The translations under genes and the position numbers were made by a program. A DNA stretch of 64,000 bases from Kordia periserrulae (lineage in GTDB: Bacteria > Bacteroidota > Bacteroidia > Flavobacteriales > Flavobacteriaceae). Location of the stretch: positions 1-64,000 of the forward strand of contig NZ_QBKT01000003.1 in the NCBI RefSeq assembly GCF_003054265.1, given 5' to 3'. Shown here piece after piece: positions 1 to 64,000 of this stretch (position 1 is the stretch's first letter; each line of letters starts with the position of its first letter). A model generated the notes under the pieces. That model ran no database searches. It was not told where the DNA came from and saw only the letters and a list, made by a program, of their open reading frames with translations.

Positions 1-2335
1 TTGGTAATAGAAAAACATCCTGTTACTTGGTCTTCCACGCGTACCCAGATGATTTGTGGACTCGGTGGAATGTTGCTATAGGCATTTGGATTGTTTATCT
101 CGCCTGCGGCAGTTCCAGCGATGGCATTTGCCTGGGTGTTATAGTAACGAATTGTATGAGTTATTGGGTCTTCGCCGTTTAGAATGTCAGTCTGAGCCTG
201 TGTTAAATCAAATTGTGCGATTTGATCTCCAGTAATATCATCACATTCCGCTAAGGTTAGGGTATCGAGTGCGGCTATCTCTGGTGAATCATGCACGATT
301 AACGCGAGTGACACTACATTGTAACATCCCGTAAGGACATTCTCCACACGTACATACAGTGTTTGATTGTACGGATTGATGTTGCTATAGGTATCAGCGA
401 GTGCATTGACATTGTTGTCTGCATCTTCTGGAGTTTCGTGGTAGGTCACTGTGACTTGACCTGGTAATACACCACCTGTGATTTCACTCTCAGAGCTTCT
501 GATATTAAAGATGCCGATACCGTCGTTGTCCGTGTCACAGTATTCGAGTGGAGTAGGAGTGTTAGTTATAGGAGCTTCATTCACATCAATATTAAAGCTA
601 GTGGTGCTGTAACATCCAGTTATTCCGTGCTCTACACGCGCAAAGATGGTTTGTGGATTTACTGTATTTGTGAATGGAGACGCTAATGCATTTACATTAT
701 TATCTGCATCCGCTTGACTGATAAAGTATTGAACGGAAACGTCAGTTTGTGTTCCTGCAATTTCAGCCGATTTTATGTTTAAATCTACAGCAGTGAAACC
801 ATCAAAAGGAGTTTCATCACATACAATTAAATCGGTTGGCATATTTGCTATAGGATTTTCATTGATGATGAGTTCAAACGTCATTTCGGTATTGACACAG
901 TTTGTCACCGTGTTTTCCGCGCGTACGTAAATTGTTCTTGGAAACGTTGTATACGGACTTGTGATAGCGTTTGTGTTGTTGTCAGCTTCTGCTTGCGATT
1001 CATGATAGGTAACGCTGATATTCGCTTGTCCGTTGATGACTTCTGGGTCTTTTGTGGTTAAGTCGAAAGTAAATTGATTTGGAATGTCACTACATGCAAC
1101 ATAGTCTGTAATTGTATTTGTATTAGGCAATGGATTTACCGTAAGCGTAATGTGTTCGCCCAAACCTAAACAAGAGTTGTTCGTTTCACTGTCTACTCGC
1201 ACCACAATGTTTTGAACATTTGGAGAGGCATCGTTTCGGTGGTTGCTGATGTCAGCAATGGCATTTTGTTCTGCTAAGGCATCTGTAAAGTTTTCATAGT
1301 AAGTGATTGTCAAATTTTGTCCCATAGGAAATAGCGCGTTGATTTGCGCATCTGCATCACTAAAATCGAAAGCAGCGATTCCGTTGGTATTGTCACCATC
1401 TATAAGTGCATCATCACAGACTTCATAGTTGAGCTGGAATGTGTCTGGAATTTGCGTAGTTGCTACTAGTAGATTGACTTCTCCAGTACGGAAGCAACCA
1501 TTTACGGTTTCAATTCGTGCATGTACCAATCCGCCATTCCCACTGTTGTAAGCTGTATCATTTGTGATAGGATTCGTAGCGTTTTGTGCGTCTGCTAAAG
1601 TTGTGTAATAGGTGAATGTTTCGTTAGCAGCATCATTGGATAGTAAAGAGTTTGCTTCTGTTAGGTTGAAATCAGATATTCCATCTGTATCATCGTCACA
1701 TTGTTGTAGGGCAACAGGTTGTAAAACAATCGGAAGCGGATTCACTACCACATTAAATTGTACCGTATCGTAGCAGTTTGGATTGTCTACATTTTCAATT
1801 CGTGCAACGAGCGGATTTCCACCAGCAGAGGTATTTACATAAGTAGTTGCCAAGACGTTCATAGCATCGTCAGCGTCTGTTTGGTTTGCATAATAGCTAA
1901 TGTTGAACTGCATCGGGTCTTGTCCGACTAAAACTTCAGTATCAATAGTAGAAAGGTCGAAGGTAGCAAAACCATTGGTGTCATCGCCATCGGTAGCATC
2001 GTCACAGAGCTCATAATCCATGACTGAATTTGCTGTAGGTTGATCAAACACATCAAAATCGAAAGAAGTGGTGTCAAAACAATCCGTATCGTTGTTGTTT
2101 TCGATGCGAACAAAAATGGTTTCCAATCCGTACGCAGTTTGGTTGGTGTACGGACTTGTGAGCGGATTCATATTTGTATCAGCATCTGCTTGATTTGCGT
2201 GATAGGTTACCGTAAACAATGTAGCGTCTTGTCCATTTAGTACATTTGTTGACAACGCAGCTAAGTCGAGCGTCCAAAATCCGTCATTATTGTCATCGCA
2301 GATGAGTTGGTCGTCTACTGGATTTGCGGTAGGTG
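1..2335 (-). repeat. Eight tandem ~290-bp units coding for ~97-residue repeats
   Basis: On the reverse strand the CD-motif that opens each unit (ICDDNNDGF, LCDDATDGD, QCDDDTDG, VCDDALIDG, ACSDIPN, VCDETPFDG, YCDTDNDG, ECDDITGD) recurs near 2300, 2010, 1715, 1425, 1110, 835, 545 and 255. Within each unit follow a FDL-type strand, a YY/YH...ADA segment, a YxN/T step and a VRVE/ARIE strand with a conserved Cys. The units are diverged at the DNA level, so this is an old protein repeat rather than a recent DNA expansion. Confidence 0.85.
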
Positions 2336-3764
2336 TTTCGCTAATTGTAATATCCGTAGAGAAATTTTGAGTATTCACACCGCTGGTAATTTGTGCTGTA
2401 ACCGTATATGTTCCTGCGGCAGTGTATGAATGTGAAGGTGTTTCAAGTGTAGACGTATTTCCATCGCCAAAATCCCAAGAAATATTATCAATAGTACTAG
2501 AAGTATTTACAGAGAAATCGGTTGGACTTCCTAAACATGTTCCTTGAAAGTTGATACTAGCTGAGAAAAAAGAGGTAATAAACGGAGGCAACCCGAAAAC
2601 AGCGGTTCCTCCAATGGGAACACCAGCAGTATTGTATCCAGCAGCAGCACCATCGAGTTCAGGATTTGCGATGTAGTGTAGTGAATTAGAGCCGTTGATG
2701 ACTCTATAAATTCGTCCGTCAATCGCTAATTGTAAAGCTCCGGGGCTATTGCTATTGGGACCATTGATTAGTGTTTGTGTTGCAGCAATACTTCCAATTG
2801 GATTTTCGACATTGTATTGAAGTAAGGTAGATTGATTTCCTGAGATTAATACCGTAGCATATAGTTTTCTACTTTCTGCTGAAAATTCAACACCATACGG
2901 CGAATCTCCAGTATAGATTTCTTCTACAGCACCACCATTTCCAACTTGTCCAGTTGCAGGATCAAAACTAAAAATGAAAATATTTCCAGGACCGTTGCTA
3001 GCATCATCATCATCAGAATAGTTTGCCATGGCTACTTTTGTTCCGTCAGGAGAAACTTTTAAATATCCTTGCGAATTACTACGATAGCCTGCTTCAGACA
3101 AAACTGGTCCGACTTGGGACGTAACTTCACTCGCAAGAGAAAATCCTGTGCTATCTACTCTGTAGGCATAAAAAGTATCCACGTAATGTGTAAGTACCCA
3201 AAAAAAGTTTCCGTCGCCTCGAACAGCCGTTACTTTTTCGGATGATCTTGGAAGGATTGGTAGGTTTTTTTCGGCAGGAAGAACATCTCCAAAACCGCCA
3301 TCGAGCGACATGTCTACAACGGAGTAATTAAATCCACTTAAATTAGCGGGATTGTTTTCTCCAGGAAATAATCCGTCAACTGTAAAAACATAATAACGAT
3401 TAGGATTTTCAGGTTGTGGAATTACGATAGCCGCTTGTGTACTGGTAGAACTTCCTAAAATATCCGTTCCGTTTGGCATTATTTGGTGATTTCTGTTCCA
3501 AATAGTTAAAATGTTTCCTTGCTGATCATTTTGATTGCTTCGTGAACCTACATAAAACAGTAAATTTCCATTTACATCAGAAATAGTAGCACAACCTTCG
3601 CTGGTTTGAAATTGTGGTGAAGCATCCGTTAAAGGCGTTGTGGCAAAGGTAACTGGGTCAAATCGGATTCCGGCACTATTTCCAAAATACCAGTTAGACG
3701 CTTCTCCCTGGGCATAAATGATAGTTGGTACAACGATAAGAATGAATAGTAAAATTTTTTTCAT
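1..3764 (-). CDS. Giant secreted protein with PKD domain and CxxD-type repeats (3' end outside window)
   Basis: Open reading frame running off the left edge; about 1,254 codons are visible and no stop is reached. It begins with a signal peptide (MKKILLF..., likely cut at YA|QG). About 470 residues without a named domain follow, ending in lines typical of a beta-propeller-like surface region (DGTKVAMANY, GDSPYGVEFS). A PKD domain (WDFGDGNTS, HSYTAAGTYTVT) lies near 2400-2500. Then come at least eight tandem repeats of about 95-100 residues, each opening with a CDD/CDxxxD motif and ending in a VRVE/ARIE...C strand. This architecture is typical of flavobacterial proteins that end in a gliding-motility-associated or T9SS type B sorting domain, which would lie outside the window. 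Export through the type IX system and an adhesin role are inferences. Confidence 0.85.
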   Translation of the reverse strand, partial: MKKILLFILIVVPTIIYAQGEASNWYFGNSAGIRFDPVTFATTPLTDASPQFQTSEGCATISDVNGNLLFYVGSRSNQNDQQGNILTIWNRNHQIMPNGTDILGSSTSTQAAIVIPQPENPNRYYVFTVDGLFPGENNPANLSGFNYSVVDMSLDGGFGDVLPAEKNLPILPRSSEKVTAVRGDGNFFWVLTHYVDTFYAYRVDSTGFSLASEVTSQVGPVLSEAGYRSNSQGYLKVSPDGTKVAMANYSDDDDASNGPGNIFIFSFDPATGQVGNGGAVEEIYTGDSPYGVEFSAESRKLYATVLISGNQSTLLQYNVENPIGSIAATQTLINGPNSNSPGALQLAIDGRIYRVINGSNSLHYIANPELDGAAAGYNTAGVPIGGTAVFGLPPFITSFFSASINFQGTCLGSPTDFSVNTSSTIDNISWDFGDGNTSTLETPSHSYTAAGTYTVTAQITSGVNTQNFSTDITISETPTANPVDDQLICDDNNDGFWTLDLAALSTNVLNGQDATLFTVTYHANQADADTNMNPLTSPYTNQTAYGLETIFVRIENNNDTDCFDTTSFDFDVFDQPTANSVMDYELCDDATDGDDTNGFATFDLSTIDTEVLVGQDPMQFNISYYANQTDADDAMNVLATTYVNTSAGGNPLVARIENVDNPNCYDTVQFNVVVNPLPIVLQPVALQQCDDDTDGISDFNLTEANSLLSNDAANETFTYYTTLADAQNATNPITNDTAYNSGNGGLVHARIETVNGCFRTGEVNLLVATTQIPDTFQLNYEVCDDALIDGDNTNGIAAFDFSDADAQINALFPMGQNLTITYYENFTDALAEQNAIADISNHRNDASPNVQNIVVRVDSETNNSCLGLGEHITLTVNPLPNTNTITDYVACSDIPNQFTFDLTTKDPEVINGQANISVTYHESQAEADNNTNAITSPYTTFPRTIYVRAENTVTNCVNTEMTFELIINENPIANMPTDLIVCDETPFDGFTAVDLNIKSAEIAGTQTDVSVQYFISQADADNNVNALASPFTNTVNPQTIFARVEHGITGCYSTTSFNIDVNEAPITNTPTPLEYCDTDNDGIGIFNIRSSESEITGGVLPGQVTVTYHETPEDADNNVNALADTYSNINPYNQTLYVRVENVLTGCYNVVSLALIVHDSPEIAALDTLTLAECDDITGDQIAQFDLTQAQTDILNGEDPITHTIRYYNTQANAIAGTAAGEINNPNAYSNIPPSPQIIWVRVEDQVTGCFSIT

Positions 3765-4007
3765 CTGAACTTGATATTTTTTCGGCGCAAACGCTTTATA
3801 ATCCTGTGTAATAACTCTTTTACAGAATTTTTAGTATCTGATTTTATGATTGTTGACGATTTTTAAAAAAAGAGTAGGAGAGAAATACGATTGTATAAAC
3901 GTACTCTGAATTTGTATTTTGGGAATAGAGCGCATTTTTACGACAGAATATTTCATAGCAATTTTCCATACTCAACAGGCGTCAAATATAATAATTCGCA
4001 ACCAAAA

Positions 4008-4031
4008 AAAGAGCGAATTGCTCCGCTCTTT
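4008..4031 (-). terminator. Rho-independent terminator of the ABC exporter operon
   Basis: Stem AAAGAGCG/CGCTCTTT with an 8-nt loop; read on the reverse strand it is followed by a T run. It lies about 30 nt after the permease stop at 4064. Confidence 0.75.
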
Positions 4032-4063
4032 CTGTAAAATCTGTCCAATTTGTATGTATTTTG

Positions 4064-4894
4064 TTATAAATCTCTTCGTTTGAGGATTTGATAAGATGCT
4101 GTAATGTAAATAATCAACCAAACAATGGCTATGGCAACTTCGTACCAATATACGTTGAAGTCCGTCACAAAAAATTCTTCTGTACTGTGTATAGAGCCCA
4201 TTCTGGTAAATGGTTCGTCAATTAAATTCCACATGGTTGTGAACGGGAAAAACTGCATGATTTCATTCGAAGTTTCATAATTGTACCATTTGAATCGGAA
4301 CAACCCATAAAGGATTAATTCGGCAATAAACATGACAAATAAAAATCCTAATGCAAATGCCGAACGCTTTATCAAAACACCTACAAATAAACACAAGCTA
4401 AAGAAGGTCAAGAGTTTTACAAAATAGGCTAAGATGAACTCAGTACCTTGAAATATGGTGTCTAAATATAAATCAGCCGATGGCGTATTGGCAATTCCGA
4501 TACTTGCAGTAATGATAAATACTAAGAGCGTTACCAAAGTTGTATAGGCAAGAATGAAATAAAACTTGGAAAGAATGATTTCTTTTTTGCTTAAACCGTC
4601 AATAAGGTTCTGTTTTAGGGTGCGATGACTGTACTCGTTTCCAATCATGGAGACGACGACAATGGCAAAGAAAAATTTGAAAAAGGCAATAAAAAATGTC
4701 GTGATATGCCAAATGTACGGAAAGTGAAAAATTTTAGTTTCCGAAAGGTCAATGACAAACATACCAAAGAAATTAATTCGTATGGTAGAGAGAATCAATA
4801 TGGAAAGTGGAAACACAAACGAAACGTAGATGAGTATTCTACTCGTTCGATTAAGCCAAAGTTTTTGAAATTCTATTTGTAATAAACGTAACAT
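4064..4894 (-). CDS. ABC-2 type transporter permease
   Basis: 276-residue integral membrane protein with about six hydrophobic segments, starting MLRLLQIEFQKLW. The N-terminal helix followed by a large loop and the segment GNEYSHRTLKQNL are typical of ABC-2 permeases of the bacitracin/lantibiotic-immunity kind. It starts 17 nt after the stop of the ATPase gene, so the two form an operon and together should make one exporter in the inner membrane. The substrate cannot be told from the sequence. A role in peptide export or self-protection is possible but only an inference. Confidence 0.85.
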   Translation of the reverse strand: MLRLLQIEFQKLWLNRTSRILIYVSFVFPLSILILSTIRINFFGMFVIDLSETKIFHFPYIWHITTFFIAFFKFFFAIVVVSMIGNEYSHRTLKQNLIDGLSKKEIILSKFYFILAYTTLVTLLVFIITASIGIANTPSADLYLDTIFQGTEFILAYFVKLLTFFSLCLFVGVLIKRSAFALGFLFVMFIAELILYGLFRFKWYNYETSNEIMQFFPFTTMWNLIDEPFTRMGSIHSTEEFFVTDFNVYWYEVAIAIVWLIIYITASYQILKRRDL

Positions 4895-4911
4895 AGTCGT
4901 GATGGGATAAA

Positions 4912-5814
4912 TTAGTTGGATTGATTTTCGGTAAGTTGTAAAAATTGCTCTTCCAAGCTTTCTTTACGATTGACTAAATGCGATAACACAATGCCTTGTT
5001 CAAACATAGCTTTGTTAAAATCGGAAGCACTTAGTGGTGCGGTTAAAAAGGCTTTGATAAGTCCTTCTTCTTTGGTTATTTTCCCAAACGATTCATGTTT
5101 TTCTAAAATAGCAATAAGTTCGGCTTCTTTGTCAGTTTTCAATTCAAAAAATCCTTGACTAGCCACCATTTCATCTACGCGACCCGAATAAATTTTGACA
5201 CCTTTTCGTAAAATAACCACATGCGAACATACTTTTTCTACTTCATCTAATAAATGCGAAGCCAATAAAATAGTAGTTCCTTGCGTGGCAATTTCTTTGA
5301 TAATTTCTCTAATTTGATGAATTCCTTGCGGGTCGAGTCCGTTGGTAGGCTCGTCCAAAATTAAAATTTCAGGATCGTTCAACAGCGCAGAAGCAATCGC
5401 CAATCGCTGTTTCATTCCCAACGAAAATGTTTTGAATTTGCTGTCTTTTCGGTCTAAAAGTCCAACAATTTTTAACTTCTCGTCAATTTTATTGGTAGAT
5501 ACACTTTTAATTTTACAAACCAGCTTCAAGTTGTCATAAGCGGTCATGTACGGGTAAAAATTTGGACGTTCTATAATTGCGCCCACGCGTTTCAAAGCAT
5601 CGTGTACAGCCACATTTCCGTTGAACCATTTAAAGTTTCCAGAAGTTTTGTTGACCACATTTAAGACCATTCCCAACGTAGTCGATTTTCCACTTCCGTT
5701 CGGTCCCAAAATGCCGTACACATTTCCTTTTTCTATGGTAAATGAGAGGTTTTGTACTGCTTTAACGTTCTTGTAATTCTTACTCAGGTTTTGCAGTGAG
5801 AGGATTGTTTCCAA
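4912..5814 (-). CDS. ABC transporter ATP-binding protein
   Basis: 300-residue ABC ATPase that drives the permease encoded directly downstream. Visible motifs are Walker A GPNGSGKST (37-45), signature SLGMKQR (131-137), Walker B LILDEP (151-156) and the switch His in ASHLL (about 187). The C-terminal 90 residues form the usual extension of BcrA/CcmA-like exporters. The upstream 5815-5920 region separates it from the next gene and has no clear promoter box. Family assignment is firm; the substrate is unknown. Confidence 0.92.
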   Translation of the reverse strand: METILSLQNLSKNYKNVKAVQNLSFTIEKGNVYGILGPNGSGKSTTLGMVLNVVNKTSGNFKWFNGNVAVHDALKRVGAIIERPNFYPYMTAYDNLKLVCKIKSVSTNKIDEKLKIVGLLDRKDSKFKTFSLGMKQRLAIASALLNDPEILILDEPTNGLDPQGIHQIREIIKEIATQGTTILLASHLLDEVEKVCSHVVILRKGVKIYSGRVDEMVASQGFFELKTDKEAELIAILEKHESFGKITKEEGLIKAFLTAPLSASDFNKAMFEQGIVLSHLVNRKESLEEQFLQLTENQSN

Positions 5815-5920
5815 GATATATAGTTTTTTGATTGATTGTATTTAGTTGACGACTTAAACGAAAAATTGTTACAAGATACTAATGCATTCATGAATTTTAT
5901 ACTATTGAAGCAAAAAAGAA

Positions 5921-5948
5921 AAGCCTTTACTTTCGCGGTAAAGGCTTT
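5921..5948 (-). terminator. Terminator after the nucleoid-associated protein gene
   Basis: Stem AAAGCCTTTAC/GTAAAGGCTTT with a short loop; on the reverse strand it is followed by T-rich sequence. It begins 8 nt after the stop of the 5956-7014 gene. Confidence 0.75.
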
Positions 5949-5955
5949 CTATTAT

Positions 5956-7014
5956 TTATGATTTCTGCTCTTTGTTAAAATACACCAAATAATAATACAT
6001 CTGCTTTTCTTCATCCCAACCTTTTTCGACAAATTTTTCAGCCGATTCTGGATTGATAAAGTCCATTTTGATTTGAATATTGGTATCTAAACTAATCGTA
6101 TTCTTGATGCTTTTTCGCGCCGAAGAAACCGCTTTATTGGCAATTGGAAACTCCGAAATGTCTTCAATGCTGTATTTTGGTCCTTTTTCTACTTTATAAT
6201 GCTTAAACTCTGGAATCAAATCTGGATTTTCAATGACATCGTTTAAAAACTGGGTTTCTTCAAAGGTATCATTCTTCGCAAAATGATTCACCGCGCGGTT
6301 CATAAACATGACTTCTTCTTTTTTATCTTCCGCAGGAAACACCACGTCTTTTGCAAAATCTTGACAGAACTTTAGGTATTTTTTCGTGTAAAAGTTTTCA
6401 TCTTCAAACACATCTACGCCGAGAAAATGGTCGAGCCAATATTTGGTATCGTATTTATTGCTGTCTACCGACAAAATTTTATACCCTTCTTCTTTTTTAA
6501 CGTTGAAAATGATACAGCCTTTGTCCAGTTTATTCAGCGAAACACCTTGTTGTAACAACACAGCTAAGTTGTTGCCTTTTTCTTCAAACTGTAAAAAATC
6601 GTGCTTGATTTCCGATTTAAAAATTCCCACAGCATCTACTTTCTCATTGTCAATCACCACATTTTCAAAATGTCCTACATACACTTCACCACTTTTAATA
6701 TGCGGATGTTGTGATTGTTCAAACAATAACGAAGCTACTTTTTTAGAATTTTCATGAACACTCGAAGGATCGTTGAAAATATCCGTTACAATCGTGTACA
6801 GTTGATTGAATTCCAAATCGACTTCATTGACAAACTGAAAGTAATTTTCTTCTTTATCGCGAAAGGGTTTAAAAAAATATTCTTTCAATAATGGCGTAAT
6901 TTCGTCCGTTAATTGGTACGGTTCTGAAGAAAGAAATACATTTTCGTTTCTGCTTTTATTTCCAACCTTGTGGATAGAAATGTCATTAATTTGTGCGCTG
7001 TATAAATTAATCAT
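5956..7014 (-). CDS. NdpA/YejK-like 37-kDa nucleoid-associated protein
   Basis: 352-residue soluble protein. The N-terminal pattern (VHKVGNK..., a TPLLKEYFFKPF segment, then VYVGHF...DAVGIFKSE) matches the nucleoid-associated NdpA/YejK family as found in Bacteroidota. In Gammaproteobacteria the family binds the nucleoid; its cellular role is otherwise poorly known. It has its own terminator and is separated from the next upstream gene by about 130 nt of low-complexity DNA, so it is probably monocistronic. Confidence 0.8.
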   Translation of the reverse strand: MINLYSAQINDISIHKVGNKSRNENVFLSSEPYQLTDEITPLLKEYFFKPFRDKEENYFQFVNEVDLEFNQLYTIVTDIFNDPSSVHENSKKVASLLFEQSQHPHIKSGEVYVGHFENVVIDNEKVDAVGIFKSEIKHDFLQFEEKGNNLAVLLQQGVSLNKLDKGCIIFNVKKEEGYKILSVDSNKYDTKYWLDHFLGVDVFEDENFYTKKYLKFCQDFAKDVVFPAEDKKEEVMFMNRAVNHFAKNDTFEETQFLNDVIENPDLIPEFKHYKVEKGPKYSIEDISEFPIANKAVSSARKSIKNTISLDTNIQIKMDFINPESAEKFVEKGWDEEKQMYYYLVYFNKEQKS

Positions 7015-7054
7015 GCGTTAGGTGTGATTTTTTTGTTGCTGGTTACTAGTTGTT

Positions 7055-7140
7055 AGCGGGATGCTGAAAACTGAAAATTGAGAACTGAAAACTGAAAACT
7101 GAGACAGCTGAGTTTACCGAAGCTGGTAGCTGAGCTCGTC
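7055..7140. repeat. Low-complexity direct repeats in an intergenic gap
   Basis: Short repeats of the type CTGAAAACTGAAAA and GAGAACTGAAAA run from about 7060 to 7103. Two related copies of a TGAG..(T/C)CGAAGCT element follow (near 7110 and 7131). The second resembles the GAGCTTGTCGAA element found elsewhere in this window (10245, 31931). Confidence 0.6.
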
Positions 7141-7144
7141 GAAG

Positions 7145-7666
7145 CTAGTTCCAGTTTTCGTCGAAATTCAAGCTGTCGTAGTCGTTGATGTCTAAATCAT
7201 CGTCATCATCAAATCCGTACGGATCTTCGTCTTCGTCTGCTTCAAACTGTTTATCGGGAGCGCTGTCGGGTAAAATTCCGTGTGAAAATAACAGGTTCGG
7301 ATACAAAATACCATTCATCGGTTCTGCAATTTCTGCCAATTCTATCAAAAACGTCCACATATTCAAGAAATCGTACACGTAAATCATACGGGTTTGGTCT
7401 TCCGAAAAAATACTGTCGAGCGTTGTTTCATTCATCAATAAGATAGGATTGTCTCCATCGCCCATATCAAACTGTGAAATTTCCTCACCTTGATTCCAAT
7501 CGTCGTCACTTGTGTAAAAAGACGCCATTTCCATTCCGTCAAAGCCAAAAGCCTGCGTAATGGCATTGCTGAAGTCTTCAAACGTAGCTTCTTCTTCTAT
7601 TTCGATGTCTCTAAAAACATCTTCTGTTGCGTCAAGTATTATTCTAAATCTAAAAATCATGCTCAT
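7145..7666 (-). CDS. Plasmid pRiA4b ORF-3 / IS1096 TnpR-like domain protein
   Basis: 173 residues. The N-terminus (FRFRIILDATEDVFRDIEI) and the segment FDGMEMASFYTSDDDW fit the pRiA4b ORF-3-like fold, also listed as IS1096 passenger TnpR. In Bacteroidota it is common as a chromosomal gene of unknown function, so it is not evidence for a transposon. The C-terminal 40 residues are strongly acidic (EDEDEDPYGFDDDDD). Start could be residue 1 (7666) or the second Met (7660); a -7 box lies directly upstream at 7680-7687 and slightly favours the inner Met. Confidence 0.75.
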   Translation of the reverse strand: MSMIFRFRIILDATEDVFRDIEIEEEATFEDFSNAITQAFGFDGMEMASFYTSDDDWNQGEEISQFDMGDGDNPILLMNETTLDSIFSEDQTRMIYVYDFLNMWTFLIELAEIAEPMNGILYPNLLFSHGILPDSAPDKQFEADEDEDPYGFDDDDDLDINDYDSLNFDENWN

Positions 7667-7679
7667 TAAAATTGGACAG

Positions 7680-7687
7680 CAAATTTA
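7680..7687 (-). promoter_or_regulatory. Bacteroidota -7 box (TAAATTTG)
   Basis: Perfect match to TAnnTTTG 14-20 nt upstream of the possible starts of the pRiA4b ORF-3-like gene; no clear -33 TTG was assigned. Confidence 0.45.
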
Positions 7688-8719
7688 CAAACTTTCTGCG
7701 TTGTTTTGTGCTTTCCGCGCTTCTAAGATTAAATAAAATTGAATTCCGAAAAGAATCGTCGCCAATACGATGTGAATCGTTTGGGTTCCGAATGGAAAAT
7801 TGAAGTAGTACATGGCAATTCCCGAAAGGATTTCCAACACTAATAAAACCAATACCCAATTGACTTTAGTGAAGCCTAAAGCGAGTTTTTTATATCGGTA
7901 AAACAACCAAATATTCACCAATAAAACCACGATAGAGAACGTTCGATGAATGTAAAAATCCAACTCCGGAGTTGCCAACCACAGTGATTTTGCCGTTTCG
8001 CCCACAATTTTTACTTGCTCGTCTACAAACTGTCGTACTTGCGTTCCTAACACAATTTGAATCACTGTCAACACAATAGAAGCATAGAGCAATTTGGTAA
8101 ATGTCGCATCCGCTTTGTGTGTTTTTATTTTGGCGGATGTGGCGTGAACAATGTATAATAATGCGGCAACAATCAACAATGCCATCATCATGTGTGTCGT
8201 AATTTTAAACGGCGCTAAGTTAGAATCGACCACTGTTTTTCCCAACCAAGCTTGAAATCCCATTCCAGCAACGGTAAAAAATGATAAAATGGTGATGACT
8301 TTTTGCTCTTTCCAATACCAACACGAACCGACAAATAGTAGTAAAGTTGCCAATCCAGCCAACGCGCCAAACAAACGATTGATATATTCAACCCAGGTAT
8401 GAAACGCATTAAACTTAGCGTAATCGTGTTTGGTATAGGTTTCCCAATTTTCAGCGTTAAACGCAGTCGTTGTGGTAAAATCTTCTTTGGCAACTTGCAA
8501 GGTTTCGTCCACAATAATCACCATGCCATCTTCATAAAAATGATTCGGTTGCCATTGCAATTGCGCTTCTTCCGTTGGCGGAATGTAATAGCCAAAACAT
8601 TTTGGCCAGTCTGGACAGCCCATGCCGCTGCCTGTCATACGCACCACAGCGCCCGCAATGATAACAATATACACTAAAGTTAACGTGACTTTTGCGATGG
8701 TGTGAAAATGCTTCTTCAT
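7685..8719 (-). CDS. ctaA: Heme A synthase (COX15/CtaA)
   Basis: 344-residue inner-membrane enzyme that oxidises the C8 methyl of heme O to the formyl group of heme A for cytochrome oxidase. About eight membrane helices are visible in two similar halves. The four expected heme-ligand histidines are present at H107 (FHTWVEYINR), H176 (ITTHMM), H258 (FYIHRTFS) and H316 (TQTIHIV). The N-terminus carries the family motif GAVVRMTGSGMGCPDWPKC with the Cys pair. It starts immediately after the stop of the CCA-adding enzyme gene, so the two are cotranscribed, although their functions are unrelated. Confidence 0.95.
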   Translation of the reverse strand: MKKHFHTIAKVTLTLVYIVIIAGAVVRMTGSGMGCPDWPKCFGYYIPPTEEAQLQWQPNHFYEDGMVIIVDETLQVAKEDFTTTTAFNAENWETYTKHDYAKFNAFHTWVEYINRLFGALAGLATLLLFVGSCWYWKEQKVITILSFFTVAGMGFQAWLGKTVVDSNLAPFKITTHMMMALLIVAALLYIVHATSAKIKTHKADATFTKLLYASIVLTVIQIVLGTQVRQFVDEQVKIVGETAKSLWLATPELDFYIHRTFSIVVLLVNIWLFYRYKKLALGFTKVNWVLVLLVLEILSGIAMYYFNFPFGTQTIHIVLATILFGIQFYLILEARKAQNNAESL

Positions 8720-10144
8720 TTATCGTTCTATATGTTCAACAAGTCCTAATTCTTTTCCTTTGGCAATCATAAATTCGCGTGCCGCTTCGTATTCGTTCGG
8801 AATATCGCCTTCTAAAATGGCTTCTTTTATTGCGTGTTTTATAATGCCGATTTCTCGGGATGGTTTCAAATTAAAGGTCTGCATGATTTCTTCACCCGAA
8901 ACTGGTGGCTGAAAATTACGCACGTGATCGCGTTCTTCCACTTCCACAATTTTTTCACGAACCATTTTGAAATTGTTGTGATAACGCTCAAATTTCTTTG
9001 GATTTTTCGTGGTGATGTCTGCTTCGCAAAGTGTCATTAAGTCGTCTACATGCTCGCCTGCATCAAACACCAAACGACGCACGGCAGAATCCGTAACACT
9101 GTCTTGCGATAACACAATCGGTCGCGAACTCATCGTGACCATCTTTTGCACGAATTTCATTTTTTCATTCAACGGCATGCGCAAACGCTTGAAGAGTTTG
9201 TACACCATTTTTCCACCTATAAATTCATGTCCGTGAAAGGTCCAACCTTGTTTTTTATTGAATTTTTTTGTCGGAGCTTTTCCAATATCGTGCAACAACG
9301 CTGCCCAACGCAACCATACATTATCCGTGTTTTCTGAAATATTGTCAACAACTTCTAGTGTGTGATAAAAATTGTCTTTATGACGTTGTCCTTCTTTTTC
9401 GTCAATGCCTTTCAGCGCGACTAATTCTGGTAAAATGTATGGTAACAGGTTCGTTTTTTCTAACAGTTTAAAACCGATAGAAGGCGTTTCGCTCATGAGA
9501 ATTTTGTTCAATTCTACGACAATTCGTTCTTTAGAAATGATTTCAATGCGTTTGCAATTACGAGTGATGGCTTTTAGCGAAACCGGATCTATGGTAAAGT
9601 TCAATTGTGTTGCAAAACGAATGGCGCGCATCATACGCAACGGGTCGTCCGAAAAGGTAATATCTGGATCTAACGGCGTGACAATTCGCTTATTTTCCAA
9701 ATCTTGCAAACCGCCAAACGGATCGAGTAAGTCTCCAAAACTGTCTTCGTTCAGACTCAACGCGAGTGCATTAATGGTAAAATCACGACGGTTTTGATCG
9801 TCTTGCAAAGTTCCGTTTTCCACTGCGGGATTTCGACTGCCGCGTTCGTAACTTTCTTTGCGTGCGCCTACAAACTCAATTTCAATGTCTTTCGTTTTAA
9901 TCATGGCAGTTCCATAATTTTTAAACACTTGCACGTTTGGTTTGTTCGGCAGGAGCGAAGCCACTTTTTTCGCGAGTGCAATACCGCTTCCAACTGCCAC
10001 AATATCAATATCTTTTGCATCGCCGCGCTTTAGGAGAAAATCGCGCACAAAACCGCCGATTACATAGGTTTCTAACTGTAATTCGGACGCTGCTTTAGAA
10101 ATGACTGAAAATATGTTGGATTGTAAGGCTTCTTTGTAATTCAT
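8720..10144 (-). CDS. cca: CCA tRNA nucleotidyltransferase with HD domain
   Basis: Adds or repairs the 3' CCA end of tRNA. 474 residues from the chosen ATG. The nucleotidyltransferase head shows GGFVRDFLL (30-38) and the metal-binding DID (45-47), followed by the [11 protein letters not shown] motif. A C-terminal HD domain ([10 protein letters not shown]) suggests phosphohydrolase activity as in HD-type CCA enzymes. I chose the ATG at 10144: an in-frame TTG at 10168 overlaps a perfect -7 box (10166-10173), so the longer form is unlikely. Confidence 0.93.
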
Positions 10145-10165
10145 GCACTGCGGTAAATTGGATTG

Positions 10166-10173
10166 CAAATTTA
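10166..10173 (-). promoter_or_regulatory. Bacteroidota -7 box (TAAATTTG) for cca-ctaA
   Basis: Perfect TAnnTTTG match 21 nt upstream of the cca ATG; it decides between the ATG and the upstream TTG start. Confidence 0.55.
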
Positions 10174-10456
10174 CGAATGTTTTCTTTATTTTTCGAATGT
10201 ATGAAGGTCTTTTGGGTGTTTTTTGTTATTCGTTTTTGCCTGCACTGAGCTTGCCGAAGTGTCGATTTGTTTTTTGTCAATTTGTTAATTTGTTTTTTTC
10301 GCTTCGCTCAGTTGTGGGTTTTCTGTTGTGAGTTGGTTTCAATTTATAATTTGAAAATGATTTTGGTTTTTTGTAGGAATATTGTAGTTTTAGAAATAGT
10401 TAAATTCTTGAAAATTTAAATTTATATTAATCGATTTATCATTTCAAACTAATTAA
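10174..10456. other. Intergenic gap with repeat debris
   Basis: No gene seen. Contains a CACTGAGCTTGCCGAAGTG element (10246-10264), a related CGCTTCGCTCAGTTG fragment (near 10300) and T/G-rich low-complexity DNA. The promoter of the following nuclease gene should lie in the very AT-rich last 80 nt, but no perfect -7 box was found. Confidence 0.5.
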
Positions 10457-11551
10457 ATGAAGAAAACAATTGGAAAGCCTGAAAATTGGCAGGATTTTGA
10501 ATCTCTTTGTAAAAAGCTTTGGGGTGAGATATGGGAAATTCCAAATAAAATAAAAAAGAATGGACGCTTGGGACAAAATCAAGCAGGAGTTGATGTGTAT
10601 GGTATACCTAAAGGGGAAAATCGATATTGGGGAATACAAGCAAAAGGTAAGGATGATTATTCTAGTGCGAAACTTACCAAATCAGAAATCATAGAGGAAA
10701 TTATTAAAGCTAAAAAATTTGAACCTAATTTAGCTGTATATATAATTGCTACTACTTCAAATAAAGATGCTAAAATCGAAAAATTTGTCAGATTAAAGGA
10801 TATCGAGAATCAAAAAAATGGTTCTTTTGAAATATTGCTATTTTGTTGGGAGGATATTGTAGATTTAATCGAAGATAATCAAGATACATATAATTGGTAT
10901 CTAAATGGAATAGGGCAAAGAGGAAGATTTGATTTTGATATTTCTTTTAATGATTTAAAAAAATCATTGACTTTGAATCCAGTTTATGAAAAAACTATTA
11001 CAAAGTTTAAAATGACAACCAAAACCGATTCACAATTATTAATTGAAAGTCTAAATTCCAATGAAAACTTATTAAATTTTAGTCAAATCCTATTGGACCC
11101 GTTTAATTTTAATCAAGTAAACAAATCTTGGGTAGATTTTGAATTGATAATGGAAAATAAGGGAGCAGTAGTTTTAGAAGATTGGCGTTTGATGATATTT
11201 TTTAAAGAAGGTGTCAGTCATCTTGATGATGGACATCCAATACTCCCAAAACTATCAACAACAATTTTTATAGATGATGAGGATAAGACCATTACCTATC
11301 ATCCTAAAGATAATACTCCATTGATACAGAAAGATAATAGATTTTTCGAAATTTCTTTATTGCCAGAAATCAATTCAACAAAAATAGTCTTTGAATGGGA
11401 ATTACTCGCTCGAGATTTTAATAAAAAAGGAATGGCTGAAATTGAAATTGAACCAAACTATATTGAAAAAATAGAGTATAATGAGGTTAATAAAGAATTA
11501 GATTTGGAAGATGATAAAATCGACATTTCATATTATGTAGTGAAAGGTTAA
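10457..11551 (+). CDS. Solitary PD-(D/E)xK (Mrr-like) nuclease-domain protein
   Basis: 364 residues, no recognised full-length family. Residues 11-66 look like a restriction-endonuclease fold: WQDFESLCKKLWGE helix, then GRLGQNQAGVDVYG with D46, then a strand ending in WGIQAKGK with Q61 and K63, matching the GxD...QxK signature of Mrr-type nucleases. The segment LLFCWEDIVDLIED (127-140) is of the kind that closes such domains in predicted antiphage proteins. The C-terminal 200 residues look beta-rich without a known motif. The gene is more AT-rich than its neighbours, stands alone on the forward strand and is flanked by repeat debris, which suggests horizontal acquisition. DNA cleavage and a defence role are inferences. 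Confidence 0.7.
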   Translation: MKKTIGKPENWQDFESLCKKLWGEIWEIPNKIKKNGRLGQNQAGVDVYGIPKGENRYWGIQAKGKDDYSSAKLTKSEIIEEIIKAKKFEPNLAVYIIATTSNKDAKIEKFVRLKDIENQKNGSFEILLFCWEDIVDLIEDNQDTYNWYLNGIGQRGRFDFDISFNDLKKSLTLNPVYEKTITKFKMTTKTDSQLLIESLNSNENLLNFSQILLDPFNFNQVNKSWVDFELIMENKGAVVLEDWRLMIFFKEGVSHLDDGHPILPKLSTTIFIDDEDKTITYHPKDNTPLIQKDNRFFEISLLPEINSTKIVFEWELLARDFNKKGMAEIEIEPNYIEKIEYNEVNKELDLEDDKIDISYYVVKG

Positions 11552-11608
11552 AAAAAATTAGTAAATGAAAAAAAAGCGCAGCCTTTCCCCATCAAAAAAA
11601 TCTCAATA

Positions 11609-12430
11609 CTACTTTTTAACAATCCCAAAATCCGTCCACTTCCGCTTTTCATCTTTGGTAGTCTTCCGAATTGCCAAATTCTTATCAATAGATTCCTGAT
11701 TTTTATACCCACGCGGGTGATCTAAGTGTACGCAAACCGCACTGTAGCGAATTTGCTTGCTTTTCAGTCCGTAATTCATCAAGCGTTCGCCGAGTTCTCG
11801 GTCTTGTCCGCCGTATTGCATGCGTTCGTCAAAGCCGTTGATGGCAACAATGTCTTTTTTCCAACCCGAAGCGTTGTGTCCGTTCCAGCTGGCATTTGTG
11901 GGCGTAATAGTGTTGAGTACGCGCGATTTTAATCCTGTGGAAGTGAGTTTATTATTTTTAAACGAAGCTTTCAATCCGTGTTTCTTCAACCATTTCACAT
12001 CAAAACAATTGCCTTCGTAAATATCTTCTTTGGTAATCAGTTTCGAAATATTCATCGGCAACATAAAGTATCCTCCCGAAAGGAAAAAACCTTCTTCACG
12101 ATGCTTTACATGATGCTCTACAAAATCGGCACGCGGAATGCAATCGCCATCCGACATTATAATATACGGCGTGCTGCATTTGACAATCGCTTTGTTGAGA
12201 ATTTGCGATTTCTGAAAACCGTTATCTTCATGCCATACATGTACAATTGGGTAAAAGACTTCTTTGCGGATTTCGTCAATCAAATCAATGGTTTCTTGCT
12301 TGGAACCGTCGTCTGCAATTACAATTTCAAACAAGCGATACGTCTGATTGTTATATCCGTGTAAAACTTTTGCCAACCACTCCGGAGAGTTGTACGTACT
12401 GATGATAATGGAAGTGTCTATTGTTGTCAT
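11609..12430 (-). CDS. Family 2 glycosyltransferase with galactosyltransferase-like C-terminus
   Basis: 273 residues. GT-A fold: TSIIISTYNSPEWL at the N-terminus, the nucleotide-sugar site IADDGS (38-43), the DxD-like MSDGDCIPR, and a C-terminal GFDERMQYGGQDRELGERL segment. This arrangement is common in chondroitin-polymerase or beta-galactosyl GT2 enzymes. No membrane segment, so it acts at the cytoplasmic face on a lipid-linked sugar. It is divergent from the next GT2 gene with a 50-nt shared promoter region. Exact donor and acceptor are unknown. Confidence 0.88.
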   Translation of the reverse strand: MTTIDTSIIISTYNSPEWLAKVLHGYNNQTYRLFEIVIADDGSKQETIDLIDEIRKEVFYPIVHVWHEDNGFQKSQILNKAIVKCSTPYIIMSDGDCIPRADFVEHHVKHREEGFFLSGGYFMLPMNISKLITKEDIYEGNCFDVKWLKKHGLKASFKNNKLTSTGLKSRVLNTITPTNASWNGHNASGWKKDIVAINGFDERMQYGGQDRELGERLMNYGLKSKQIRYSAVCVHLDHPRGYKNQESIDKNLAIRKTTKDEKRKWTDFGIVKK

Positions 12431-12438
12431 ACCGAGTG

Positions 12439-12446
12439 CAAAGATA
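12439..12446 (-). promoter_or_regulatory. -7 box (TATCTTTG) for the reverse GT2 gene
   Basis: Perfect TAnnTTTG match only 8 nt before the ATG at 12430, implying a very short leader. Confidence 0.45.
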
Positions 12447-12457
12447 AAGTTTTTTAG

Positions 12458-12465
12458 TAAGTTTG
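12458..12465 (+). promoter_or_regulatory. -7 box (TAAGTTTG) for the forward GT2 gene
   Basis: Perfect TAnnTTTG match 15 nt upstream of the ATG at 12481. It overlaps an in-frame TTG at 12463 and so argues for the ATG as the start. Confidence 0.5.
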
Positions 12466-12480
12466 TGTTTTAAATTTATC

Positions 12481-13218
12481 ATGCCAACACTATCTGTCAT
12501 AATTCCTACGTATAACGAAGCGTTGTATCTGAAAGATGCGCTGTATTCGGTGCAATTTGCAGATGAAATTATTGTGATAGATTCGCTTAGTACGGACGAA
12601 ACGGTTGCGATTGCAGAAGCGCACGATTGCAAAGTAATTTCACGCAAGTTTGATAATTTTTCCAATCAGAAGAATCACGCGTTACAGTTTGCTACCTGCG
12701 ATTGGGTATTGTTTTTAGATGCGGACGAACGCATTACGTATCCGCTACAGCAAGAAATTATGCAAGCGATGCAATCGGGAAAACATACGGCATATAAATT
12801 GAATTTTCCACATTTTTACATGAATCGGTTTTTGTATTATCACAACAATGACGTAACGCGATTGGTCGTTCGTGAAAAGTGCCATTTTGAAGGAAATGTA
12901 CACGAAAAATTGATTGTGGACGGTTCAGTTGGACAGCTCAAAAACAAAGTGTTGCATTACACTTACAAAGGCTTGTTGCATTACATCAGTAAAAAAGACA
13001 AATACGCGTGGTTTCAGGCGGAACGCATGTTGGAAAAAGGCAAAAAAGCAACCTATTTTCATTTAGCCTTCAAGCCGATGTATCGTTTTTTTCATGAATA
13101 CATTGTAAAACGTGGATTTATGGATGGCGTGCCAGGTTTGGCAGTGGCTGGTATCAATGCGTATGGTGTTTTTTCGCGCTACGTAAAACTGATATTGCTC
13201 AAAAAAGGCATGCGATAA
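12481..13218 (+). CDS. Family 2 glycosyltransferase, WaaE/KdtX-like
   Basis: 245 residues. The N-terminus LSVIIPTYNEALYLKDAL, the IDSLSTDETV site and FLDADER (DxD) are those of the WaaE/KdtX group, which adds glucose or heptose to LPS inner core in other Gram-negatives. The C-terminal half holds a conserved KKDKYAWFQAERML...FHLAFKP segment shared with the gene at 15779. The two are paralogs with about the same length and layout. It starts at the ATG at 12481. Confidence 0.88.
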   Translation: MPTLSVIIPTYNEALYLKDALYSVQFADEIIVIDSLSTDETVAIAEAHDCKVISRKFDNFSNQKNHALQFATCDWVLFLDADERITYPLQQEIMQAMQSGKHTAYKLNFPHFYMNRFLYYHNNDVTRLVVREKCHFEGNVHEKLIVDGSVGQLKNKVLHYTYKGLLHYISKKDKYAWFQAERMLEKGKKATYFHLAFKPMYRFFHEYIVKRGFMDGVPGLAVAGINAYGVFSRYVKLILLKKGMR

Positions 13219-13356
13219 AACAATGTTACATGTAGTTTCGTACTATTCGTCTACAAATTACCCTTCATTTATCTAAAAAAAATAACGGGACCACCGATTA
13301 ATCGTAATTTTGAGTAGTGTATTTTTCTAAATACATTACCCCTTTTTTATTACTAC

Positions 13357-13407
13357 CAAAAGAGTTCTTTTTACGAGAGCTCTTTTGCCTCTAAATTATG
13401 GAGGCAT
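13357..13407. other. Two consecutive hairpins between GT2 and the first lanthipeptide-like gene
   Basis: Hairpin 1 pairs CAAAAGAG (13357-13364) with CTCTTTTG (13380-13387). Hairpin 2 pairs GCCTC with GAGGC (13387-13407). Neither is followed by a clean T run on the forward strand, so this could be a weak terminator for the forward GT2 gene or a structured element. Confidence 0.45.
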
Positions 13408-13443
13408 TACAAAATCGGACTGAAAATTTATTCCAATAAAAAA

Positions 13444-13476
13444 CCGAATCACACAAATCTATTTTGTGCAATTCGG
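13444..13476 (-). terminator. Terminator after the 42-residue lanthipeptide-like gene
   Basis: Stem built from CCGAAT...ACAAA and TTTTGTG...ATTCGG; on the reverse strand it is followed by TTTTTT. It lies 18 nt after the stop at 13495. Confidence 0.7.
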
Positions 13477-13494
13477 CTTTAATAATTCAGTCGT

Positions 13495-13623
13495 TTATCG
13501 CGGACAATGACCAAATGAAACCCAGCACCATGCAGTTTTTCCACCTTTAATGGTTTTTTGAGTCGACATATCCACAATCAACTTTTTGTTTAATTTCAAT
13601 AATGTACGTTTTTGTTTTTTCAT
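13495..13623 (-). CDS. Lanthipeptide-like precursor peptide 1
   Basis: 42-residue peptide. The leader MKKQKRTLLKLNKKLIVDM runs to a Lys-Gly-Gly site and has the L-x-L-x-KK-x-I pattern of Bacteroidota class I lanthipeptide-type precursors. The core after GG is KTAWCWVSFGHCPR with two Cys, one Thr and one Ser. An ATG two codons upstream (13629) is also possible; I chose the inner one because the four other family members in this window start MKK. Its core shares CWVxxxxxC with the precursor just upstream at 13746. No modification enzyme is adjacent. Confidence 0.7.
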   Translation of the reverse strand: MKKQKRTLLKLNKKLIVDMSTQKTIKGGKTAWCWVSFGHCPR

Positions 13624-13745
13624 GCTCATTAGTTTTAGTGTGTACCAATTCTACAATCATGCAAAGTGAACAAGTTTATGTGTTGCAAATAATGTAGAAT
13701 TGGTGTTGTTAGTATTAAATTAAAGTTTAGGTAAAATTGCTCAAA

Positions 13746-13904
13746 TTAACAGCTCATATACGATCCGCATGGATAAGTTTCATCTACCCAGCAGCAAATT
13801 GTACAGTTTGTGTGTCTTGTTTCTCCTCCTTTAACTTTGGTGTATTCCAAAGAAGAAATTGCCTTTTTATTCAATGATAATTTTTGTAAGTTTCTTTTTT
13901 TCAT
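13746..13904 (-). CDS. Lanthipeptide-like precursor peptide 2
   Basis: 52-residue peptide from the ATG at 13904; an upstream in-frame start at 13964 would add 20 hydrophobic residues that do not fit the family. Leader MKKRNLQKLSLNKKAISSL, then VKGG, then a core with five Cys and several Thr/Ser (TNCTICCWVDETYPCGS). It lies 122 nt upstream of precursor 1 on the same strand, and the CWV...(H/P)C arrangement is shared. A near-consensus -7 box (TTACTTTG) lies near 13933-13940. The product is probably a Cys-rich RiPP; bridging chemistry is unknown. Confidence 0.72.
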   Translation of the reverse strand: MKKRNLQKLSLNKKAISSLEYTKVKGGETRHTNCTICCWVDETYPCGSYMSC

Positions 13905-14129
13905 AATGAAATATTTTGTGATTAATTCTTTTCCAAAGTAAGACTGAAAAAACGCGAAAAACAATCCATTTTGCCTTCGTTTTATAAAATGAATTTTCTT
14001 TTAGAAAGATTTTTAAAAAATATAACTTATTGAAATAAAATGTGTTGCGAGAGGAGTTGTACTTATTGAAACTTTTTTAAATACTACTTTTGTACACGTT
14101 TAAAAGTTTTCAATTCACAAGTTGAAATC

Positions 14130-14852
14130 TTACTTTTTAGGTAAAAACAACTGCATTTTATCAATTTCCATCGCGTCCAAATGTCCCATTTTGTCTTTGT
14201 TTTTTGTGATTAAATGTAGATGGATGTTGGAATCGTGATGCGTAAAAATACCTTTATGTTCGGTAGAGAAGAAGCCAATAATTTCTACATCTTCGTTGGC
14301 TAACTCATAATTTGTCTGACCTTGATGCGCTTCTTTTGGTGAACTGACTTTGGTGCCTTTCGGCAGATTTTGAATGTGAATCGTAGCCGATTTGACAGTT
14401 CCTTTAAGTTTAAATGCGAACGGACGCTTGAAGGTTTTCGTTTCTTCGTCCACAAGTGCTTCAATATCTTTGATTGTTTTTATCTCATAAGGCAACGGAA
14501 TCGTCATCCAATTGTTCACATTCGCATATACAAAAAACGGTGCGGAAACGTTGTAAGTTTCCTCAACATTCATGGTTGAATCGGAAGTTACTTTAGAGAC
14601 ATAACTTTTTCCATCGTTGATAAGCAATTCGCCTTGCAAATAACTCAGCGGACCAATACCGTACAAGCCTTTTTTAGTAGCAATCGTATCCAATTGTATT
14701 TTTCCTTGCAATTCGCCTTTCCACATCACATTTTTCATGGCACTGACGATTTTTACGTCGTCATACGTTGTGTATTTTTCTTTGGAAGACGATTCACAAC
14801 TCACCAAAAAAATAAAAGTGCAAATTCCTAAAATGATTCTCATACGATTCAT
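14130..14852 (-). CDS. Acetolactate decarboxylase-like lipoprotein
   Basis: 240 residues from this ATG; Met codons at 14843, 14861 and 14882 are alternatives. A lipoprotein signal (ILGICTFIFLVSC, lipobox Cys) is followed by a domain matching BudA/AlsD: YGIGPLSYLQGELLINDGK, PFFVYANVNNW, FKLKGTVKSATIHIQNLP and the C-terminal SNIHLHLI...GHLDAM. HLH plus the later His are the three zinc ligands of the family. The known enzyme converts acetolactate to acetoin in the cytoplasm; here the signal would place it in the cell envelope. The position next to a polysaccharide deacetylase (14896) does not explain a role. Function by family only. Confidence 0.75.
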   Translation of the reverse strand: MNRMRIILGICTFIFLVSCESSSKEKYTTYDDVKIVSAMKNVMWKGELQGKIQLDTIATKKGLYGIGPLSYLQGELLINDGKSYVSKVTSDSTMNVEETYNVSAPFFVYANVNNWMTIPLPYEIKTIKDIEALVDEETKTFKRPFAFKLKGTVKSATIHIQNLPKGTKVSSPKEAHQGQTNYELANEDVEIIGFFSTEHKGIFTHHDSNIHLHLITKNKDKMGHLDAMEIDKMQLFLPKK

Positions 14853-14895
14853 ATTTGTCATGTAAAATAAACTCCTAAACATATAAACTTTTAAA

Positions 14896-15615
14896 CTAAA
14901 AAAAAGATTTCCCGCGTTTCAACTTGGAAGCAAACTTTTTCAATGAATCTTCGCCTTTGATATCCAAACGTTGCACTTCGTACTTGTTTTTAAAAGGATA
15001 GCGATTCACGCGATTTCCAATGCGCAAACCAAACGCGACTTTGTGTTTGTGCAATGTTTCAAAAAATGCTTTTTGTTCTGGATTTTTTCGTGGAAATTTT
15101 CCATACGGATATGCCAAAACATTACTGACATTCAACTGATTTTCGACGATAAACTGTTTGCATTTTTCAAAATCTTCCTCAATTGCTGCTTCTGAAAGTT
15201 GATCGTATTTTTTGTGTGCAAAGGAATGCAATCCGAGTTCGATTGTGGCTTTATCCATGCTTTTCAATTGAGCAACCGACATGATATTTTCTGTTCCTGT
15301 ATTCCATGCGTCAACGCCGCCAACATATTGAAACGGAATGTAAAAACAGGCTTTTAAACCATATTGTTGCAATAACGGATACGCCAATTCGAGTTGATTT
15401 ACATAGACATCATCAAAGGTAATAATGACGGCTTTTTTAGGGAAATCTGCAGGCGATTTGAGTTGTTGTAAATTGCTAAAATGCAAACTTGTATAACCGT
15501 TTTCGTGCAAATACCGAAATTGCGCTTCCAAATTTTCCGTCGAAATCGTCAAACCGACACTTTTAGAAGCTTCCGTCGTTACAGCATGATACATTAAAAT
15601 GGGCAGTTTGGGCAT
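14896..15615 (-). CDS. Polysaccharide deacetylase (NodB-like)
   Basis: 239 residues. It starts MPKLPILMYHAV, with the NodB motif 1 IITFDDVY and motif 2 LHSFAH (metal-binding His pair), followed by YPYGKFPRKN. It belongs to carbohydrate esterase family 4, which removes acetyl groups from GlcNAc-containing polymers. No obvious signal peptide, so it may act on a cytoplasmic or membrane-linked intermediate. It sits in the glycosyltransferase region and is followed 43 nt later by the acetolactate decarboxylase-like gene on the same strand. Confidence 0.88.
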   Translation of the reverse strand: MPKLPILMYHAVTTEASKSVGLTISTENLEAQFRYLHENGYTSLHFSNLQQLKSPADFPKKAVIITFDDVYVNQLELAYPLLQQYGLKACFYIPFQYVGGVDAWNTGTENIMSVAQLKSMDKATIELGLHSFAHKKYDQLSEAAIEEDFEKCKQFIVENQLNVSNVLAYPYGKFPRKNPEQKAFFETLHKHKVAFGLRIGNRVNRYPFKNKYEVQRLDIKGEDSLKKFASKLKRGKSFF

Positions 15616-15726
15616 TTTTGTTTGGAATTGAAAGATTAAAAGATGGAATGATTCAAAAATTGCTTTTCAAAAATAAGATTCTTTTCATGATTTCATCGTT
15701 GCACATGGTAATCTTTATAAAATTAG

Positions 15727-15734
15727 TACTTTTG
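15727..15734 (+). promoter_or_regulatory. -7 box (TACTTTTG) for the GT2-GT4 operon
   Basis: Perfect TAnnTTTG match 44 nt before the ATG at 15779; a TTG lies about 25 nt upstream, slightly more than the usual spacing. Confidence 0.5.
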
Positions 15735-15778
15735 CTTTCATCATCAAAGTTCCATAAAAAAAGAAGCTTCTTCTTTAT

Positions 15779-16534
15779 ATGAATAGAAAAATTAGTGCTT
15801 TAGCGATTACGTATAACGAGGAAGACAATATTGAAAAGTATATTGCACAATTGTCGTTTGCGGACGAAATTATCATTGTTGATTCGTTTAGCACCGATAA
15901 CACGGTAGAACTTGCTAAAAAACACAACGTCACTTTAATTCAGCGAACGTTTGACGATTTTTCATCCCAAAAAAACTTTGCGATAGACCAAGCTACGCAC
16001 GATTGGATTACCTTTTTTGATTTGGACGAAGAAATTCCAACAGCGTTGGCGGATGAAATTGTCGCTACGGTAAATTCAGAAAATCCATTTAAAGTCTACC
16101 ACGTTAAACGCGATTTTCACTTTATGGGAAAACGGATGAAATACAGCGGATTTCAAACGGATATTTCGGTACGCTTATTTCATAAAAAATACGGTCGCTA
16201 TAACGGAAAACCGGTCCACGAAACGATTGAAACCACTGAAAAAATTGGTAAACTCAAGCACGCGGTTAAACATCAAACCTATAAAAATTTTGATAATTAC
16301 AATCAAAAATTGAGTCACTACAGTCGTTTGCAAGCAGAAGCGTTGTACAAAAAAAATGTGCGCCCGAATGCGTATCATTTCTTCTTTCGTCCGTGGTATC
16401 GCTTTGTGCATCAGTACTTTTTGCGATTGGGAATTTTGGACGGAAAAGAAGGTTTTATTTTATGTTACGTTCACGCGTTTTCAGTGTTTAAGCGCTATTT
16501 GCAATTGTGGACGATGTATCGAAAAATAGACTAA
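15779..16534 (+). CDS. Family 2 glycosyltransferase, WaaE/KdtX-like
   Basis: 251 residues, paralog of the gene at 12481: ISALAITYNEEDNI, VDSFSTDNTV, FFDLDEEIP (DxD site), and the C-terminal YNQKLSHYSRLQAEALY...FFRPWYRF. Probably adds a sugar to the LPS core or another lipid-linked glycan at the cytoplasmic membrane face. Its stop is one nucleotide before the start of the GT4 gene, so both are translated from one mRNA. Confidence 0.88.
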   Translation: MNRKISALAITYNEEDNIEKYIAQLSFADEIIIVDSFSTDNTVELAKKHNVTLIQRTFDDFSSQKNFAIDQATHDWITFFDLDEEIPTALADEIVATVNSENPFKVYHVKRDFHFMGKRMKYSGFQTDISVRLFHKKYGRYNGKPVHETIETTEKIGKLKHAVKHQTYKNFDNYNQKLSHYSRLQAEALYKKNVRPNAYHFFFRPWYRFVHQYFLRLGILDGKEGFILCYVHAFSVFKRYLQLWTMYRKID

Positions 16535-16535
16535 C

Positions 16536-17606
16536 ATGAAAAACGTTTTTTTAGAATCGCATAATATTAAGAACTTGCATTTTGGCTTTGGGCAATTCAA
16601 TTATCATTTGATAAAAGGTTTGTACGAAGCACAAATTGACGATTTTAAACTAACGCTTCACGCGAAAGATATCGGCAAACTCAAAGACGAATTCGGAGCG
16701 TATTTCGACTATAAAAAGTATCAATCTTTTCGTCGCTATCCGTTGTTGCGTATTCGTGAAAAATACGATTTGTGGCATTCGCTCAATCAAAACATAAAGA
16801 TTGAACCCTATCACGATATTCCGTACTTGTTGACGGTACATGATGTGAATTTTATCGAAGAAGAATCGAGCGACATGAACCACGAGCGCAATGTCCGTTT
16901 TCGTGAAAAACTCGAACGAAGCAGCGCGATTACCTATATTTCCAACTTTGCAAAACAATCGACTCATCAATATTTTGACGTTCCGAATGTGCCAGAATAC
17001 GTGATTTACAACGGAAATCCGATTCGTGAAGTGACGCTTCCTGAAAACTATCAGCCGAAATTGGTTTCCGACAAACCGTATTTGTTTAGCATAGGTGAAT
17101 TTACACCGCGAAAAAATTTTCACACTTTAGTGGAAATGTTGGCCTTGTTGCCCGATTATAATTTGATTCTTTCCGGAAATAACAATACCGAATACGCCAA
17201 TGGAAAATTGGCAGAAACCATTCAAAAATACAATCTGCAAAAGCGTGTCATCATCACGGGAAAAATTGGCGATTTGGAAAAGCAATATTACTTACAAAAC
17301 TGTACGGCATTTGTATTTCCGTCGCTGCGAGAAGGTTTTGGAATTCCACCAATAGAAGCCATGCGATTTGGAAAACCAGTGTTTTTATCCAACAAAACAT
17401 CCTTACCTGAAATTGGTGGCGAGCATGCGTTTTTTTGGGATACCTATGATGCAGAATATATGGCAACCGTTTTTGAAAATGGAATGCATACGTTTGAAAC
17501 CAATAAACAATCTTACGAAAGTGCGTACATTCAACGTGCCAAAAGCTTTGATTGGAACGAAACTGCCAAGAAATATGCGGAAGTGTATAGGGAATTGCTT
17601 TTTTAG
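16536..17606 (+). CDS. Family 4 (GT-B) glycosyltransferase
   Basis: 356 residues. The C-terminal donor-binding half shows FSIGEFTPRKNFHTLVEML and FPSLREGFGIPPIEAMRFGKPV with the E-x7-E motif of GT4 retaining enzymes. The N-terminal half has HDVNF and SAITYISNFAKQ (acceptor domain). Cotranscribed with the GT2 gene at 15779. Donor sugar not predictable; mannosyl or glucosyl transfer to a core or O-chain is typical. Confidence 0.9.
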   Translation: MKNVFLESHNIKNLHFGFGQFNYHLIKGLYEAQIDDFKLTLHAKDIGKLKDEFGAYFDYKKYQSFRRYPLLRIREKYDLWHSLNQNIKIEPYHDIPYLLTVHDVNFIEEESSDMNHERNVRFREKLERSSAITYISNFAKQSTHQYFDVPNVPEYVIYNGNPIREVTLPENYQPKLVSDKPYLFSIGEFTPRKNFHTLVEMLALLPDYNLILSGNNNTEYANGKLAETIQKYNLQKRVIITGKIGDLEKQYYLQNCTAFVFPSLREGFGIPPIEAMRFGKPVFLSNKTSLPEIGGEHAFFWDTYDAEYMATVFENGMHTFETNKQSYESAYIQRAKSFDWNETAKKYAEVYRELLF

Positions 17607-17759
17607 GTGTTCACTTCGGCAAGTTTAGTGTAGAGTATTTGATATTTTTGTATTGTATCCTGCGTCCTAAATCTTGACTCTTGAATCTTGATTCAAAAAA
17701 AACACACGCAACCTTTTTTAAAATTAAACATCTAAGTAATAGATTTAAAACTGTATTTT

Positions 17760-18353
17760 ATGAAAAAATTTGTATTGAGTTTAGTTGTTTTGATAACTTT
17801 TTTAGCCTGTAGTGTAGATGATGTAGGATCTGATTTAACTCAACAAGCAGCTAACAATCAGACGGAACCAGAATGTGTGATAGATGTCACTACCACACCC
17901 GACATCATGGGAACCACTTGGGAACGTACCAGTTTTGTTATTGAAAGTCCAATAGACGGGAACAATGACGGCGTGTATTCCACAGAATTAGAAGATGAAT
18001 ATAACTGTCAGGCAGATCCCTTAGTGTTTGGGACAGATTTTAGAACAAAAGATCCGACTTTGAATAATGTAATGTTTCAAGTAATGGATGACGGAAATGG
18101 AAATCTTTCGCAACTAATCAATTGTTTGATTGGCGATGGTTTATTGATAAACTATACGCAAGACGGCAATACGATAAATTACTGTTTTAATGGTAACTTG
18201 CTTTTTTCAGGAACACTTTCTGATGACAATCAATCATTGACATTCAATTTTCCTTTTCAAGGTTTCTTTTTTCCAAACAACCCAATTCTCCAGCCAGATG
18301 GAAGTACTGTAGATTATCAAGGTGGTGCTATTCTAACGTATACACGTCAGTAG
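17760..18353 (+). CDS. Lipoprotein of unknown function
   Basis: 197 residues. The start MKKFVLSLVVLITFLAC is a lipoprotein signal with the lipobox Cys, followed by SVDDVGSD. The mature part is acidic and beta-rich, with repeated Asn/Asp turns (PIDGNNDGVYSTELEDEYNC, LSDDNQSLTFNF), and has Cys residues that could pair. I do not recognise a family. It is monocistronic and ends at a strong bidirectional terminator. Confidence 0.75.
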   Translation: MKKFVLSLVVLITFLACSVDDVGSDLTQQAANNQTEPECVIDVTTTPDIMGTTWERTSFVIESPIDGNNDGVYSTELEDEYNCQADPLVFGTDFRTKDPTLNNVMFQVMDDGNGNLSQLINCLIGDGLLINYTQDGNTINYCFNGNLLFSGTLSDDNQSLTFNFPFQGFFFPNNPILQPDGSTVDYQGGAILTYTRQ

Positions 18354-18400
18354 TTTAGCGAGAAAAAAATATCATAAATCAATTATTTAGTTTTTAGAGT

Positions 18401-18445
18401 AAAAGAGGTTTTTTAGAAGATTGAAATTTTCTAAAAGCCTCTTTT
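18401..18445. terminator. Bidirectional terminator
   Basis: Arms AAAAGAGG(T/C)TTTTAGAA and its complement, about 16 paired bases with one mismatch and one bulge, with A run before and T run after. It serves the forward lipoprotein gene (stop 18353) and the reverse gene whose stop is at 18446. Confidence 0.8.
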
Positions 18446-19396
18446 TTATAATTCAAAAATCGGTTGTACCCAATTTTCTATTTTGTATTTGGAAAGAATC
18501 TTCTCGTCGATTTCCATGTAGGGAGAAGTCACGAAATTCTCAGGAATTTCAATAGCATGTTCATCAACCACAAGAATGTTTTGCGGATGGTAAAAATCAT
18601 AATTCACAATGTCTTTATTGGTGGTGATGAGTTTTTTACGATGTCCCAAGGCTTCAAAGATGCGGAAGGATAAACCAACTTGCTCGGTGCGTTGAATTTC
18701 CACAATAATCTTAGCTTTTTGAATCAGTTGTGACACTTCTTGAATGGATTTTTGCGTCGTGATGATTTCTACATAGTCTGCAGGCATTTCGCTTCCGTTG
18801 TAAACTTGAATGTTATAACTCCAATCGTTCTTTTTCAAGTATTTTGCGAGATTTTCAAGCAGTGGAAAACGGTAATCGTTGGTAGAAATATTAAAAAATT
18901 GATAGTCAAATTGCGCGTGATTGCTTTCTTCAAAAATATAATTCGTCAAAAATTCTAAATTGTATTTCTCTGCATCCAATCGGTCGTAACTGTATATTTT
19001 ATCAAACATCGGAATAATATCCACTTTTCGCGGAAAGCGACGCGTGCTATCATAATAATAGGCAATAAATTGTTCTGTGTGATTCTTTATGAATTGCAAA
19101 ACAGCATCCGACAACATATCTGGGCGAATGATGAAAACCATGTCTTGCATTGCCAATTCACGAACCGAAGCTTTGATACGGTCAGAAACAAAGGTCTTTT
19201 TTAAGTTCTTTCCTAAGAATAATTTCGAGAAAAAATTTTGTGCTTTGTGAAACGCATTTTTATACTGAAACGCAGGTTTGTCCAAATATAAAATGGACGC
19301 TTCTACGTTTGGATACTGTTGCAAAGCCTTGTGAATATGCGCTGTGTACCCAAAGGCAAAAGGTGCGATGACGAGTATTTTTTTTGGCGATTTCAA
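18446..19396 (-). CDS. CgeB/RfaS-like glycosyltransferase-type protein
   Basis: 316 residues. It starts ILVIAPFAFGYTAHIHKAL like a GT-B N-terminal domain. The C-terminal VGLSFRIFEALGHRKKLITTN resembles the donor-site region of CgeB-type and LPS-core RfaS-type proteins. No transmembrane segment. It directly follows the methyltransferase gene (6-nt gap) and is probably translated from the same mRNA. Sugar transfer is inferred from the fold and the neighbourhood. Confidence 0.65.
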   Translation of the reverse strand: MKSPKKILVIAPFAFGYTAHIHKALQQYPNVEASILYLDKPAFQYKNAFHKAQNFFSKLFLGKNLKKTFVSDRIKASVRELAMQDMVFIIRPDMLSDAVLQFIKNHTEQFIAYYYDSTRRFPRKVDIIPMFDKIYSYDRLDAEKYNLEFLTNYIFEESNHAQFDYQFFNISTNDYRFPLLENLAKYLKKNDWSYNIQVYNGSEMPADYVEIITTQKSIQEVSQLIQKAKIIVEIQRTEQVGLSFRIFEALGHRKKLITTNKDIVNYDFYHPQNILVVDEHAIEIPENFVTSPYMEIDEKILSKYKIENWVQPIFEL

Positions 19397-19402
19397 AAGT
19401 AA

Positions 19403-19999
19403 TTACACAACAATTCCCAATCCGTTGCAATGTGGATAATTGTACACGTGTTTTCCTGTCGCTTTCGCAATGTCAATCACAGCTCTGCGCACTTCTGGGA
19501 AACTTTCGGTATCGTGAAAAATAGTGCATTCGCTGTGTTGCGCTGCCCACAAACCACATTCGTAGGTTTCTTTGTAATTATGGACAATATCTACATGCGA
19601 AAAGTTGTATTGTTTGTCATCTTTGGCAATCCAATCGCGGTAATCGGATTTAATGAGTTCAATATTTTTATAGTCTGCTAAAGACGCTTTGGTAGCTTCG
19701 TAATGGTCGCCTTTATGGTCGGTATGTTCGTCTCCGATAAAAATATCAATTCCTTTTACTTCTTTAAAAAAGTTAGAAAAAACGACCGCAGAATAGCCAA
19801 ATTCTACACCAAATTCAATACAAGAATCGCGACCGATGTTGAAACGTTCTAAAATATCTTCAATAATCAATTCCAGTCCTTCCCAAGCCGTCACCATTTC
19901 TTTGATGTTTGCTGGTTTCGTCTTTTTGATAGGTTCGTAGGTTTCTATCGGCAACCTTTTATGTAAAAGGTATTTCTTAAATCGTGAGCGAAGTCCCAT
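19403..19999 (-). CDS. Class I SAM methyltransferase-like protein (Methyltransf_24 type)
   Basis: 198 residues. The motif I region is CIEFGVEFGYSAVVF, the second strand is VKGIDIFIGDEH, and later DIVHNYKETYECGLWAA and CTIFHDTESFPEV resemble the Methyltransf_24 fold, in which an Asp near the end of strand 4 binds the acceptor. Probably modifies a sugar or lipid of the surface glycan. First gene of a two-gene operon with 18446. Confidence 0.65.
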   Translation of the reverse strand: MGLRSRFKKYLLHKRLPIETYEPIKKTKPANIKEMVTAWEGLELIIEDILERFNIGRDSCIEFGVEFGYSAVVFSNFFKEVKGIDIFIGDEHTDHKGDHYEATKASLADYKNIELIKSDYRDWIAKDDKQYNFSHVDIVHNYKETYECGLWAAQHSECTIFHDTESFPEVRRAVIDIAKATGKHVYNYPHCNGLGIVV

Positions 20000-20019
20000 A
20001 ATTGTAATTTGTGTTTTCG

Positions 20020-20027
20020 CAAAAGTA
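20020..20027 (-). promoter_or_regulatory. -7 box (TACTTTTG) for the methyltransferase operon
   Basis: Perfect TAnnTTTG match 20 nt before the ATG at 19999. Confidence 0.5.
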
Positions 20028-20049
20028 TAAAATTCAACCTAAAATTATG

Positions 20050-20057
20050 TAGTTTTG
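20050..20057 (+). promoter_or_regulatory. -7 box (TAGTTTTG) for the GT2-tsaC operon
   Basis: Perfect TAnnTTTG match 16 nt before the ATG at 20074; divergent from the box at 20020-20027. Confidence 0.5.
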
Positions 20058-20073
20058 TGTAATTACTCTACTT

Positions 20074-20982
20074 ATGAAGGATATTTCCATAGTTATCATC
20101 AATTACAATACGGCAAAATATACGTTGGAATGTATTGATTCCGTTGTAAAACACACCAATACTTCGCTATCGTACGAAATTGTGGTGGTGGATAATAATT
20201 CCAAGCCAGCCGATTTTGCACATTTGAAAAATAACTTCCCAAAACAAGCTGGAATTTCCTTGCATCGAAGTGTTATCAATACAGGTTTTGGTGGCGGAAA
20301 TATGTTTGGTGCGCAATTTACCAATGGAAAGTATGTGTTGTTTTTGAATAATGACGCAATGTTGCTTAACGATGGTTTGTCAATTTTGTTTGATTATATG
20401 GAAAAGCATCCCGAAGTAGGCGTTACCACAGCACAAAATTACGATGAACATAATAAGCACGTGATTTCGTTTGACCACGATAAAGGCATTCGGAAATTAG
20501 TATTAGGAAGAAGCTTTTTAGAGAAGAATTGGTCAAAACAATTTCCAAAACGAAAAAAAGAATATACGGAGCCTGTAATCGTAAATTTTGTCAACGGCGC
20601 GTTTATGTTTTTTAGACGTGAAGCTTTTGAAAAAGTAGGCGGATTTGACACAAATATTTTTCTCTATTTTGAAGAAATGGACATCTGTTTCCGTTTGCGA
20701 AAAGCAGGCTACACTAGTGTTTTAGTACCTGAAGCAAAAATTTTACACTATCAAGGTGTGAGTACGGGCGTTTCCAAAGCGATAAGCAAAGAAGGCATGA
20801 TTTCACATTTGTATGTGATAAAAAAAAATTATTCATACCTAAAATATCTCTTTATTCGTGCGTATTTTTGTCTAAGCTTTCTCGTAAAACCAAAAAAGTG
20901 GTTTATGCTTTCGTTGGTTTGGAAAGGCGCACATTTATCAAAATCATTAAAACAACAACAGCAAATTCGATTTGATTCATGA
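20074..20982 (+). CDS. Family 2 glycosyltransferase, rhamnosyltransferase-like
   Basis: 302 residues. DISIVIINYNTAKYTLECI, VVVDNNSKP, NTGFGGGNMFG, FLNNDAML (DxD equivalent) and NGAFMFFRREAFEKVGGFD...FEEMDICFRLRKAGY are the complete set of landmarks of rhamnosyltransferase-type GT2 enzymes (WbbL/RfbF group). C-terminal hydrophobic stretches near residues 255-285 may tether it to the membrane. The last four bases overlap the start of tsaC (ATGA), so translation is coupled. Confidence 0.9.
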   Translation: MKDISIVIINYNTAKYTLECIDSVVKHTNTSLSYEIVVVDNNSKPADFAHLKNNFPKQAGISLHRSVINTGFGGGNMFGAQFTNGKYVLFLNNDAMLLNDGLSILFDYMEKHPEVGVTTAQNYDEHNKHVISFDHDKGIRKLVLGRSFLEKNWSKQFPKRKKEYTEPVIVNFVNGAFMFFRREAFEKVGGFDTNIFLYFEEMDICFRLRKAGYTSVLVPEAKILHYQGVSTGVSKAISKEGMISHLYVIKKNYSYLKYLFIRAYFCLSFLVKPKKWFMLSLVWKGAHLSKSLKQQQQIRFDS

Positions 20983-21539
20983 ACGAAGAAATTGAAAAAA
21001 CCTTAGCACAATTACAGTTGGGAAACACTGTTTTATACCCAACAGATACGGTTTGGGGATTGGGTTGCGATGCTACAAATCCGGAAGCCGTTCAAAAAAT
21101 TTACAATTTAAAAAATAGGGAAGAAAGCAAAGCGCTGATTTGTTTGGTAAGCGATACGCGTATGCTTGAACGTTTTATTGAAGAGATTCCCGAAATTGCG
21201 TACGATTTGCTAGAAGCTGTAGACAAACCAACGACGATTATTTATGATAATCCTGTCGGAATTGCTAAAAACTTAGTTGCTGCGGACAATACACTTGCCA
21301 TTCGTATTCCTGATGATGAATTTTGTCAAAAATTGTTACGTAAATTCAAACGTCCAATTGTGTCTACTTCGGCAAATATTAGTGGACAACCAACGCCAAA
21401 AAGCTTTGACGAAATCAGCAATGATATCAAAAACGGCGTAGATTATATTGTGAATTTGAAAGATGACAAAAAAGCGGCAAAACCGTCTACTATCATACAA
21501 TTGCGTTCCAACGGAGAAATTAAGATTATTAGGAAGTAA
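20979..21539 (+). CDS. tsaC: L-threonylcarbamoyladenylate synthase (TsaC/Sua5/YrdC)
   Basis: 186 residues, the length of the short TsaC form without a Sua5 domain. It makes threonylcarbamoyl-AMP for the t6A37 modification of ANN-decoding tRNAs. LYPTDTVWGLGCDA, the KNREESKAL substrate motif and PIVSTSANISGQPTP are characteristic. It overlaps the upstream glycosyltransferase by four bases; the pairing with a surface-glycan gene seems to be a matter of operon history. Confidence 0.93.
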   Translation: MNEEIEKTLAQLQLGNTVLYPTDTVWGLGCDATNPEAVQKIYNLKNREESKALICLVSDTRMLERFIEEIPEIAYDLLEAVDKPTTIIYDNPVGIAKNLVAADNTLAIRIPDDEFCQKLLRKFKRPIVSTSANISGQPTPKSFDEISNDIKNGVDYIVNLKDDKKAAKPSTIIQLRSNGEIKIIRK

Positions 21540-21612
21540 TTGATGTACGATTGTCGATTTTTGATTTACGATTTACGATTGTCGATTATTGATTTGCGAT
21601 TGATGATTTTTT
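21540..21612. repeat. Dispersed intergenic repeat, copy A
   Basis: Begins TTGATGTACGATTGT and contains short permutations of GATTTACGATT/GATTGTCGATT. The first ~36 nt match the reverse complement of the tandem repeat at 31563-31820 with about two mismatches. The following 21615-21655 is an AACACC-type tract similar to the complement of 31498-31530. Confidence 0.7.
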
Positions 21613-21649
21613 AAAAAACACCCAATACCCAAAACCTAACACCTAACAC

Positions 21650-22222
21650 CTAAGAAACATCATACACGCCAATTTTCCAATAGGTTTTCTCGTTTTCGGT
21701 GGTGACTGTGGTAAAATCTAGTTGTTTGAGTTTGTCAAAATATTCCCAGCAGCCAATACCTTCGCGGTAAATAGAAACGATTAAAATTCCGTTGTCGGTC
21801 AAATGCGCTAACATTCTGTCCAGCACATTTTGCTTCTCAGATTCGTGCACATAATAAAACGCTTCGTTAAAAATAATCACGTCAAATTTCTGACTTGGTG
21901 TAAAACTGTGAATATCTGCCGTCACAAATTCCGATTTCGGAAAGTTTCTCGCTTTTGCTTTTTGAATGGAAACTTCAGAAAAATCGACGCCCATAAAATA
22001 ACTGAAAATTTTAGCGTCTAAATATTCGTTCAACACACCTTCGCCTGCGCCTAAATCCAAAATACTTGGTTGTTTTTTTCCATACGATTGTATAAATTTT
22101 ATAATCGTTCCGTAGCGTTCTGCTTCAATCGGATTGCGCAAATTGTCCCAGCGACCTTTTCGGTATTGCTTGTTCCAGCGTTGTTTTCGGCGCCAATTAT
22201 GAAATTTATCTAGTAGATTCAT
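21650..22222 (-). CDS. Class I SAM-dependent methyltransferase
   Basis: 190 residues. It starts with a basic segment (KFHNWRRKQRWNKQYRKG), followed by motif I ILDLGAGEGVLNEYL and FDVIIFNEAFYYVHESE of a Methyltransf_11/25 domain. Its start overlaps the 3' end of the GT9 gene by 17 bp, so it is translationally coupled to LPS heptosyltransferase-type transfer and probably methylates a glycan or lipid. Specificity unknown. Confidence 0.8.
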   Translation of the reverse strand: MNLLDKFHNWRRKQRWNKQYRKGRWDNLRNPIEAERYGTIIKFIQSYGKKQPSILDLGAGEGVLNEYLDAKIFSYFMGVDFSEVSIQKAKARNFPKSEFVTADIHSFTPSQKFDVIIFNEAFYYVHESEKQNVLDRMLAHLTDNGILIVSIYREGIGCWEYFDKLKQLDFTTVTTENEKTYWKIGVYDVS

Positions 22223-23288
22223 GCGATTTTTTTGAGTGTAATTTTAAAAACTTTTCCAACTTCGGAATAATCATTTCTGGCGTCAACTGTTTGTATAATG
22301 TGTGTGGATTTTCCTCAATTTTCTTACGTTCCTCGAATGTAAAAGTATCAAATAAATCTGGTTTTTCTTCTAATAAATGAATGGATTCGTGCAATTTTCC
22401 ATCTTCAAAACTCGCCCAATGATCTTTGTTGACATACGGTGAAAATATGGTAAACGTTGGCTTTTGTAAAGCTTTGGCAATATGCACAATACCACCTTCG
22501 TTCGCAATCATCAAATCACAGGCATTCATCAGTCGGATAAAACCGCGAATACTGTCTTCATAAATGTCTAAAATGATACTTTCTTTGTGTTGACAAAGCG
22601 CATAAATTTTATCCGCTTCCACTTTTTGATGCGGCGCATAGTTAAACAACAAATGCACCTTGTAGTTGGACGCTACATAATCCACAATCTCAGCAATATA
22701 TTCATACGGCATCGACTTTTGCGGTGTACTTCCCAAAATTCCCAGCATAATGACAGGATTTGAATAGGCATCTAACTTTGGATATGCTTTTTCTTCTTCG
22801 CGAAGTGTGATTTTAGGTTCGTAATCTGGGTTTTCTAGCGGAAAAACACTTGTAATCAAGTTGATTCTATCTTCAATCGCTTTTCCACAATTCTGTGTTT
22901 TTTCGTCCAACAAATTGATAGGATGCGAGTAGAAGGGAAGTGGTAATTTTTTATGTTTTCGTTTATTTCCGATGCGATACTTGGCTTTTGAAAAATAGCA
23001 AATTAGGCGACTTTGCAATTTGGAATACGGATCAAAAATAATGTCGTAACGCTCTTTCCGAACTTTGCGAATCATTTTGATGAGGTTCGGAATCTTCTTC
23101 AATTCCTTTTCATTAATCGGAATAATCCTGTCAATATTCGGATTATTTTCTAAAACGCCATTCGTAAAATCGTACGCCATAAAATCCACGCGACTTTCGG
23201 GAAATAGTTTTTTAATATTATTGGCAATCACAGAACTAATCAGCACATCTCCAATACGTTTGTTCTGTATAATTAATATTTTTTTCAT
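22206..23288 (-). CDS. Family 9 glycosyltransferase (LPS heptosyltransferase-like)
   Basis: 360 residues with GT-B fold. ILIIQNKRIGDVLISSVI at the N-terminus and CDLMIANEGGIVHIAKALQKPTFTIFSPY (donor-site region) are typical of the WaaC/WaaF/RfaF heptosyltransferase family. It would build the LPS core at the inner leaflet. First gene of a pair with the methyltransferase at 21650. Confidence 0.9.
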   Translation of the reverse strand: MKKILIIQNKRIGDVLISSVIANNIKKLFPESRVDFMAYDFTNGVLENNPNIDRIIPINEKELKKIPNLIKMIRKVRKERYDIIFDPYSKLQSRLICYFSKAKYRIGNKRKHKKLPLPFYSHPINLLDEKTQNCGKAIEDRINLITSVFPLENPDYEPKITLREEEKAYPKLDAYSNPVIMLGILGSTPQKSMPYEYIAEIVDYVASNYKVHLLFNYAPHQKVEADKIYALCQHKESIILDIYEDSIRGFIRLMNACDLMIANEGGIVHIAKALQKPTFTIFSPYVNKDHWASFEDGKLHESIHLLEEKPDLFDTFTFEERKKIEENPHTLYKQLTPEMIIPKLEKFLKLHSKKSHESTR

Positions 23289-23444
23289 GAATGTAATAAT
23301 TGCATCTAGGCGTTGCGTGCAAAATATTATTTTTTCGGCTGTTCTTAAAATTTTACTTCAGGTATTTGTCTAAATAAAAACTGCTTTTCACTCATTCTTC
23401 CTTGTCATGCGATAAAATAAGTCTGAATTTTGAGAAAAAAACCA

Positions 23445-24095
23445 ATGAACAAAATTCATTCTATTTTCATCGTCATATTTTTATTTACGATTGAAATACA
23501 TGCGCAACGATTAAAAACGGAAGACATACTAGACTTATCTGAAAAGTACTTGATTGAGTCAGTAGGAAAAGATTTGTTTACATATTTCAAACCCACAGAA
23601 AACATTTCATATTATCTACTTCCTGCAAACAGGCTTGGATATAAAAAATCAAAACTTCTAAAAAAAAATCACCGAATCAGAAAAAACTGGATTGGGATAT
23701 TGGTTTTTTGGCATTTTGACTATCCAAAAGTTGAAGGAGTTCGTTCTGGAGTTTGGGTTAAAATAAGTAAACAACAAAAATTGTACGAGCCTATTGAACT
23801 GGATTTTATTCCAAAATTTGTCTGGGAGAAAAGAGATTGCGATTTTATTACGGTTCAACAAGCTATTGAAATTGGAATTAAACATTTAACGCAAACAAAA
23901 TACGGTCGTGAGTTGCCTACACTTTCATTTGATGATAAGCGAAAAGAATATCTGTACACGATTGTTAATAAATTAACGAGTAAAAAAAATAGAAATGGAA
24001 AGGAATCAGGAATGGTTGAAATCCTTGAAATCAGTGCGCTAACTGGAAAAGTGTACGAACTAAGACATGGTTATCACGGAGTCTTAGTTCGATGA
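23445..24095 (+). CDS. Secreted protein of unknown function
   Basis: 216 residues from the ATG; the in-frame TTG at 23430 would only add five basic residues. Signal peptide MNKIHSIFIVIFLFTIEIHAQ. The mature part is basic and Lys/Tyr/Trp-rich (RIRKNWIGILVFWHFDYPKVEGVRSGVWVKI). It ends with a segment resembling PepSY-type strands (FDDKRKEYLYTIVNK...EILEISALTGKVYELRHGY). I assign no family. It stands alone between the LPS genes. Confidence 0.65.
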   Translation: MNKIHSIFIVIFLFTIEIHAQRLKTEDILDLSEKYLIESVGKDLFTYFKPTENISYYLLPANRLGYKKSKLLKKNHRIRKNWIGILVFWHFDYPKVEGVRSGVWVKISKQQKLYEPIELDFIPKFVWEKRDCDFITVQQAIEIGIKHLTQTKYGRELPTLSFDDKRKEYLYTIVNKLTSKKNRNGKESGMVEILEISALTGKVYELRHGYHGVLVR

Positions 24096-24232
24096 AAATT
24101 AGCTAGTGTATTGCGTTTTGGTCATTATAGTTTATGGTAAGTCATTATTTTTCAGAGAATGTATTTTTTAAAAATTAAAATCTGATTTTGAATAAAATAT
24201 ACAGCAAATTTATGTTAATCACGGTATTTCTA

Positions 24233-24240
24233 TATCTTTG
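24233..24240 (+). promoter_or_regulatory. -7 box (TATCTTTG) for the sugar kinase gene
   Basis: Perfect TAnnTTTG match 17 nt before the ATG at 24258. Confidence 0.5.
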
Positions 24241-24257
24241 AAAAATATCCCGAAACT

Positions 24258-25022
24258 ATGCAAACGGTACACATTCATCCCAACTATCAACATCAAAAAG
24301 CGGCTATTTTGCGTTGTATTCACGATTTTGAAACGGAAGGAGAATATGTTACGAAAGGTGAGCGAAATGTCATTAAATCGTTCGAATTGAATGAGGAAAC
24401 GATTAATGTTAAGTCGTTTCGTGTGCCAAAATTGTTCAATAGTTTTGTGTATAAGTTTTTGCGACCTTCCAAAGCGAAACGTTCATTTGAGTATGCTGAA
24501 AAATTATTGTCTTTTGGTATCAAAACGCCATTTCCGATTGCATATATTGAAAATCATGGCACTTTTGGTTTGAAGGAAAGTTATTATGTAAGCGCGCATA
24601 TTGACTATGATTTTGACTTTCGCGCGTTGATTCACGATCCGTTGTTTGAAAATCGTCGTTTTATTTTGGAACGATTTGCCGAATTCTGTTTTCAATTACA
24701 CGAAAATAACATCAATTTCTTAGACCATTCGCCAGGAAATACGTTGATTGTCAAGAACGGACAGGAATACGATTTTTACTTAATCGATTTAAACCGAATG
24801 CGCTTTGAACCGATGAATTTAGACAAACGCATGGAAAACTTGAAGCGTTTGTGGTTGTCCAAACTCATGATTCACATCATCAGCAAACGCTACGCCGAAC
24901 TCGCAAACGAAGAATTGCATGAAGTCCAGGATATTTTACTCAAGCACAGTCAGGCATTTAAGCGAAAAATCAATCGCAAGAAGTATTTAAAGAAAAAATA
25001 TTTGAAACGGAAACGAAGTTAG
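24258..25022 (+). CDS. LPS kinase, InaA/KdkA-like
   Basis: 254 residues. Protein-kinase-like fold of the lipopolysaccharide kinase (InaA/Kdo kinase) family: FLDHSPGNTLI corresponds to the catalytic loop (Asp and Asn) and FYLIDLNRMRFE to the metal-binding Asp (DFG-like). The C-terminus is very basic (KRKINRKKYLKKKYLKRKRS), suited to membrane association. In other organisms such enzymes phosphorylate Kdo or core heptose. Its placement at the end of a glycosyltransferase region supports an LPS core role. Confidence 0.82.
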   Translation: MQTVHIHPNYQHQKAAILRCIHDFETEGEYVTKGERNVIKSFELNEETINVKSFRVPKLFNSFVYKFLRPSKAKRSFEYAEKLLSFGIKTPFPIAYIENHGTFGLKESYYVSAHIDYDFDFRALIHDPLFENRRFILERFAEFCFQLHENNINFLDHSPGNTLIVKNGQEYDFYLIDLNRMRFEPMNLDKRMENLKRLWLSKLMIHIISKRYAELANEELHEVQDILLKHSQAFKRKINRKKYLKKKYLKRKRS

Positions 25023-25308
25023 ACACGCTTCGCTACGCTCAATTCAAAGATTTAAAAATTCAAGGATTCAAAGTTTGTTATTGAGACCATTTTTTCATGT
25101 TAAGATACGTTTTGTTACACAGAACATTCTTTTACAAATAACAAATAAGTTGATAGCTTTCAAATCTTCAATCAAAAAGTATGACTCTAGAAACTTTGCT
25201 TTTGACACGCTTTGTTTTGAATTTTTAGACTCTTATCATTTTAGGATAGTGTTTCAAAATATCTAAATATCTAAGAGTCTAACTATCTAAGAACAGTCTA
25301 GAAAAAAT

Positions 25309-26124
25309 CTACACCGCTACATCATGCTCACGCAAGGCGTCGTTTAAAGAAGTTTTTTTATTGGTACTTTCCTTACGTTTCCCAATGATTAACGCACATG
25401 GAACTTGGTATTCTCCCGCAGCAAACTTTTTCGTATAACTTCCTGGAATGACTACTGAACGCGCAGGAACTACGCCTTTTCGTTCTACAGGTTCATCACC
25501 CGTAACATCGATAATTTTGGTTGAAGCAGTTAAGACAACATTTGCGCCCAACACCGCTTCTTCTTCCACACGAACACCTTCTACCACAATACATCGTGAA
25601 CCAATAAAGGCATTGTCTTCAATAATGACAGGAGCAGCTTGCAAAGGTTCTAACACACCGCCAATTCCGACACCGCCAGATAAGTGTACATTTTTACCAA
25701 TTTGCGCACAACTTCCAACGGTTGCCCACGTATCTACCATCGTGCCTTCGTCTACATACGCGCCAATATTTACATAACTAGGCATCATAATCACACCTTT
25801 GGAAACATACGCTCCGTGACGTGCAATGGCATGTGGAACCACGCGAATTCCTTTTTCTTTGTAACCTTTTTTGAGTGGAATTTTATCGTGAAATTCAAAA
25901 ATTCCCGCTTCCAAGGTTTCCATTTTTTGGATAGGAAAGTACAATACAACTGCTTTTTTTACCCATTCGTTTACTTGCCAACCTTGTGCAGTTGGTTCAG
26001 CAACACGCAATGTTCCTGCGTCTAACAAGTCAATTACTTGTCGAATTGCGGCTTGTGTGTCGTCATTTTTTAACAAATCTCGGTTGTCCCAAGCGTTTTC
26101 AATGGTTTTTTGTAATGCAGTCAT
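25309..26124 (-). CDS. dapD: 2,3,4,5-tetrahydropyridine-2,6-dicarboxylate N-succinyltransferase
   Basis: 271 residues, the family's usual length. Left-handed beta-helix of hexapeptide repeats in the middle (IGAYVDEGTMVDTWATVG, GVGIGGVLEPL). It transfers succinyl from succinyl-CoA in the lysine/meso-diaminopimelate pathway. dapB is found at 49177, so the pathway genes are split on this chromosome. It has its own promoter and no cotranscribed neighbour. Confidence 0.96.
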   Translation of the reverse strand: MTALQKTIENAWDNRDLLKNDDTQAAIRQVIDLLDAGTLRVAEPTAQGWQVNEWVKKAVVLYFPIQKMETLEAGIFEFHDKIPLKKGYKEKGIRVVPHAIARHGAYVSKGVIMMPSYVNIGAYVDEGTMVDTWATVGSCAQIGKNVHLSGGVGIGGVLEPLQAAPVIIEDNAFIGSRCIVVEGVRVEEEAVLGANVVLTASTKIIDVTGDEPVERKGVVPARSVVIPGSYTKKFAAGEYQVPCALIIGKRKESTNKKTSLNDALREHDVAV

Positions 26125-26145
26125 ATTTTAAATTATTTTGAGACA

Positions 26146-26153
26146 CAAAGATA
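26146..26153 (-). promoter_or_regulatory. -7 box (TATCTTTG) for dapD
   Basis: Perfect TAnnTTTG match 21 nt before the ATG at 26124. Confidence 0.55.
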
Positions 26154-26392
26154 AAACCTTCAAGGAAATTCTCAGCAAATTTTTAAGTATCTAACACTTT
26201 CTATCTTTTTTATGTTAAAAAAAATATTTCTTAAGAATGGTTTTTGATAGCAATTTTTCCTGCATTTTTTCAATAAAAAAGTCAGTTGTCTCAGTAATTA
26301 CTTGATTGCACATATAAAACTTTTTGTATATGTGAACCCCAAGAGAAATAATACCAATTTTATTAGTATTAGACCTAACTTTTTTTTATAAA

Positions 26393-27112
26393 TTATGCAG
26401 GTTGTGAAGTGTTAATTAGTATCCATTCACCCTTCACTTTTATATACGTTTCTCCGCAAAAATACTCACATTCGTCAGCTAGAGTTCTGTTTTCGCAGCA
26501 AAATTCACATACGATAGCATCAGGCAATCCATCATTATCAAAATCTAATGCGCCTTTGATAATTTCATTGGTGATGTTTGTTGGCAAATCGCTAGTTTTG
26601 AAATGATGGTTTTCCAAAAGTGTACAATTTTTAACGGCAGGATGTACGACTAACAAGTCTATTGGATATTCATCGCTTCGTTCTTTTGGTCCCTGAAAAG
26701 TGGAATATGCTTTATTTTGGATGGCTTCCAAATCAACTTCATACCAAATATCATCTTCAAAATCATCTCTTTTGGTTGTTTTCATCACTTTCAGCCCAAG
26801 AATCGGAAGTTTTTTACTGAGTGGAATCACTTGTACAATATCGCCTAAAGGAACATCTTTTTTAAATCCGAAAACATTGACTGCTTGTATTTCTGACCAA
26901 ATTTTAATGCTATCAACTTCTTTGGTTCGCAATACCGTAGCTTCTCCGATGGTTGTGGAAGCATTCCAGGTAGTTGTTGTCGCGAAGTGAGTTTGCGTCG
27001 TATCGACCGTTTTTGTTATTTGTTTTGTTATGTCACGATTTGTAGCTTCTTTTTTTGTGTTTTCGCAAGAAACTAAAAAAAATATCATTAATAATGCTGT
27101 AAGCTGTTTCAT
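26393..27112 (-). CDS. Lipoprotein with a calcium-loop-like motif
   Basis: 239 residues. Lipoprotein signal MKQLTALLMIFFLVSC. The middle holds an SH3-like-looking strand set (EIQAVNVFGFKKDVPLGDIVQVIPL). Near the C-terminus DFDNDGLPDAIV resembles a Dx[DN]xDG calcium-binding loop and is followed by a Cys cluster (CEFCCENRTLADECEYFCGE). I do not recognise a family. A weak AT-only hairpin (26350-26372) follows the stop. Confidence 0.7.
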   Translation of the reverse strand: MKQLTALLMIFFLVSCENTKKEATNRDITKQITKTVDTTQTHFATTTTWNASTTIGEATVLRTKEVDSIKIWSEIQAVNVFGFKKDVPLGDIVQVIPLSKKLPILGLKVMKTTKRDDFEDDIWYEVDLEAIQNKAYSTFQGPKERSDEYPIDLLVVHPAVKNCTLLENHHFKTSDLPTNITNEIIKGALDFDNDGLPDAIVCEFCCENRTLADECEYFCGETYIKVKGEWILINTSQPA

Positions 27113-27328
27113 GTCAAGTGTTTAATGAAGTTGTAATGTAAGAAATAATTTTTAGAGTACTTTTTAATTTTTTATTCAATTTTCTTCATCTCAATTAAAA
27201 ATGAGAACATTAGCTCAGTTTTCCGAAATACGATTTGTCTAACACTCTAACAAGTCTAAAAAAATCGAATATTCCCTTACTTACAGTAATTATTCGTCTA
27301 ATTTTTTACGCATTACAATATTAAGCCT

Positions 27329-27336
27329 TATTTTTG
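27329..27336 (+). promoter_or_regulatory. -7 box (TATTTTTG) for ruvX-def
   Basis: Perfect TAnnTTTG match just upstream of the ATG at 27349; it overlaps an in-frame TTG at 27334 and so supports the ATG start with a very short leader. Confidence 0.5.
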
Positions 27337-27348
27337 CCAAAAATTTCT

Positions 27349-27756
27349 ATGGCGCGTATTGTTGCGATTGATTATGGGAAGAAACGAACAGGCATAGCCG
27401 TTACTGATGAGTTGCAATTGATTGCTTCTGGGTTAACGACGGTTCGCACGCACGATTTGATTCCTTTTTTGAAAGACTATGTTGCCAAAGAAAATGTGGA
27501 ATTGTTTTTAGTAGGTGAACCCAAACAAATGAACAATGAAGCTTCCGAAAGTGAAGTGTTGATTCAAGAGTTTATTCGCTTGTTAACCAAAGCCATTCCT
27601 ACAATTCCAATAAAACGAGTTGACGAGCGTTTTACTTCAAAAATGGCGTTTCAAACCATGATTGATAGCGGATTGAAAAAGAAACAACGTCAAAATAAAG
27701 GTTTAATAGATGAGATAAGTGCAACAATTATTTTGCAATCGTATCTATACAAATAG
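27349..27756 (+). CDS. ruvX: Holliday junction resolvase-like RuvX/YqgF
   Basis: 135 residues. RNase H-like fold: MARIVAIDYGKKRTGIAVTD with the first catalytic Asp (D8), VGEPKQMN, and the C-terminal DERFTSKMAF and IDEISATIIL with the further acidic residues. In E. coli YqgF acts in 16S rRNA 5'-end maturation; Holliday junction cleavage was also proposed. The gene for peptide deformylase follows after 8 nt, so both form an operon. Confidence 0.92.
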   Translation: MARIVAIDYGKKRTGIAVTDELQLIASGLTTVRTHDLIPFLKDYVAKENVELFLVGEPKQMNNEASESEVLIQEFIRLLTKAIPTIPIKRVDERFTSKMAFQTMIDSGLKKKQRQNKGLIDEISATIILQSYLYK

Positions 27757-27764
27757 TACACAAT

Positions 27765-28355
27765 ATGATATTACCAATTGTCGCGTATGGCGATCCAGTT
27801 TTACGAAAAGTAGCAGAAGAAATTACCCCAGAGTATCCAAATTTGGATACGTTGATTGAAAATATGTTTGAAACGATGTACAATGCGTATGGTGTTGGAT
27901 TGGCAGCGCCGCAGATTGGACTTCCCATTCGGTTATTTTTGGTAGATGCTACTGGATTTGCTGAAGATGAAGAACTTGACGAAGAACAACGAAAGCAACT
28001 TGAAGACATGAAAAAAGTGTTTATCAACGCGAAAATTGTAGAACGCGATGGTGAACCTTGGGTTTTTAATGAAGGTTGTTTGAGTATTCCAGATGTACGC
28101 GAAGATGTATTCCGACCAGAAAGTATCAAGATTGAATATTACGATGAAAACTTCCAGAAGCACGTAGAGGAGTTTGATGGCTTGGCAGCACGTGTCATTC
28201 AGCACGAATACGATCATATTGAAGGAATTTTATTTACTGATAAACTATCTGCCCTAAAAAGACGTTTGTTAAAAGGAAGATTGACCAATATTTCGCGCGG
28301 ACGCATCAAAGTAGATTATAAAATGCGCTTTCCAGATGCCAAGAAAATTCGTTAA
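27765..28355 (+). CDS. def: Peptide deformylase
   Basis: 196 residues. Removes the formyl group from the initiator Met of new proteins. All three motifs are intact: GVGLAAPQ (43-50), EGCLS (103-107, metal ligand C105) and HEYDH (147-151). It carries an insertion rich in Asp/Glu between motifs 1 and 2 (EDEELDEEQRKQLEDM), seen in Bacteroidota deformylases. Cotranscribed with ruvX. Confidence 0.96.
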   Translation: MILPIVAYGDPVLRKVAEEITPEYPNLDTLIENMFETMYNAYGVGLAAPQIGLPIRLFLVDATGFAEDEELDEEQRKQLEDMKKVFINAKIVERDGEPWVFNEGCLSIPDVREDVFRPESIKIEYYDENFQKHVEEFDGLAARVIQHEYDHIEGILFTDKLSALKRRLLKGRLTNISRGRIKVDYKMRFPDAKKIR

Positions 28356-28474
28356 ATCTTAAGAAAAATCGTATTATTATTCGCGCTACAGCGAGATAAG
28401 AAAGATGCTTTTTTATCACAATTTAGTTTCACTAAAAATAACGTTAAAAAAAGTGATGGAATACGGACAATATG

Positions 28475-28482
28475 TATATTTG
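28475..28482 (+). promoter_or_regulatory. -7 box (TATATTTG) for the DUF5606 gene
   Basis: Perfect TAnnTTTG match 26 nt before the ATG at 28509. Confidence 0.5.
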
Positions 28483-28508
28483 CCATCCTTACGTAGAAAA
28501 TATATACT

Positions 28509-28928
28509 ATGAGTTTAGAAAAAATATTAGCTATTTCTGGAAAACCAGGATTGTATGAGTTAAAAACACAAACCCGCAATGGTTTTGTGGCAGAATCATT
28601 GTCAGATGGGAAGAAAATCTCGGTGAGTCTGCGTCACAATGTAAGTTTATTGTCTGAAATCGCCATTTATACCTATACTGAGGAAGTTCCTTTAGGCGAA
28701 GTTTTAGAAAAGGTAAAGCAAAAAGAAAACGGCGCAGTGACGTCTGTCAACCATAAAGAATCAAAAGACGTATTGACCAATTACTTCTCGGAAGTATTGC
28801 CAGATTACGACGAAGCACGTGTATATCCTAGCGATATTAAAAAAGTAATTCAATGGTATAATTTGTTGCATTCAAAAGGAATTACAGATTTTACCGCAAA
28901 GGAAGAAGCTTCTTCAGAAGAAGAATAA
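28509..28928 (+). CDS. DUF5606 family protein
   Basis: 139 residues. The N-terminus MSLEKILAISGKPGLYELK, followed by RNGFVAESLSDGKKISV and ISEIAIYTYTEEVPLGEVL, matches DUF5606, a small soluble Bacteroidota family usually found near def/mazG genes. The C-terminal DYDEARVYPSDIKKVIQWYNLL is the second conserved block. Function unknown. It ends at a perfect bidirectional terminator. Confidence 0.85.
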   Translation: MSLEKILAISGKPGLYELKTQTRNGFVAESLSDGKKISVSLRHNVSLLSEIAIYTYTEEVPLGEVLEKVKQKENGAVTSVNHKESKDVLTNYFSEVLPDYDEARVYPSDIKKVIQWYNLLHSKGITDFTAKEEASSEEE

Positions 28929-28956
28929 CACACACATTTCAAAGTTTAGTCAAACA

Positions 28957-28985
28957 AAAAATCCAGCAATATGCTGGATTTTTTA
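28957..28985. terminator. Bidirectional terminator between convergent genes
   Basis: Perfect stem AAAAATCCAGCA/TGCTGGATTTTT with a three-base loop, A run and T run on both sides. Serves the forward DUF5606 gene and the reverse gene ending at 29004. Confidence 0.9.
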
Positions 28986-29003
28986 TGTTTTGCGATACGT
29001 ATC

Positions 29004-29510
29004 TTACTGTTTCTTTACTACAGAATTTGCAGCTGCAGCAATCGCGTCTGTGTATTTTTTGTCAGCACCAACTTCCGACATTCCCATAAACATAATACAG
29101 CTATCAGCATCACGCTTTAGGCAATATATCGTACTATTTACTTTGGTACCTTGCGCTTCCGCAGTTCCTTCCATGTAAATTACGTTTACGCCGTTCATCA
29201 TTTTTTCTCCTTTGTTTGTAACCTTGAAATCTGGCGGCATATTTCCTTCAAGTTTTGCTTTAGCGTTATCGTACGTTTCAGGAACAATCATCGCCATAAT
29301 TACAGCTTTTGGTTCTTCTGATACATACGTATTTTGTGTCACTTGCATGAAAAGTTCTTTGTTTACTTCCATGTCAATCTTAATAGCCATCAGTTCCATG
29401 GCTCTTGCCTGCTTTTCAGCTTCTGTTTCTTGTGAAGCTTTTACTTCTTGGGCTTGCACATTCAATGCAGCTACAAAAAGCATACACAGTGCGATTAGTG
29501 TTTTTTTCAT
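29004..29510 (-). CDS. Secreted protein of unknown function
   Basis: 168 residues with a clear signal peptide (MKKTLIALCMLFVAALNVQAQE). The mature part is a single small alpha/beta domain with strands around AVIMAMIVPETYDNAKAKLE and DSCIMFMGMSEVGADKKYTDAIAAAANSVVKK. No family recognised. Conserved-looking, monocistronic, with promoter box at 29533-29540. Confidence 0.7.
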   Translation of the reverse strand: MKKTLIALCMLFVAALNVQAQEVKASQETEAEKQARAMELMAIKIDMEVNKELFMQVTQNTYVSEEPKAVIMAMIVPETYDNAKAKLEGNMPPDFKVTNKGEKMMNGVNVIYMEGTAEAQGTKVNSTIYCLKRDADSCIMFMGMSEVGADKKYTDAIAAAANSVVKKQ

Positions 29511-29532
29511 TATTGTTATAAGTTTAATAGTT

Positions 29533-29540
29533 CAAATGTA
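29533..29540 (-). promoter_or_regulatory. -7 box (TACATTTG)
   Basis: Perfect TAnnTTTG match 22 nt before the ATG at 29510. Confidence 0.5.
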
Positions 29541-29604
29541 CGGAATAGTTTTGAGCAACAATGCAAATCCGTACGTTAATTGTTGAGGTATAGGCATAAA
29601 GCGT

Positions 29605-29660
29605 GCCACATTTCGACAGGCTCAATGTGCCACGAGTTTTACAGGCTCAATGTGCCGAGT
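29605..29660. repeat. Direct repeats of an ACAGGCTCAATGTGCC element
   Basis: Two copies of CAGGCTCAATGTGCC, near 29619 and 29642, lie in a gap of 230 nt without a gene. They resemble the complement of the TGAGCTTG(T/C)CGAAATG elements near 10246 and 31931. Confidence 0.6.
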
Positions 29661-29742
29661 TTTTATTACCATAAATAATAGAGCTAAAAGGCTAACGCAT
29701 CTAAGCAAGTCTAAAAAGATTCCCGCTTTTGCGGAAATACGT

Positions 29743-30186
29743 CTAACTGTCTAACAATCGTCGATGGTAATTAATTTGCCCTACATGATAACTCAAATGC
29801 CACAGCAAATGCAGTAACATCAATTCGTATGTTGGTTTTTCTCCATCTTTTTCAATTGGATAATCATCTTGTAATTTTTCTTCAGGGAAGTTAGAAAGAG
29901 CAGTAATGACAACTTCTTTAACGCTTGAAACTTCTTGCAATAAAGTCGCTTTCGGTGTGTTTTTCGTGCTAAATTCCAAATCGCGTTGGCGAATGTAGCC
30001 TGTATTTCCAATAATGTTTCCGATGAAGTGGTTCAAATTGCCAATCAAATGCAAACACAAGTTCCCACTGCAATTGGAAATGTTTTTTTCAACTTTCCAA
30101 AGTGCCGTTTCGTCTTTGTATTGTTCAATTTCATAATGCAAACGGTCAATTTCTCTATCGAATAATTTTATGAGGGAAGCTTTCAT
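29743..30186 (-). CDS. DinB/DUF1572-like four-helix protein
   Basis: 147 residues from the ATG at 30186; an upstream TTG at 30237 is less likely. Helical throughout. Metal-site histidines expected of the DinB-like fold are in LHLIGNLNHFIGNIIG and in the C-terminal LLHLLWHLSYHVGQINYHRRLL. The family groups many thiol-dependent metal enzymes and proteins of unknown function in bacilli and Bacteroidota. Substrate unknown. Confidence 0.75.
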   Translation of the reverse strand: MKASLIKLFDREIDRLHYEIEQYKDETALWKVEKNISNCSGNLCLHLIGNLNHFIGNIIGNTGYIRQRDLEFSTKNTPKATLLQEVSSVKEVVITALSNFPEEKLQDDYPIEKDGEKPTYELMLLHLLWHLSYHVGQINYHRRLLDS

Positions 30187-30296
30187 ACAAAGTCTTTTTG
30201 ATGAATTAAAAGTACAATTATTGTCTGCCTTCTCCAATGAAACGTAGTGTTAAATGATTTTAAAACACCTTTTACTTAAAAATGAAAATTCCATTG

Positions 30297-30304
30297 TACA
30301 TTTG
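30297..30304 (+). promoter_or_regulatory. -7 box (TACATTTG)
   Basis: Perfect TAnnTTTG match 25 nt before the ATG at 30330. Confidence 0.5.
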
Positions 30305-30329
30305 TTATATGGTATTTTAAATAGCAAGA

Positions 30330-30650
30330 ATGGAAGATGGCATAGAATACACGATTGAAGATGAAACCCAAGAAGATTACGATTATGCATCAATCATAAA
30401 GCTGTCTAGGCAATTTAGACTAAGAAAACTAGTAGGCTGGGCGATACGAACAGCGATAGTGATTATTTTGTGTATTTCTTTTTGGGAATATGCTTGGGTA
30501 AAATGGGCGCTCGTCTTTTATATTCCATTAAACCTATTTGGTCTATATGCTATCTTAAAAGTCACCAATACAGTCGATACTAAAATAGAGGAAGTGATGC
30601 TGAAGCTTGAAGAATTTGAAGCCTTGTTAGCAGAAGAAGAGGAAGAATAG
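30330..30650 (+). CDS. Small two-helix membrane protein
   Basis: 106 residues. An acidic N-terminus (DEtQEDYDYAS) is followed by a basic stretch and two membrane helices (about 38-77), and a C-terminal amphipathic acidic helix ending EEEEE. Unrecognised but clean start, promoter and conserved-looking context directly upstream of mazG (67-nt gap), so it could be cotranscribed. Confidence 0.65.
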   Translation: MEDGIEYTIEDETQEDYDYASIIKLSRQFRLRKLVGWAIRTAIVIILCISFWEYAWVKWALVFYIPLNLFGLYAILKVTNTVDTKIEEVMLKLEEFEALLAEEEEE

Positions 30651-30717
30651 CTTTAGATTATTTTAGAAAGAACTCACATTAAATATGTAATTTTACCATT
30701 CTTATAGATTACAACAT

Positions 30718-31491
30718 ATGAATTCCAGAAAAGCACAAGTAGCTGCCTTTGACCGTTTATTAACCATTATGGATGAATTGCGCGAGCAGTGTCCGTGGGA
30801 CAAAAAACAAACCATGCAAACGCTTCGTCATTTAACGATTGAAGAAACCTACGAATTAGGCGATGCGATTCTTGAAAATGATTTAGAAGAAGTCAAAAAA
30901 GAATTGGGCGATTTACTCTTGCATATTGTGTTTTACGCAAAAATAGGAAGTGAAACCAACGATTTTGACATTGCTGACGTAGCTAATGAAATCTGTGAAA
31001 AACTCATCAGTCGTCACCCGCATATTTACAGTGATGTTGAGGTACACGATGAAGAAGATGTAAAGCGAAACTGGGAGAATTTAAAACTAAAAGAAGGCAA
31101 AAAATCAGTATTAGAAGGTGTTCCAAAAAGTTTGCCTGCGTTGGTAAAAGCGAATCGTATTCAAGATAAAGTAGCTGGCGTCGGATTCGATTGGGAAGAA
31201 CCCACACAAGTTTGGGAAAAGTTGCAAGAAGAATTGTCCGAATTCCAAGAAGAAGTGGCAAAAGGCAATCAGCAAGCGATGGAAGCAGAGTTTGGCGATG
31301 TCTTATTTTCCATGATTAATTACGCACGATTTTTAAAAATTGATCCCGAAAACGCGTTGGAGCGTACCAACAAAAAATTCATCAAACGTTTTCAATACTT
31401 AGAACAAAAAGCGGCGGGACTCAATAAAAAACTAGCCGACATGACTTTGGCAGAAATGGACGTTTTTTGGGAAGAAGCGAAGAAGCTTTGA
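30718..31491 (+). CDS. mazG: Nucleoside triphosphate pyrophosphohydrolase MazG
   Basis: 257 residues, the length of two-domain MazG (E. coli 263). The N-terminal domain has CPWDKKQTMQTLRHLTIEE and ELGDLLLHIVFYA (E-x-x-E...D metal site), the C-terminal domain ELSEFQEEVAKG and EAEFGDVLFSMINYAR. It hydrolyses NTPs to NMP and PPi, cleaning damaged nucleotides and lowering ppGpp stress signals in E. coli. Confidence 0.95.
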   Translation: MNSRKAQVAAFDRLLTIMDELREQCPWDKKQTMQTLRHLTIEETYELGDAILENDLEEVKKELGDLLLHIVFYAKIGSETNDFDIADVANEICEKLISRHPHIYSDVEVHDEEDVKRNWENLKLKEGKKSVLEGVPKSLPALVKANRIQDKVAGVGFDWEEPTQVWEKLQEELSEFQEEVAKGNQQAMEAEFGDVLFSMINYARFLKIDPENALERTNKKFIKRFQYLEQKAAGLNKKLADMTLAEMDVFWEEAKKL

Positions 31492-31562
31492 TTTTTTAGG
31501 TGTTGGGTTTTGGGTGTTAGGTTTTAGTTCTGTTTCAAACAAAAAATCAAAAATCTATAACC

Positions 31563-31820
31563 GTACATCAAATAGATTCCTGCCTGCGCAGGAAAGACAA
31601 AATGTAATTCAAACGTCATGCTGAACTTGATTCAGCATCCCGCAACAAGCATAAAAATCGTAAATCAAAAATTTACAATCGTACATCAAATAGATTTCTG
31701 CCTGCGCAGGAAAGACAAAATGTAATTCAAACGTCATGCTGAACTTGATTCAGCATCTCGCAACAAGCATAAAAATTGTAAATCAAAAATCTACAATCGT
31801 ACATCAAATAGATTTCTGCC
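31563..31820. repeat. 118-bp tandem duplication with inner palindromes
   Basis: GTACATCAAATAGATT starts at 31563, 31681 and 31799 (period 118 bp; third copy broken after about 20 bp). Each full unit holds the palindrome CCTGCGCAGG and the hairpin ATGCTGAA-CTTGA-TTCAGCAT, the latter a dispersed element also seen (with changed flanking bases) at 46611-46643. The two full units differ at only a few positions. Confidence 0.85.
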
Positions 31821-31879
31821 TTACTTCAACAAACTCAGTCCAAGCGGCAGGATAGACAAAAAGAACATACATAAAAAAA

Positions 31880-31899
31880 CCGTTTCCAAAAAGAAACGG
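31880..31899 (-). terminator. Terminator after the DUF349 gene
   Basis: Stem CCGTTTC/GAAACGG with a six-base loop; on the reverse strand a run of seven T follows. Confidence 0.85.
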
Positions 31900-31983
31900 C
31901 TTCTTGTTATATATTTTGTTTTCTGAGCATTGAGCTTGTCGAAATGCGAAATACGAATATCTCAATTCTCAATACTTAAAAAA

Positions 31984-34050
31984 TCAAAGCTCACGCAACT
32001 GCTGCAATTTTGCTTTCCATGTCGCTAAATTTTGCTTGTGCTTTTCAATGTCTTGATGTACTTTTTTCAACATTGGGTTGTCGGCAGAAGCATCAGAGAA
32101 GAATTGCATATTATTCTCCAATTGACGAATTTCTCCTTTGATTTCATCAATCTTTCGGCGGATAAAAATACGCTCCGAATTGATTTTCGCATCGTCCAAA
32201 TTCTCCAAACGATTGCTATACTTAATCAATTCAGACTCTTGTTTGTCGATGTTTAATTTTTTAAACAATCCGTCCACCACTTTGTTGAACTTATTGTCAA
32301 TATTCTTTTTGTTGTACGGTACGCGTCCAATAGCTTTCCAATCGGCAATTTTTTCCTTTATCGTTTCCACATCTTCTTTTGCATTGCCTGACAGTTCAAA
32401 CGCTTCTATTTCTGCTAAAAACGCTTCTTTCTTTTTCAACGCTTCTACTTCTTCCGCGTTCGCAGCATTTTTCTGCGCATGCAAACGGTCAAAATAGTGA
32501 TTACAAGCATTTTTAAACTGCTTCCAAATTTTATCAGAAATCTTTTTCGGTACATGTCCAATCTTCTTCCAATCGGATTGCACTTTCTTCATTTTTGGCG
32601 TCACATTTGCCCAATCGTCACTATCTTTCAAGGATTCTGCCAATTCGATAAGCTCCATCTTTTTGGCTAAATTTTCTTGTTGTTCTTTCTTTAACGATTT
32701 GTAAAAAGCATTTTTATTTGCGTTGAATTCACGAACAACTTGCTTAAACTTTGCCCAGGTTTCTTCGTTGACTTTTAACGGAACTTTTCCAGCATTAAAG
32801 AACGCTTCACGCAGTTTTTCAACCTCTTTTATCTTGTTTTGCCACTGATTGTGAACTTTGTAATTTCCAGCAGCAATTTCTTTAATTTTCGCAATAATTT
32901 CTTTTTTTACGACTAAATTTTGCTCGTAAACCTGATCAATATTTTTAAAATATTCCTGACGTTTATCGTGAATAACCTTCGTAGCTTCGCTAAAACGATT
33001 CCAAATTTCTTCGCGTAATTCTTTCGCTACCGGTCCTACTTCTTCTTTCCAAAGTCGGTGTAAATTTTGCAATTCGCGAAACGCATGAATGACATTTTCT
33101 TCATTTGCCAATTCTTCTGCACGCGCAATGATTTTCAATTTTTCTTCGTAATTACGCTTAAAATCTAAATCGCGTAAATCTCTATTTAAGTGTAAAAAGT
33201 CGTAAAAACGCTCAATATGATGATGGTAAGTACGCCAAATATTATTGTATTGCGCTTTTGGAATAGAACCCGCATTGCGCCATTCTTCCTGAATTTGCTT
33301 AAAATGTTTGTACGTAGTGTTGATGTTTTCTTCCACATTCAACAAACCTTTCAATTCTTCAATAAGCGCTAAACGTTTTTCAAGATTCGCGTTTAAATCT
33401 TTCTCTAAATTTTTATAATAATCGTTGCGTTTGCTGCGATATTCGTTGTAAGCAACGTTAAATCGCCCTTTGATAGGCAGTGAAAAATGAAAATCGATAA
33501 TGTTTCCACCTTCGTCTATAAATTCTTCTTTGCGTTGTTCTACAACTTCATTGTATTTTTGACTGAACTCCGATTTGATGCCTTCTACATGTTCCTTAAT
33601 GGCTTGAACTTTTTCGTTTTTGACCAATTTTTCAAGCTCATCCACCAATTTTTCCATAGACATGGAATGATAGTCTAGCATCGGAATTTCGTGACGTACC
33701 GTAGCACTTTCGTCTTCGGCATCTTCGGCAGCATTGTCTTGCACTTCATTTACGGCATCTTTATGCTCATCCTTTGTTGGCTCACTGTCAGTTTCAGTTT
33801 CAGTCTCAGTTTCAGTCTCAGTTGCTTCGCTTTCAGTCGCAGTTTCAGAACTTTCAGTTTCGAGTTCGTTTTCAACTTCAGCTTCGCTTTCAGTCTCAGT
33901 TGCTTTGCTTTCAGTTGCAGTTTCAGAACTTTCAGTTTCGAGTTCATTTTCAACTTCAGCTTCGCTTTCAGCACTTGATTCAGCCGCTTTTTCTTCTAAA
34001 TTTCCTTCTGCATTTTCGTGCAGATTCTCGTCTTTTTCTTCTAACATCAT
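31984..34050 (-). CDS. DUF349 domain protein with acidic repeat N-terminus
   Basis: 688 residues. The first ~120 are a Glu/Ser/Thr-rich disordered tail with two near-identical 26-residue repeats (SEAEVENELETESSETATES...). The rest is a long helical rod with five DUF349 repeats, each with a W/FxxxG-x-(V/I)P turn: WRNAGSIPKAQ, WKEEVGPVAKEL, FFNAGKVPLKV, WKKIGHVPKKI, WKAIGRVPYNK. No membrane segment or signal. DUF349 proteins are widespread in Bacteroidota and Actinobacteria; the function is not established. Start could also be the second Met (34047). Confidence 0.88.
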   Translation of the reverse strand: MMLEEKDENLHENAEGNLEEKAAESSAESEAEVENELETESSETATESKATETESEAEVENELETESSETATESEATETETETETETDSEPTKDEHKDAVNEVQDNAAEDAEDESATVRHEIPMLDYHSMSMEKLVDELEKLVKNEKVQAIKEHVEGIKSEFSQKYNEVVEQRKEEFIDEGGNIIDFHFSLPIKGRFNVAYNEYRSKRNDYYKNLEKDLNANLEKRLALIEELKGLLNVEENINTTYKHFKQIQEEWRNAGSIPKAQYNNIWRTYHHHIERFYDFLHLNRDLRDLDFKRNYEEKLKIIARAEELANEENVIHAFRELQNLHRLWKEEVGPVAKELREEIWNRFSEATKVIHDKRQEYFKNIDQVYEQNLVVKKEIIAKIKEIAAGNYKVHNQWQNKIKEVEKLREAFFNAGKVPLKVNEETWAKFKQVVREFNANKNAFYKSLKKEQQENLAKKMELIELAESLKDSDDWANVTPKMKKVQSDWKKIGHVPKKISDKIWKQFKNACNHYFDRLHAQKNAANAEEVEALKKKEAFLAEIEAFELSGNAKEDVETIKEKIADWKAIGRVPYNKKNIDNKFNKVVDGLFKKLNIDKQESELIKYSNRLENLDDAKINSERIFIRRKIDEIKGEIRQLENNMQFFSDASADNPMLKKVHQDIEKHKQNLATWKAKLQQLREL
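33785..33970 (-). repeat. Coding 78-bp tandem repeat in the DUF349 gene
   Basis: The stretch beginning AGTTTCAGAACTTTCAGTTT occurs at 33841 and again at 33919 (period 78 bp = 26 codons) with very few differences. It adjoins a shorter TCAGTCTCAGTTTCAG hexamer-like run (Thr-Glu dipeptides) at 33788-33820. Such a tract may vary in length between strains. Confidence 0.85.
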
Positions 34051-34168
34051 ATAAAATGTTTGGGTTCTTTTTCACGCTTTTACGTACCGAAGATACTAAC
34101 AACAAATAAAACCACAAAGTTTTACAGACGCGAAACTGCTATAATTGCAGTAAAAAGAATGATTTTAG

Positions 34169-34930
34169 TTAAGAATTCCAGATTTTCCAAGCCTTTTCTG
34201 CTTGAAATTCGAGCATTTTATAACCGTTTACAATTTGTGCGCCTTGCAAACGTCCGAGTTTTAAAAAGGTGGTTTCTGACGGATTGTAGATTAAATCGAA
34301 GAGTAAAAAGTCTTTGGAAACGTATTTGTACGGAATGTCAGGACAATCTTCAATTTTCGGGAATGTTCCCAACGGTGTACAATTCACGATAATTGGATGC
34401 GATTTCATGATTTTTTCACTCAAATCTTGATAGGAAATTGATTGTTTGTTTTTTGGCTTCCGCGAAACGTATTTGTAGTCAATGTTCAATTCTTCAAACA
34501 CAAAAGCAATCGCTTTTGATGCGCCGCCTGTACCGAGAATGAGTGCTTTTTTGTGGTGACTTTTTAAGTGTGGTTTGAGCGATTTTTTAAATCCGTAGCA
34601 ATCGGTGTTATAGCCTTTTAGTGAACCATCTTCCAAAACTTTAATAGTGTTGACAGCGCCAATTTTTTTAGCTTTTTTGTGTAAATGGTCTAAGTGCGGA
34701 ATGACGCTTTCTTTGTACGGAATCGTCACATTCATTCCTTTAAGATTGGGGTTTTCTTGAAGAATTTTTGGAAAATCTTCAATAGTAGGCAAATCAAAAT
34801 TGGTATAAAAATGATCGTTGAGTTGTAAGTTTTTGAATTTTCGCGAAAAATAACCTCTCGAAAACGAATACGAAATGTGTCTTCCCAACAATCCGAAAAG
34901 TGATTTATACCTGTTTAGTTCGTTTTCCAT
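34169..34930 (-). CDS. aroE: Shikimate dehydrogenase
   Basis: 253 residues. NADP-dependent reduction of 3-dehydroshikimate in aromatic amino-acid synthesis. ISYSFSRGYFS (shikimate-binding Ser pair), NVTIPYK with catalytic K73, GYNTD with D110 and the Rossmann loop LGTGGASKA (132-140). The start overlaps the 3' end of the upstream DUF368 gene by 26 bp, so expression is coupled. The enzyme is slightly shorter than E. coli AroE (272). Confidence 0.94.
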   Translation of the reverse strand: MENELNRYKSLFGLLGRHISYSFSRGYFSRKFKNLQLNDHFYTNFDLPTIEDFPKILQENPNLKGMNVTIPYKESVIPHLDHLHKKAKKIGAVNTIKVLEDGSLKGYNTDCYGFKKSLKPHLKSHHKKALILGTGGASKAIAFVFEELNIDYKYVSRKPKNKQSISYQDLSEKIMKSHPIIVNCTPLGTFPKIEDCPDIPYKYVSKDFLLFDLIYNPSETTFLKLGRLQGAQIVNGYKMLEFQAEKAWKIWNS

Positions 34931-35921
34931 ACCAATCCAAAGCTAATACAATAGTGATTCCAAATACAATAAAAAATACAGCAATCCACGTTTCGCTTGA
35001 AGCAAATTCAGGCATAAAACGTTGGTAATTTACAATAACTTCTCGTCCGTTTGAGTCTAGCAAAGGCACGCCCAATTCATTGGTTTTATAGACTTCTTCT
35101 TTCCAAGGCCAAACCACGCCTAACGAACCAGAGATAAACCCAATAATCACCGCCGTAGTGATGTGTTTGTAATGTTTTAAAACATAATTGAGTAAATGTG
35201 ATAACGTAACGAGTCCAACTGCCGAACCTGCTGTAAAAACACCCAAAACTTTCAATTCGCGGACACGTTTTGCATTGGAAATAAAGTCAAAATTTCCTTG
35301 CGCCATTTCAGCAATGGTATCGTACAATGCATTTACCGAATCTACCAAAAGTAAGACGTAATTCCCCAGTAAAATTAAGATAAACGAACCTGAAAGTCCA
35401 GGCAAGGTCATTCCTGAAACGCTGATAATTCCACAGATAAATACAAAACCTAAATGGTCGTTTTCCATGGCAGGATTCATCAAACTAATGGCAATTCCGA
35501 CAGCTGCACCAATTAACAAACTTACAATGGTGCCTTGATTCCAATGTTTAAAATCTTTCCCGATGTAGTAAATGGAGCCGAGAATCATCCCGAAAAAAGC
35601 TGCCCACACATAGAGTTTGTAATGTTGGATGAAATAATCTAGAATTTTGGAAACACTGAAATAACTAATCAACATTCCTAAAATCAGCAATCCTAAAAAA
35701 CGTCCGTTAATATAGCGTCCAAAACTTTTAAAGCGTCCGTTGAATAATAATTTAAACGCTTTGCCATTTATCCGCTGTAGCGAGAAAATAAATTCTTCGT
35801 AAAAACCTGCCACAAACGCCACAACGCCGCCCGAAACTCCGGGTACTTTATTGGCTGCGCCCATTGCCAAACCTTTGACAACTAATAAGATTTTGTCTTT
35901 GAGCGTTCGTGTGTTTTCCAT
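34905..35921 (-). CDS. DUF368 (PopT-type) polyprenyl-phosphate transporter, copy 2
   Basis: 338-residue polytopic membrane protein. Family landmarks: GLAMGAANKVPGVSGGVVAF near the N-terminus and LPGLSGSFILILLGNY in the middle, a pseudo-repeat of two PG(V/L)SG turns. DUF368 proteins have been shown to recycle undecaprenyl phosphate across the membrane in some bacteria (PopT). It lies 4 nt after copy 1 (35926) and overlaps aroE. A role in carrying the lipid carrier of wall and O-chain synthesis is inferred from the family. Confidence 0.88.
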   Translation of the reverse strand: MENTRTLKDKILLVVKGLAMGAANKVPGVSGGVVAFVAGFYEEFIFSLQRINGKAFKLLFNGRFKSFGRYINGRFLGLLILGMLISYFSVSKILDYFIQHYKLYVWAAFFGMILGSIYYIGKDFKHWNQGTIVSLLIGAAVGIAISLMNPAMENDHLGFVFICGIISVSGMTLPGLSGSFILILLGNYVLLLVDSVNALYDTIAEMAQGNFDFISNAKRVRELKVLGVFTAGSAVGLVTLSHLLNYVLKHYKHITTAVIIGFISGSLGVVWPWKEEVYKTNELGVPLLDSNGREVIVNYQRFMPEFASSETWIAVFFIVFGITIVLALDWYGKRTKQV

Positions 35922-35925
35922 GAAT

Positions 35926-36873
35926 TTATGTGTGTTTTGTGTCTTTTTTAGTCGCGAGTTTTTCCATGATGAAAATAGTTAAAAATCCGACAACCATCAA
36001 CACAATAGCGAGTACAAGTTGATTGTCTTTTCCCGTCAAGGTTTCAAAAGTATTGGGTAAGATGCTTTTTTCTAAAAATGGTACTTCTTCACCTTTAGAG
36101 TTCATTCGCATAGTTATGACTTCTTTCCACGGCCAAATTTTGTTGAGCGAACCTAAAATAAAGCCTGTTAATACTGCAAACGTGATGTTTTTGAAATTAT
36201 TGAACAACCATTTGAGCAATTTAGAAAACAATAACAAACCAATGACAGCACCTGCAACCACAAGCGCAATGATTTTAACATCTTTCGTATCAATGGCAGT
36301 CAATATAGGTTCATACGCGCCAAGTAGCACTAAAATAAAAGCACCTGAAATTCCAGGAAGAATCATGGCGCAAATTGCTAATGCGCCTGCGATGAACATA
36401 AACCAAGGCGAATCGACCGTGGCTTCACTTCCTGAAAGTGTGGTGATGTAGTAGGCGAGAACGGCAGCTAAGATAAAGCCTGTGATGGTTTTCCAATCCC
36501 ACTTTTTGATTTCTTTTCCGATGAATAGGATGCTTGCTACCACCAATCCGAAGAAAAACGACCATAATAAAATCGGTTCGTCTTTGAGTAAAATTTTGAT
36601 GAGCTTTGCTAGCGATAGAATACTAATTCCGATTCCAACAAGTAACGCCAATAGAAAGTTCCCGTTGAGTTGTTTCCACGCTGCATTCAACCCTTCTTTT
36701 CGAAGTGTTTTTAGCAATCCGAAATTGATATTGTTGATAGAGGTAATGAGTTCTTCATAAATTCCAGAAATAAAAGCGATAGTTCCTCCAGAAACGCCCG
36801 GCACTACATCTGCCGCGCCCATTGCCAAACCTTTGAGAGTGATGATGATGTAATCGAATAGATTTCTATTCAT
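35926..36873 (-). CDS. DUF368 (PopT-type) polyprenyl-phosphate transporter, copy 1
   Basis: 315 residues, paralog of the next gene: GLAMGAADVVPGVSGGTIAF and LPGISGAFILVLLGAYE are the same landmarks. About eight membrane helices. The two copies are diverged enough to suggest specialised roles, not a recent duplication. Operon: this gene, copy 2, aroE. A possible -7 box (TACTTTTG, 37031-37038) lies 158 nt upstream. Confidence 0.88.
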   Translation of the reverse strand: MNRNLFDYIIITLKGLAMGAADVVPGVSGGTIAFISGIYEELITSINNINFGLLKTLRKEGLNAAWKQLNGNFLLALLVGIGISILSLAKLIKILLKDEPILLWSFFFGLVVASILFIGKEIKKWDWKTITGFILAAVLAYYITTLSGSEATVDSPWFMFIAGALAICAMILPGISGAFILVLLGAYEPILTAIDTKDVKIIALVVAGAVIGLLLFSKLLKWLFNNFKNITFAVLTGFILGSLNKIWPWKEVITMRMNSKGEEVPFLEKSILPNTFETLTGKDNQLVLAIVLMVVGFLTIFIMEKLATKKDTKHT

Positions 36874-37030
36874 GTGTAGCTAAGTTATTCGTTTTTGCTC
36901 GATAATCGAGATTTCAATGTTCCGACGCTTGACGTCGATTTTTTAACTGTTTTATCAGCATAATTCTTCAAGATAATCCTTGAAGTAGTTGACTGATGAG
37001 CTCATTTTTTTACAAAATGAACGCTACACG

Positions 37031-37038
37031 CAAAAGTA
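37031..37038 (-). promoter_or_regulatory. Possible -7 box (TACTTTTG) for the DUF368-aroE operon
   Basis: Perfect TAnnTTTG match, but 158 nt before the ATG at 36873. The intervening leader holds a CGACG...CGTCG hairpin (near 36925). Confidence 0.3.
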
Positions 37039-37043
37039 TGGAA

Positions 37044-38444
37044 TTATGTGGATGGTTTTTGAAATTCTGAAATAATATTTTTTACGGACGCACGCATCAT
37101 GACACTTGGAAATAACTTTTGAAACATGAAGTGTTCTTTAAAGTTGTTTCGCAGTGCATTTTTAAGGTGAAATGTTCCTTTACTTTGTTCGCCCAAAATG
37201 AAATAGATGCCTGCTAATCGGTATTCAATTTTAGCATTGTCAGGATAAAATTCCAACGCTTGCAATAGTACATGTGTACTGTTGTTGTATTCGCCCAAGA
37301 GTTTTAAAATATCTGCCCAAGCAATCCACGTTGATAGTTCGTAGTTGCCCAATTCTACCGTTTTTTGGTAGGCAATATCCGCTTCTTCATACAACTGTAA
37401 CATGCGATGAATTTCGGCACTTCGCTTCCAATAGAAAACATTTTCCGTATCAATATTTATTGCTTTGTTGATGTAATAGAGTGCTTTTTGATAATTTTCT
37501 TGTCGGATGTAATAATCGGTAATTGCTGTCCAGCCTTTGTCTAATAACGGATCTTCATGCACCGTTTTGTAATAAAATTTTACGGCTAATTCGTTGTTTC
37601 CAAGTTTTTCATAACATTTTCCCATGCGCAAATACGCAAATGAAGTTGGGTCGTCCAACTGCAACGTTATTTCATAGTTATGGATGGCTTCGTTGTATTC
37701 TCCTAGCTTTTCCAGCACTTTTCCTTTTTCTAAATACGCACCAATAAAATGATCGTCGGCAATAATAGCAAAGTCGAAAGCAGCCAACGCTTCCGGATAC
37801 ATTTTTTTAGTGTAATATTGTTTTCCAAGCTGATGCCAAGCAACTTCCGAGTATGGGTTTTGATCAATATATTCGTTTAAATAGTTGATAGCGCCATCGA
37901 TATCTTCTAAAAATTCAAAACAGTAGATGATGTTGTACAGCGAAGAATAATCGTCAATATCCAACTCCATACACTTCATAAAATAGCGTTTCGCTTCTTT
38001 AAAATCGTCAATGAATAAGTATTCCATTCCGATTAACGAGTTGACGTCCGCCAAATCATCGCTGAATTCCAACGCCATTTTTAATAATTCAATAGCTTTG
38101 TAATGTTCGTCTCTTTTGGAATAGATGTTTGCCTTTTGAATGTAAATTTCAGCATTGGAAGGCTCCAAATTGTAGAGTCCATCCAATAATTTTTCGGCTT
38201 CATCTAGTTTGTTTTCGAAGACCATCAATTCAATTTCCATCAATTTTAGATTGACAGAACTCGGATGTTGTTCCAAGCCAATTTTGATAGCTTTTTTAGC
38301 CAAAGCTACTTTTCCGGCGTCTAAATAATGGTGTGTAATTTCTTCGAATTCAGCAGAGTCAAAAAAGAAGACATTGTTTGTTTTCAACATCGATTCGAAC
38401 TTCGATAGTGCAAGGTTATAATCTTCGTTAGAGCTAAACAGCAT
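37044..38444 (-). CDS. Tetratricopeptide repeat protein
   Basis: 466 residues, no signal peptide. About ten TPR-like helix pairs, e.g. AEIYIQKANIYSKRDEHYKAIELLKMAL, SEVAWHQLGKQYYTKKMYPEALAAFDFAI and STWIAWADILKLLGEYNNSTHVLLQAL. Cytoplasmic scaffold of unknown partner; in Bacteroidota a protein of this kind commonly precedes the DUF368/aroE genes. It reads towards them with a 170-nt gap. Confidence 0.88.
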   Translation of the reverse strand: MLFSSNEDYNLALSKFESMLKTNNVFFFDSAEFEEITHHYLDAGKVALAKKAIKIGLEQHPSSVNLKLMEIELMVFENKLDEAEKLLDGLYNLEPSNAEIYIQKANIYSKRDEHYKAIELLKMALEFSDDLADVNSLIGMEYLFIDDFKEAKRYFMKCMELDIDDYSSLYNIIYCFEFLEDIDGAINYLNEYIDQNPYSEVAWHQLGKQYYTKKMYPEALAAFDFAIIADDHFIGAYLEKGKVLEKLGEYNEAIHNYEITLQLDDPTSFAYLRMGKCYEKLGNNELAVKFYYKTVHEDPLLDKGWTAITDYYIRQENYQKALYYINKAINIDTENVFYWKRSAEIHRMLQLYEEADIAYQKTVELGNYELSTWIAWADILKLLGEYNNSTHVLLQALEFYPDNAKIEYRLAGIYFILGEQSKGTFHLKNALRNNFKEHFMFQKLFPSVMMRASVKNIISEFQKPST

Positions 38445-38952
38445 AGGCAGTTGTGCTTTAATTTTCTGTTACTTTAAATGTAGTTGATGTTCTGTTTGAT
38501 TTGAGACTTCCTGTCCAATTGTTTTCAACAAAGTAATCAACAACTACGTTTTGGTACTTGTTTTTTAATGGTTTGATGGTTGATTTTTAGGGTGATTGAA
38601 AGTAAATCTATTCAATTTAAAATTTTAGTTCTTATGTTCGTTTTCTTTGTTTGCCCAAAGAAAAGAAACAAAAGAAAGGGCACTTTTAGTTCGTGAGTTT
38701 TATATTTTTGATTATTGAACTCATGAATCTACGATTTCCAGAGGTGTTTTTAGTTTTTCTTTAAGGGAAAAACTAAAACCGCATGAATTTTTCTAAATTT
38801 TTAGTTCACTATTGACTATTTTCTTTAAAGGAGTTCATGAATCTTCGATTTCCAAGGTTTCAGAAATTCTTAACGAAAAATCCCTGCTACACTTCGGAAA
38901 AGAAAAACTACTGTTCTCTTTATGTAAATTTGTTAACGTTTTCATTGGCGAT
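38445..38952. other. 508-nt intergenic region with degenerate repeats
   Basis: No gene seen. It has imperfect inverted arms GTAGTTGATG.../ATCAACAACTAC (38477-38546). A CTTTGTTTGCCCAAAG segment (38644-38659) lies in an AAAGAAACAAAAGAAAGGGCA-like tract. Two direct copies of TCATGAATCT(A/T)CGATTTCC lie near 38722 and 38826, about 105 bp apart. It could be the remains of a mobile or repeat element. Confidence 0.55.
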
Positions 38953-40134
38953 TTAGTCTTCCATTTTTCGTAAAACTTTCATAATAATGTCACAACCTTT
39001 TCGAATTTCTTCTTCCGAAATCGTTAATGGAGGTGTGATGCGAACGGCTTTTGGCTCAAAAAGTAACCAAAAGAGAATCAATCCTTCTTCTTGCGATTCT
39101 AATATAATTTGATTGGCGATATCACTGTTTTTTACAATGAGCGATAGCATCAATCCTTTTCCGCGAATTTCCTCAATGTATTTGTGTTGCAACAATTCAC
39201 GGAATAGTTTTTCTTTTTCCAACGTTTGTGCCATGAGATCACTTTCTGTGATTTCTTCTAAGGTTGCCAAACACGCCGCAGCAATGACTGGATGACCGCC
39301 AAACGTGGTTATATGTCCCAATTTTGGATGGTCATGCAAAGAATCCATCAATTCTGCGGAAGCGGTAAAAGCACCCACAGGCATTCCGCCGCCCATTCCT
39401 TTTCCCATCACCACAATATCAGGCACAACATTATAGTTTTGAAATCCGAAAAGTGTTCCTGTACGACCAAATCCAGGTTGAATTTCATCTAAAATCAACA
39501 ATGCACCGACTTCTTCACAGCGTTTCTTGACGTTTGCTAAATAGTTATTTTTTGGTTCAATAAATCCCGCGCCACCTTGAATGGTTTCTAAAATAACGCC
39601 AGCGGTTTTAGTTGTAATTTTCTCTAAATCGGCCTCCTTGTTGAATTCGATAAAACGCACATCGGGCAATAATGGTCGGAACGCACTTTTTCGTTCTTCA
39701 AATCCCATCACGCTCATGGCGCCTTGTGTGTTTCCGTGATACGCATGTTTTGCGGCAATGAGTTCTGAGCGTCCTGTGTAGCGCTTTGCCAACTTCATCG
39801 CGCCTTCAATAGCTTCCGTTCCTGAGTTGGTTAGGTATGTTTTTTCCAACGGATTGGGCAAATGAGCGGCTAATAATTTTGTCAATTCCACCGCCGATTT
39901 TTGAATGTATTCGCCATACACCATCACATGTAAATACTGGTCTAGCTGTACTTTGATGGCATTTACCACACGCGGATGTTTGTGTCCCAAGCTACATGCC
40001 GAAACACCTGCTACAAAATCCAAATACGCTTTTTGATTCGTATCATAAATATAACTTCCGTCTGCATGTGAAATTTCCATTGCCAACGGATGCGGTGTTG
40101 TTTGTGCTTGGTATGTAAAAAAATCGTTCTTCAT
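38953..40134 (-). CDS. Class III PLP-dependent aminotransferase
   Basis: 393 residues from the ATG; the TTG at 40152 is unlikely. Typical of the ornithine/acetylornithine aminotransferase group: YLTNSGTEAIEGAMKLAKRYTGR, LLILDEIQPGFGRTGTLF and the Schiff-base Lys in VVMGKGMGGGMPVGAF. The substrate cannot be fixed; in Flavobacteria this gene is often annotated as an aspartate aminotransferase family protein. Monocistronic with its own promoter. Confidence 0.88.
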   Translation of the reverse strand: MKNDFFTYQAQTTPHPLAMEISHADGSYIYDTNQKAYLDFVAGVSACSLGHKHPRVVNAIKVQLDQYLHVMVYGEYIQKSAVELTKLLAAHLPNPLEKTYLTNSGTEAIEGAMKLAKRYTGRSELIAAKHAYHGNTQGAMSVMGFEERKSAFRPLLPDVRFIEFNKEADLEKITTKTAGVILETIQGGAGFIEPKNNYLANVKKRCEEVGALLILDEIQPGFGRTGTLFGFQNYNVVPDIVVMGKGMGGGMPVGAFTASAELMDSLHDHPKLGHITTFGGHPVIAAACLATLEEITESDLMAQTLEKEKLFRELLQHKYIEEIRGKGLMLSLIVKNSDIANQIILESQEEGLILFWLLFEPKAVRITPPLTISEEEIRKGCDIIMKVLRKMED

Positions 40135-40163
40135 TAACTGAATCTCCTTCAAAATCTAAGTTG

Positions 40164-40171
40164 CAAAGATA
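40164..40171 (-). promoter_or_regulatory. -7 box (TATCTTTG) for the aminotransferase
   Basis: Perfect TAnnTTTG match 29 nt before the ATG at 40134. Confidence 0.5.
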
Positions 40172-40278
40172 CGAAGTGTCATGTTATAAATGCTTAGATT
40201 TTTGATGCGGATTTCTGTCTTTGGAAAAATGAAAGATTATTAATGTATCAATTTGATAATACACCAATGCTTTTAATT

Positions 40279-40905
40279 TTAGTTTTTACAATAACTAAAC
40301 TCTAAACTCTGACAAAAATCATTAAGAAACTCTATAGCTTTTGGGTTGAATCCGTCAGTTCTATAGCCTCTGTAAGTTGTTGCAGGAATTTCCAAAGAAG
40401 AAGCTAAATGATTGCAAGAAATACAGATACTCACATGTGCTACTACTTTTTTATCTTTATAAAATACAATCCCTAAATGTGGTTCATAGCATGTGGCTTT
40501 AGCGTTTCCGTAGGTTTCAACACTTCCTAAAAATATTTTTAGTGTTGTGATTTGAGTTTGTGTAAGGTTTTTTTGTTTTGTTACTGTTGGATTCAATCTC
40601 CCTTTATTATCTATTATATAAGGCATTTCAGTATCCATATGCGTCTCATAATCGTACGCGATAACTTCGTCTATATCAAGTTCGAGAAAAGGATTATATA
40701 CTTTGGCATTTTTTAAAGAATGCGTATCTTTTTCCTTCAAGACTTCTTTAATTTTTTGAATTTGATCTAAAGAATCATGCCTTTTTTGAATAGAAACTTC
40801 ATCGATTTTATTAGATTGTTTTGTGGGGCTTTGTTCTTTTTTTGTTTCGCAAGAACTAAAAGACACGAATAAAATTATTATTAAAATGTAGGTTTCCTTT
40901 TTCAT
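40279..40905 (-). CDS. Lipoprotein of unknown function
   Basis: 208 residues. Lipoprotein signal MKKETYILIIILFVSFSSC, then a Lys/Asp/Gln-rich linker and a compact domain with Cys at ATCYEPHLGIVFYKDKK and VSICISCNHLASSLE (a CxxC pair) and CQSLEFSYC at the end. I do not recognise a family. It directly abuts the small membrane-protein gene (40906), so they share an mRNA. Confidence 0.7.
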   Translation of the reverse strand: MKKETYILIIILFVSFSSCETKKEQSPTKQSNKIDEVSIQKRHDSLDQIQKIKEVLKEKDTHSLKNAKVYNPFLELDIDEVIAYDYETHMDTEMPYIIDNKGRLNPTVTKQKNLTQTQITTLKIFLGSVETYGNAKATCYEPHLGIVFYKDKKVVAHVSICISCNHLASSLEIPATTYRGYRTDGFNPKAIEFLNDFCQSLEFSYCKN

Positions 40906-41310
40906 CTAAAAATGGTTGTTATTTTTAATATTTAATGTTTTGAATGTGTAGTAAACATTTAAGAAAAAAGTAGCAGTTGCGATAGTTTGTAATATAAGAA
41001 TTGTTTTATAATCAAACGGTTGTAGGTTTCCGTAAAAGAAAAGAGTACTTGTGCTTAAAAGATGCATTATTGAATATGTAATACTAGTCCTAATTTTACG
41101 CAGCATAAAATATAAATACGTAAGTGCGCTTATATAATAGATAATCATGAATATATCTGAAACGAGATTCATGTTTGCATCTGGAAAAATGAAATAATAA
41201 TGGATATCAAAAACATCGCTAATTATTCTTCCTATAAATCCAGATATTGCCGCAGAAATAACAAAAAATAAACAAAAGTAATTCTGTAGACGCAGATTAA
41301 GTTTTTTCAT
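40906..41310 (-). CDS. Small four-helix membrane protein
   Basis: 134 residues with four predicted membrane helices (FCLFFVISAAISGFIGRII, IFMIIYYISALTYLYFM, MHLLSTSTLFFYG, ILILQTIATATFFLNVYYT). Unrecognised. Stop and the start of the lipoprotein gene are directly adjacent. Confidence 0.6.
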   Translation of the reverse strand: MKKLNLRLQNYFCLFFVISAAISGFIGRIISDVFDIHYYFIFPDANMNLVSDIFMIIYYISALTYLYFMLRKIRTSITYSIMHLLSTSTLFFYGNLQPFDYKTILILQTIATATFFLNVYYTFKTLNIKNNNHF

Positions 41311-41742
41311 AGTTTTATCAAATAATATTTTTGATTTGACAAGCGGAAAACGTTTTTGTTACAGCAATATTATCAAAGGTTTTTAGAATTAAGAATTTAA
41401 ATAGTTAATCTTATAAACCTATAAAATTGAAAGTACTTCTCGATACAAATTTGTTTCACAAATCGAAATCGAAGTGACGTGTGATGTTGTAAGTTTGAGT
41501 TCAAATTCAAGTTCCCAATCGTCACTTCGAGTGAAATTTCACAGAAATTTTGTATCGAGAAGTATTTTGAAATTTTAAATATTGAATACTTAGTTTTGAA
41601 TTACTTTTATTATGTGAATCTAACTGACGGTTTTGAATGTTTTGGTAGTAAGTAAGCTATTAGGAATGAGATTTCTTGTGTTGAATTTCAAGAAATTAAT
41701 CCTGTTTTTTCAAAACCTTCTTTTTTTTAGAATCGGGTTGTG
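41311..41742. other. 432-nt gap with a large inverted repeat
   Basis: No gene seen. The core is the inverted repeat at 41431-41566; the flanks are AT-rich without motifs. Confidence 0.6.
41431..41566. repeat. Long imperfect inverted repeat (palindromic intergenic element)
   Basis: The outer arms TACTTCTCGATACAAA (41434-41449) and TTTGTATCGAGAAGTA pair perfectly. Pairing continues inward, with mismatches, to CGAAGTGACG/CGTCACTTCG around a loop of about 40 nt. Arms of 45-50 nt could form a single long hairpin. The ends share CTTCTCGA with the elements at 58302 and 60833. Confidence 0.8.
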
Positions 41743-43434
41743 CTACAATTTTTTCTTCTGCTCAAGCAACTTTTTCTTTTCTTCCTTGTCAGGCGGAAGT
41801 GCTTTGAGTGTTTCTTTGGAAGCTTTGTCTTGCGGGTTTCGTTCTTCTTCCAATAAAGGATCCATCGGATTGTTCACACCACGAATGACAGGAAGAATTA
41901 AATTATTATCGTCTTCGTCAAAAATATCATCTTTGGAATACATCCGTTCGTCGCCGCGCCAAATAAATCCGCGAAGTTTTCGAGCGTTTTTAGGTAAGTC
42001 TTTATCTGGATAAATCACGCCATCAGGACGTGTAAAAAAGGTAATGTCTTCTATTTGATTTTCGTTGAGCGTCAAATTGATAGCACTGCAAATGGTTTTG
42101 TCAATTCCAATAAATTCGTTGTTGTCGTTATACATATAATACACGACTTCCGTGTTTTTGATGACATCAACTTCGTACAATTTGTTATCGCGGAATTTTC
42201 CATACAAATTTTGACCTTTCACCTGATTGTAGCCTTCGCCAAGCGTATCTTTCTGCACAATAAAAGAATTGTTGATGACTTTTAACGAATCGAGTTTTTC
42301 AGTTTTTACATTCGAAATCAGGAAAATAGTATCGCCTGTCATTTGACTATCACCATTCCACATGATTGGACGACGTATAAGTTTGGTAATTCCTGAATTG
42401 TTATCCGCAAACAGCGAATCGCACTTTCCGCTCATGTCCGTCTTAAAAAACTTTACATTGTTGTACGCGCGAATTACACGATTGGTTTCGGGACCTGTAA
42501 CGACCAAACGATCTCCATGAATGTACATAGAATCAGTTTCGACCAAACTTATCGCAACTGCACGTTTGGTAATAAATGCCGAATCTTTTGCTTTAAAAAC
42601 TTCTCCATAATGACCTTTTAAAACCATTTTATTAATAGTGTCGGTAATTTTTATATTGTTCGTCGCGGAAGCGAAATTGGTGCTTTTTTCAAAATACAAA
42701 CTATCGCCATTAATGATTCGGTTGTCGTAATCGATGCGAGAATCTTTGACGAAATAGCCTTTTTCCGTCACCGTATTGTAAAATCCACGCTTGCAAAATA
42801 TAGTGTATTCTTTCCCTTTGATGGTGGACGGACCGTACATATACGCGTGTTTGGAATCGGTATAATAATCAAGCTGTGCAGAATTTACCGTGTATTCAGG
42901 ATTGTCAATTTGCACATCTTTTTGGAACTGATATTTGTTTTTGCTCATAAAATATCGCCCTTCAATGCTCGTTAGGGTAGAAGCACTGTCTTTTACGATG
43001 CCTTTGGTATTGAAATAAGCTTCTTGCACGTTTCTATCAAAATACAAAGTGTCAGTCGTCAACGTCATATCAGGATTCTGCAAACGTACTTTTCGTTTGG
43101 AAACCGCCAATTTGGTATCGCCGTCGTATTCAATGTATTCGCTCGACATTTCTAAAGAATCGCCTTGTTGGATGAAGACATTTCCGTAGGCTTTTACCCA
43201 ATTTCGTTCTTGAAACAACACTGCTCTGTCGCACCATAAATCCATGCCTTCATGCTCAAAGCGAACTTGTCCTTTGTCGGTTTTTGAAAATATTTTAGCG
43301 CCTGGGAATTTTTCTTCGTTTACGGTCAAATTTCCACCATATACAATCTTAATGATGGTTTTTTCTGCCGAATTTGGCTGATTTTGAGAAAACGCGATTT
43401 GTGCTAAAAAAAGTAAAACGAATAATTTCTTCAT
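41743..43434 (-). CDS. OstA-like protein (LptA/LptD-N-type)
   Basis: 563 residues. Signal peptide MKKLFVLLFLAQIAFSQ. Beta-jellyroll/OstA-type repeats with many alternating strands: FPGAKIFSKTDKGQVRFEHEGMDLWCDRAV, GNVFIQQGDSLEMSSEYIEYDGDTK, TLTTDTLYFDRNVQEAYF. The fold is that of LptA and the periplasmic part of LptD, which carry LPS to the outer membrane. C-terminal tail is Lys/Glu-rich (EEKKKLLEQKKKL). It is divergent from the M16 protease gene. Confidence 0.88.
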   Translation of the reverse strand: MKKLFVLLFLAQIAFSQNQPNSAEKTIIKIVYGGNLTVNEEKFPGAKIFSKTDKGQVRFEHEGMDLWCDRAVLFQERNWVKAYGNVFIQQGDSLEMSSEYIEYDGDTKLAVSKRKVRLQNPDMTLTTDTLYFDRNVQEAYFNTKGIVKDSASTLTSIEGRYFMSKNKYQFQKDVQIDNPEYTVNSAQLDYYTDSKHAYMYGPSTIKGKEYTIFCKRGFYNTVTEKGYFVKDSRIDYDNRIINGDSLYFEKSTNFASATNNIKITDTINKMVLKGHYGEVFKAKDSAFITKRAVAISLVETDSMYIHGDRLVVTGPETNRVIRAYNNVKFFKTDMSGKCDSLFADNNSGITKLIRRPIMWNGDSQMTGDTIFLISNVKTEKLDSLKVINNSFIVQKDTLGEGYNQVKGQNLYGKFRDNKLYEVDVIKNTEVVYYMYNDNNEFIGIDKTICSAINLTLNENQIEDITFFTRPDGVIYPDKDLPKNARKLRGFIWRGDERMYSKDDIFDEDDNNLILPVIRGVNNPMDPLLEEERNPQDKASKETLKALPPDKEEKKKLLEQKKKL

Positions 43435-43444
43435 AAAAGCAATC

Positions 43445-43452
43445 CAAAATTA
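43445..43452 (-). promoter_or_regulatory. -7 box (TAATTTTG) for the OstA-like gene
   Basis: Perfect TAnnTTTG match 10 nt before the ATG at 43434; leader would be very short. Confidence 0.45.
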
Positions 43453-43701
43453 CACCTAAAATAATGTATTTGTATAAATGGTGTAACTGTTAAAAATTCG
43501 CTCAAAAATAATCTTTTTTATCAGCAAACATCAAAAATTGTGAATTTTTAACTTCCAACATATTCAAATTAAAAACAATAGGATTTTGTTATAAAAACTA
43601 GGTAAAACCTCACAAACTAATGTTAAAATTATACAAGTGCTATGGGAAGCGTTGCTAATATCTTATATATTTAACCTTAATAAATAATCAAGACCGTAAT
43701 C

Positions 43702-46524
43702 ATGAAAAAATATCTTTACTTGTTGGGAAGCATTCTTTTTTTGAGTGTTTTTGGCTTAGAAAATGTCGCCGCACAATCGAAACAAAGTACTTCCAATACT
43801 ATTCCAACGGACCCGAATGTGAAAATAGGAACCTTATCCAACGGATTGACCTATTACATACAAAACAATGGAAAACCTGAAAATAAAGTTGAACTGCGTT
43901 TGGTACTCAATGCAGGTTCTATTTTGGAAGATGAAGATCAACTTGGACTCGCACATTTCATGGAACACATGAATTTTAATGGTACTAAAAACTTTAAAAA
44001 GAACGAACTTGTAGATTATTTACAAAGTATCGGCGTCAAATTTGGCGCACATTTAAACGCGTACACAAGTTTTGATGAAACAGTCTATATTTTACCAATT
44101 CCGAGTGATGATCCTGAAAAATTAGAAAAAGGATTTCAAATCATAGAAGATTGGGCGCACAATGCCTTGCTGACGGATGAAGAAATTGACAACGAACGCG
44201 GTGTGGTTTTAGAAGAATACCGTTTAGGTAAAGGAGCCGATGAGCGTATGCTGCAAAAATACTTGCCTAAAATTTTATACGGTTCAAAATACGCAAATCG
44301 CTTGCCAATAGGAACCAAAGAAAACTTGGAAACCTTTAAATACGAAAGCTTACGCCGATTTTACAAAGATTGGTATCGACCAGATTTGATGGCAGTTGTT
44401 GCGGTGGGCGATGTAGATGTTGCGGTGTTGGAAGAAAAAATAAAATCACATTTTGGAAAAATTCCTGCAGCAGTAAATCCGAAACCAAGAGTAACGCACA
44501 ATGTAAAAAATCATGAAGAAACCTTGATTGCGATTGAAACCGACAAGGAAGCATCGTTTGCGCGTGTGCAAGTATTGTTTAAAGATTGGGGCGTTCCTAA
44601 AAAAATCAAAACGACAGATGCCTATAAAAAACAACTAATTCAAAATCTATTTACGCAAATGATTAACAATCGCTTGAGTGAATTGACAGAATCTGAAAAT
44701 CCGCCATTTATATTCGGTTCAAGTTATCACGGTGGCACTTGGGCACGTACCAAAGAAGCCTATCAATCTACGGCAATGACAGCTGCTGACGGACAATTGA
44801 AAGCTCTGGAAGCCTTATTAGAAGAAAATGAACGTGCTCGAAAATACGGTTTTGGTCAAGGAGAATTTGAAAGAGCTAAGAAAAATGTGATTGCGGGACT
44901 TGAAAAAGCCTATAAAGACCGAAACAAAATGGAATCTTCACGAATTGCAAGCAGATACGTAAATAGCTTTTTACAAGAATCGCCAATTCCAGGAATGGAG
45001 TGGACATACGCGTTCTTTACAGAGCAATTACCAACCATTACGTTGGAAGAAGTCAACAGTGTAATTAATGAGTATTTACGCGACACCAACACCGTAATTG
45101 TGTTGACGGGACCAGAAAAAGACGATGTACCAAAAATTACGGAAGCGCAAGTGATGGAAGTGTTGAAAAAGGTAAAAACAAAAGCTATCAAACCTTATGA
45201 AGATAAAGCCGTTGGAAATAGCTTAATTTCCAATTTGCCTGATGCTGGAAAAGTTATTAATAAAAGTACAAATCCGTCTATTGGCGTAACTACGATGACA
45301 TTGAGTAACGGCGCTAAAGTCGTATATAAAAAGACCGATTTTAAAAATGATGAAATTCTATTTTCAGCCTACAGTTTGGGTGGAAGTTCTTTATACACGG
45401 ATGAAGAATACAAAAAAATTGGTTTTGCAAACGGTGGACTAGGTGAAGCTGGTGTCAATGGTTTCTCTAAAATAGATTTGCGAAAAATGATGTCGGGTAA
45501 AATAGCGAATGTCTCTCCGTATATTGGTTCGTACAGAGAAGGTTTTAACGGAAGTACTACGCCTAAAGATTTGGAAACCTTGTTTCAAATGACACATTTG
45601 TACTTTACAAAACTCAATAAAGACGAAAAAGCATACAACACGTACATCACAAAGCAAAAAGGGTTTTTAACAAACATTATGAAAAGTCCGCAGTTTTACT
45701 TTCAATTTGAAATGGGGAAATTCATGAATGAAAAAAATCCGCGATACCAAGGATTTCCAACACCTGAAATGATGGACGCAAGCGATTATGATTTAGCATA
45801 CGAAAAATACCAAGAGCGTTTTGCCGATGCAGGCGATTTCACTTTCTATTTTGTTGGAAATATTGATGAGAAAAAGCTGCAAGACTATGCTGAAAAATAT
45901 TTGGCAAGTTTACCTGGGAAAAATTCTAATGAGGAGCCAAACTATTCGTCGTTTAGACCGTTGACGGGAAAACACACAAAAATCATCGAAAAAGGAACGG
46001 ATCCAAAAAGTTCTGTGCAAATCATTTTTCAAGGAGAAGCGGAATACACTGCTAAAGATGCAAGAGCAATGCAGTTTTTGGGAGACATATTAAGCATTAA
46101 GCTTATTGAGAAATTGCGTGAAGAAGAAGGTGGCGTGTATGGCGCAAGTGCTTCGGGAAGTGTACGTTCTCATCCGTATGGTTGGTATAATTTGCGAATT
46201 TCATTTCCGTGCGGACCTGAAAATGTAGACAAGCTAAAAGACGCTGCGTTGGCAGAATTACAAGCAATTGTAGAAAACGGTCCAACAGAAAAAGATGTAA
46301 ACAAAGTAAAAGAAGCAGCACTGCTTGAAAACAAAGAACAAATAAAGAAAAATAGATTTTGGTTGCGTTACTTAGATGCTACAGATTATACCAAGCGAAA
46401 TCCAAACAGAATTTTAAAATACGAAGCATCCGTCAATGAAATAACGGCAGAAGATATACAAAATGTTGCCAAAAAATACGCAACGGGCGGTTATATTTTA
46501 GGAATTCACAATCCTGAAAAATAA
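43702..46524 (+). CDS. M16 family zinc metallopeptidase (pitrilysin-like)
   Basis: 940 residues, two halves of the M16 fold. Signal peptide (MKKYLYLLGSILFLSVFGLENVAAQ). The N-terminal half has the inverted zinc site HFMEH (85-89) and the later Glu in ERGVVLEEYR. The C-terminal half is the inactive M16 domain (KTDFKNDEILFSAYSLGGSSL, REEEGGVYGASASGSVRS). Periplasmic degradation of peptides is expected. Confidence 0.93.
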   Translation: MKKYLYLLGSILFLSVFGLENVAAQSKQSTSNTIPTDPNVKIGTLSNGLTYYIQNNGKPENKVELRLVLNAGSILEDEDQLGLAHFMEHMNFNGTKNFKKNELVDYLQSIGVKFGAHLNAYTSFDETVYILPIPSDDPEKLEKGFQIIEDWAHNALLTDEEIDNERGVVLEEYRLGKGADERMLQKYLPKILYGSKYANRLPIGTKENLETFKYESLRRFYKDWYRPDLMAVVAVGDVDVAVLEEKIKSHFGKIPAAVNPKPRVTHNVKNHEETLIAIETDKEASFARVQVLFKDWGVPKKIKTTDAYKKQLIQNLFTQMINNRLSELTESENPPFIFGSSYHGGTWARTKEAYQSTAMTAADGQLKALEALLEENERARKYGFGQGEFERAKKNVIAGLEKAYKDRNKMESSRIASRYVNSFLQESPIPGMEWTYAFFTEQLPTITLEEVNSVINEYLRDTNTVIVLTGPEKDDVPKITEAQVMEVLKKVKTKAIKPYEDKAVGNSLISNLPDAGKVINKSTNPSIGVTTMTLSNGAKVVYKKTDFKNDEILFSAYSLGGSSLYTDEEYKKIGFANGGLGEAGVNGFSKIDLRKMMSGKIANVSPYIGSYREGFNGSTTPKDLETLFQMTHLYFTKLNKDEKAYNTYITKQKGFLTNIMKSPQFYFQFEMGKFMNEKNPRYQGFPTPEMMDASDYDLAYEKYQERFADAGDFTFYFVGNIDEKKLQDYAEKYLASLPGKNSNEEPNYSSFRPLTGKHTKIIEKGTDPKSSVQIIFQGEAEYTAKDARAMQFLGDILSIKLIEKLREEEGGVYGASASGSVRSHPYGWYNLRISFPCGPENVDKLKDAALAELQAIVENGPTEKDVNKVKEAALLENKEQIKKNRFWLRYLDATDYTKRNPNRILKYEASVNEITAEDIQNVAKKYATGGYILGIHNPEK

Positions 46525-46843
46525 TATCATAAGACAAGAAAAACTGTTTGAGAAGTTGACATACGTCAAACCAAACTTGATTTGGTTTCCCATAACAGTG
46601 AGAGATTACGAATCTAAGATTCTGAATCAAGTTCAGAATGACGTTTTAAAGTTTCTCAAACAGTTTTTTAAATCCAAAAACTTCTACCAACCTCACGTTT
46701 TTATCGCTTTTAAAATCTACGGACTCACACTTCTTACGCTTTTAATCAGTCTTTAACGAAACATTATCATCTTTGTTAATAATTTTCGTTTCATTAACTC
46801 AATAATAATTGTATTTTTATCGCTCAAAATCCTCAAACTAAAC
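46525..46843. other. 319-nt gap holding a terminator with repeat inserted
   Basis: No gene seen. Contains the inverted arms of a terminator-like structure with a repeat between them (46539-46668), then AT-rich DNA with a possible promoter for parA near 46808-46825 (TATTTTTA, imperfect). Confidence 0.6.
46539..46668. terminator. Interrupted terminator: arms separated by a repeat element
   Basis: AAAACTGTTTGAGAA (46540-46554) pairs with TTCTCAAACAGTTTT (46653-46667). The right arm runs into TTTTTT on the forward strand. The ~100-nt loop holds hairpins ACCAAA-CTTGA-TTTGGT (near 46570) and ATTCTGAA-TCAAG-TTCAGAAT (46619-46639), the latter a family also present at 31617. Confidence 0.65.
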
Positions 46844-47614
46844 ATGGGCAAAATAATTGCTATCGCAAACCAAAAAGGAGGCGTTGGAAAAACGACGACT
46901 TCCGTAAATTTAGCAGCGTCACTCGGAGTACTTGAAAAGAAAGTGTTATTAATTGATGCCGATCCGCAAGCAAACGCAACTTCCGGATTGGGTATTGATG
47001 TGGAAAGCATTGAAACAGGAACGTACCAACTGCTTGAGCATACCGTACAAGCAAAAGACGTAGTGATGGAAACAAGTTCACCAAACTTAGACATCATTCC
47101 AGCACATATTGATTTGGTAGCAATTGAAATTGAATTGGTTGACAAAGACCAACGCGAATACATGTTGCGCAAAGCTATTGCTGAGATTAAAGATGAATAC
47201 GATTATATTCTAATTGATTGCGCACCGTCGCTCGGATTGTTAACGCTAAATGCATTAACAGCCGCAGACGCAGTCATGATTCCAATTCAATGTGAATACT
47301 TTGCGTTGGAAGGTTTAGGAAAACTATTAAACACGATAAAAAGTGTACAAAAAATACACAATCCAGCGTTAGATATTGAAGGATTGTTGCTCACGATGTA
47401 TGATTCTCGCTTGCGATTGTCGAATCAAGTTGTAGAAGAAGTGCAAAAACATTTTAATGATATGGTATTTTCAACCATCATTCAACGAAATGTACGTTTG
47501 AGCGAAGCACCAAGTTACGGCGAAAGTATCATCAATTACGATGCAAGCAGTAAAGGTGCCACAAACTATTTAAGCTTAGCACACGAAGTGATTAAGAAAA
47601 ACAGTGGTAAATAA
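46844..47614 (+). CDS. parA: ParA family chromosome-partitioning ATPase
   Basis: 256 residues. Deviant Walker A KGGVGKTTT (11-19), the switch ILIDADPQANAT, and YDYILIDCAPSLGLLTLNAL. Soj-type ATPase that binds DNA nonspecifically and moves the ParB-parS complex. parB starts 5 nt downstream. The chromosome origin may be near; no parS-type TGTTNCACGTGNAACA site was seen in this window by eye. Confidence 0.95.
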   Translation: MGKIIAIANQKGGVGKTTTSVNLAASLGVLEKKVLLIDADPQANATSGLGIDVESIETGTYQLLEHTVQAKDVVMETSSPNLDIIPAHIDLVAIEIELVDKDQREYMLRKAIAEIKDEYDYILIDCAPSLGLLTLNALTAADAVMIPIQCEYFALEGLGKLLNTIKSVQKIHNPALDIEGLLLTMYDSRLRLSNQVVEEVQKHFNDMVFSTIIQRNVRLSEAPSYGESIINYDASSKGATNYLSLAHEVIKKNSGK

Positions 47615-47619
47615 GATTT

Positions 47620-48525
47620 ATGGCGAAGGCAACAAAAAAACAAGCATTAGGAAGAGGATTATCTGCATTATTGAAAGACCCTGAAAATGATATTTCGTCG
47701 GTTTCTGATAAAAATGCAGATCAAGTCGTTGGTAATATTGTCGAATTGTCTATTGAAACAATTGAAGTCAATCCGTTTCAGCCACGAACCAATTTCAACG
47801 AAGAATCACTGCGCGAATTGGCTTCTTCCATCAAAGAATTAGGTGTTATTCAGCCTATTACAGTTCGTAAACTCGGATTTGAAAAATACCAATTGGTTTC
47901 GGGAGAACGTCGTTACAGAGCGTCAAAACTCATCGGACTCGAAACGATTCCTGCCTATGTGCGTATTGCTAACGATCAAGAATCGTTGGAAATGGCATTG
48001 GTGGAAAACATTCAACGTGCCGATTTAGACCCGATAGAAATTGCACTTTCGTATCAACGTTTAATTGACGAAATCAGTCTTACACAAGAGCAAATGAGTC
48101 AGCGCGTAGGGAAAAAACGTTCTACCATAGCCAACTACTTACGTCTGTTAAAACTTGATCCAATCATTCAAACAGGCATGCGCGACGGATTCCTAAGTAT
48201 GGGACACGGACGTGCGTTGGTGAACATTGAAAAAACCAAAGACCAATTAGACATTTACAAAACCATTGTTTCTAAATCGCTATCGGTGCGTGATACGGAA
48301 GCATTGGTGAAAAAATATAAAGAAGGTACATCTACAGACGTTTCTACAGAAGAAACTGACGAAACACCTAAATTTGTTCGCAAAGGAATTCGTGATTTTT
48401 CAGAATATTTCGGACAAAACGTAGACGTAAAAGTTGGAAAAAATGGAAAAGGAAAAATCACCATTCCGTTCAACTCTGAGGCAGATTTCACACGAATCAA
48501 AAAATTAATCAAAGGTGGGAAATAA
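47620..48525 (+). CDS. parB: ParB/RepB/Spo0J partition protein
   Basis: 301 residues. N-terminal ParB/Srx CTPase domain: PFQPRTNFNEESLRELA, SIKELGVIQPITVRK, GERRYRASK and MALVENIQRADLDPIE. A helix-turn-helix domain (SQRVGKKRSTIANYLRLLKL) and a C-terminal dimerisation region follow. Loads on parS and nucleates chromosome segregation. 3' end overlaps the DUF5683 gene by 11 bp. Confidence 0.95.
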   Translation: MAKATKKQALGRGLSALLKDPENDISSVSDKNADQVVGNIVELSIETIEVNPFQPRTNFNEESLRELASSIKELGVIQPITVRKLGFEKYQLVSGERRYRASKLIGLETIPAYVRIANDQESLEMALVENIQRADLDPIEIALSYQRLIDEISLTQEQMSQRVGKKRSTIANYLRLLKLDPIIQTGMRDGFLSMGHGRALVNIEKTKDQLDIYKTIVSKSLSVRDTEALVKKYKEGTSTDVSTEETDETPKFVRKGIRDFSEYFGQNVDVKVGKNGKGKITIPFNSEADFTRIKKLIKGGK

Positions 48526-49147
48526 AATCATCATCGCGTTGTGTTGTATCGTTTTTGCTTGCCAATTCTCATGGGCGCAAGAAAAAAATGAAGAAACCAA
48601 AGAAACAACGAAGGAAGAAAAAACAACAGACGAAACCAAGAAAGACGAATCTGCGTTAAAAATAAAAAGTGATCTTGTACTTGATGAAAAAAAAGACATT
48701 GATCCGCTGTCGCCTTCCAAAGCGGCTTTTTACTCGGCTATTCTGCCTGGTTTGGGACAAGCATACAACAAAAAATACTGGAAAATTCCGATTGTATATG
48801 CCGCGTTAGGAACAGGAATTTACTTTTATATAGACAACAATCGCAACTACAATCGCTATCGTCGCGCGTACAAACGTCGTTTGGCTGGGTTTACGGATGA
48901 CGAATTTCAAAACATTGTCGTAGATAACAATGCACTAATTGATGCACAAGAATTCTATCAGCGAAATCGCGATTTATCACTCTTATTAACAGTGGTTGCG
49001 TATGTGTTAAATATTGTAGACGCCAATGTAGACGCGCATTTGCTGCAATTTAATGTAAGTGACGATTTATCGGTTCGCCCGCATATTGATCAAAACGATG
49101 TGGATTTTAATCGCAACTTAGGACTCACACTCAACTTTAGATTTTAA
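48515..49147 (+). CDS. DUF5683 membrane-anchored protein
   Basis: 210 residues starting with GTG, the only start codon in a position before the signal-like IIIALCCIVFACQFSWAQ; it overlaps parB by 11 bp. The acidic Lys/Glu/Thr linker (KNEETKETTKEEKTTDE) is followed by PSKAAFYSAILPGLGQAYNKKYWKIPIVYAALG, the hallmark of DUF5683, which is located between parB and dapB in many Flavobacteria. Function unknown. Confidence 0.85.
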   Translation: MGNKIIIALCCIVFACQFSWAQEKNEETKETTKEEKTTDETKKDESALKIKSDLVLDEKKDIDPLSPSKAAFYSAILPGLGQAYNKKYWKIPIVYAALGTGIYFYIDNNRNYNRYRRAYKRRLAGFTDDEFQNIVVDNNALIDAQEFYQRNRDLSLLLTVVAYVLNIVDANVDAHLLQFNVSDDLSVRPHIDQNDVDFNRNLGLTLNFRF

Positions 49148-49176
49148 CCTCGACACACCTTTCAAAACGAATTATT

Positions 49177-49878
49177 ATGAATATTGCCTTACTAGGATAT
49201 GGTCGAATGGGAAAGGAGATTGAGAAAATTGCGCTTTCGCGGGAACACACCATTGTTCATAAAATTCAGGGAAATATAACTACGTACGATTTCACTAACG
49301 TTGACGTCGCGATTGATTTCAGTATTCCAACCGCCGCTTTTGAAAACATTACACATTGCATTCAACAACAAATTCCTGTCATTTCTGGTACTACAGGTTG
49401 GCTTGAAAAATACGATGAAGTTGTGGCATTGTGTGAAGAAAAAAACGGTACGTTCATTTACGCATCAAACTTTAGCTTGGGTGTCAATATTTTCTTTGAA
49501 ATGAATTCGTATTTAGCGAAAATGATGTCGCAATTGGAAGATTACAACGTGACTATTGAAGAAATTCATCACACCAAAAAACTAGATGCACCAAGTGGTA
49601 CGGCAATTACGTTGGCAGAAGGTATTATGCAACATAGCAACTACAACCATTGGAAATTAGACAAAGCCGAAAATGACGATGAAATTCCCATCACGGCAAA
49701 GCGTATTCCAGAAGTGCCAGGAACACACGAAATTACATACACTTCTGCTATAGATTCCATTTCTATAAAACACGAAGCGCACAACCGTCAAGGATTTGCG
49801 CTCGGTGCAGTCGTGGCTGCCGAATGGATTCAAGGAAAAACAGGTGTTTTTAGCATGAAAGACGTGTTAAACATATAA
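49177..49878 (+). CDS. dapB: 4-hydroxy-tetrahydrodipicolinate reductase
   Basis: 233 residues, the length of the short Bacteroidota form. Rossmann start MNIALLGYGRMGKEIEKIA, catalytic EIHHTKKLDAPSGTA with the His-His and Lys, and the C-terminal GFALGAVVAAEWI. NAD(P)H-dependent step of the lysine/diaminopimelate pathway. Sits between DUF5683 and lepB on one strand; lepB has its own promoter boxes. Confidence 0.95.
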   Translation: MNIALLGYGRMGKEIEKIALSREHTIVHKIQGNITTYDFTNVDVAIDFSIPTAAFENITHCIQQQIPVISGTTGWLEKYDEVVALCEEKNGTFIYASNFSLGVNIFFEMNSYLAKMMSQLEDYNVTIEEIHHTKKLDAPSGTAITLAEGIMQHSNYNHWKLDKAENDDEIPITAKRIPEVPGTHEITYTSAIDSISIKHEAHNRQGFALGAVVAAEWIQGKTGVFSMKDVLNI

Positions 49879-49893
49879 TAAAAATCAATCATA

Positions 49894-49916
49894 TATATTT
49901 GAGGAATATATATTTG
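49894..49916 (+). promoter_or_regulatory. Two overlapping-spaced -7 boxes upstream of lepB
   Basis: Perfect TATATTTG boxes at 49894-49901 and 49909-49916, within a direct repeat of ATATATATTTG 15 bp apart. Either may serve lepB (ATG 49969, leader 45-60 nt). Confidence 0.5.
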
Positions 49917-49968
49917 TAACAAAACCAACAAAATTTGCTGCGTTGCAGCATTCAAAAACATACAACAA

Positions 49969-51531
49969 ATGACGTTTACGCAAGCATTTTTACTATTTTT
50001 CTTAGTCGTTCAACTCATTCACTTTTTAGGAACTTGGAAGCTGTACATCAAAGCGGACAGAAAAGCTTGGGAAGCTGCCGTGCCAATTTACAATGCGTTT
50101 ATTTTAATGCGCATCATCAACCGACCAAAAGAATGGTATTGGGTGATTTTATTGTTTATTCCGATTGTGAATTTGATTGTATTTCCAGTACTTTGGGTAG
50201 AAACCATTCGTAGTTTTGGACGAACAGACCGTGCAGAAACTATCTTAGTGGTGCTTACACTAGGTTTGTATATTTTCTACGTGAATTATGCATTAGATGT
50301 ACAATATGTACATGAAAGAAGCTTAAAACCACGTTCTACAGCAGGCGAGTGGGTTGCGTCTATATTGTTCGCAGTCGTAGCAGCAACGCTCGTACATACG
50401 TATGTAATGCAACCATTTGTGATTCCGACATCATCGTTGGAAAAAACCTTATTAGTGGGCGATTTCTTATTTGTAAGCAAAGTACATTACGGCGCCAGAA
50501 CACCCATGACGCCAATTGCACTGCCAATGGTACACGATGAAATTCCATTAACAGGAATCAAATCTTACGTGAAAGAGCCGCAATTGCCATATTGGAGATT
50601 TCCAGGTTTTGAAAGTATAGAACGCAATGACATTGTAGTTTTCAATTGGCCAGCAGATGAATTTGAAGACATAAATGCTATGACAGGATATGTAGAAAAG
50701 CCTGTAGATAAACGTTCAAACTATGTAAAACGTTGTGTTGGATTGCCAGGTGATCAATTGGAAGTACGTAATGGCTACGTATACATTGATGGAAAGAAAA
50801 ACGAATTGCCAGACAGAGCAAAGTTGCAGTTTAGTTATTATGTAAAGACTAAAGGACGAGGTTTTAATAAGCAATATTTACATGATAGATATGATATTAC
50901 AGATGCTTTTGGTGCCACGGGAAGACCTAACGAAGTTTACTTTTCTGCAATTACAGAACAATCTGCGCAAGCTTTTAAAAATCACCCTAACGTATCAAGT
51001 ATAGAAAAGGCAATTACTCCGAAAGGACAACGAGAACCAAATATTTTTCCAAAATCAGAAAAGTACAATTGGAATAACTATCACTATGGTCCAATCGAAA
51101 TTCCGTATGCTGGACAAAAAGTTGAGTTAACGATGGACAACCTTCCATTGTACAAAAGAGCCATTTCAGAATACGAAGGAAACAATTTGACCGTTAAAGA
51201 CAATCAAATTCTCATCGATGGTGAAGTGGTTACATCGTACACGTTCAAGCAAGATTATTACTGGATGATGGGAGACAATAGAGGAAATTCGCAAGATTCT
51301 AGAAGTTGGGGATTTGTGCCGTTTGATCACGTCTTAGGAAAGCCAACGTTTATTTGGATGAGTTGGGATACCAATGCTAGTGGCTTCAACAAAATTCGTT
51401 GGAATCGATTATTTACCACCGTAAGCGGTGAAGGCGAACCTATTTCCTATTTTCCATATTTCTTAATCGTTTTAGCAGGTTGGTTTGGGTTTAGTTATTA
51501 TCGTAAGCGTAAACGAGAAGGATCAAAATAA
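49969..51531 (+). CDS. lepB: Signal peptidase I with an N-terminal DUF5684-type membrane domain
   Basis: 520 residues, far longer than E. coli LepB (324). Residues 1-115 form a DUF5684-like membrane domain (KAWEAAVPIYNAFILMRI). The S26 domain follows a further helix (130-146): nucleophile S156 in IPTSSLEKTL, general-base K254 in VKRCVGLPGD, and the box GDNRGNSQDSRSWGFVP. Large insertions between S and K boxes are usual in Bacteroidota. It cleaves signal peptides at the periplasmic face. The canonical SM after the nucleophile is SL here. Confidence 0.94.
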   Translation: MTFTQAFLLFFLVVQLIHFLGTWKLYIKADRKAWEAAVPIYNAFILMRIINRPKEWYWVILLFIPIVNLIVFPVLWVETIRSFGRTDRAETILVVLTLGLYIFYVNYALDVQYVHERSLKPRSTAGEWVASILFAVVAATLVHTYVMQPFVIPTSSLEKTLLVGDFLFVSKVHYGARTPMTPIALPMVHDEIPLTGIKSYVKEPQLPYWRFPGFESIERNDIVVFNWPADEFEDINAMTGYVEKPVDKRSNYVKRCVGLPGDQLEVRNGYVYIDGKKNELPDRAKLQFSYYVKTKGRGFNKQYLHDRYDITDAFGATGRPNEVYFSAITEQSAQAFKNHPNVSSIEKAITPKGQREPNIFPKSEKYNWNNYHYGPIEIPYAGQKVELTMDNLPLYKRAISEYEGNNLTVKDNQILIDGEVVTSYTFKQDYYWMMGDNRGNSQDSRSWGFVPFDHVLGKPTFIWMSWDTNASGFNKIRWNRLFTTVSGEGEPISYFPYFLIVLAGWFGFSYYRKRKREGSK

Positions 51532-51629
51532 TGTAGCAATGTAACAATGAAAAAATGTATCAATTTGAAAATTTGAAAATGCTTTCTCTGAAAACTTTTA
51601 AACATTTAAACCGATAAACCTTCAAAGTA

Positions 51630-52250
51630 TTGAGTTTCATAGTCCATCCAACATACTTCCCAAGCATTGCACATTACGTATTATTCGCAAAGGCGGACGA
51701 TTTGGTGTATGAAATGGAAGATAATTTCCAGAAGCAAACCTATCGAAATCGAACCTATATTTATGGCGCGAACGGAAAATTGATGTTGAATGTTCCTGTA
51801 AAGCATTCCAAAAAAAATCAACATCAAAAGTATCGCGATATTGAAATTGCCAACGAAACAGCTTGGCAACGCTTGCATTGGAAATCACTCGAAAGTGCGT
51901 ATCGAACATCGCCGTTTTTTGAATATTACGAAGACGAATTGCAACCATTATTCGAAAAGAAATATACACGTTTGATGGACTTGAATTTGGACACCATAAA
52001 CGCTATCAATGAGTGTTTGCAATTAGAAGTTTCGCCATCGCACACAACGGAATACCAATCTGTAGTAACAGACATAAAAGACTTTCGAAAATTGGTAGAT
52101 GTCAAAAAAGAACCCAATCACGGATTTGAAGCCTATACACAAGTTTTTGATACCAAATATGGTTTTATCCCCAATCTGAGCATTTTGGATTTACTTTTCA
52201 ATGAAGGCACCAATGCGCTCAGTTATTTGGAACAACAAACCGTTTTGTAA
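51630..52250 (+). CDS. WbqC family protein
   Basis: 206 residues starting with TTG; an in-frame stop lies 12 nt upstream and no ATG precedes the conserved HPTYFPSIAHYVLFAKAD. The segment QKQTYRNRTYIYGANGKLMLNVPVKHSK and RTSPFFEYYEDELQPLF match WbqC, first noted in O-antigen clusters and now thought to be an acyl-CoA/N-acyl-transfer type protein. Its stop overlaps the next start (TAATG), so translation is coupled with the DUF6122 gene. Role unproven. Confidence 0.85.
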   Translation: MSFIVHPTYFPSIAHYVLFAKADDLVYEMEDNFQKQTYRNRTYIYGANGKLMLNVPVKHSKKNQHQKYRDIEIANETAWQRLHWKSLESAYRTSPFFEYYEDELQPLFEKKYTRLMDLNLDTINAINECLQLEVSPSHTTEYQSVVTDIKDFRKLVDVKKEPNHGFEAYTQVFDTKYGFIPNLSILDLLFNEGTNALSYLEQQTVL

Positions 52251-52570
52251 TGTTGCGATTTTGTGTTCATTACGGATTGCATTTTATCTTTCCACTATTT
52301 ATAGCGCTGTATTTTTATCGCACAAAGTGGAAAACAGTCTACGGTATCTTTCTACTAGCAATGTTAATCGACTTAGATCACTTACTAGCAACACCAATTT
52401 TTGATCCGAATCGTTGCAGTATCAACTTTCATCCGTTGCACAGTTACTATGCAATTGGCACTTATGTAGTCATGCTTTTCTTTACAAAAACACGTGTTTT
52501 CGGAATCGCGTTGCTGTTACATATCTTGGCAGATTCAGCAGACTGTTTTCTAATGTCTTTGGAAGGTTAG
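52250..52570 (+). CDS. DUF6122 family membrane protein
   Basis: 106 residues with three membrane helices. HYGLHFIFPLFIALYF at the start, IDLDHLLATPIFDPNRCSINFHPLHSYYAIG and LLLHILADSADC carry conserved His/Asp residues that look like a metal site, as in the membrane-bound metal-dependent hydrolase group (YdjM-like). Overlaps the WbqC stop by one base and ends convergently 9 nt from a lanthipeptide-like gene. Confidence 0.8.
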   Translation: MLRFCVHYGLHFIFPLFIALYFYRTKWKTVYGIFLLAMLIDLDHLLATPIFDPNRCSINFHPLHSYYAIGTYVVMLFFTKTRVFGIALLLHILADSADCFLMSLEG

Positions 52571-52579
52571 CAGTTTTCA

Positions 52580-52795
52580 TTAGTCAATTGCACAATATCC
52601 AGGTTCGGTATGGCAATTTGCGACAGTAAGGGGACAAAAATACACTTCCGTTTCGCAGCGTGTCGTTTTACAAATACTCTCATACGTATAGGTAACACAA
52701 GTAGTTGTTTTAACGCCTCCAGTAATTTGTGCGTTTGCAAGCGTTGAAATTCGTTCTTTTTTAAGCTGTAGTAATTTTGCATTTCTTTTTTTCAT
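52580..52795 (-). CDS. Lanthipeptide-like precursor peptide 3
   Basis: 71 residues. Leader MKKRNAKLLQLKKERISTLANAQITGG followed by a Thr-rich core with six Cys, ending CPLTVANCHTEPGYCAID. The leader is nearly the same as that of precursor 4 (MKKRNxxxLxxKKERISTL). The end CxTEPx(Y/F)C is shared. It lies 67 nt downstream of precursor 4 on the same strand. No modifying enzyme is adjacent. Confidence 0.78.
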   Translation of the reverse strand: MKKRNAKLLQLKKERISTLANAQITGGVKTTTCVTYTYESICKTTRCETEVYFCPLTVANCHTEPGYCAID

Positions 52796-52862
52796 CTGAA
52801 TAACTTTTTTATTGAATTACTATGTGATAATTTTTATCGAATAACTTTTGCGTAAAGCATAA

Positions 52863-53090
52863 TTATCCTTCTTGCCCAAACAATCCACAAAATCTAGGTT
52901 CGGTAACACACGCCAAATAAGTCACCGTGCAATCCACAAATGGATCGGAATGACCATTTAGCGTTTTACACTCAGTTTTGTGCGAATAGACACATTTTTT
53001 ACTATCCAGTCCGCCTTTAATTTTTGAGCTTGTCAAAGTGGAAATTCTTTCCTTTTTAAATGGTAACGAATTGAAATTTCTTTTCTTCAT
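52863..53090 (-). CDS. Lanthipeptide-like precursor peptide 4
   Basis: 75 residues from the MKK start at 53090; an ATA-like extension to 53099 is less likely. Leader MKKRNFNSLPFKKERISTLTSSKIKGG, then a core with five Cys, ending CTVTYLACVTEPRFCGLFGQEG. First of a tandem pair with precursor 3. Spacing of the last three Cys (C-x6/7-C-x6-C) is the same in both. Confidence 0.78.
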   Translation of the reverse strand: MKKRNFNSLPFKKERISTLTSSKIKGGLDSKKCVYSHKTECKTLNGHSDPFVDCTVTYLACVTEPRFCGLFGQEG

Positions 53091-53154
53091 AAGAATCATT
53101 TTTAAAATTAATATGAATCGAAAGTAGAATAGCCATTAACTAGAAGCAAGAAGC

Positions 53155-53215
53155 GTAACCTTTGGTTTATAAAATAGCGGTTGGTAGCACCTACGTTTTA
53201 TAAACTAGCGGTAAA
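53155..53215. repeat. Short direct repeat TTTATAAA(A/C)TAGCGGT
   Basis: Two copies of about 16 bp (near 53168 and 53196) upstream of the precursor pair; may be a regulator site or old duplication. Confidence 0.5.
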
Positions 53216-53283
53216 CGGACGGTAAAATTGGAAGATTTTTCACGAAAAATTGAGAAAAGCGAACGTAAAATCACACCAGACAA

Positions 53284-54321
53284 TCAATCTAATGAAATAA
53301 TACTTTTAATAGCGAAATGATCGGAATAATGTTGCGAAAATGTCTTAAACGAATTCACGCTAAAAGAAGCATCTGTCAAAATAAAATCGATGCGCATCGG
53401 GAAATACGGAAAATCGAGCGTTGAACCAAACCCTTTTCCAGCTTCCACAAAAGCATCTTTCATGTTGCCTTTAATGGTTTTATACACGTTTGAAAATTGG
53501 GTATTGTTGAAATCGCCCAAAATAATCTTCTTGTGTGGACAGTTTTTACGATTCATTTCGAACAGTTCTGCTTGTGTCTGCTGCATTTTAAACGCCGTTG
53601 CCATACGTTTCAACAAACGCTCCGAATTTTTCTGTGAAAATTCTTCTTTTTTGGGATTGATGTGCAACGATTGTAAATGCAAATTGTACACGCGAATCGT
53701 ATCAGTATGGCGAACAATATCAATGTAAATTGCGTTGTTGGATGTGTTTGGAAATTCAATAGAACCTTTGTGTAGTATCGGAAACTTTGAGAAAATGGCT
53801 TGTCCTGCTTTTTTCTTTTTTCCACGCAATACAACATGTTGATATGGATAAAAATCAAAAGCTTCTTGCTGATTCGGATGAAACTCTTGCAAAGCGATAA
53901 TATCAGGCGAATTTTCTTTGATTAAATCCACAATCTTTTGGTCAATTTGTGCCTCTTGAATCCAATCGTAAATATTAAACAACCGCACATTATAGCTCAT
54001 CAAGGATAAAGAGTTTTCTGTAGGCTCTGTTAACGTTCCAGAGAATTTATACATCGAAGTCACATGCGAGTAGCCTAAAATCAGCACGACAAACGACAAC
54101 AAAAACTGCTTTCGAACATTCAAAATCCAAAACAGCATAAAAATGAAATTAATCATGATAAAAACAGGCACCAACAAACTCAAAACGGAAAGGATAGGAA
54201 AGCTTTTGGGTACGGCATACGGCAATACATACGAAAGTAATAGCAATGCCGCAAACACGCTATTAATGAAGAAGATGACTCTACTTACAAGACGCAATCT
54301 TTTCTTCTTCTGCTCGCTCAT
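53284..54321 (-). CDS. Membrane-anchored endonuclease/exonuclease/phosphatase-family protein
   Basis: 345 residues. Three membrane helices at the N-terminus (about 15-90), then an EEP domain: SYNVRLFN, ALQEFHP (metal Glu), LHLQSLHI, GDFNNTQFSNVY (active Asp/Asn) and SDHFAIKS (final His). Such proteins hydrolyse phosphodiesters of lipids or nucleic acids outside or in the periplasm. Substrate unknown. Follows the rhomboid gene by 3 nt; probably in one operon. Confidence 0.88.
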   Translation of the reverse strand: MSEQKKKRLRLVSRVIFFINSVFAALLLLSYVLPYAVPKSFPILSVLSLLVPVFIMINFIFMLFWILNVRKQFLLSFVVLILGYSHVTSMYKFSGTLTEPTENSLSLMSYNVRLFNIYDWIQEAQIDQKIVDLIKENSPDIIALQEFHPNQQEAFDFYPYQHVVLRGKKKKAGQAIFSKFPILHKGSIEFPNTSNNAIYIDIVRHTDTIRVYNLHLQSLHINPKKEEFSQKNSERLLKRMATAFKMQQTQAELFEMNRKNCPHKKIILGDFNNTQFSNVYKTIKGNMKDAFVEAGKGFGSTLDFPYFPMRIDFILTDASFSVNSFKTFSQHYSDHFAIKSIISLD

Positions 54322-54324
54322 AAT

Positions 54325-55230
54325 TTAATTGTCCTTACCCGCTTTAAATAAAAAGTCTTTTTCGGCTTTGGTCAGACTTTCGTAACCAGATTTGCTAATT
54401 TTATCTAAAATAGCATCAATTTTTCGTTGCTTCTCGGAGGTTGTTTGTGTCGTTTTCTTTGTAGTAGAACGTTTGGTTTCTTTGTTTTTGTATACGGTTT
54501 TTAGTGGCGATTTCTTTTTTGGTGTAAAAAAGGCAACCAATTTATCCCAAAAACGTTCAAATCCGATACCAATATCATTGCCTTTTTGTAGTTGTTTCAC
54601 GAATAAATAGCCAATCAACGCGCCGCCGATGTGTGCAAAATGACCACCTTCGTTGCTTCCTTGTCCAATAGCTGCAATGTAAGATATCATCAGTAATATT
54701 GCCAAAATCCAGTATTTTACGGGCAACACTCCAAAAAGATTCACAATTAAATTAGGAGCATAGGTTGCGCCAGCTGCCATAATTGCCAATACTGCTGCAG
54801 AAGCGCCCATCAATACAGCACGCTGTTCTGCAAAAGCAGGCAATACATTGTAAGCAATCAAAAATAAAACTGCTCCTGCGAAAATTCCGTATGCATATAC
54901 GGTGATGAATTGTTTTTCAGTAAAGAAATTATAAAAGATTTTCCCCGTAAAATACAAACCGATACAGTTAAAAATCACATGAAAAAAGTCAGCGTGAATA
55001 AACGCATACGTAACAATTGTCCATGGCTTTACAAGCAACTCTCCTAAATCTTTTGGAATGGCAAAATACTCATAAAAGAAAGTTGGTGGAGTACCGTAAA
55101 TAGAACGAAAAAAAGCATTAAATATCACCATAATCGTAAAAATGGTAATATTAAGCGCAATCAGCTTTTCAGAGGCATTAAAACCGCGATACATCATTAA
55201 TAAACGTGTCTTCGTGTCCATTAGTCCCAA
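54325..55230 (-). CDS. Rhomboid family intramembrane protease, copy 2
   Basis: 301 residues, six membrane helices plus a charged C-terminal tail (KNKETKRSTTKKTTQTTSEKQRK). Active-site Ser in MGASAAVLAI (GASA instead of the more common GxSG) and His in HFAHIGGALIGYLF. Overlaps the previous rhomboid gene by 10 bp. Catalysis is likely, but the Ala after Ser is notable. Confidence 0.88.
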   Translation of the reverse strand: MGLMDTKTRLLMMYRGFNASEKLIALNITIFTIMVIFNAFFRSIYGTPPTFFYEYFAIPKDLGELLVKPWTIVTYAFIHADFFHVIFNCIGLYFTGKIFYNFFTEKQFITVYAYGIFAGAVLFLIAYNVLPAFAEQRAVLMGASAAVLAIMAAGATYAPNLIVNLFGVLPVKYWILAILLMISYIAAIGQGSNEGGHFAHIGGALIGYLFVKQLQKGNDIGIGFERFWDKLVAFFTPKKKSPLKTVYKNKETKRSTTKKTTQTTSEKQRKIDAILDKISKSGYESLTKAEKDFLFKAGKDN

Positions 55231-56009
55231 CGATTTTTATTAAACTGTGTTTTCTTAAAATACAACATCAATAAGAAGCCAAACAAGGCGCCGCCTAAAT
55301 GCGCAAAATGGGCAATATTTCCAGCGCCAAACAAGCTCATTCCACCTGTAATTCCTCCAATAAAATCTAGTAATAATAATCCTGGAATAAAATACTTCGC
55401 TTTGATTGGAATTGGCAAAAAGAGTAACATTAATTCTACATTTGGATATAACATGCCAAAAGCTACTAAAATACCATACAAAGCTCCTGAAGCTCCAACA
55501 GCATTACTATAAAAGGAATTTCCGTAATCATAAACAGCTTGTGCCTCACTGAGTACACCAGCATTTGCATAGCTATTAAGTTTTGCCAAGAAACCTTCAT
55601 AAGAGGATTGAAATAACTCGTTAATTTGCGTTACAGAAAATCCACTATCGAGTAATATATTGTGTGCTGTATGTACATCGTAGTAATTTACAAGCGTGTA
55701 TACCAATCCAGCACCAACACCTGTAATCATATAGAAACTGAGAAATTTTATTTTTCCCCAGCGTGCTTCCAATGCCGAACCGAACATCCACAATCCAAGC
55801 ATGTTGAATAAAAGGTGTGTTGGACTCGCCATGGAATGCATAAACATACTTGTAATTGGTTGCCAAATTCCAAAATTTGGATTTTCTGGAAAATGCAATG
55901 CAGTGACAGTATAGATGTCAATACCGCGTTGCCCTAACACATAGGTAGCAAACCACAATATGACATTGATAATGATTAAATGTTTTACAGTATCTGTAAT
56001 CCGCATCAT
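55221..56009 (-). CDS. Rhomboid family intramembrane protease, copy 1
   Basis: 262 residues, six membrane helices. Active-site Ser in GASGALYG and His in HFAHLGGALFGFLL, both intact. Lies 3 nt after mutL and overlaps copy 2 at its 3' end, so the two rhomboids are cotranscribed. Cleaves membrane-embedded substrates that cannot be told from the sequence. Confidence 0.9.
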   Translation of the reverse strand: MMRITDTVKHLIIINVILWFATYVLGQRGIDIYTVTALHFPENPNFGIWQPITSMFMHSMASPTHLLFNMLGLWMFGSALEARWGKIKFLSFYMITGVGAGLVYTLVNYYDVHTAHNILLDSGFSVTQINELFQSSYEGFLAKLNSYANAGVLSEAQAVYDYGNSFYSNAVGASGALYGILVAFGMLYPNVELMLLFLPIPIKAKYFIPGLLLLDFIGGITGGMSLFGAGNIAHFAHLGGALFGFLLMLYFKKTQFNKNRWD

Positions 56010-56012
56010 AGC

Positions 56013-57875
56013 TTATATAAATTTTTTATCTAAATCATCAACGCTTAAGGTGATGAAAATGGTTTTTTGAAACGGCGAAACGCTTGGTTCTTTACAGGCA
56101 AATAAATTGTTGACCAATGCTTCTTGTTCTTCGATTTCTAGTTTTTTTCCGGTACGAATTGCCATGCTTTTCGCTAGTGATTTTACCAAAACATCGGTTT
56201 GACTGAATCCTGTATCGGGAATTTCTCCTTGAAAATCGTTCAGCATTTGCTCAATGATAATCTGTAATTCGCTTTCAGAAATATTGGACGGAATTCCCGA
56301 AAGTTCAATCGTATCTTCTGTAATATCGCTAAACATAAAGCCGATGTTTTCTAAACTTTCTTTGACTTCTTTTAGCAACGTAATTTCACTTGTCGAAAAT
56401 GTAAACGTTACAGGAAACAGCAATTGCTGACTTACAGCTTCGCTCACGGTGATATTTCGCAACAATTGTTCGTACAACACACGTTGATGCGCGCGATGTT
56501 GGTCAATAATCACGATGCCTGATTTTATAGAACTTACAATATATTTTCGGTGCAATTGATAGGTCAAGGTTTCACGAGGTTCTTCATTTGTAAACAAAGA
56601 ACTTGTTACTGCTTCTGACTCAAATTCGATATTTTCTGTGGGAAATTGATTGGTATTCGACTTCGATTCCAAACCCACATACAAACTTTCCCAACCTTCG
56701 GTAGATTCCTTCTTGTAGTTTTGATAACGCGGAGCAGTATTAGAACTTTTCTGCGTTTTTACATCATTGGCAAACGGATTGAAACTTCTATCAACTTGAA
56801 TATTGGGTACAGCTACTTGCTTGTTTTTATAATCGTACGGCGTGTCTAAATTGGCGTCGCGGTCAAAATCGAGTACAGGCGCAATGTTGAATTGTCCCAA
56901 ACTATGTTTTACGGTAGCACGCAACATCGCGTAGAGCGAATGTTCATCGTCAAATTTTATTTCTGTTTTTGTGGGATGAATGTTAATATCAATCGTTTCC
57001 GGATTGACGTCCAAGTAAATAAAATAACTCGGTTGCATCTTGTCTTTCAGCAAACCTTCAAATGCTGCTGTAATCGCGTGATGCAAATACGGACTTTTGA
57101 TAAAGCGGTTGTTGACAAAGAAAAATTGCTCGTTTCTACTTTTCTTGGCGAATTCGGGTTTTCCGACAAATCCGCTAATTTTTACAATATCTGTATCTTC
57201 CTCAATCGGAACGAGTTTTTCATTGGTTTTTCCACCCAAAATATTCACAATCCGCTGACGATACTTACTTTTAGGAAGATTAAACAATTCATTTCCATTA
57301 TGATACAACACAAATTTTATGTCAGAATGCGCTAATGCCACACGTTGAAACTCGTCAATAATATGGCGCAATTCTACCGTATCAGACTTTAAAAAATTGC
57401 GTCGCGCCGGAATATTATAAAACAGATTTTTAACCGCAATTGAAGTTCCTGTTGGTGTTGTAACTACTTCTTGTGAAATGATTTTACTGCCTTCAATTTT
57501 AATACGCGTTCCTAATTCAGCATCCGTTGTTTTCGTTTGCAATTCCACATGCGCAATTGCAGCAATGGAAGCTAACGCTTCGCCACGAAACCCTTTGGTA
57601 TGTAAATTGAATAAATCTTCTGCCGCTTGAATTTTGGACGTTGCATGTCGCTCAAAGGAAAGTCGCGCATCGGTTTCGCTCATTCCAAAACCGTTATCAA
57701 TAACGTGAATCAGCGTTTTCCCAGCTTCTTTAACAATGAGTTTTATTTCGGTTGCGTTTGCATCAATTGCATTTTCAAGTAGTTCTTTTACTACCGATGC
57801 TGGTCGCTGAACGACTTCTCCTGCTGCAATTTGATTTGCCACATGATCGGGTAAAAGCTTTATGATATCTGCCAT
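56013..57875 (-). CDS. mutL: DNA mismatch repair protein MutL
   Basis: 620 residues. N-terminal GHKL ATPase: LLENAIDANAT with the catalytic Glu (E34), VIDNGFGM, and HTKGFRGEALASIAA. C-terminal dimerisation domain with IIDQHRAHQRVLYEQLL and NLFACKEPSVSPFQKT. Compared with nuclease-type MutL the DQHAxxE motif has Arg and Gln where Ala and Glu are expected, and the late ACHxxx...PHGRP box is absent. Upstream is a small membrane-protein gene (57879) in the same operon. Confidence 0.95.
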   Translation of the reverse strand: MADIIKLLPDHVANQIAAGEVVQRPASVVKELLENAIDANATEIKLIVKEAGKTLIHVIDNGFGMSETDARLSFERHATSKIQAAEDLFNLHTKGFRGEALASIAAIAHVELQTKTTDAELGTRIKIEGSKIISQEVVTTPTGTSIAVKNLFYNIPARRNFLKSDTVELRHIIDEFQRVALAHSDIKFVLYHNGNELFNLPKSKYRQRIVNILGGKTNEKLVPIEEDTDIVKISGFVGKPEFAKKSRNEQFFFVNNRFIKSPYLHHAITAAFEGLLKDKMQPSYFIYLDVNPETIDINIHPTKTEIKFDDEHSLYAMLRATVKHSLGQFNIAPVLDFDRDANLDTPYDYKNKQVAVPNIQVDRSFNPFANDVKTQKSSNTAPRYQNYKKESTEGWESLYVGLESKSNTNQFPTENIEFESEAVTSSLFTNEEPRETLTYQLHRKYIVSSIKSGIVIIDQHRAHQRVLYEQLLRNITVSEAVSQQLLFPVTFTFSTSEITLLKEVKESLENIGFMFSDITEDTIELSGIPSNISESELQIIIEQMLNDFQGEIPDTGFSQTDVLVKSLAKSMAIRTGKKLEIEEQEALVNNLFACKEPSVSPFQKTIFITLSVDDLDKKFI

Positions 57876-57878
57876 AAA

Positions 57879-58136
57879 TTACTTGCTATAAAATATTGAT
57901 AGGTCAAAGTCTAGAATGTACAAAGCAATAAAAACAAGTACCAAAAATATGATAATTAAGCGGACAGAAACCTCATAGTTTTTACGAGTTCTGCTTGCTT
58001 CACCTGCATCTTCCCAAGCTCTTCTGTACTTAGCGAAACTTCTATCGGGCAACGAACGATCTTCTTCAGGTTTGTAAAACTGAGGTGTGTAATTAAAAGT
58101 TCTATTTTTTCTTTTTCTGAAGAATCCGCCTAACAT
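57879..58136 (-). CDS. Small membrane protein often found upstream of mutL in Flavobacteria
   Basis: 85 residues. Basic/aromatic N-terminus (FFRKRKNRTFNYTPQFY), then SFAKYRRAWEDAG and a single C-terminal membrane helix (VSVRLIIIFLVLVFIALYIL). Often labelled riboflavin synthase beta subunit in databases, which the sequence does not support. Function unknown. Ends 3 nt before mutL. Confidence 0.75.
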   Translation of the reverse strand: MLGGFFRKRKNRTFNYTPQFYKPEEDRSLPDRSFAKYRRAWEDAGEASRTRKNYEVSVRLIIIFLVLVFIALYILDFDLSIFYSK

Positions 58137-58161
58137 AAAAATCGCTTTTGTAGTTCATATT

Positions 58162-58169
58162 CAAAGTTA
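58162..58169 (-). promoter_or_regulatory. -7 box (TAACTTTG) for the mutL operon
   Basis: Perfect TAnnTTTG match 25 nt before the ATG at 58136. Confidence 0.5.
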
Positions 58170-58241
58170 CCGAAAAACTGAACAAAAACCATTCCTAAAG
58201 CTATAAAAATTGTTAAAATGGCAGTTTGGGGAAATTAAAAA

Positions 58242-58260
58242 AGCTTCCGAATTGGAAGCT
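58242..58260 (-). terminator. Terminator on the purA side
   Basis: Stem AGCTTCC/GGAAGCT with a five-base loop; followed by TTTTTT on the reverse strand, 150 nt after the purA stop. Confidence 0.75.
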
Positions 58261-58301
58261 GTCAAGATTATTTTTGAATAAGAATTTGATATTTATAGAA
58301 A

Positions 58302-58380
58302 ATGTCAAATCGAGCGCAGTCGAGATTTTTAAGAATATGTATGTTTTTCAAATACTTCTCGACTGCGCTTGAAGTGACAA
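58302..58380. repeat. Dispersed inverted repeat, TCGAGCGCAGTCGAGA family
   Basis: Left arm TGTCAAATCGAGCGCAGTCG and right arm CGACTGCGCTTGAAGTGACA form a hairpin with a 33-nt AT-rich interior. The left arm is shared exactly with the element at 60833. Confidence 0.8.
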
Positions 58381-58411
58381 AATAGTTTTTAAATTATAAT
58401 TGTTTTCATAA

Positions 58412-59683
58412 TTACCTATGAATCGTTTGTGTTCTATCAGGTCCAACTGACACAATTTTGATTGGAATTTCGAGCTCTTTTTCCAAGAAATCTATATAAT
58501 CATTGAGTTCTTTTGGAAACTGTGATGGCGTCGTCATTTTGGTTAAATCTTCTTTCCAGCCTTTGAATTCAGTGTAAATAGGTGTTACGTTTTCTTCTTC
58601 GATGTTGTACGGCAAGTGCGAAATGGTTTCGCCTTTGTATGTGTATGCAGTACATACTTTTAAGGTTTTAAATCCGGAAAGTACATCGCCTTTCATCATC
58701 ATCAATTGTGTAACTCCATTGACTTGACACGCGTATTTCAACGCTACCAAATCGAGCCAACCGCAACGTCTTGGTCGTCCTGTTACGGCGCCAAATTCAT
58801 GTCCGATACGTGCCATTTCTGAACCAACTTCATCAAATAATTCTGTTGGAAACGGTCCTGAACCAACGCGCGTAGTGTATGCTTTAAAAATTCCAAATAC
58901 GTCTTTTACTTTGTTTGGAGCAACGCCCAATCCTGTACAAGCGCCGGCCGCTGTAGTGTTGGAAGACGTTACAAATGGATAGGTTCCAAAGTCAATATCT
59001 AATAACGAACCTTGCGCGCCTTCTGCCAAAATCGTTTTTCCGCTTTTTTGTGCTTGGTGTAAATATTCTTCGCTGTCAATAAATTGCAATGTTTTTAAAA
59101 CGTCTACGGCTTCAAAAAACTCTTCTTCCAATTCTTGCAAATCGTACTGAACATCTACGTTGTAGAAGTTAATCATTGCTTCGTGCTTATTGGTCAACGT
59201 GCGATATTTTTCTTTCCAGTTGTCCAATTCCAAATCGCCCACACGAATTCCGTTTCTCCCCGTTTTGTCCATGTATGTTGGACCAATTCCTTTCAAAGTA
59301 GAACCAATTTTCGCTTTTCCTTTCGAAGCTTCCGAAGCTGCATCTAACAAGCGATGTGTTGGTAAAATAAGGTGTGCTTTTCTGGAAATGATGAGTTTTT
59401 TCTGAATGTCAATATTGAACTGCGCCAAACCGTCCAATTCTTTCTTGAAAACCACCGGATCAATTACAACGCCATTTCCGATAACGTTGGTGGCGGTTTC
59501 GTGAAAAATTCCAGAAGGAATGGTACGTAAAACATGTTTAATGCCATCAAATTCTAAGGTGTGTCCCGCATTTGGGCCACCTTGAAAACGTGCAATAATA
59601 TCGTAGTTTGCGGTAAGTACGTCAACAATTTTTCCTTTGCCTTCGTCTCCCCATTGAAGTCCGAGTAGTAAATCTACTGCCAT
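58412..59683 (-). CDS. purA: Adenylosuccinate synthase
   Basis: 423 residues, the family's length. VDLLLGLQWGDEGKGKIVD at the N-terminus is the GTP loop with the catalytic Asp and His side (GPNAGHTL). It joins IMP and aspartate, with GTP hydrolysis, to adenylosuccinate. The gap to the Fur-family gene upstream is 29 nt, so it may be cotranscribed with it. Confidence 0.97.
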   Translation of the reverse strand: MAVDLLLGLQWGDEGKGKIVDVLTANYDIIARFQGGPNAGHTLEFDGIKHVLRTIPSGIFHETATNVIGNGVVIDPVVFKKELDGLAQFNIDIQKKLIISRKAHLILPTHRLLDAASEASKGKAKIGSTLKGIGPTYMDKTGRNGIRVGDLELDNWKEKYRTLTNKHEAMINFYNVDVQYDLQELEEEFFEAVDVLKTLQFIDSEEYLHQAQKSGKTILAEGAQGSLLDIDFGTYPFVTSSNTTAAGACTGLGVAPNKVKDVFGIFKAYTTRVGSGPFPTELFDEVGSEMARIGHEFGAVTGRPRRCGWLDLVALKYACQVNGVTQLMMMKGDVLSGFKTLKVCTAYTYKGETISHLPYNIEEENVTPIYTEFKGWKEDLTKMTTPSQFPKELNDYIDFLEKELEIPIKIVSVGPDRTQTIHR

Positions 59684-59712
59684 TATATTGTGTGATTAGT
59701 GTGTTGTTGTGT

Positions 59713-60165
59713 TTATTTTTTATCCTTCTTTGTTGCGTAGAAATAGAGTGAGTGATTGTGAATGTCGATATCAAAAATTTCTTCAATGGTTTTTTTGATA
59801 ATTTGAATTCTAGGATCGCAGAACTCCATTACTTCACCAGAATCTGTCAAAATTACATGATCGTGTTGTTTGTCAAAATAGGACTTTTCGTAATGTGCCT
59901 GATTTTGTCCAAATTGATGTTTGCGCACCAAATTGCTATCCAATAAAAGTTCTATGGTGTTGTACAGTGTAGCTCTACTCACACGATAGTTTTTATTTTT
60001 CATTTTGATGTAGAGCGATTCTATATCGAAATGTTCTTCACTATCATATATTTCTTGTAGAATTGCAAAGCGTTCAGGCGTTTTTCGATGACCGTTGTCT
60101 TCTAAAAACTTCGTAAAAACGTTTTTGACAATTTCTTGATTATTTTCCTCCATGTTTTGTTGCAT
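59713..60165 (-). CDS. Fur family transcriptional regulator (no CxxC zinc site)
   Basis: 150 residues. Winged-helix DNA-binding domain ([52 protein letters not shown]) typical of Fur/PerR/Zur. The dimer domain keeps [20 protein letters not shown], but only one Cys is present, so the structural zinc CxxC pair of PerR and many Fur proteins is missing. Which metal or signal it senses cannot be told. Start could be the Met at 60153. Confidence 0.88.
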
Positions 60166-60184
60166 CTTGGCTGAAGATTAAAAG

Positions 60185-60192
60185 GCAAATTT
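60185..60192 (-). promoter_or_regulatory. -7 box (TAAATTTG) for the Fur-purA pair
   Basis: Perfect TAnnTTTG match 19 nt before the ATG at 60165. Confidence 0.55.
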
Positions 60193-60558
60193 ACACTTAT
60201 TTTTCAAATTTTAGGGCATATTCCGCTTGGTAATTTTGTTGCGCTTATGCAGCGGAATCAATTTTTGGTTTCCTTCTTTGATTTTGTTTGTTTTTTCATT
60301 CTAAAAAATGTACTTTTAGTAAGTATATTTCTGATTATCAGAAACGTGCATTCTCCTAAAACTTTATATGAAACATTTCGGCATTTGCGTTTTTTCAATG
60401 CAATGCGATGAACTTTTATTGTTTTGTATGGAATGAAAAAAAGCAGTTCACTTCTAAAAAGCTATCAGTTGTGATATTTCTTGAGAATATTGAAATTGTA
60501 TCTTTTTTCGTTCGTATCATTCAACAAGCATAAGTAAAACCTTTAAAATAATTTAGAT
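60193..60558. other. 366-nt gap upstream of precursor 5
   Basis: No gene seen. Contains a hairpin with arms ATTCCGC and GCGGAAT (60219-60250), which might be an upstream terminator or a leader element. The rest is AT-rich; no perfect -7 box was found for the precursor gene (TATCTTTTTT near 60499 is close). Confidence 0.5.
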
Positions 60559-60792
60559 ATGAAGAAAAAAGATTTCAACCAAAAGCTCCAATTACACAAA
60601 AGTGTCATTTCAAATTTAGACGCAAGCATGCTTCACGGCGGAACGGATATTACAATCATTCCTATTCAAACCATTATTGAAACGCTTCAAACTAGACATG
60701 ATGCTTGTACAATCATTGCAACGTGCAAGTGTAGTATGCAATGTCCTACGACGACTAGAGTTCCAGAGGATTGCAATACTGATAAATGTTAA
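60559..60792 (+). CDS. Lanthipeptide-like precursor peptide 5
   Basis: 77 residues. Leader MKKKDFNQKLQLHKSVISNL, then LHGG, then a Thr/Ile-rich core with six Cys (CTIIATCKCSMQC, EDCNTDKC). It is the only member on the forward strand and stands alone between the Fur and RelA/SpoT genes. Leader pattern the same as members 1-4; the core is different. Confidence 0.75.
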   Translation: MKKKDFNQKLQLHKSVISNLDASMLHGGTDITIIPIQTIIETLQTRHDACTIIATCKCSMQCPTTTRVPEDCNTDKC

Positions 60793-60832
60793 GATAAAAA
60801 TAGTCCGTTTAGTAAGAAATAATGAATTATAA

Positions 60833-60910
60833 ATGTCAAATCGAGCGCAGTCGAGATTTCTATGAAGTTATGTAATTAGTAAGAAACTTCTAGACTACGC
60901 TCGATTTGAT
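60833..60910. repeat. Dispersed inverted repeat, TCGAGCGCAGTCGAGA family, second copy
   Basis: TGTCAAATCGAGCGCAGTCG is identical to the left arm at 58304. The right arm CTAGACTACGCTCGATTTGA is diverged but still complementary. Lies downstream of precursor 5. Confidence 0.8.
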
Positions 60911-60948
60911 ACGTGGTTATTTTTTTATAAAGTAGATGCGTTAAAGAA

Positions 60949-63162
60949 TTATCCTCGCGTCACTTTTTCAATACCGTTTATCTTTTCGAGTTTGGCAATG
61001 AGGCGTTTTAAAATGGAGTTGTTTTTAACAATCACCATAATTCTTCCCGTGAAAATTCCGTCGTTGGTTTCAAAACTGATGTTTCTAATGTTTACATGCA
61101 TGTTGTTGGAAATGACCTTGGTAACTTCATTAACGAGTCCCATGTTGTCAATTCCTGTGAGTTGTAACAATACGGTAAACTCTTCTTGCGTAGAATCTAT
61201 CCATTTTGCGGTCATGATTCGGTATGCGTAGTTGGCTTGTAAACTCACCGCATTTGGGCAATCTTTTTTATGTACTTTAATGCCTTCATTCACTGTAACA
61301 AATCCAAAAACAGGATCGCCAGGAATTGGGTTACAACAATTTGCCAATTTGTAATTGAGTTTTTCTTCTTCTTTCCCAAACACCAACATGTCAAACTGGT
61401 TAGACACTTCAGGCTCGTTAATTTCTTCTGGCGGAGCCGATGGTCCTCTTCGAATTTTATTTTTGAAGAATTTAAAAATACTATTGCTGCGTTGCGCTGC
61501 GAAATCTTTTAATTTTTGGTTGTCAATCGTTCCAATTCCAACACGATAAAACAAATCTAAACTTGTTTTTAGCTTAAAATGATTTACCAATTCGTTGATG
61601 GAATTCTCGTCGAGCGTAATTTTTAATTGCTTTAATTTTCGACGTAGAATTTCTTTTCCTTCTTCCGCAATTTCTTTCTTTTCTTCACGTAACGAAGATT
61701 TTATTTTAGAGCGCGCTCTGGAAGTGGTGGCATAATCAAGCCAGTTGGCATTCGGTTTTGACTTTTCGGAAGTGATAATTTCCACTTGATCACCACTTTT
61801 CAATTCGTGACTTAGCGGGACTAGTTTTCCATTCACTTTTGCGCCACGTGTATGGCAACCAACTTCGGTGTGAATGCTAAAGGCAAAATCCAATGGTGTA
61901 GCACCTTTTGGCAACGATTTTAAATCGCCCGTAGGTGTAAAAACGAAGATTTCTTTTGCATATAAATTCAACTTGAATTCTTCTACAAAATCTACCGCAT
62001 TTGCCGTTTGATTTTCCAGCGCTTCTTGCAGTTTGTTCAGCCAAGGTTCGAGTCCTTGCTCTTTTTGCTCACCTTGCTTGTATTTAAAATGTGCCGCATA
62101 GCCTTTTTCCGCGATTTCGTGCATGCGCTGCGAGCGAATTTGCACTTCTACCCAGCGACCTTTCGGTCCCATAACAGTAATGTGCAAGGCTTCGTATCCT
62201 GTCGATTTTGGAGAGGAAATCCAATCACGTAAACGCACAGGATTCGGTCTAAAATGGTCTGTAACTATCGAATAAATTTTCCACGCAATGAACTTTTCAT
62301 TGTTTAAATCTTCCGTTTCATAGATAATTCGGATGGCAAATTTATCGTACACTTCATCAAACGTCACACCTTGTTTGACCATTTTTCTACGAATGGAAAA
62401 AATAGATTTAAAACGACCTTTGATTTCGTATTTAAAGTCTTCTTTATCGAGCGAATTTTTTATGATAGAAGAGAAGTTGTCAATGTATTCTTGTTGTTCT
62501 TCTTTGCTTTCTTCAATTTTATTTTGAATGTCATTAAAAACATCAGGTTCCGTGTACTTTAAGCCTAAATCTTCTAGTTCCGTTTTGATATTGTAAAGAC
62601 CAATACGGTGTGCCAAAGGCGCGTAAATGTACAAGGTTTCCGACGCAATTTTCACTTGCTTGTGCGAAGGCATGGAATCCATTGTCTGCATATTGTGCAA
62701 ACGATCGGCAATTTTGATGATGATTACACGGACGTCATCATTAATCGTTAGCAGCATTTTACGGAAATTTTCCGCCTGCAGCGAAACGTCTTTATCTTTT
62801 TTAAGATGTGAAATTTTGGTAAGTCCGTCCACAATTCGGGCAACCGCCACACCAAATTCTTGTTCAATGTCTTCTAGCGTGTATTCGGTATCTTCTACCA
62901 CGTCGTGTAGTAGGGCAGAGGCGATAGAAGTAGCGTCCATTCCAATTTCAGAAGCTACAATTTTCGCCACAGCAATTGGATGAAAAATGTAGGCTTCTCC
63001 ACTTTTTCTGCGTTGATCTTTATGCGCATCTACGGCAATATCAAAAGCCTTCCGAATGATTTTCTTATCGTCATCGGTAAGTTCTTGATAACTGATGCGC
63101 AACAGTTCCTTGTACTGTTTGGCAATAGCCGCATTTTCTTTTTCAATCTCAATTTCTGTCAT
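60949..63162 (-). CDS. rel: Bifunctional RelA/SpoT-type (p)ppGpp synthetase/hydrolase
   Basis: 737 residues from the ATG; a longer TTG start at 63198 is unlikely. HD hydrolase domain with SALLHDVVEDT (H86, D87), synthetase domain (WISSPKSTGYEALH, VEVQIRSQRMHEIAEKGYAAH), TGS domain (IFVFTPTGDLKSLPKGATPLDFAFSIH), a helical zinc-finger-like part (NYKLANCCNPIPGD), and C-terminal ACT domain (VLLQLTGIDNMGLVNEVTKV). Both activities look intact. Makes and degrades the stringent alarmone. Confidence 0.95.
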   Translation of the reverse strand: MTEIEIEKENAAIAKQYKELLRISYQELTDDDKKIIRKAFDIAVDAHKDQRRKSGEAYIFHPIAVAKIVASEIGMDATSIASALLHDVVEDTEYTLEDIEQEFGVAVARIVDGLTKISHLKKDKDVSLQAENFRKMLLTINDDVRVIIIKIADRLHNMQTMDSMPSHKQVKIASETLYIYAPLAHRIGLYNIKTELEDLGLKYTEPDVFNDIQNKIEESKEEQQEYIDNFSSIIKNSLDKEDFKYEIKGRFKSIFSIRRKMVKQGVTFDEVYDKFAIRIIYETEDLNNEKFIAWKIYSIVTDHFRPNPVRLRDWISSPKSTGYEALHITVMGPKGRWVEVQIRSQRMHEIAEKGYAAHFKYKQGEQKEQGLEPWLNKLQEALENQTANAVDFVEEFKLNLYAKEIFVFTPTGDLKSLPKGATPLDFAFSIHTEVGCHTRGAKVNGKLVPLSHELKSGDQVEIITSEKSKPNANWLDYATTSRARSKIKSSLREEKKEIAEEGKEILRRKLKQLKITLDENSINELVNHFKLKTSLDLFYRVGIGTIDNQKLKDFAAQRSNSIFKFFKNKIRRGPSAPPEEINEPEVSNQFDMLVFGKEEEKLNYKLANCCNPIPGDPVFGFVTVNEGIKVHKKDCPNAVSLQANYAYRIMTAKWIDSTQEEFTVLLQLTGIDNMGLVNEVTKVISNNMHVNIRNISFETNDGIFTGRIMVIVKNNSILKRLIAKLEKINGIEKVTRG

Positions 63163-63307
63163 ATAATTAAAATTACTATAAAGAAATGTAACAAACAAGT
63201 TGTTGTAAGAATTAAAAAATAAAAATTTTAAGTTACTATTTTCCTTCTATTACAAGTAGCTGGTAGTTGATATATTTGGTGTTGAAAACGAGTTTTTGAA
63301 GTTGTTT

Positions 63308-64000
63308 TTATGAAAAATTTCGCTGTCGCTTGGCTTCAAAAATAACGATGGCGGCAGCGACGGATACATTCATGGAATCTATTTTTCCTTGCATCGGAAT
63401 GATGATGTTTTGGGTTGAGTTTTGCAACCATTCATCGCTCAAACCTGTTGCTTCTGTTCCAACGACAACTGCAGTTGCTTTTTGGAAGTTTTGAACGTGA
63501 TACTCTTCCGAAGCCGTTAAAGCCGCACAATAAATAGCAATGTTTTTCTTTTGAAGAAACGAAATGATTTCGGAAGTACTTCCGGTAGCAATTTGCGTCG
63601 TAAACACACAACCCACGCTAGAACGTACAATATTCGGATTGTATAAGTCGGTTTTCGGATTGGCAATGAAAACAGCGTCAATATTTGCCGCATCCGCAGT
63701 TCTGAGCAATGCGCCGATGTTTCCAGGCTTTTCAGGCGCTTCGGCTATTAAAATCAACGGATTTTCATTGTGAAACCTTATATGTTCAAGTGTATGTGTT
63801 TTGGTATGTACAATGGTTAATATACCTTCCGTACTGGTACGATACGCGATTTTTTGATAGACTTCTTTGGAGATTTCGATACAATCGGGCGCGTTTGTTG
63901 CTTTTTTGAGTAATTTTTGTACACTTTCGTGCGTACAAATCTCAGGAAAGAAAAAAATGGTATCAATTGTATACTGTCCTTCAAGTGCGAGTGTTAATTC
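63308..64000 (-). CDS. TrmH/SpoU-family RNA 2'-O-methyltransferase (5' end outside window)
   Basis: At least 230 codons, cut by the right edge on its 5' side. The frame is open to 64000: ...ALEGQYTIDTIFFFPEIC, YRTSTEGILTIVHTKTH, then the SPOUT domain: LILIAEAPEKPGNIGALLRTADAANIDA (motif 1), VVVGTEATGLSDEWL (motif 2) and IPMQGKIDSMNVSVAAAIVIFEAKRQR (motif 3). Methylates ribose in tRNA or 23S rRNA; target not predictable. No start is visible within the window. Confidence 0.9.
   Translation of the reverse strand, partial: ELTLALEGQYTIDTIFFFPEICTHESVQKLLKKATNAPDCIEISKEVYQKIAYRTSTEGILTIVHTKTHTLEHIRFHNENPLILIAEAPEKPGNIGALLRTADAANIDAVFIANPKTDLYNPNIVRSSVGCVFTTQIATGSTSEIISFLQKKNIAIYCAALTASEEYHVQNFQKATAVVVGTEATGLSDEWLQNSTQNIIIPMQGKIDSMNVSVAAAIVIFEAKRQRNFS

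What the first reader, a model, noticed from the sequence alone, without database searches (positions are those of the whole stretch)
52580..53090. Second precursor pair with a conserved CxTEPx(Y/F)C tail
Precursors of 71 and 75 residues, 67 nt apart, have almost identical leaders (MKKRNxxxLxxKKERISTL...GG). Their cores differ but end alike: C-x6/7-C-x-T-E-P-x-(Y/F)-C. The conservation of Cys spacing and of the TEP motif while the rest diverges points to a structural constraint on the mature peptide, such as disulfides or thioether rings. They are not paralogs of the first pair in the core.
Basis: partly seen in the sequence, partly recalled or inferred. Interest (0 to 1): 0.75.

Follow-up and report, generated by a model that had tools for sequence, protein, structure and literature searches.

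The report
Scattered lanthipeptide-type precursors, one dehydratase
The two small genes are members of a set of more than a hundred similar peptide precursor genes scattered over one marine bacterium's genome that seem to share a single ring-making enzyme set, more than in any such set we found described.

Summary
In detail: two precursors (71 and 75 aa, 67 nt apart) with GG leaders and a common C-x6-C-x-T-E-P-x-(Y/F)-C tail. Their place (lepB/WbqC ... mutL) is syntenic in 11 of 11 genomes of the genus (Kordia, inferred): full-length copies in 8, broken pieces in one, none in two. Over 11 aligned relatives C54, T63 and C68 are invariant and T57 and C61 nearly so; E and P vary. That suits Thr/Cys thioether pairs.

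The larger finding: the leader is of the Bacteroidetes class I lanthipeptide type (LxLxKx5L...GG). The genome holds at least 143 intact precursors with it, at about 100 places, but one LanB dehydratase; each of 11 Kordia genomes has one LanB and at least 102 to 150 leaders. Among 149 genomes of the family, leaders occur in 5 of 15 with LanB and 0 of 134 without. Over 21 syntenic pairs, core dN/dS is 0.13 and 105 of 107 Cys are kept; odd and even Cys counts are equally common. Of 142 upstream regions, 33 carry a palindrome, 31 of them at -65 to -75, but not the window pair. Best reading: class I lanthipeptides modified in trans, prochlorosin-like in arrangement. Thioethers, products and function are not shown.

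The parts
52580..52795 (-). precursor 1 (71 aa; leader 52715-52795, core 52583-52714, stop 52580-52582)
   Evidence: leader profile E 3.0e-10 (the profile contains this leader)
52863..53090 (-). precursor 2 (75 aa; leader 53010-53090, core 52866-53009, stop 52863-52865)
   Evidence: leader profile E 6.2e-11 (the profile contains this leader)
52592..52636 (-). conserved tail of precursor 1, residues 54-68 (CPLTVANCHTEPGYC)
52887..52931 (-). conserved tail of precursor 2, residues 54-68 (CTVTYLACVTEPRFC)
60559..60792 (+). further precursor of the same leader family (77 aa); passes the NF038153 class I lanthipeptide leader cut-off (26.7 vs 22 bits)
   Evidence: syntenic homologue in G006
13746..13904 (-). 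further precursor of the same leader family (52 aa)
13495..13623 (-). weak member of the leader family (42 aa, E 0.067)

Best explanation
The pair are orphan precursors of class I (LanB/LanC) lanthipeptides of the Bacteroidetes GG-leader type. Read from sequence: leader, GG site, conserved Thr/Cys tail, one LanB set elsewhere in the genome. Inferred: that LanB, with its separately encoded elimination protein, dehydrates Ser/Thr of the core using glutamyl-tRNA; LanC adds Cys to the dehydro residues, plausibly T57 to C61 and T63 to C68 in this pair; the C39-ABC exporter beside LanB cuts at GG and exports the peptide. The genome has at least 143 intact precursors of this leader family at about 100 places, served in trans by one enzyme set: in arrangement a class I counterpart of the prochlorosins. 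Cores are kept by purifying selection where I could test it, so the peptides are probably separate functional products and not a random library. What they do is a guess: secreted interference or signalling peptides.
For: The leader fits the published Bacteroidetes class I motif LxLxKx5L with GG (passages of PMC7268733); NF038153 (class I lanthipeptide leader) hits 50 of 67 leaders at E<=0.05, which is looser than its cut-off. One LanB in the own genome beside LanC, Lant_dehydr_C, HlyD and a C39-ABC exporter; LanC keeps WCYG and CHG, aligned to a solved LanC-like protein (their role as zinc ligands is recalled). One LanB in 11 of 11 genomes of the genus, 102 to 150 leaders each at E<=0.001, all lower bounds because only 150 candidates per genome were scored. 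Family: leaders in 5 of 149 genomes, all among the 15 with LanB (Fisher p 5.3e-6, without the own genome 5.2e-5). In four other genera a leader lies 1.6-3.6 kb from LanB. Ser/Thr at 2-6 residues before Cys 756 vs 643 (sd 16), after Cys 523 vs 532, in 143 cores. Odd:even Cys counts 69:72 of 141. dN/dS 0.13 in cores, 0.18 in leaders over 21 syntenic pairs; Cys kept 105 of 107.
Against: No mass, no product, no modification shown. P0001 and P0002 miss the NF038153 cut-off (15.4 and 14.4 vs 22 bits). LanB is on another contig and no modification enzyme was seen next to the pair. 2 of 67 leaders hit the rSAM-RiPP leader TIGR04149 and 5 the L1b leader. In the Ser/Thr test offset -2 shows nothing, -1 is depleted and +2 is enriched (172 vs 121). 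Three other LanC-domain genes exist, so some precursors may belong to those. P0001's core is relaxed (7.5 of 32.3 synonymous, 15.5 of 99.7 nonsynonymous sites changed). The upstream palindrome is absent from this pair and not found near the LanB cluster's starts. 10 of 15 LanB genomes show no leader match.
Confidence: 0.74

Rival explanations
1. The precursors are GG-leader peptides exported by C39 transporters and stabilised by disulfides, not lanthipeptides.
For: Cys-rich cores (11.8% Cys). The genome has a C39-domain protein next to a GG peptide with another leader; its VKOR- and thioredoxin-like parts are read by eye, not scanned.
Against: Odd Cys counts in 69 of 141 Cys-bearing cores; Ser/Thr bias to the N-terminal side of Cys; leader family seen only in LanB genomes.
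Confidence: 0.14
2. The precursors feed a different maturase (radical SAM, or the other LanC loci), and the LanB association reflects shared ancestry of leaders only.
For: TIGR04149 rSAM leader hits 2 of 67 leaders; three further LanC-domain genes; one precursor (C1:237283, weakest leader match, E 3.8) lies beside a lone LanC and a transglutaminase-like gene.
Against: 50 of 67 leaders match the class I leader model at E<=0.05; a leader sits near LanB in four other genera.
Confidence: 0.07
3. Many of the dispersed ORFs are decaying or silent copies of one mobile leader cassette with random downstream sequence.
For: Large number, varied cores (only 37 of 143 have a detectable core partner); broken pieces in G003 and none in G001 and G002 at the window place; 4 of 25 flank-mapped precursors had no homologue in G006.
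Against: 143 of 149 hits are intact ORFs with a GG or GA site; core dN/dS 0.13 over 21 syntenic pairs with 98% of Cys kept; a positioned upstream palindrome in 33 of 142.
Confidence: 0.05

Closest known systems
Bacteroidetes class I lanthipeptides (NF038153 lant_leader_L1a; LxLxKx5L-GG leaders, PMC7268733)
   Same: Leader motif and GG site; LanB, LanC and C39 exporter in the enzyme cluster
   Different: That survey took precursors near the enzymes; here precursor genes lie at about 100 places with one LanB in the genome
Prochlorosins / synechococsins (ProcM with 29, SyncM with 79 precursors; PMC12328550, PMC10783134 passages; PMC9872173 abstract start)
   Same: One enzyme, many scattered precursors with like leaders, GG site and varied cores
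   Different: Class II LanM and Nif11-family leaders in cyanobacteria; here class I LanB/LanC in Flavobacteriaceae, at least 102-150 leaders per genome, cores conserved between two species where tested
Chryseobacterium and Runella class I lanthipeptides made in E. coli (PMC9993889 passages)
   Same: Bacteroidota LanB/LanC chemistry shown by experiment
   Different: One refactored cluster each; no dispersed precursors mentioned in the passages seen

Membership tests
Bacteroidetes class I lanthipeptide | Leader motif LxLxKx5L ending in GG | tested here: met
   P0001: L9-x-L11-x-K13-x5-L19, GG26-27; P0002 has F11 for L11 (motif)
Bacteroidetes class I lanthipeptide | Curated NF038153 score cut-off | tested here: not met
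   15.4 and 14.4 bits vs 22 for the pair; 18.6 for P0001's leader alone; the window precursor at 60559 passes with 26.7
Bacteroidetes class I lanthipeptide | LanB, elimination domain and LanC in the genome | tested here: met
   on contig C7
Bacteroidetes class I lanthipeptide | Precursor gene clustered with LanB | tested here: not met
   pair on contig C3, LanB on C7
Bacteroidetes class I lanthipeptide | Lanthionine or methyllanthionine in the product | not testable with these tools
   needs mass spectrometry
Prochlorosin family | LanM synthetase and Nif11-type leader | tested here: not met
   leaders are of NF038153 type; the LanM gene found (773.7 bits) sits beside a peptide with another leader
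Prochlorosin family | Many scattered precursors per single synthetase | tested here: met
   (arrangement only; modification by that enzyme not shown)
Disulfide-stabilised GG-leader peptides | Even numbers of Cys in cores | tested here: not met
   69 odd, 72 even of 141
rSAM-modified RiPP (TIGR04149) | TIGR04149 leader | tested here: not met
   2 of 67 leaders at E<=0.05; not the pair's

The most novel reading that the evidence does not exclude
Kordia runs a one-enzyme class I lanthipeptide system larger than any found in the searches made here: some 140 or more dispersed precursors per genome, cores individually conserved, part of them in a co-regulated set marked by a TACGG-N5-CCGTA palindrome about 70 bp before the start codon, all ringed by a single LanB/LanC pair.
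Probability: 0.6. Interest if true: 0.85.

Novelty: new variant of a known kind. Interest (0 to 1): 0.74.

Why it matters
How one enzyme rings many unlike peptides has been studied on class II ProcM and SyncM. A class I system with more substrates, tRNA-dependent LanB and a CHG-type LanC would let that question be tested with a second chemistry, give natural leader-guided substrates for LanB engineering, and show that mining around enzyme genes misses most precursors in this genus. Conserved rather than fast-changing cores also give a handle on what such peptide sets are for.

Tried and rejected
Pfam gave nothing of use for the precursors. The bactofencin model hit P0002 at 14.8 bits, far below its cut-off of 35, and was set aside. 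A -7/-33 promoter pattern gave a small excess (12 vs 5.6, sd 2.2, of 142) and its -7 part alone none (24 vs 28). The AACCAAA word near -18 was not followed. The palindrome was found in and counted on the same upstream regions, so its statistics are after the fact; it is absent from the window pair and from the starts tested in the LanB cluster. Genome-wide it has 61 places against 14 for the reversed control; of the 50 listed, 17 lie 65-88 bp before a catalogued precursor and 33 do not; of 15 loci opened some precede other genes.

Rows left out: the 11-peptide alignment omits the non-syntenic G003 relative (L098), which keeps CTVT and the Thr but has one residue more before its last Cys and no TEP, and the tail-less 57-aa neighbour in G004 (L173). 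The catalogue of 143 leaves out three hits without GG/GA and three whose hit starts inside the leader; it also lacks at least one precursor seen earlier (C7:167115), and one search scored only 150 of 249 candidates, so the true number may be higher. 12 of the 149 hits have E above 0.001. Selection was tested only on the part of G006 held (its C1 and 19 kb of C2): 25 precursors flank-mapped, 21 with a homologue. Coordinates printed were wrong through a script error; one search replaces them. No structure prediction was run.

Full report
Observation. The two ORFs are real, at the stated places, 67 nt apart, both on the minus strand. Aligned, they share MKKRN, KKERISTL, GG and the Cys/Thr pattern of the tail. 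Among the ORFs around them I saw no modification enzyme; flanks look like parA, parB, dapB, lepB, WbqC and a small membrane protein on one side, an endonuclease/exonuclease-like gene, two rhomboid-like genes and mutL on the other (names recalled from the translations; no family scan was run on them).

The genus. A scan of named genomes returned four loci, all Kordia; the contig length 680150 ties G006 to Kordia sp. TARA_039_SRF. That the window's genome belongs to Kordia is therefore inferred.

The pair in the genus. The flanking genes are syntenic in 11 of 11 genomes (in G001, G002 and G003 only 6 kb was read). Full-length precursors of this type lie in the gap in 8 of 11 (G000, G004-G010). 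G003 has only broken pieces there and an intact relative elsewhere (L098). G001 and G002 have none there. Outside G006 the flanking proteins are mostly 70-97% identical to the window's (the two rhomboid-like ones down to 48 and 58%), the peptides 35-54%. In the alignment of 11 syntenic peptides the invariant core columns are C54, T63 and C68, with C41, T43, T57 and C61 in at least 90% (rows are related, so these are not 11 independent observations). Residue 64 is E in 7 and residue 65 is P in 8 of 11. T-x3-C followed by T-x4-C is what two methyllanthionine rings would need; the ring assignment is inference.

The leader family. P0001 as a query found 65 matches at E<=1 in its own genome, mostly over the leader. 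A profile of 67 leaders found 149 matches at E<=5 among 150 scored of 249 candidates, 137 of them at E<=0.001. 143 of 149 are intact ORFs starting with ATG and having a GG or GA site; three lack that site and in three the hit begins inside the leader. Joined when within 1.5 kb, the 149 form 102 places, 71 of them single. Only 37 of 143 cores have a better partner among the others than the 99th percentile of shuffled cores. NCBI's class I lanthipeptide leader NF038153 matches 50 of the 67 leaders at E<=0.05, L1b 5 and the rSAM leader TIGR04149 2; how many pass the curated cut-off was not counted. Walker et al. 2020 (PMC7268733, passages) describe LxLxKx5L leaders with GG and C39 proteases in Bacteroidetes class I LanAs, and note that precursors far from the enzyme escaped their mining in the prochlorosin case.

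The enzymes. The own genome has one LanB on C7, with LanC, a separate elimination protein, two TPR/AraC-type regulators, three small precursors, HlyD and a C39-ABC exporter nearby. LanC aligns to solved LanC-like proteins with WCYG and CHG kept; LanB aligns to NisB and other solved lantibiotic dehydratases. Three further LanC-domain genes exist, one of them a LanM. Each of 11 Kordia genomes has one LanB and 102 to 150 leader matches at E<=0.001; 150 candidates were scored per genome, so all are lower bounds and four genomes are at the cap.

Co-occurrence. Of 149 family genomes, one per genus, 5 have leader matches at E<=0.001 and 15 have LanB; the 5 are all among the 15 (p 5.3e-6, or 5.2e-5 without the own genome). 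Counts are lower bounds for the own genome (56 there). In G028 and G158 the only leader lies 1.6 and 2.5 kb from the LanB match; G087 has one at 1.7 kb and fourteen elsewhere; G148 has two at 1.7 and 3.6 kb and three on other contigs. This suggests a path from clustered to dispersed. Ten LanB genomes had no match and may use other leaders.

Core chemistry. In 143 cores Ser/Thr is found at 2-6 residues before Cys 756 times against 643 (sd 16) expected and after Cys 523 against 532, with non-Cys residues shuffled within each core (2000 shuffles). By offset, -3 to -6 are raised (z 2.1, 2.3, 4.9, 3.4), -2 is not, -1 and +1 are low, and +2 is raised (172 vs 121). 139 of 141 Cys-bearing cores have at least as many Ser/Thr before the last Cys as Cys, a weak test without a null. 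Odd and even Cys counts are 69 and 72. These speak for Cys joined to Ser/Thr and against intramolecular disulfides; all are indirect.

Selection. In the part of G006 held, 25 own precursors had mapped flanks, 21 with a syntenic homologue. Pooled over the 21, dN/dS is 0.18 for leaders and 0.13 for cores; core Cys kept in 105 of 107, Ser/Thr (as either) in 163 of 178, others in 566 of 666. P0002 follows this; P0001's core is much more relaxed.

Control. A TACGG-N5-CCGTA palindrome with at most two mismatches lies at -100 to -50 in 33 of 142 upstream regions, 31 of them at -65 to -75; a shuffled null gives about 1 and two control stretches 0 and 2. The motif was found on the same data. It is kept at the same distance in 3 of 4 orthologues in G006. 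Genome-wide it occurs 61 times against 14 for the reversed control, also before two 480-aa proteins and two other short GG peptides. The window pair lacks it.

What is new. SyncM with 79 precursors is called the most flexible reported (PMC12328550, passages; PMC9872173, abstract start in the listing; PMC10783134, passages). The Kordia antarctica genome paper lists a lanthipeptide cluster type among nine clusters (PMC7477175, passages) and a family-wide survey calls knowledge of Kordia metabolites scarce (PMC10734526, passages). Seven searches of the held open library, of whose hits I saw the listed titles and abstract starts, showed no report of a dispersed class I set; subscription papers, among them the Pedobacter lusitanus study cited, were not seen. 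Class I chemistry of Bacteroidota enzymes has been shown for Chryseobacterium and Runella (PMC9993889, passages).

Verdict. The pair itself is a conserved but modest member; the set is the surprise. Shown: sequence, synteny, counts, co-occurrence, selection on 21 pairs. Inferred: in-trans modification, ring positions, export, function.

Noticed in passing
window 53166-53211: Inverted repeat GTTTATAAAA...TTTTATAAAC around a TAGCGGTTGGTAGCACCTACG loop, upstream of precursor 2; three word patterns found no second copy in the loci held.
   Followed up: partly
L043 8856-12250: LanC-like gene with HopA1-domain and APH-domain genes: resembles a class V lanthipeptide enzyme set, but the LxmK model scores 66.6 bits, far below its cut-off of 315.
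   Followed up: partly
L044 6717-9858: LanM gene (773.7 bits) beside a peptide with a different leader (C2:127716).
   Followed up: no
L049 373-2362: C39-domain protein (519 aa; VKOR- and thioredoxin-like parts by eye) next to a short GG peptide with another leader (2129-2290), which has the exact palindrome 72 bp before its ATG.
   Followed up: partly
L047 6529-10267: Small GG peptide with WGES repeats, a CxxxCxxC protein that looks like a radical SAM enzyme (by eye) and a C39-ABC exporter in a row, near an NRPS-like gene.
   Followed up: no
L225 and L226: The palindrome stands 73-74 bp before two related 480-aa proteins with signal-peptide-like starts, so its regulator may control more than precursors.
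   Followed up: no
L179 1616-2621: Broken pieces of window-type precursors at the syntenic place in G003.
   Followed up: partly
window 13746-13904 and C3:523819-523977 (L054): Two precursors with closely similar cores about 510 kb apart on one contig (score 127).
   Followed up: no
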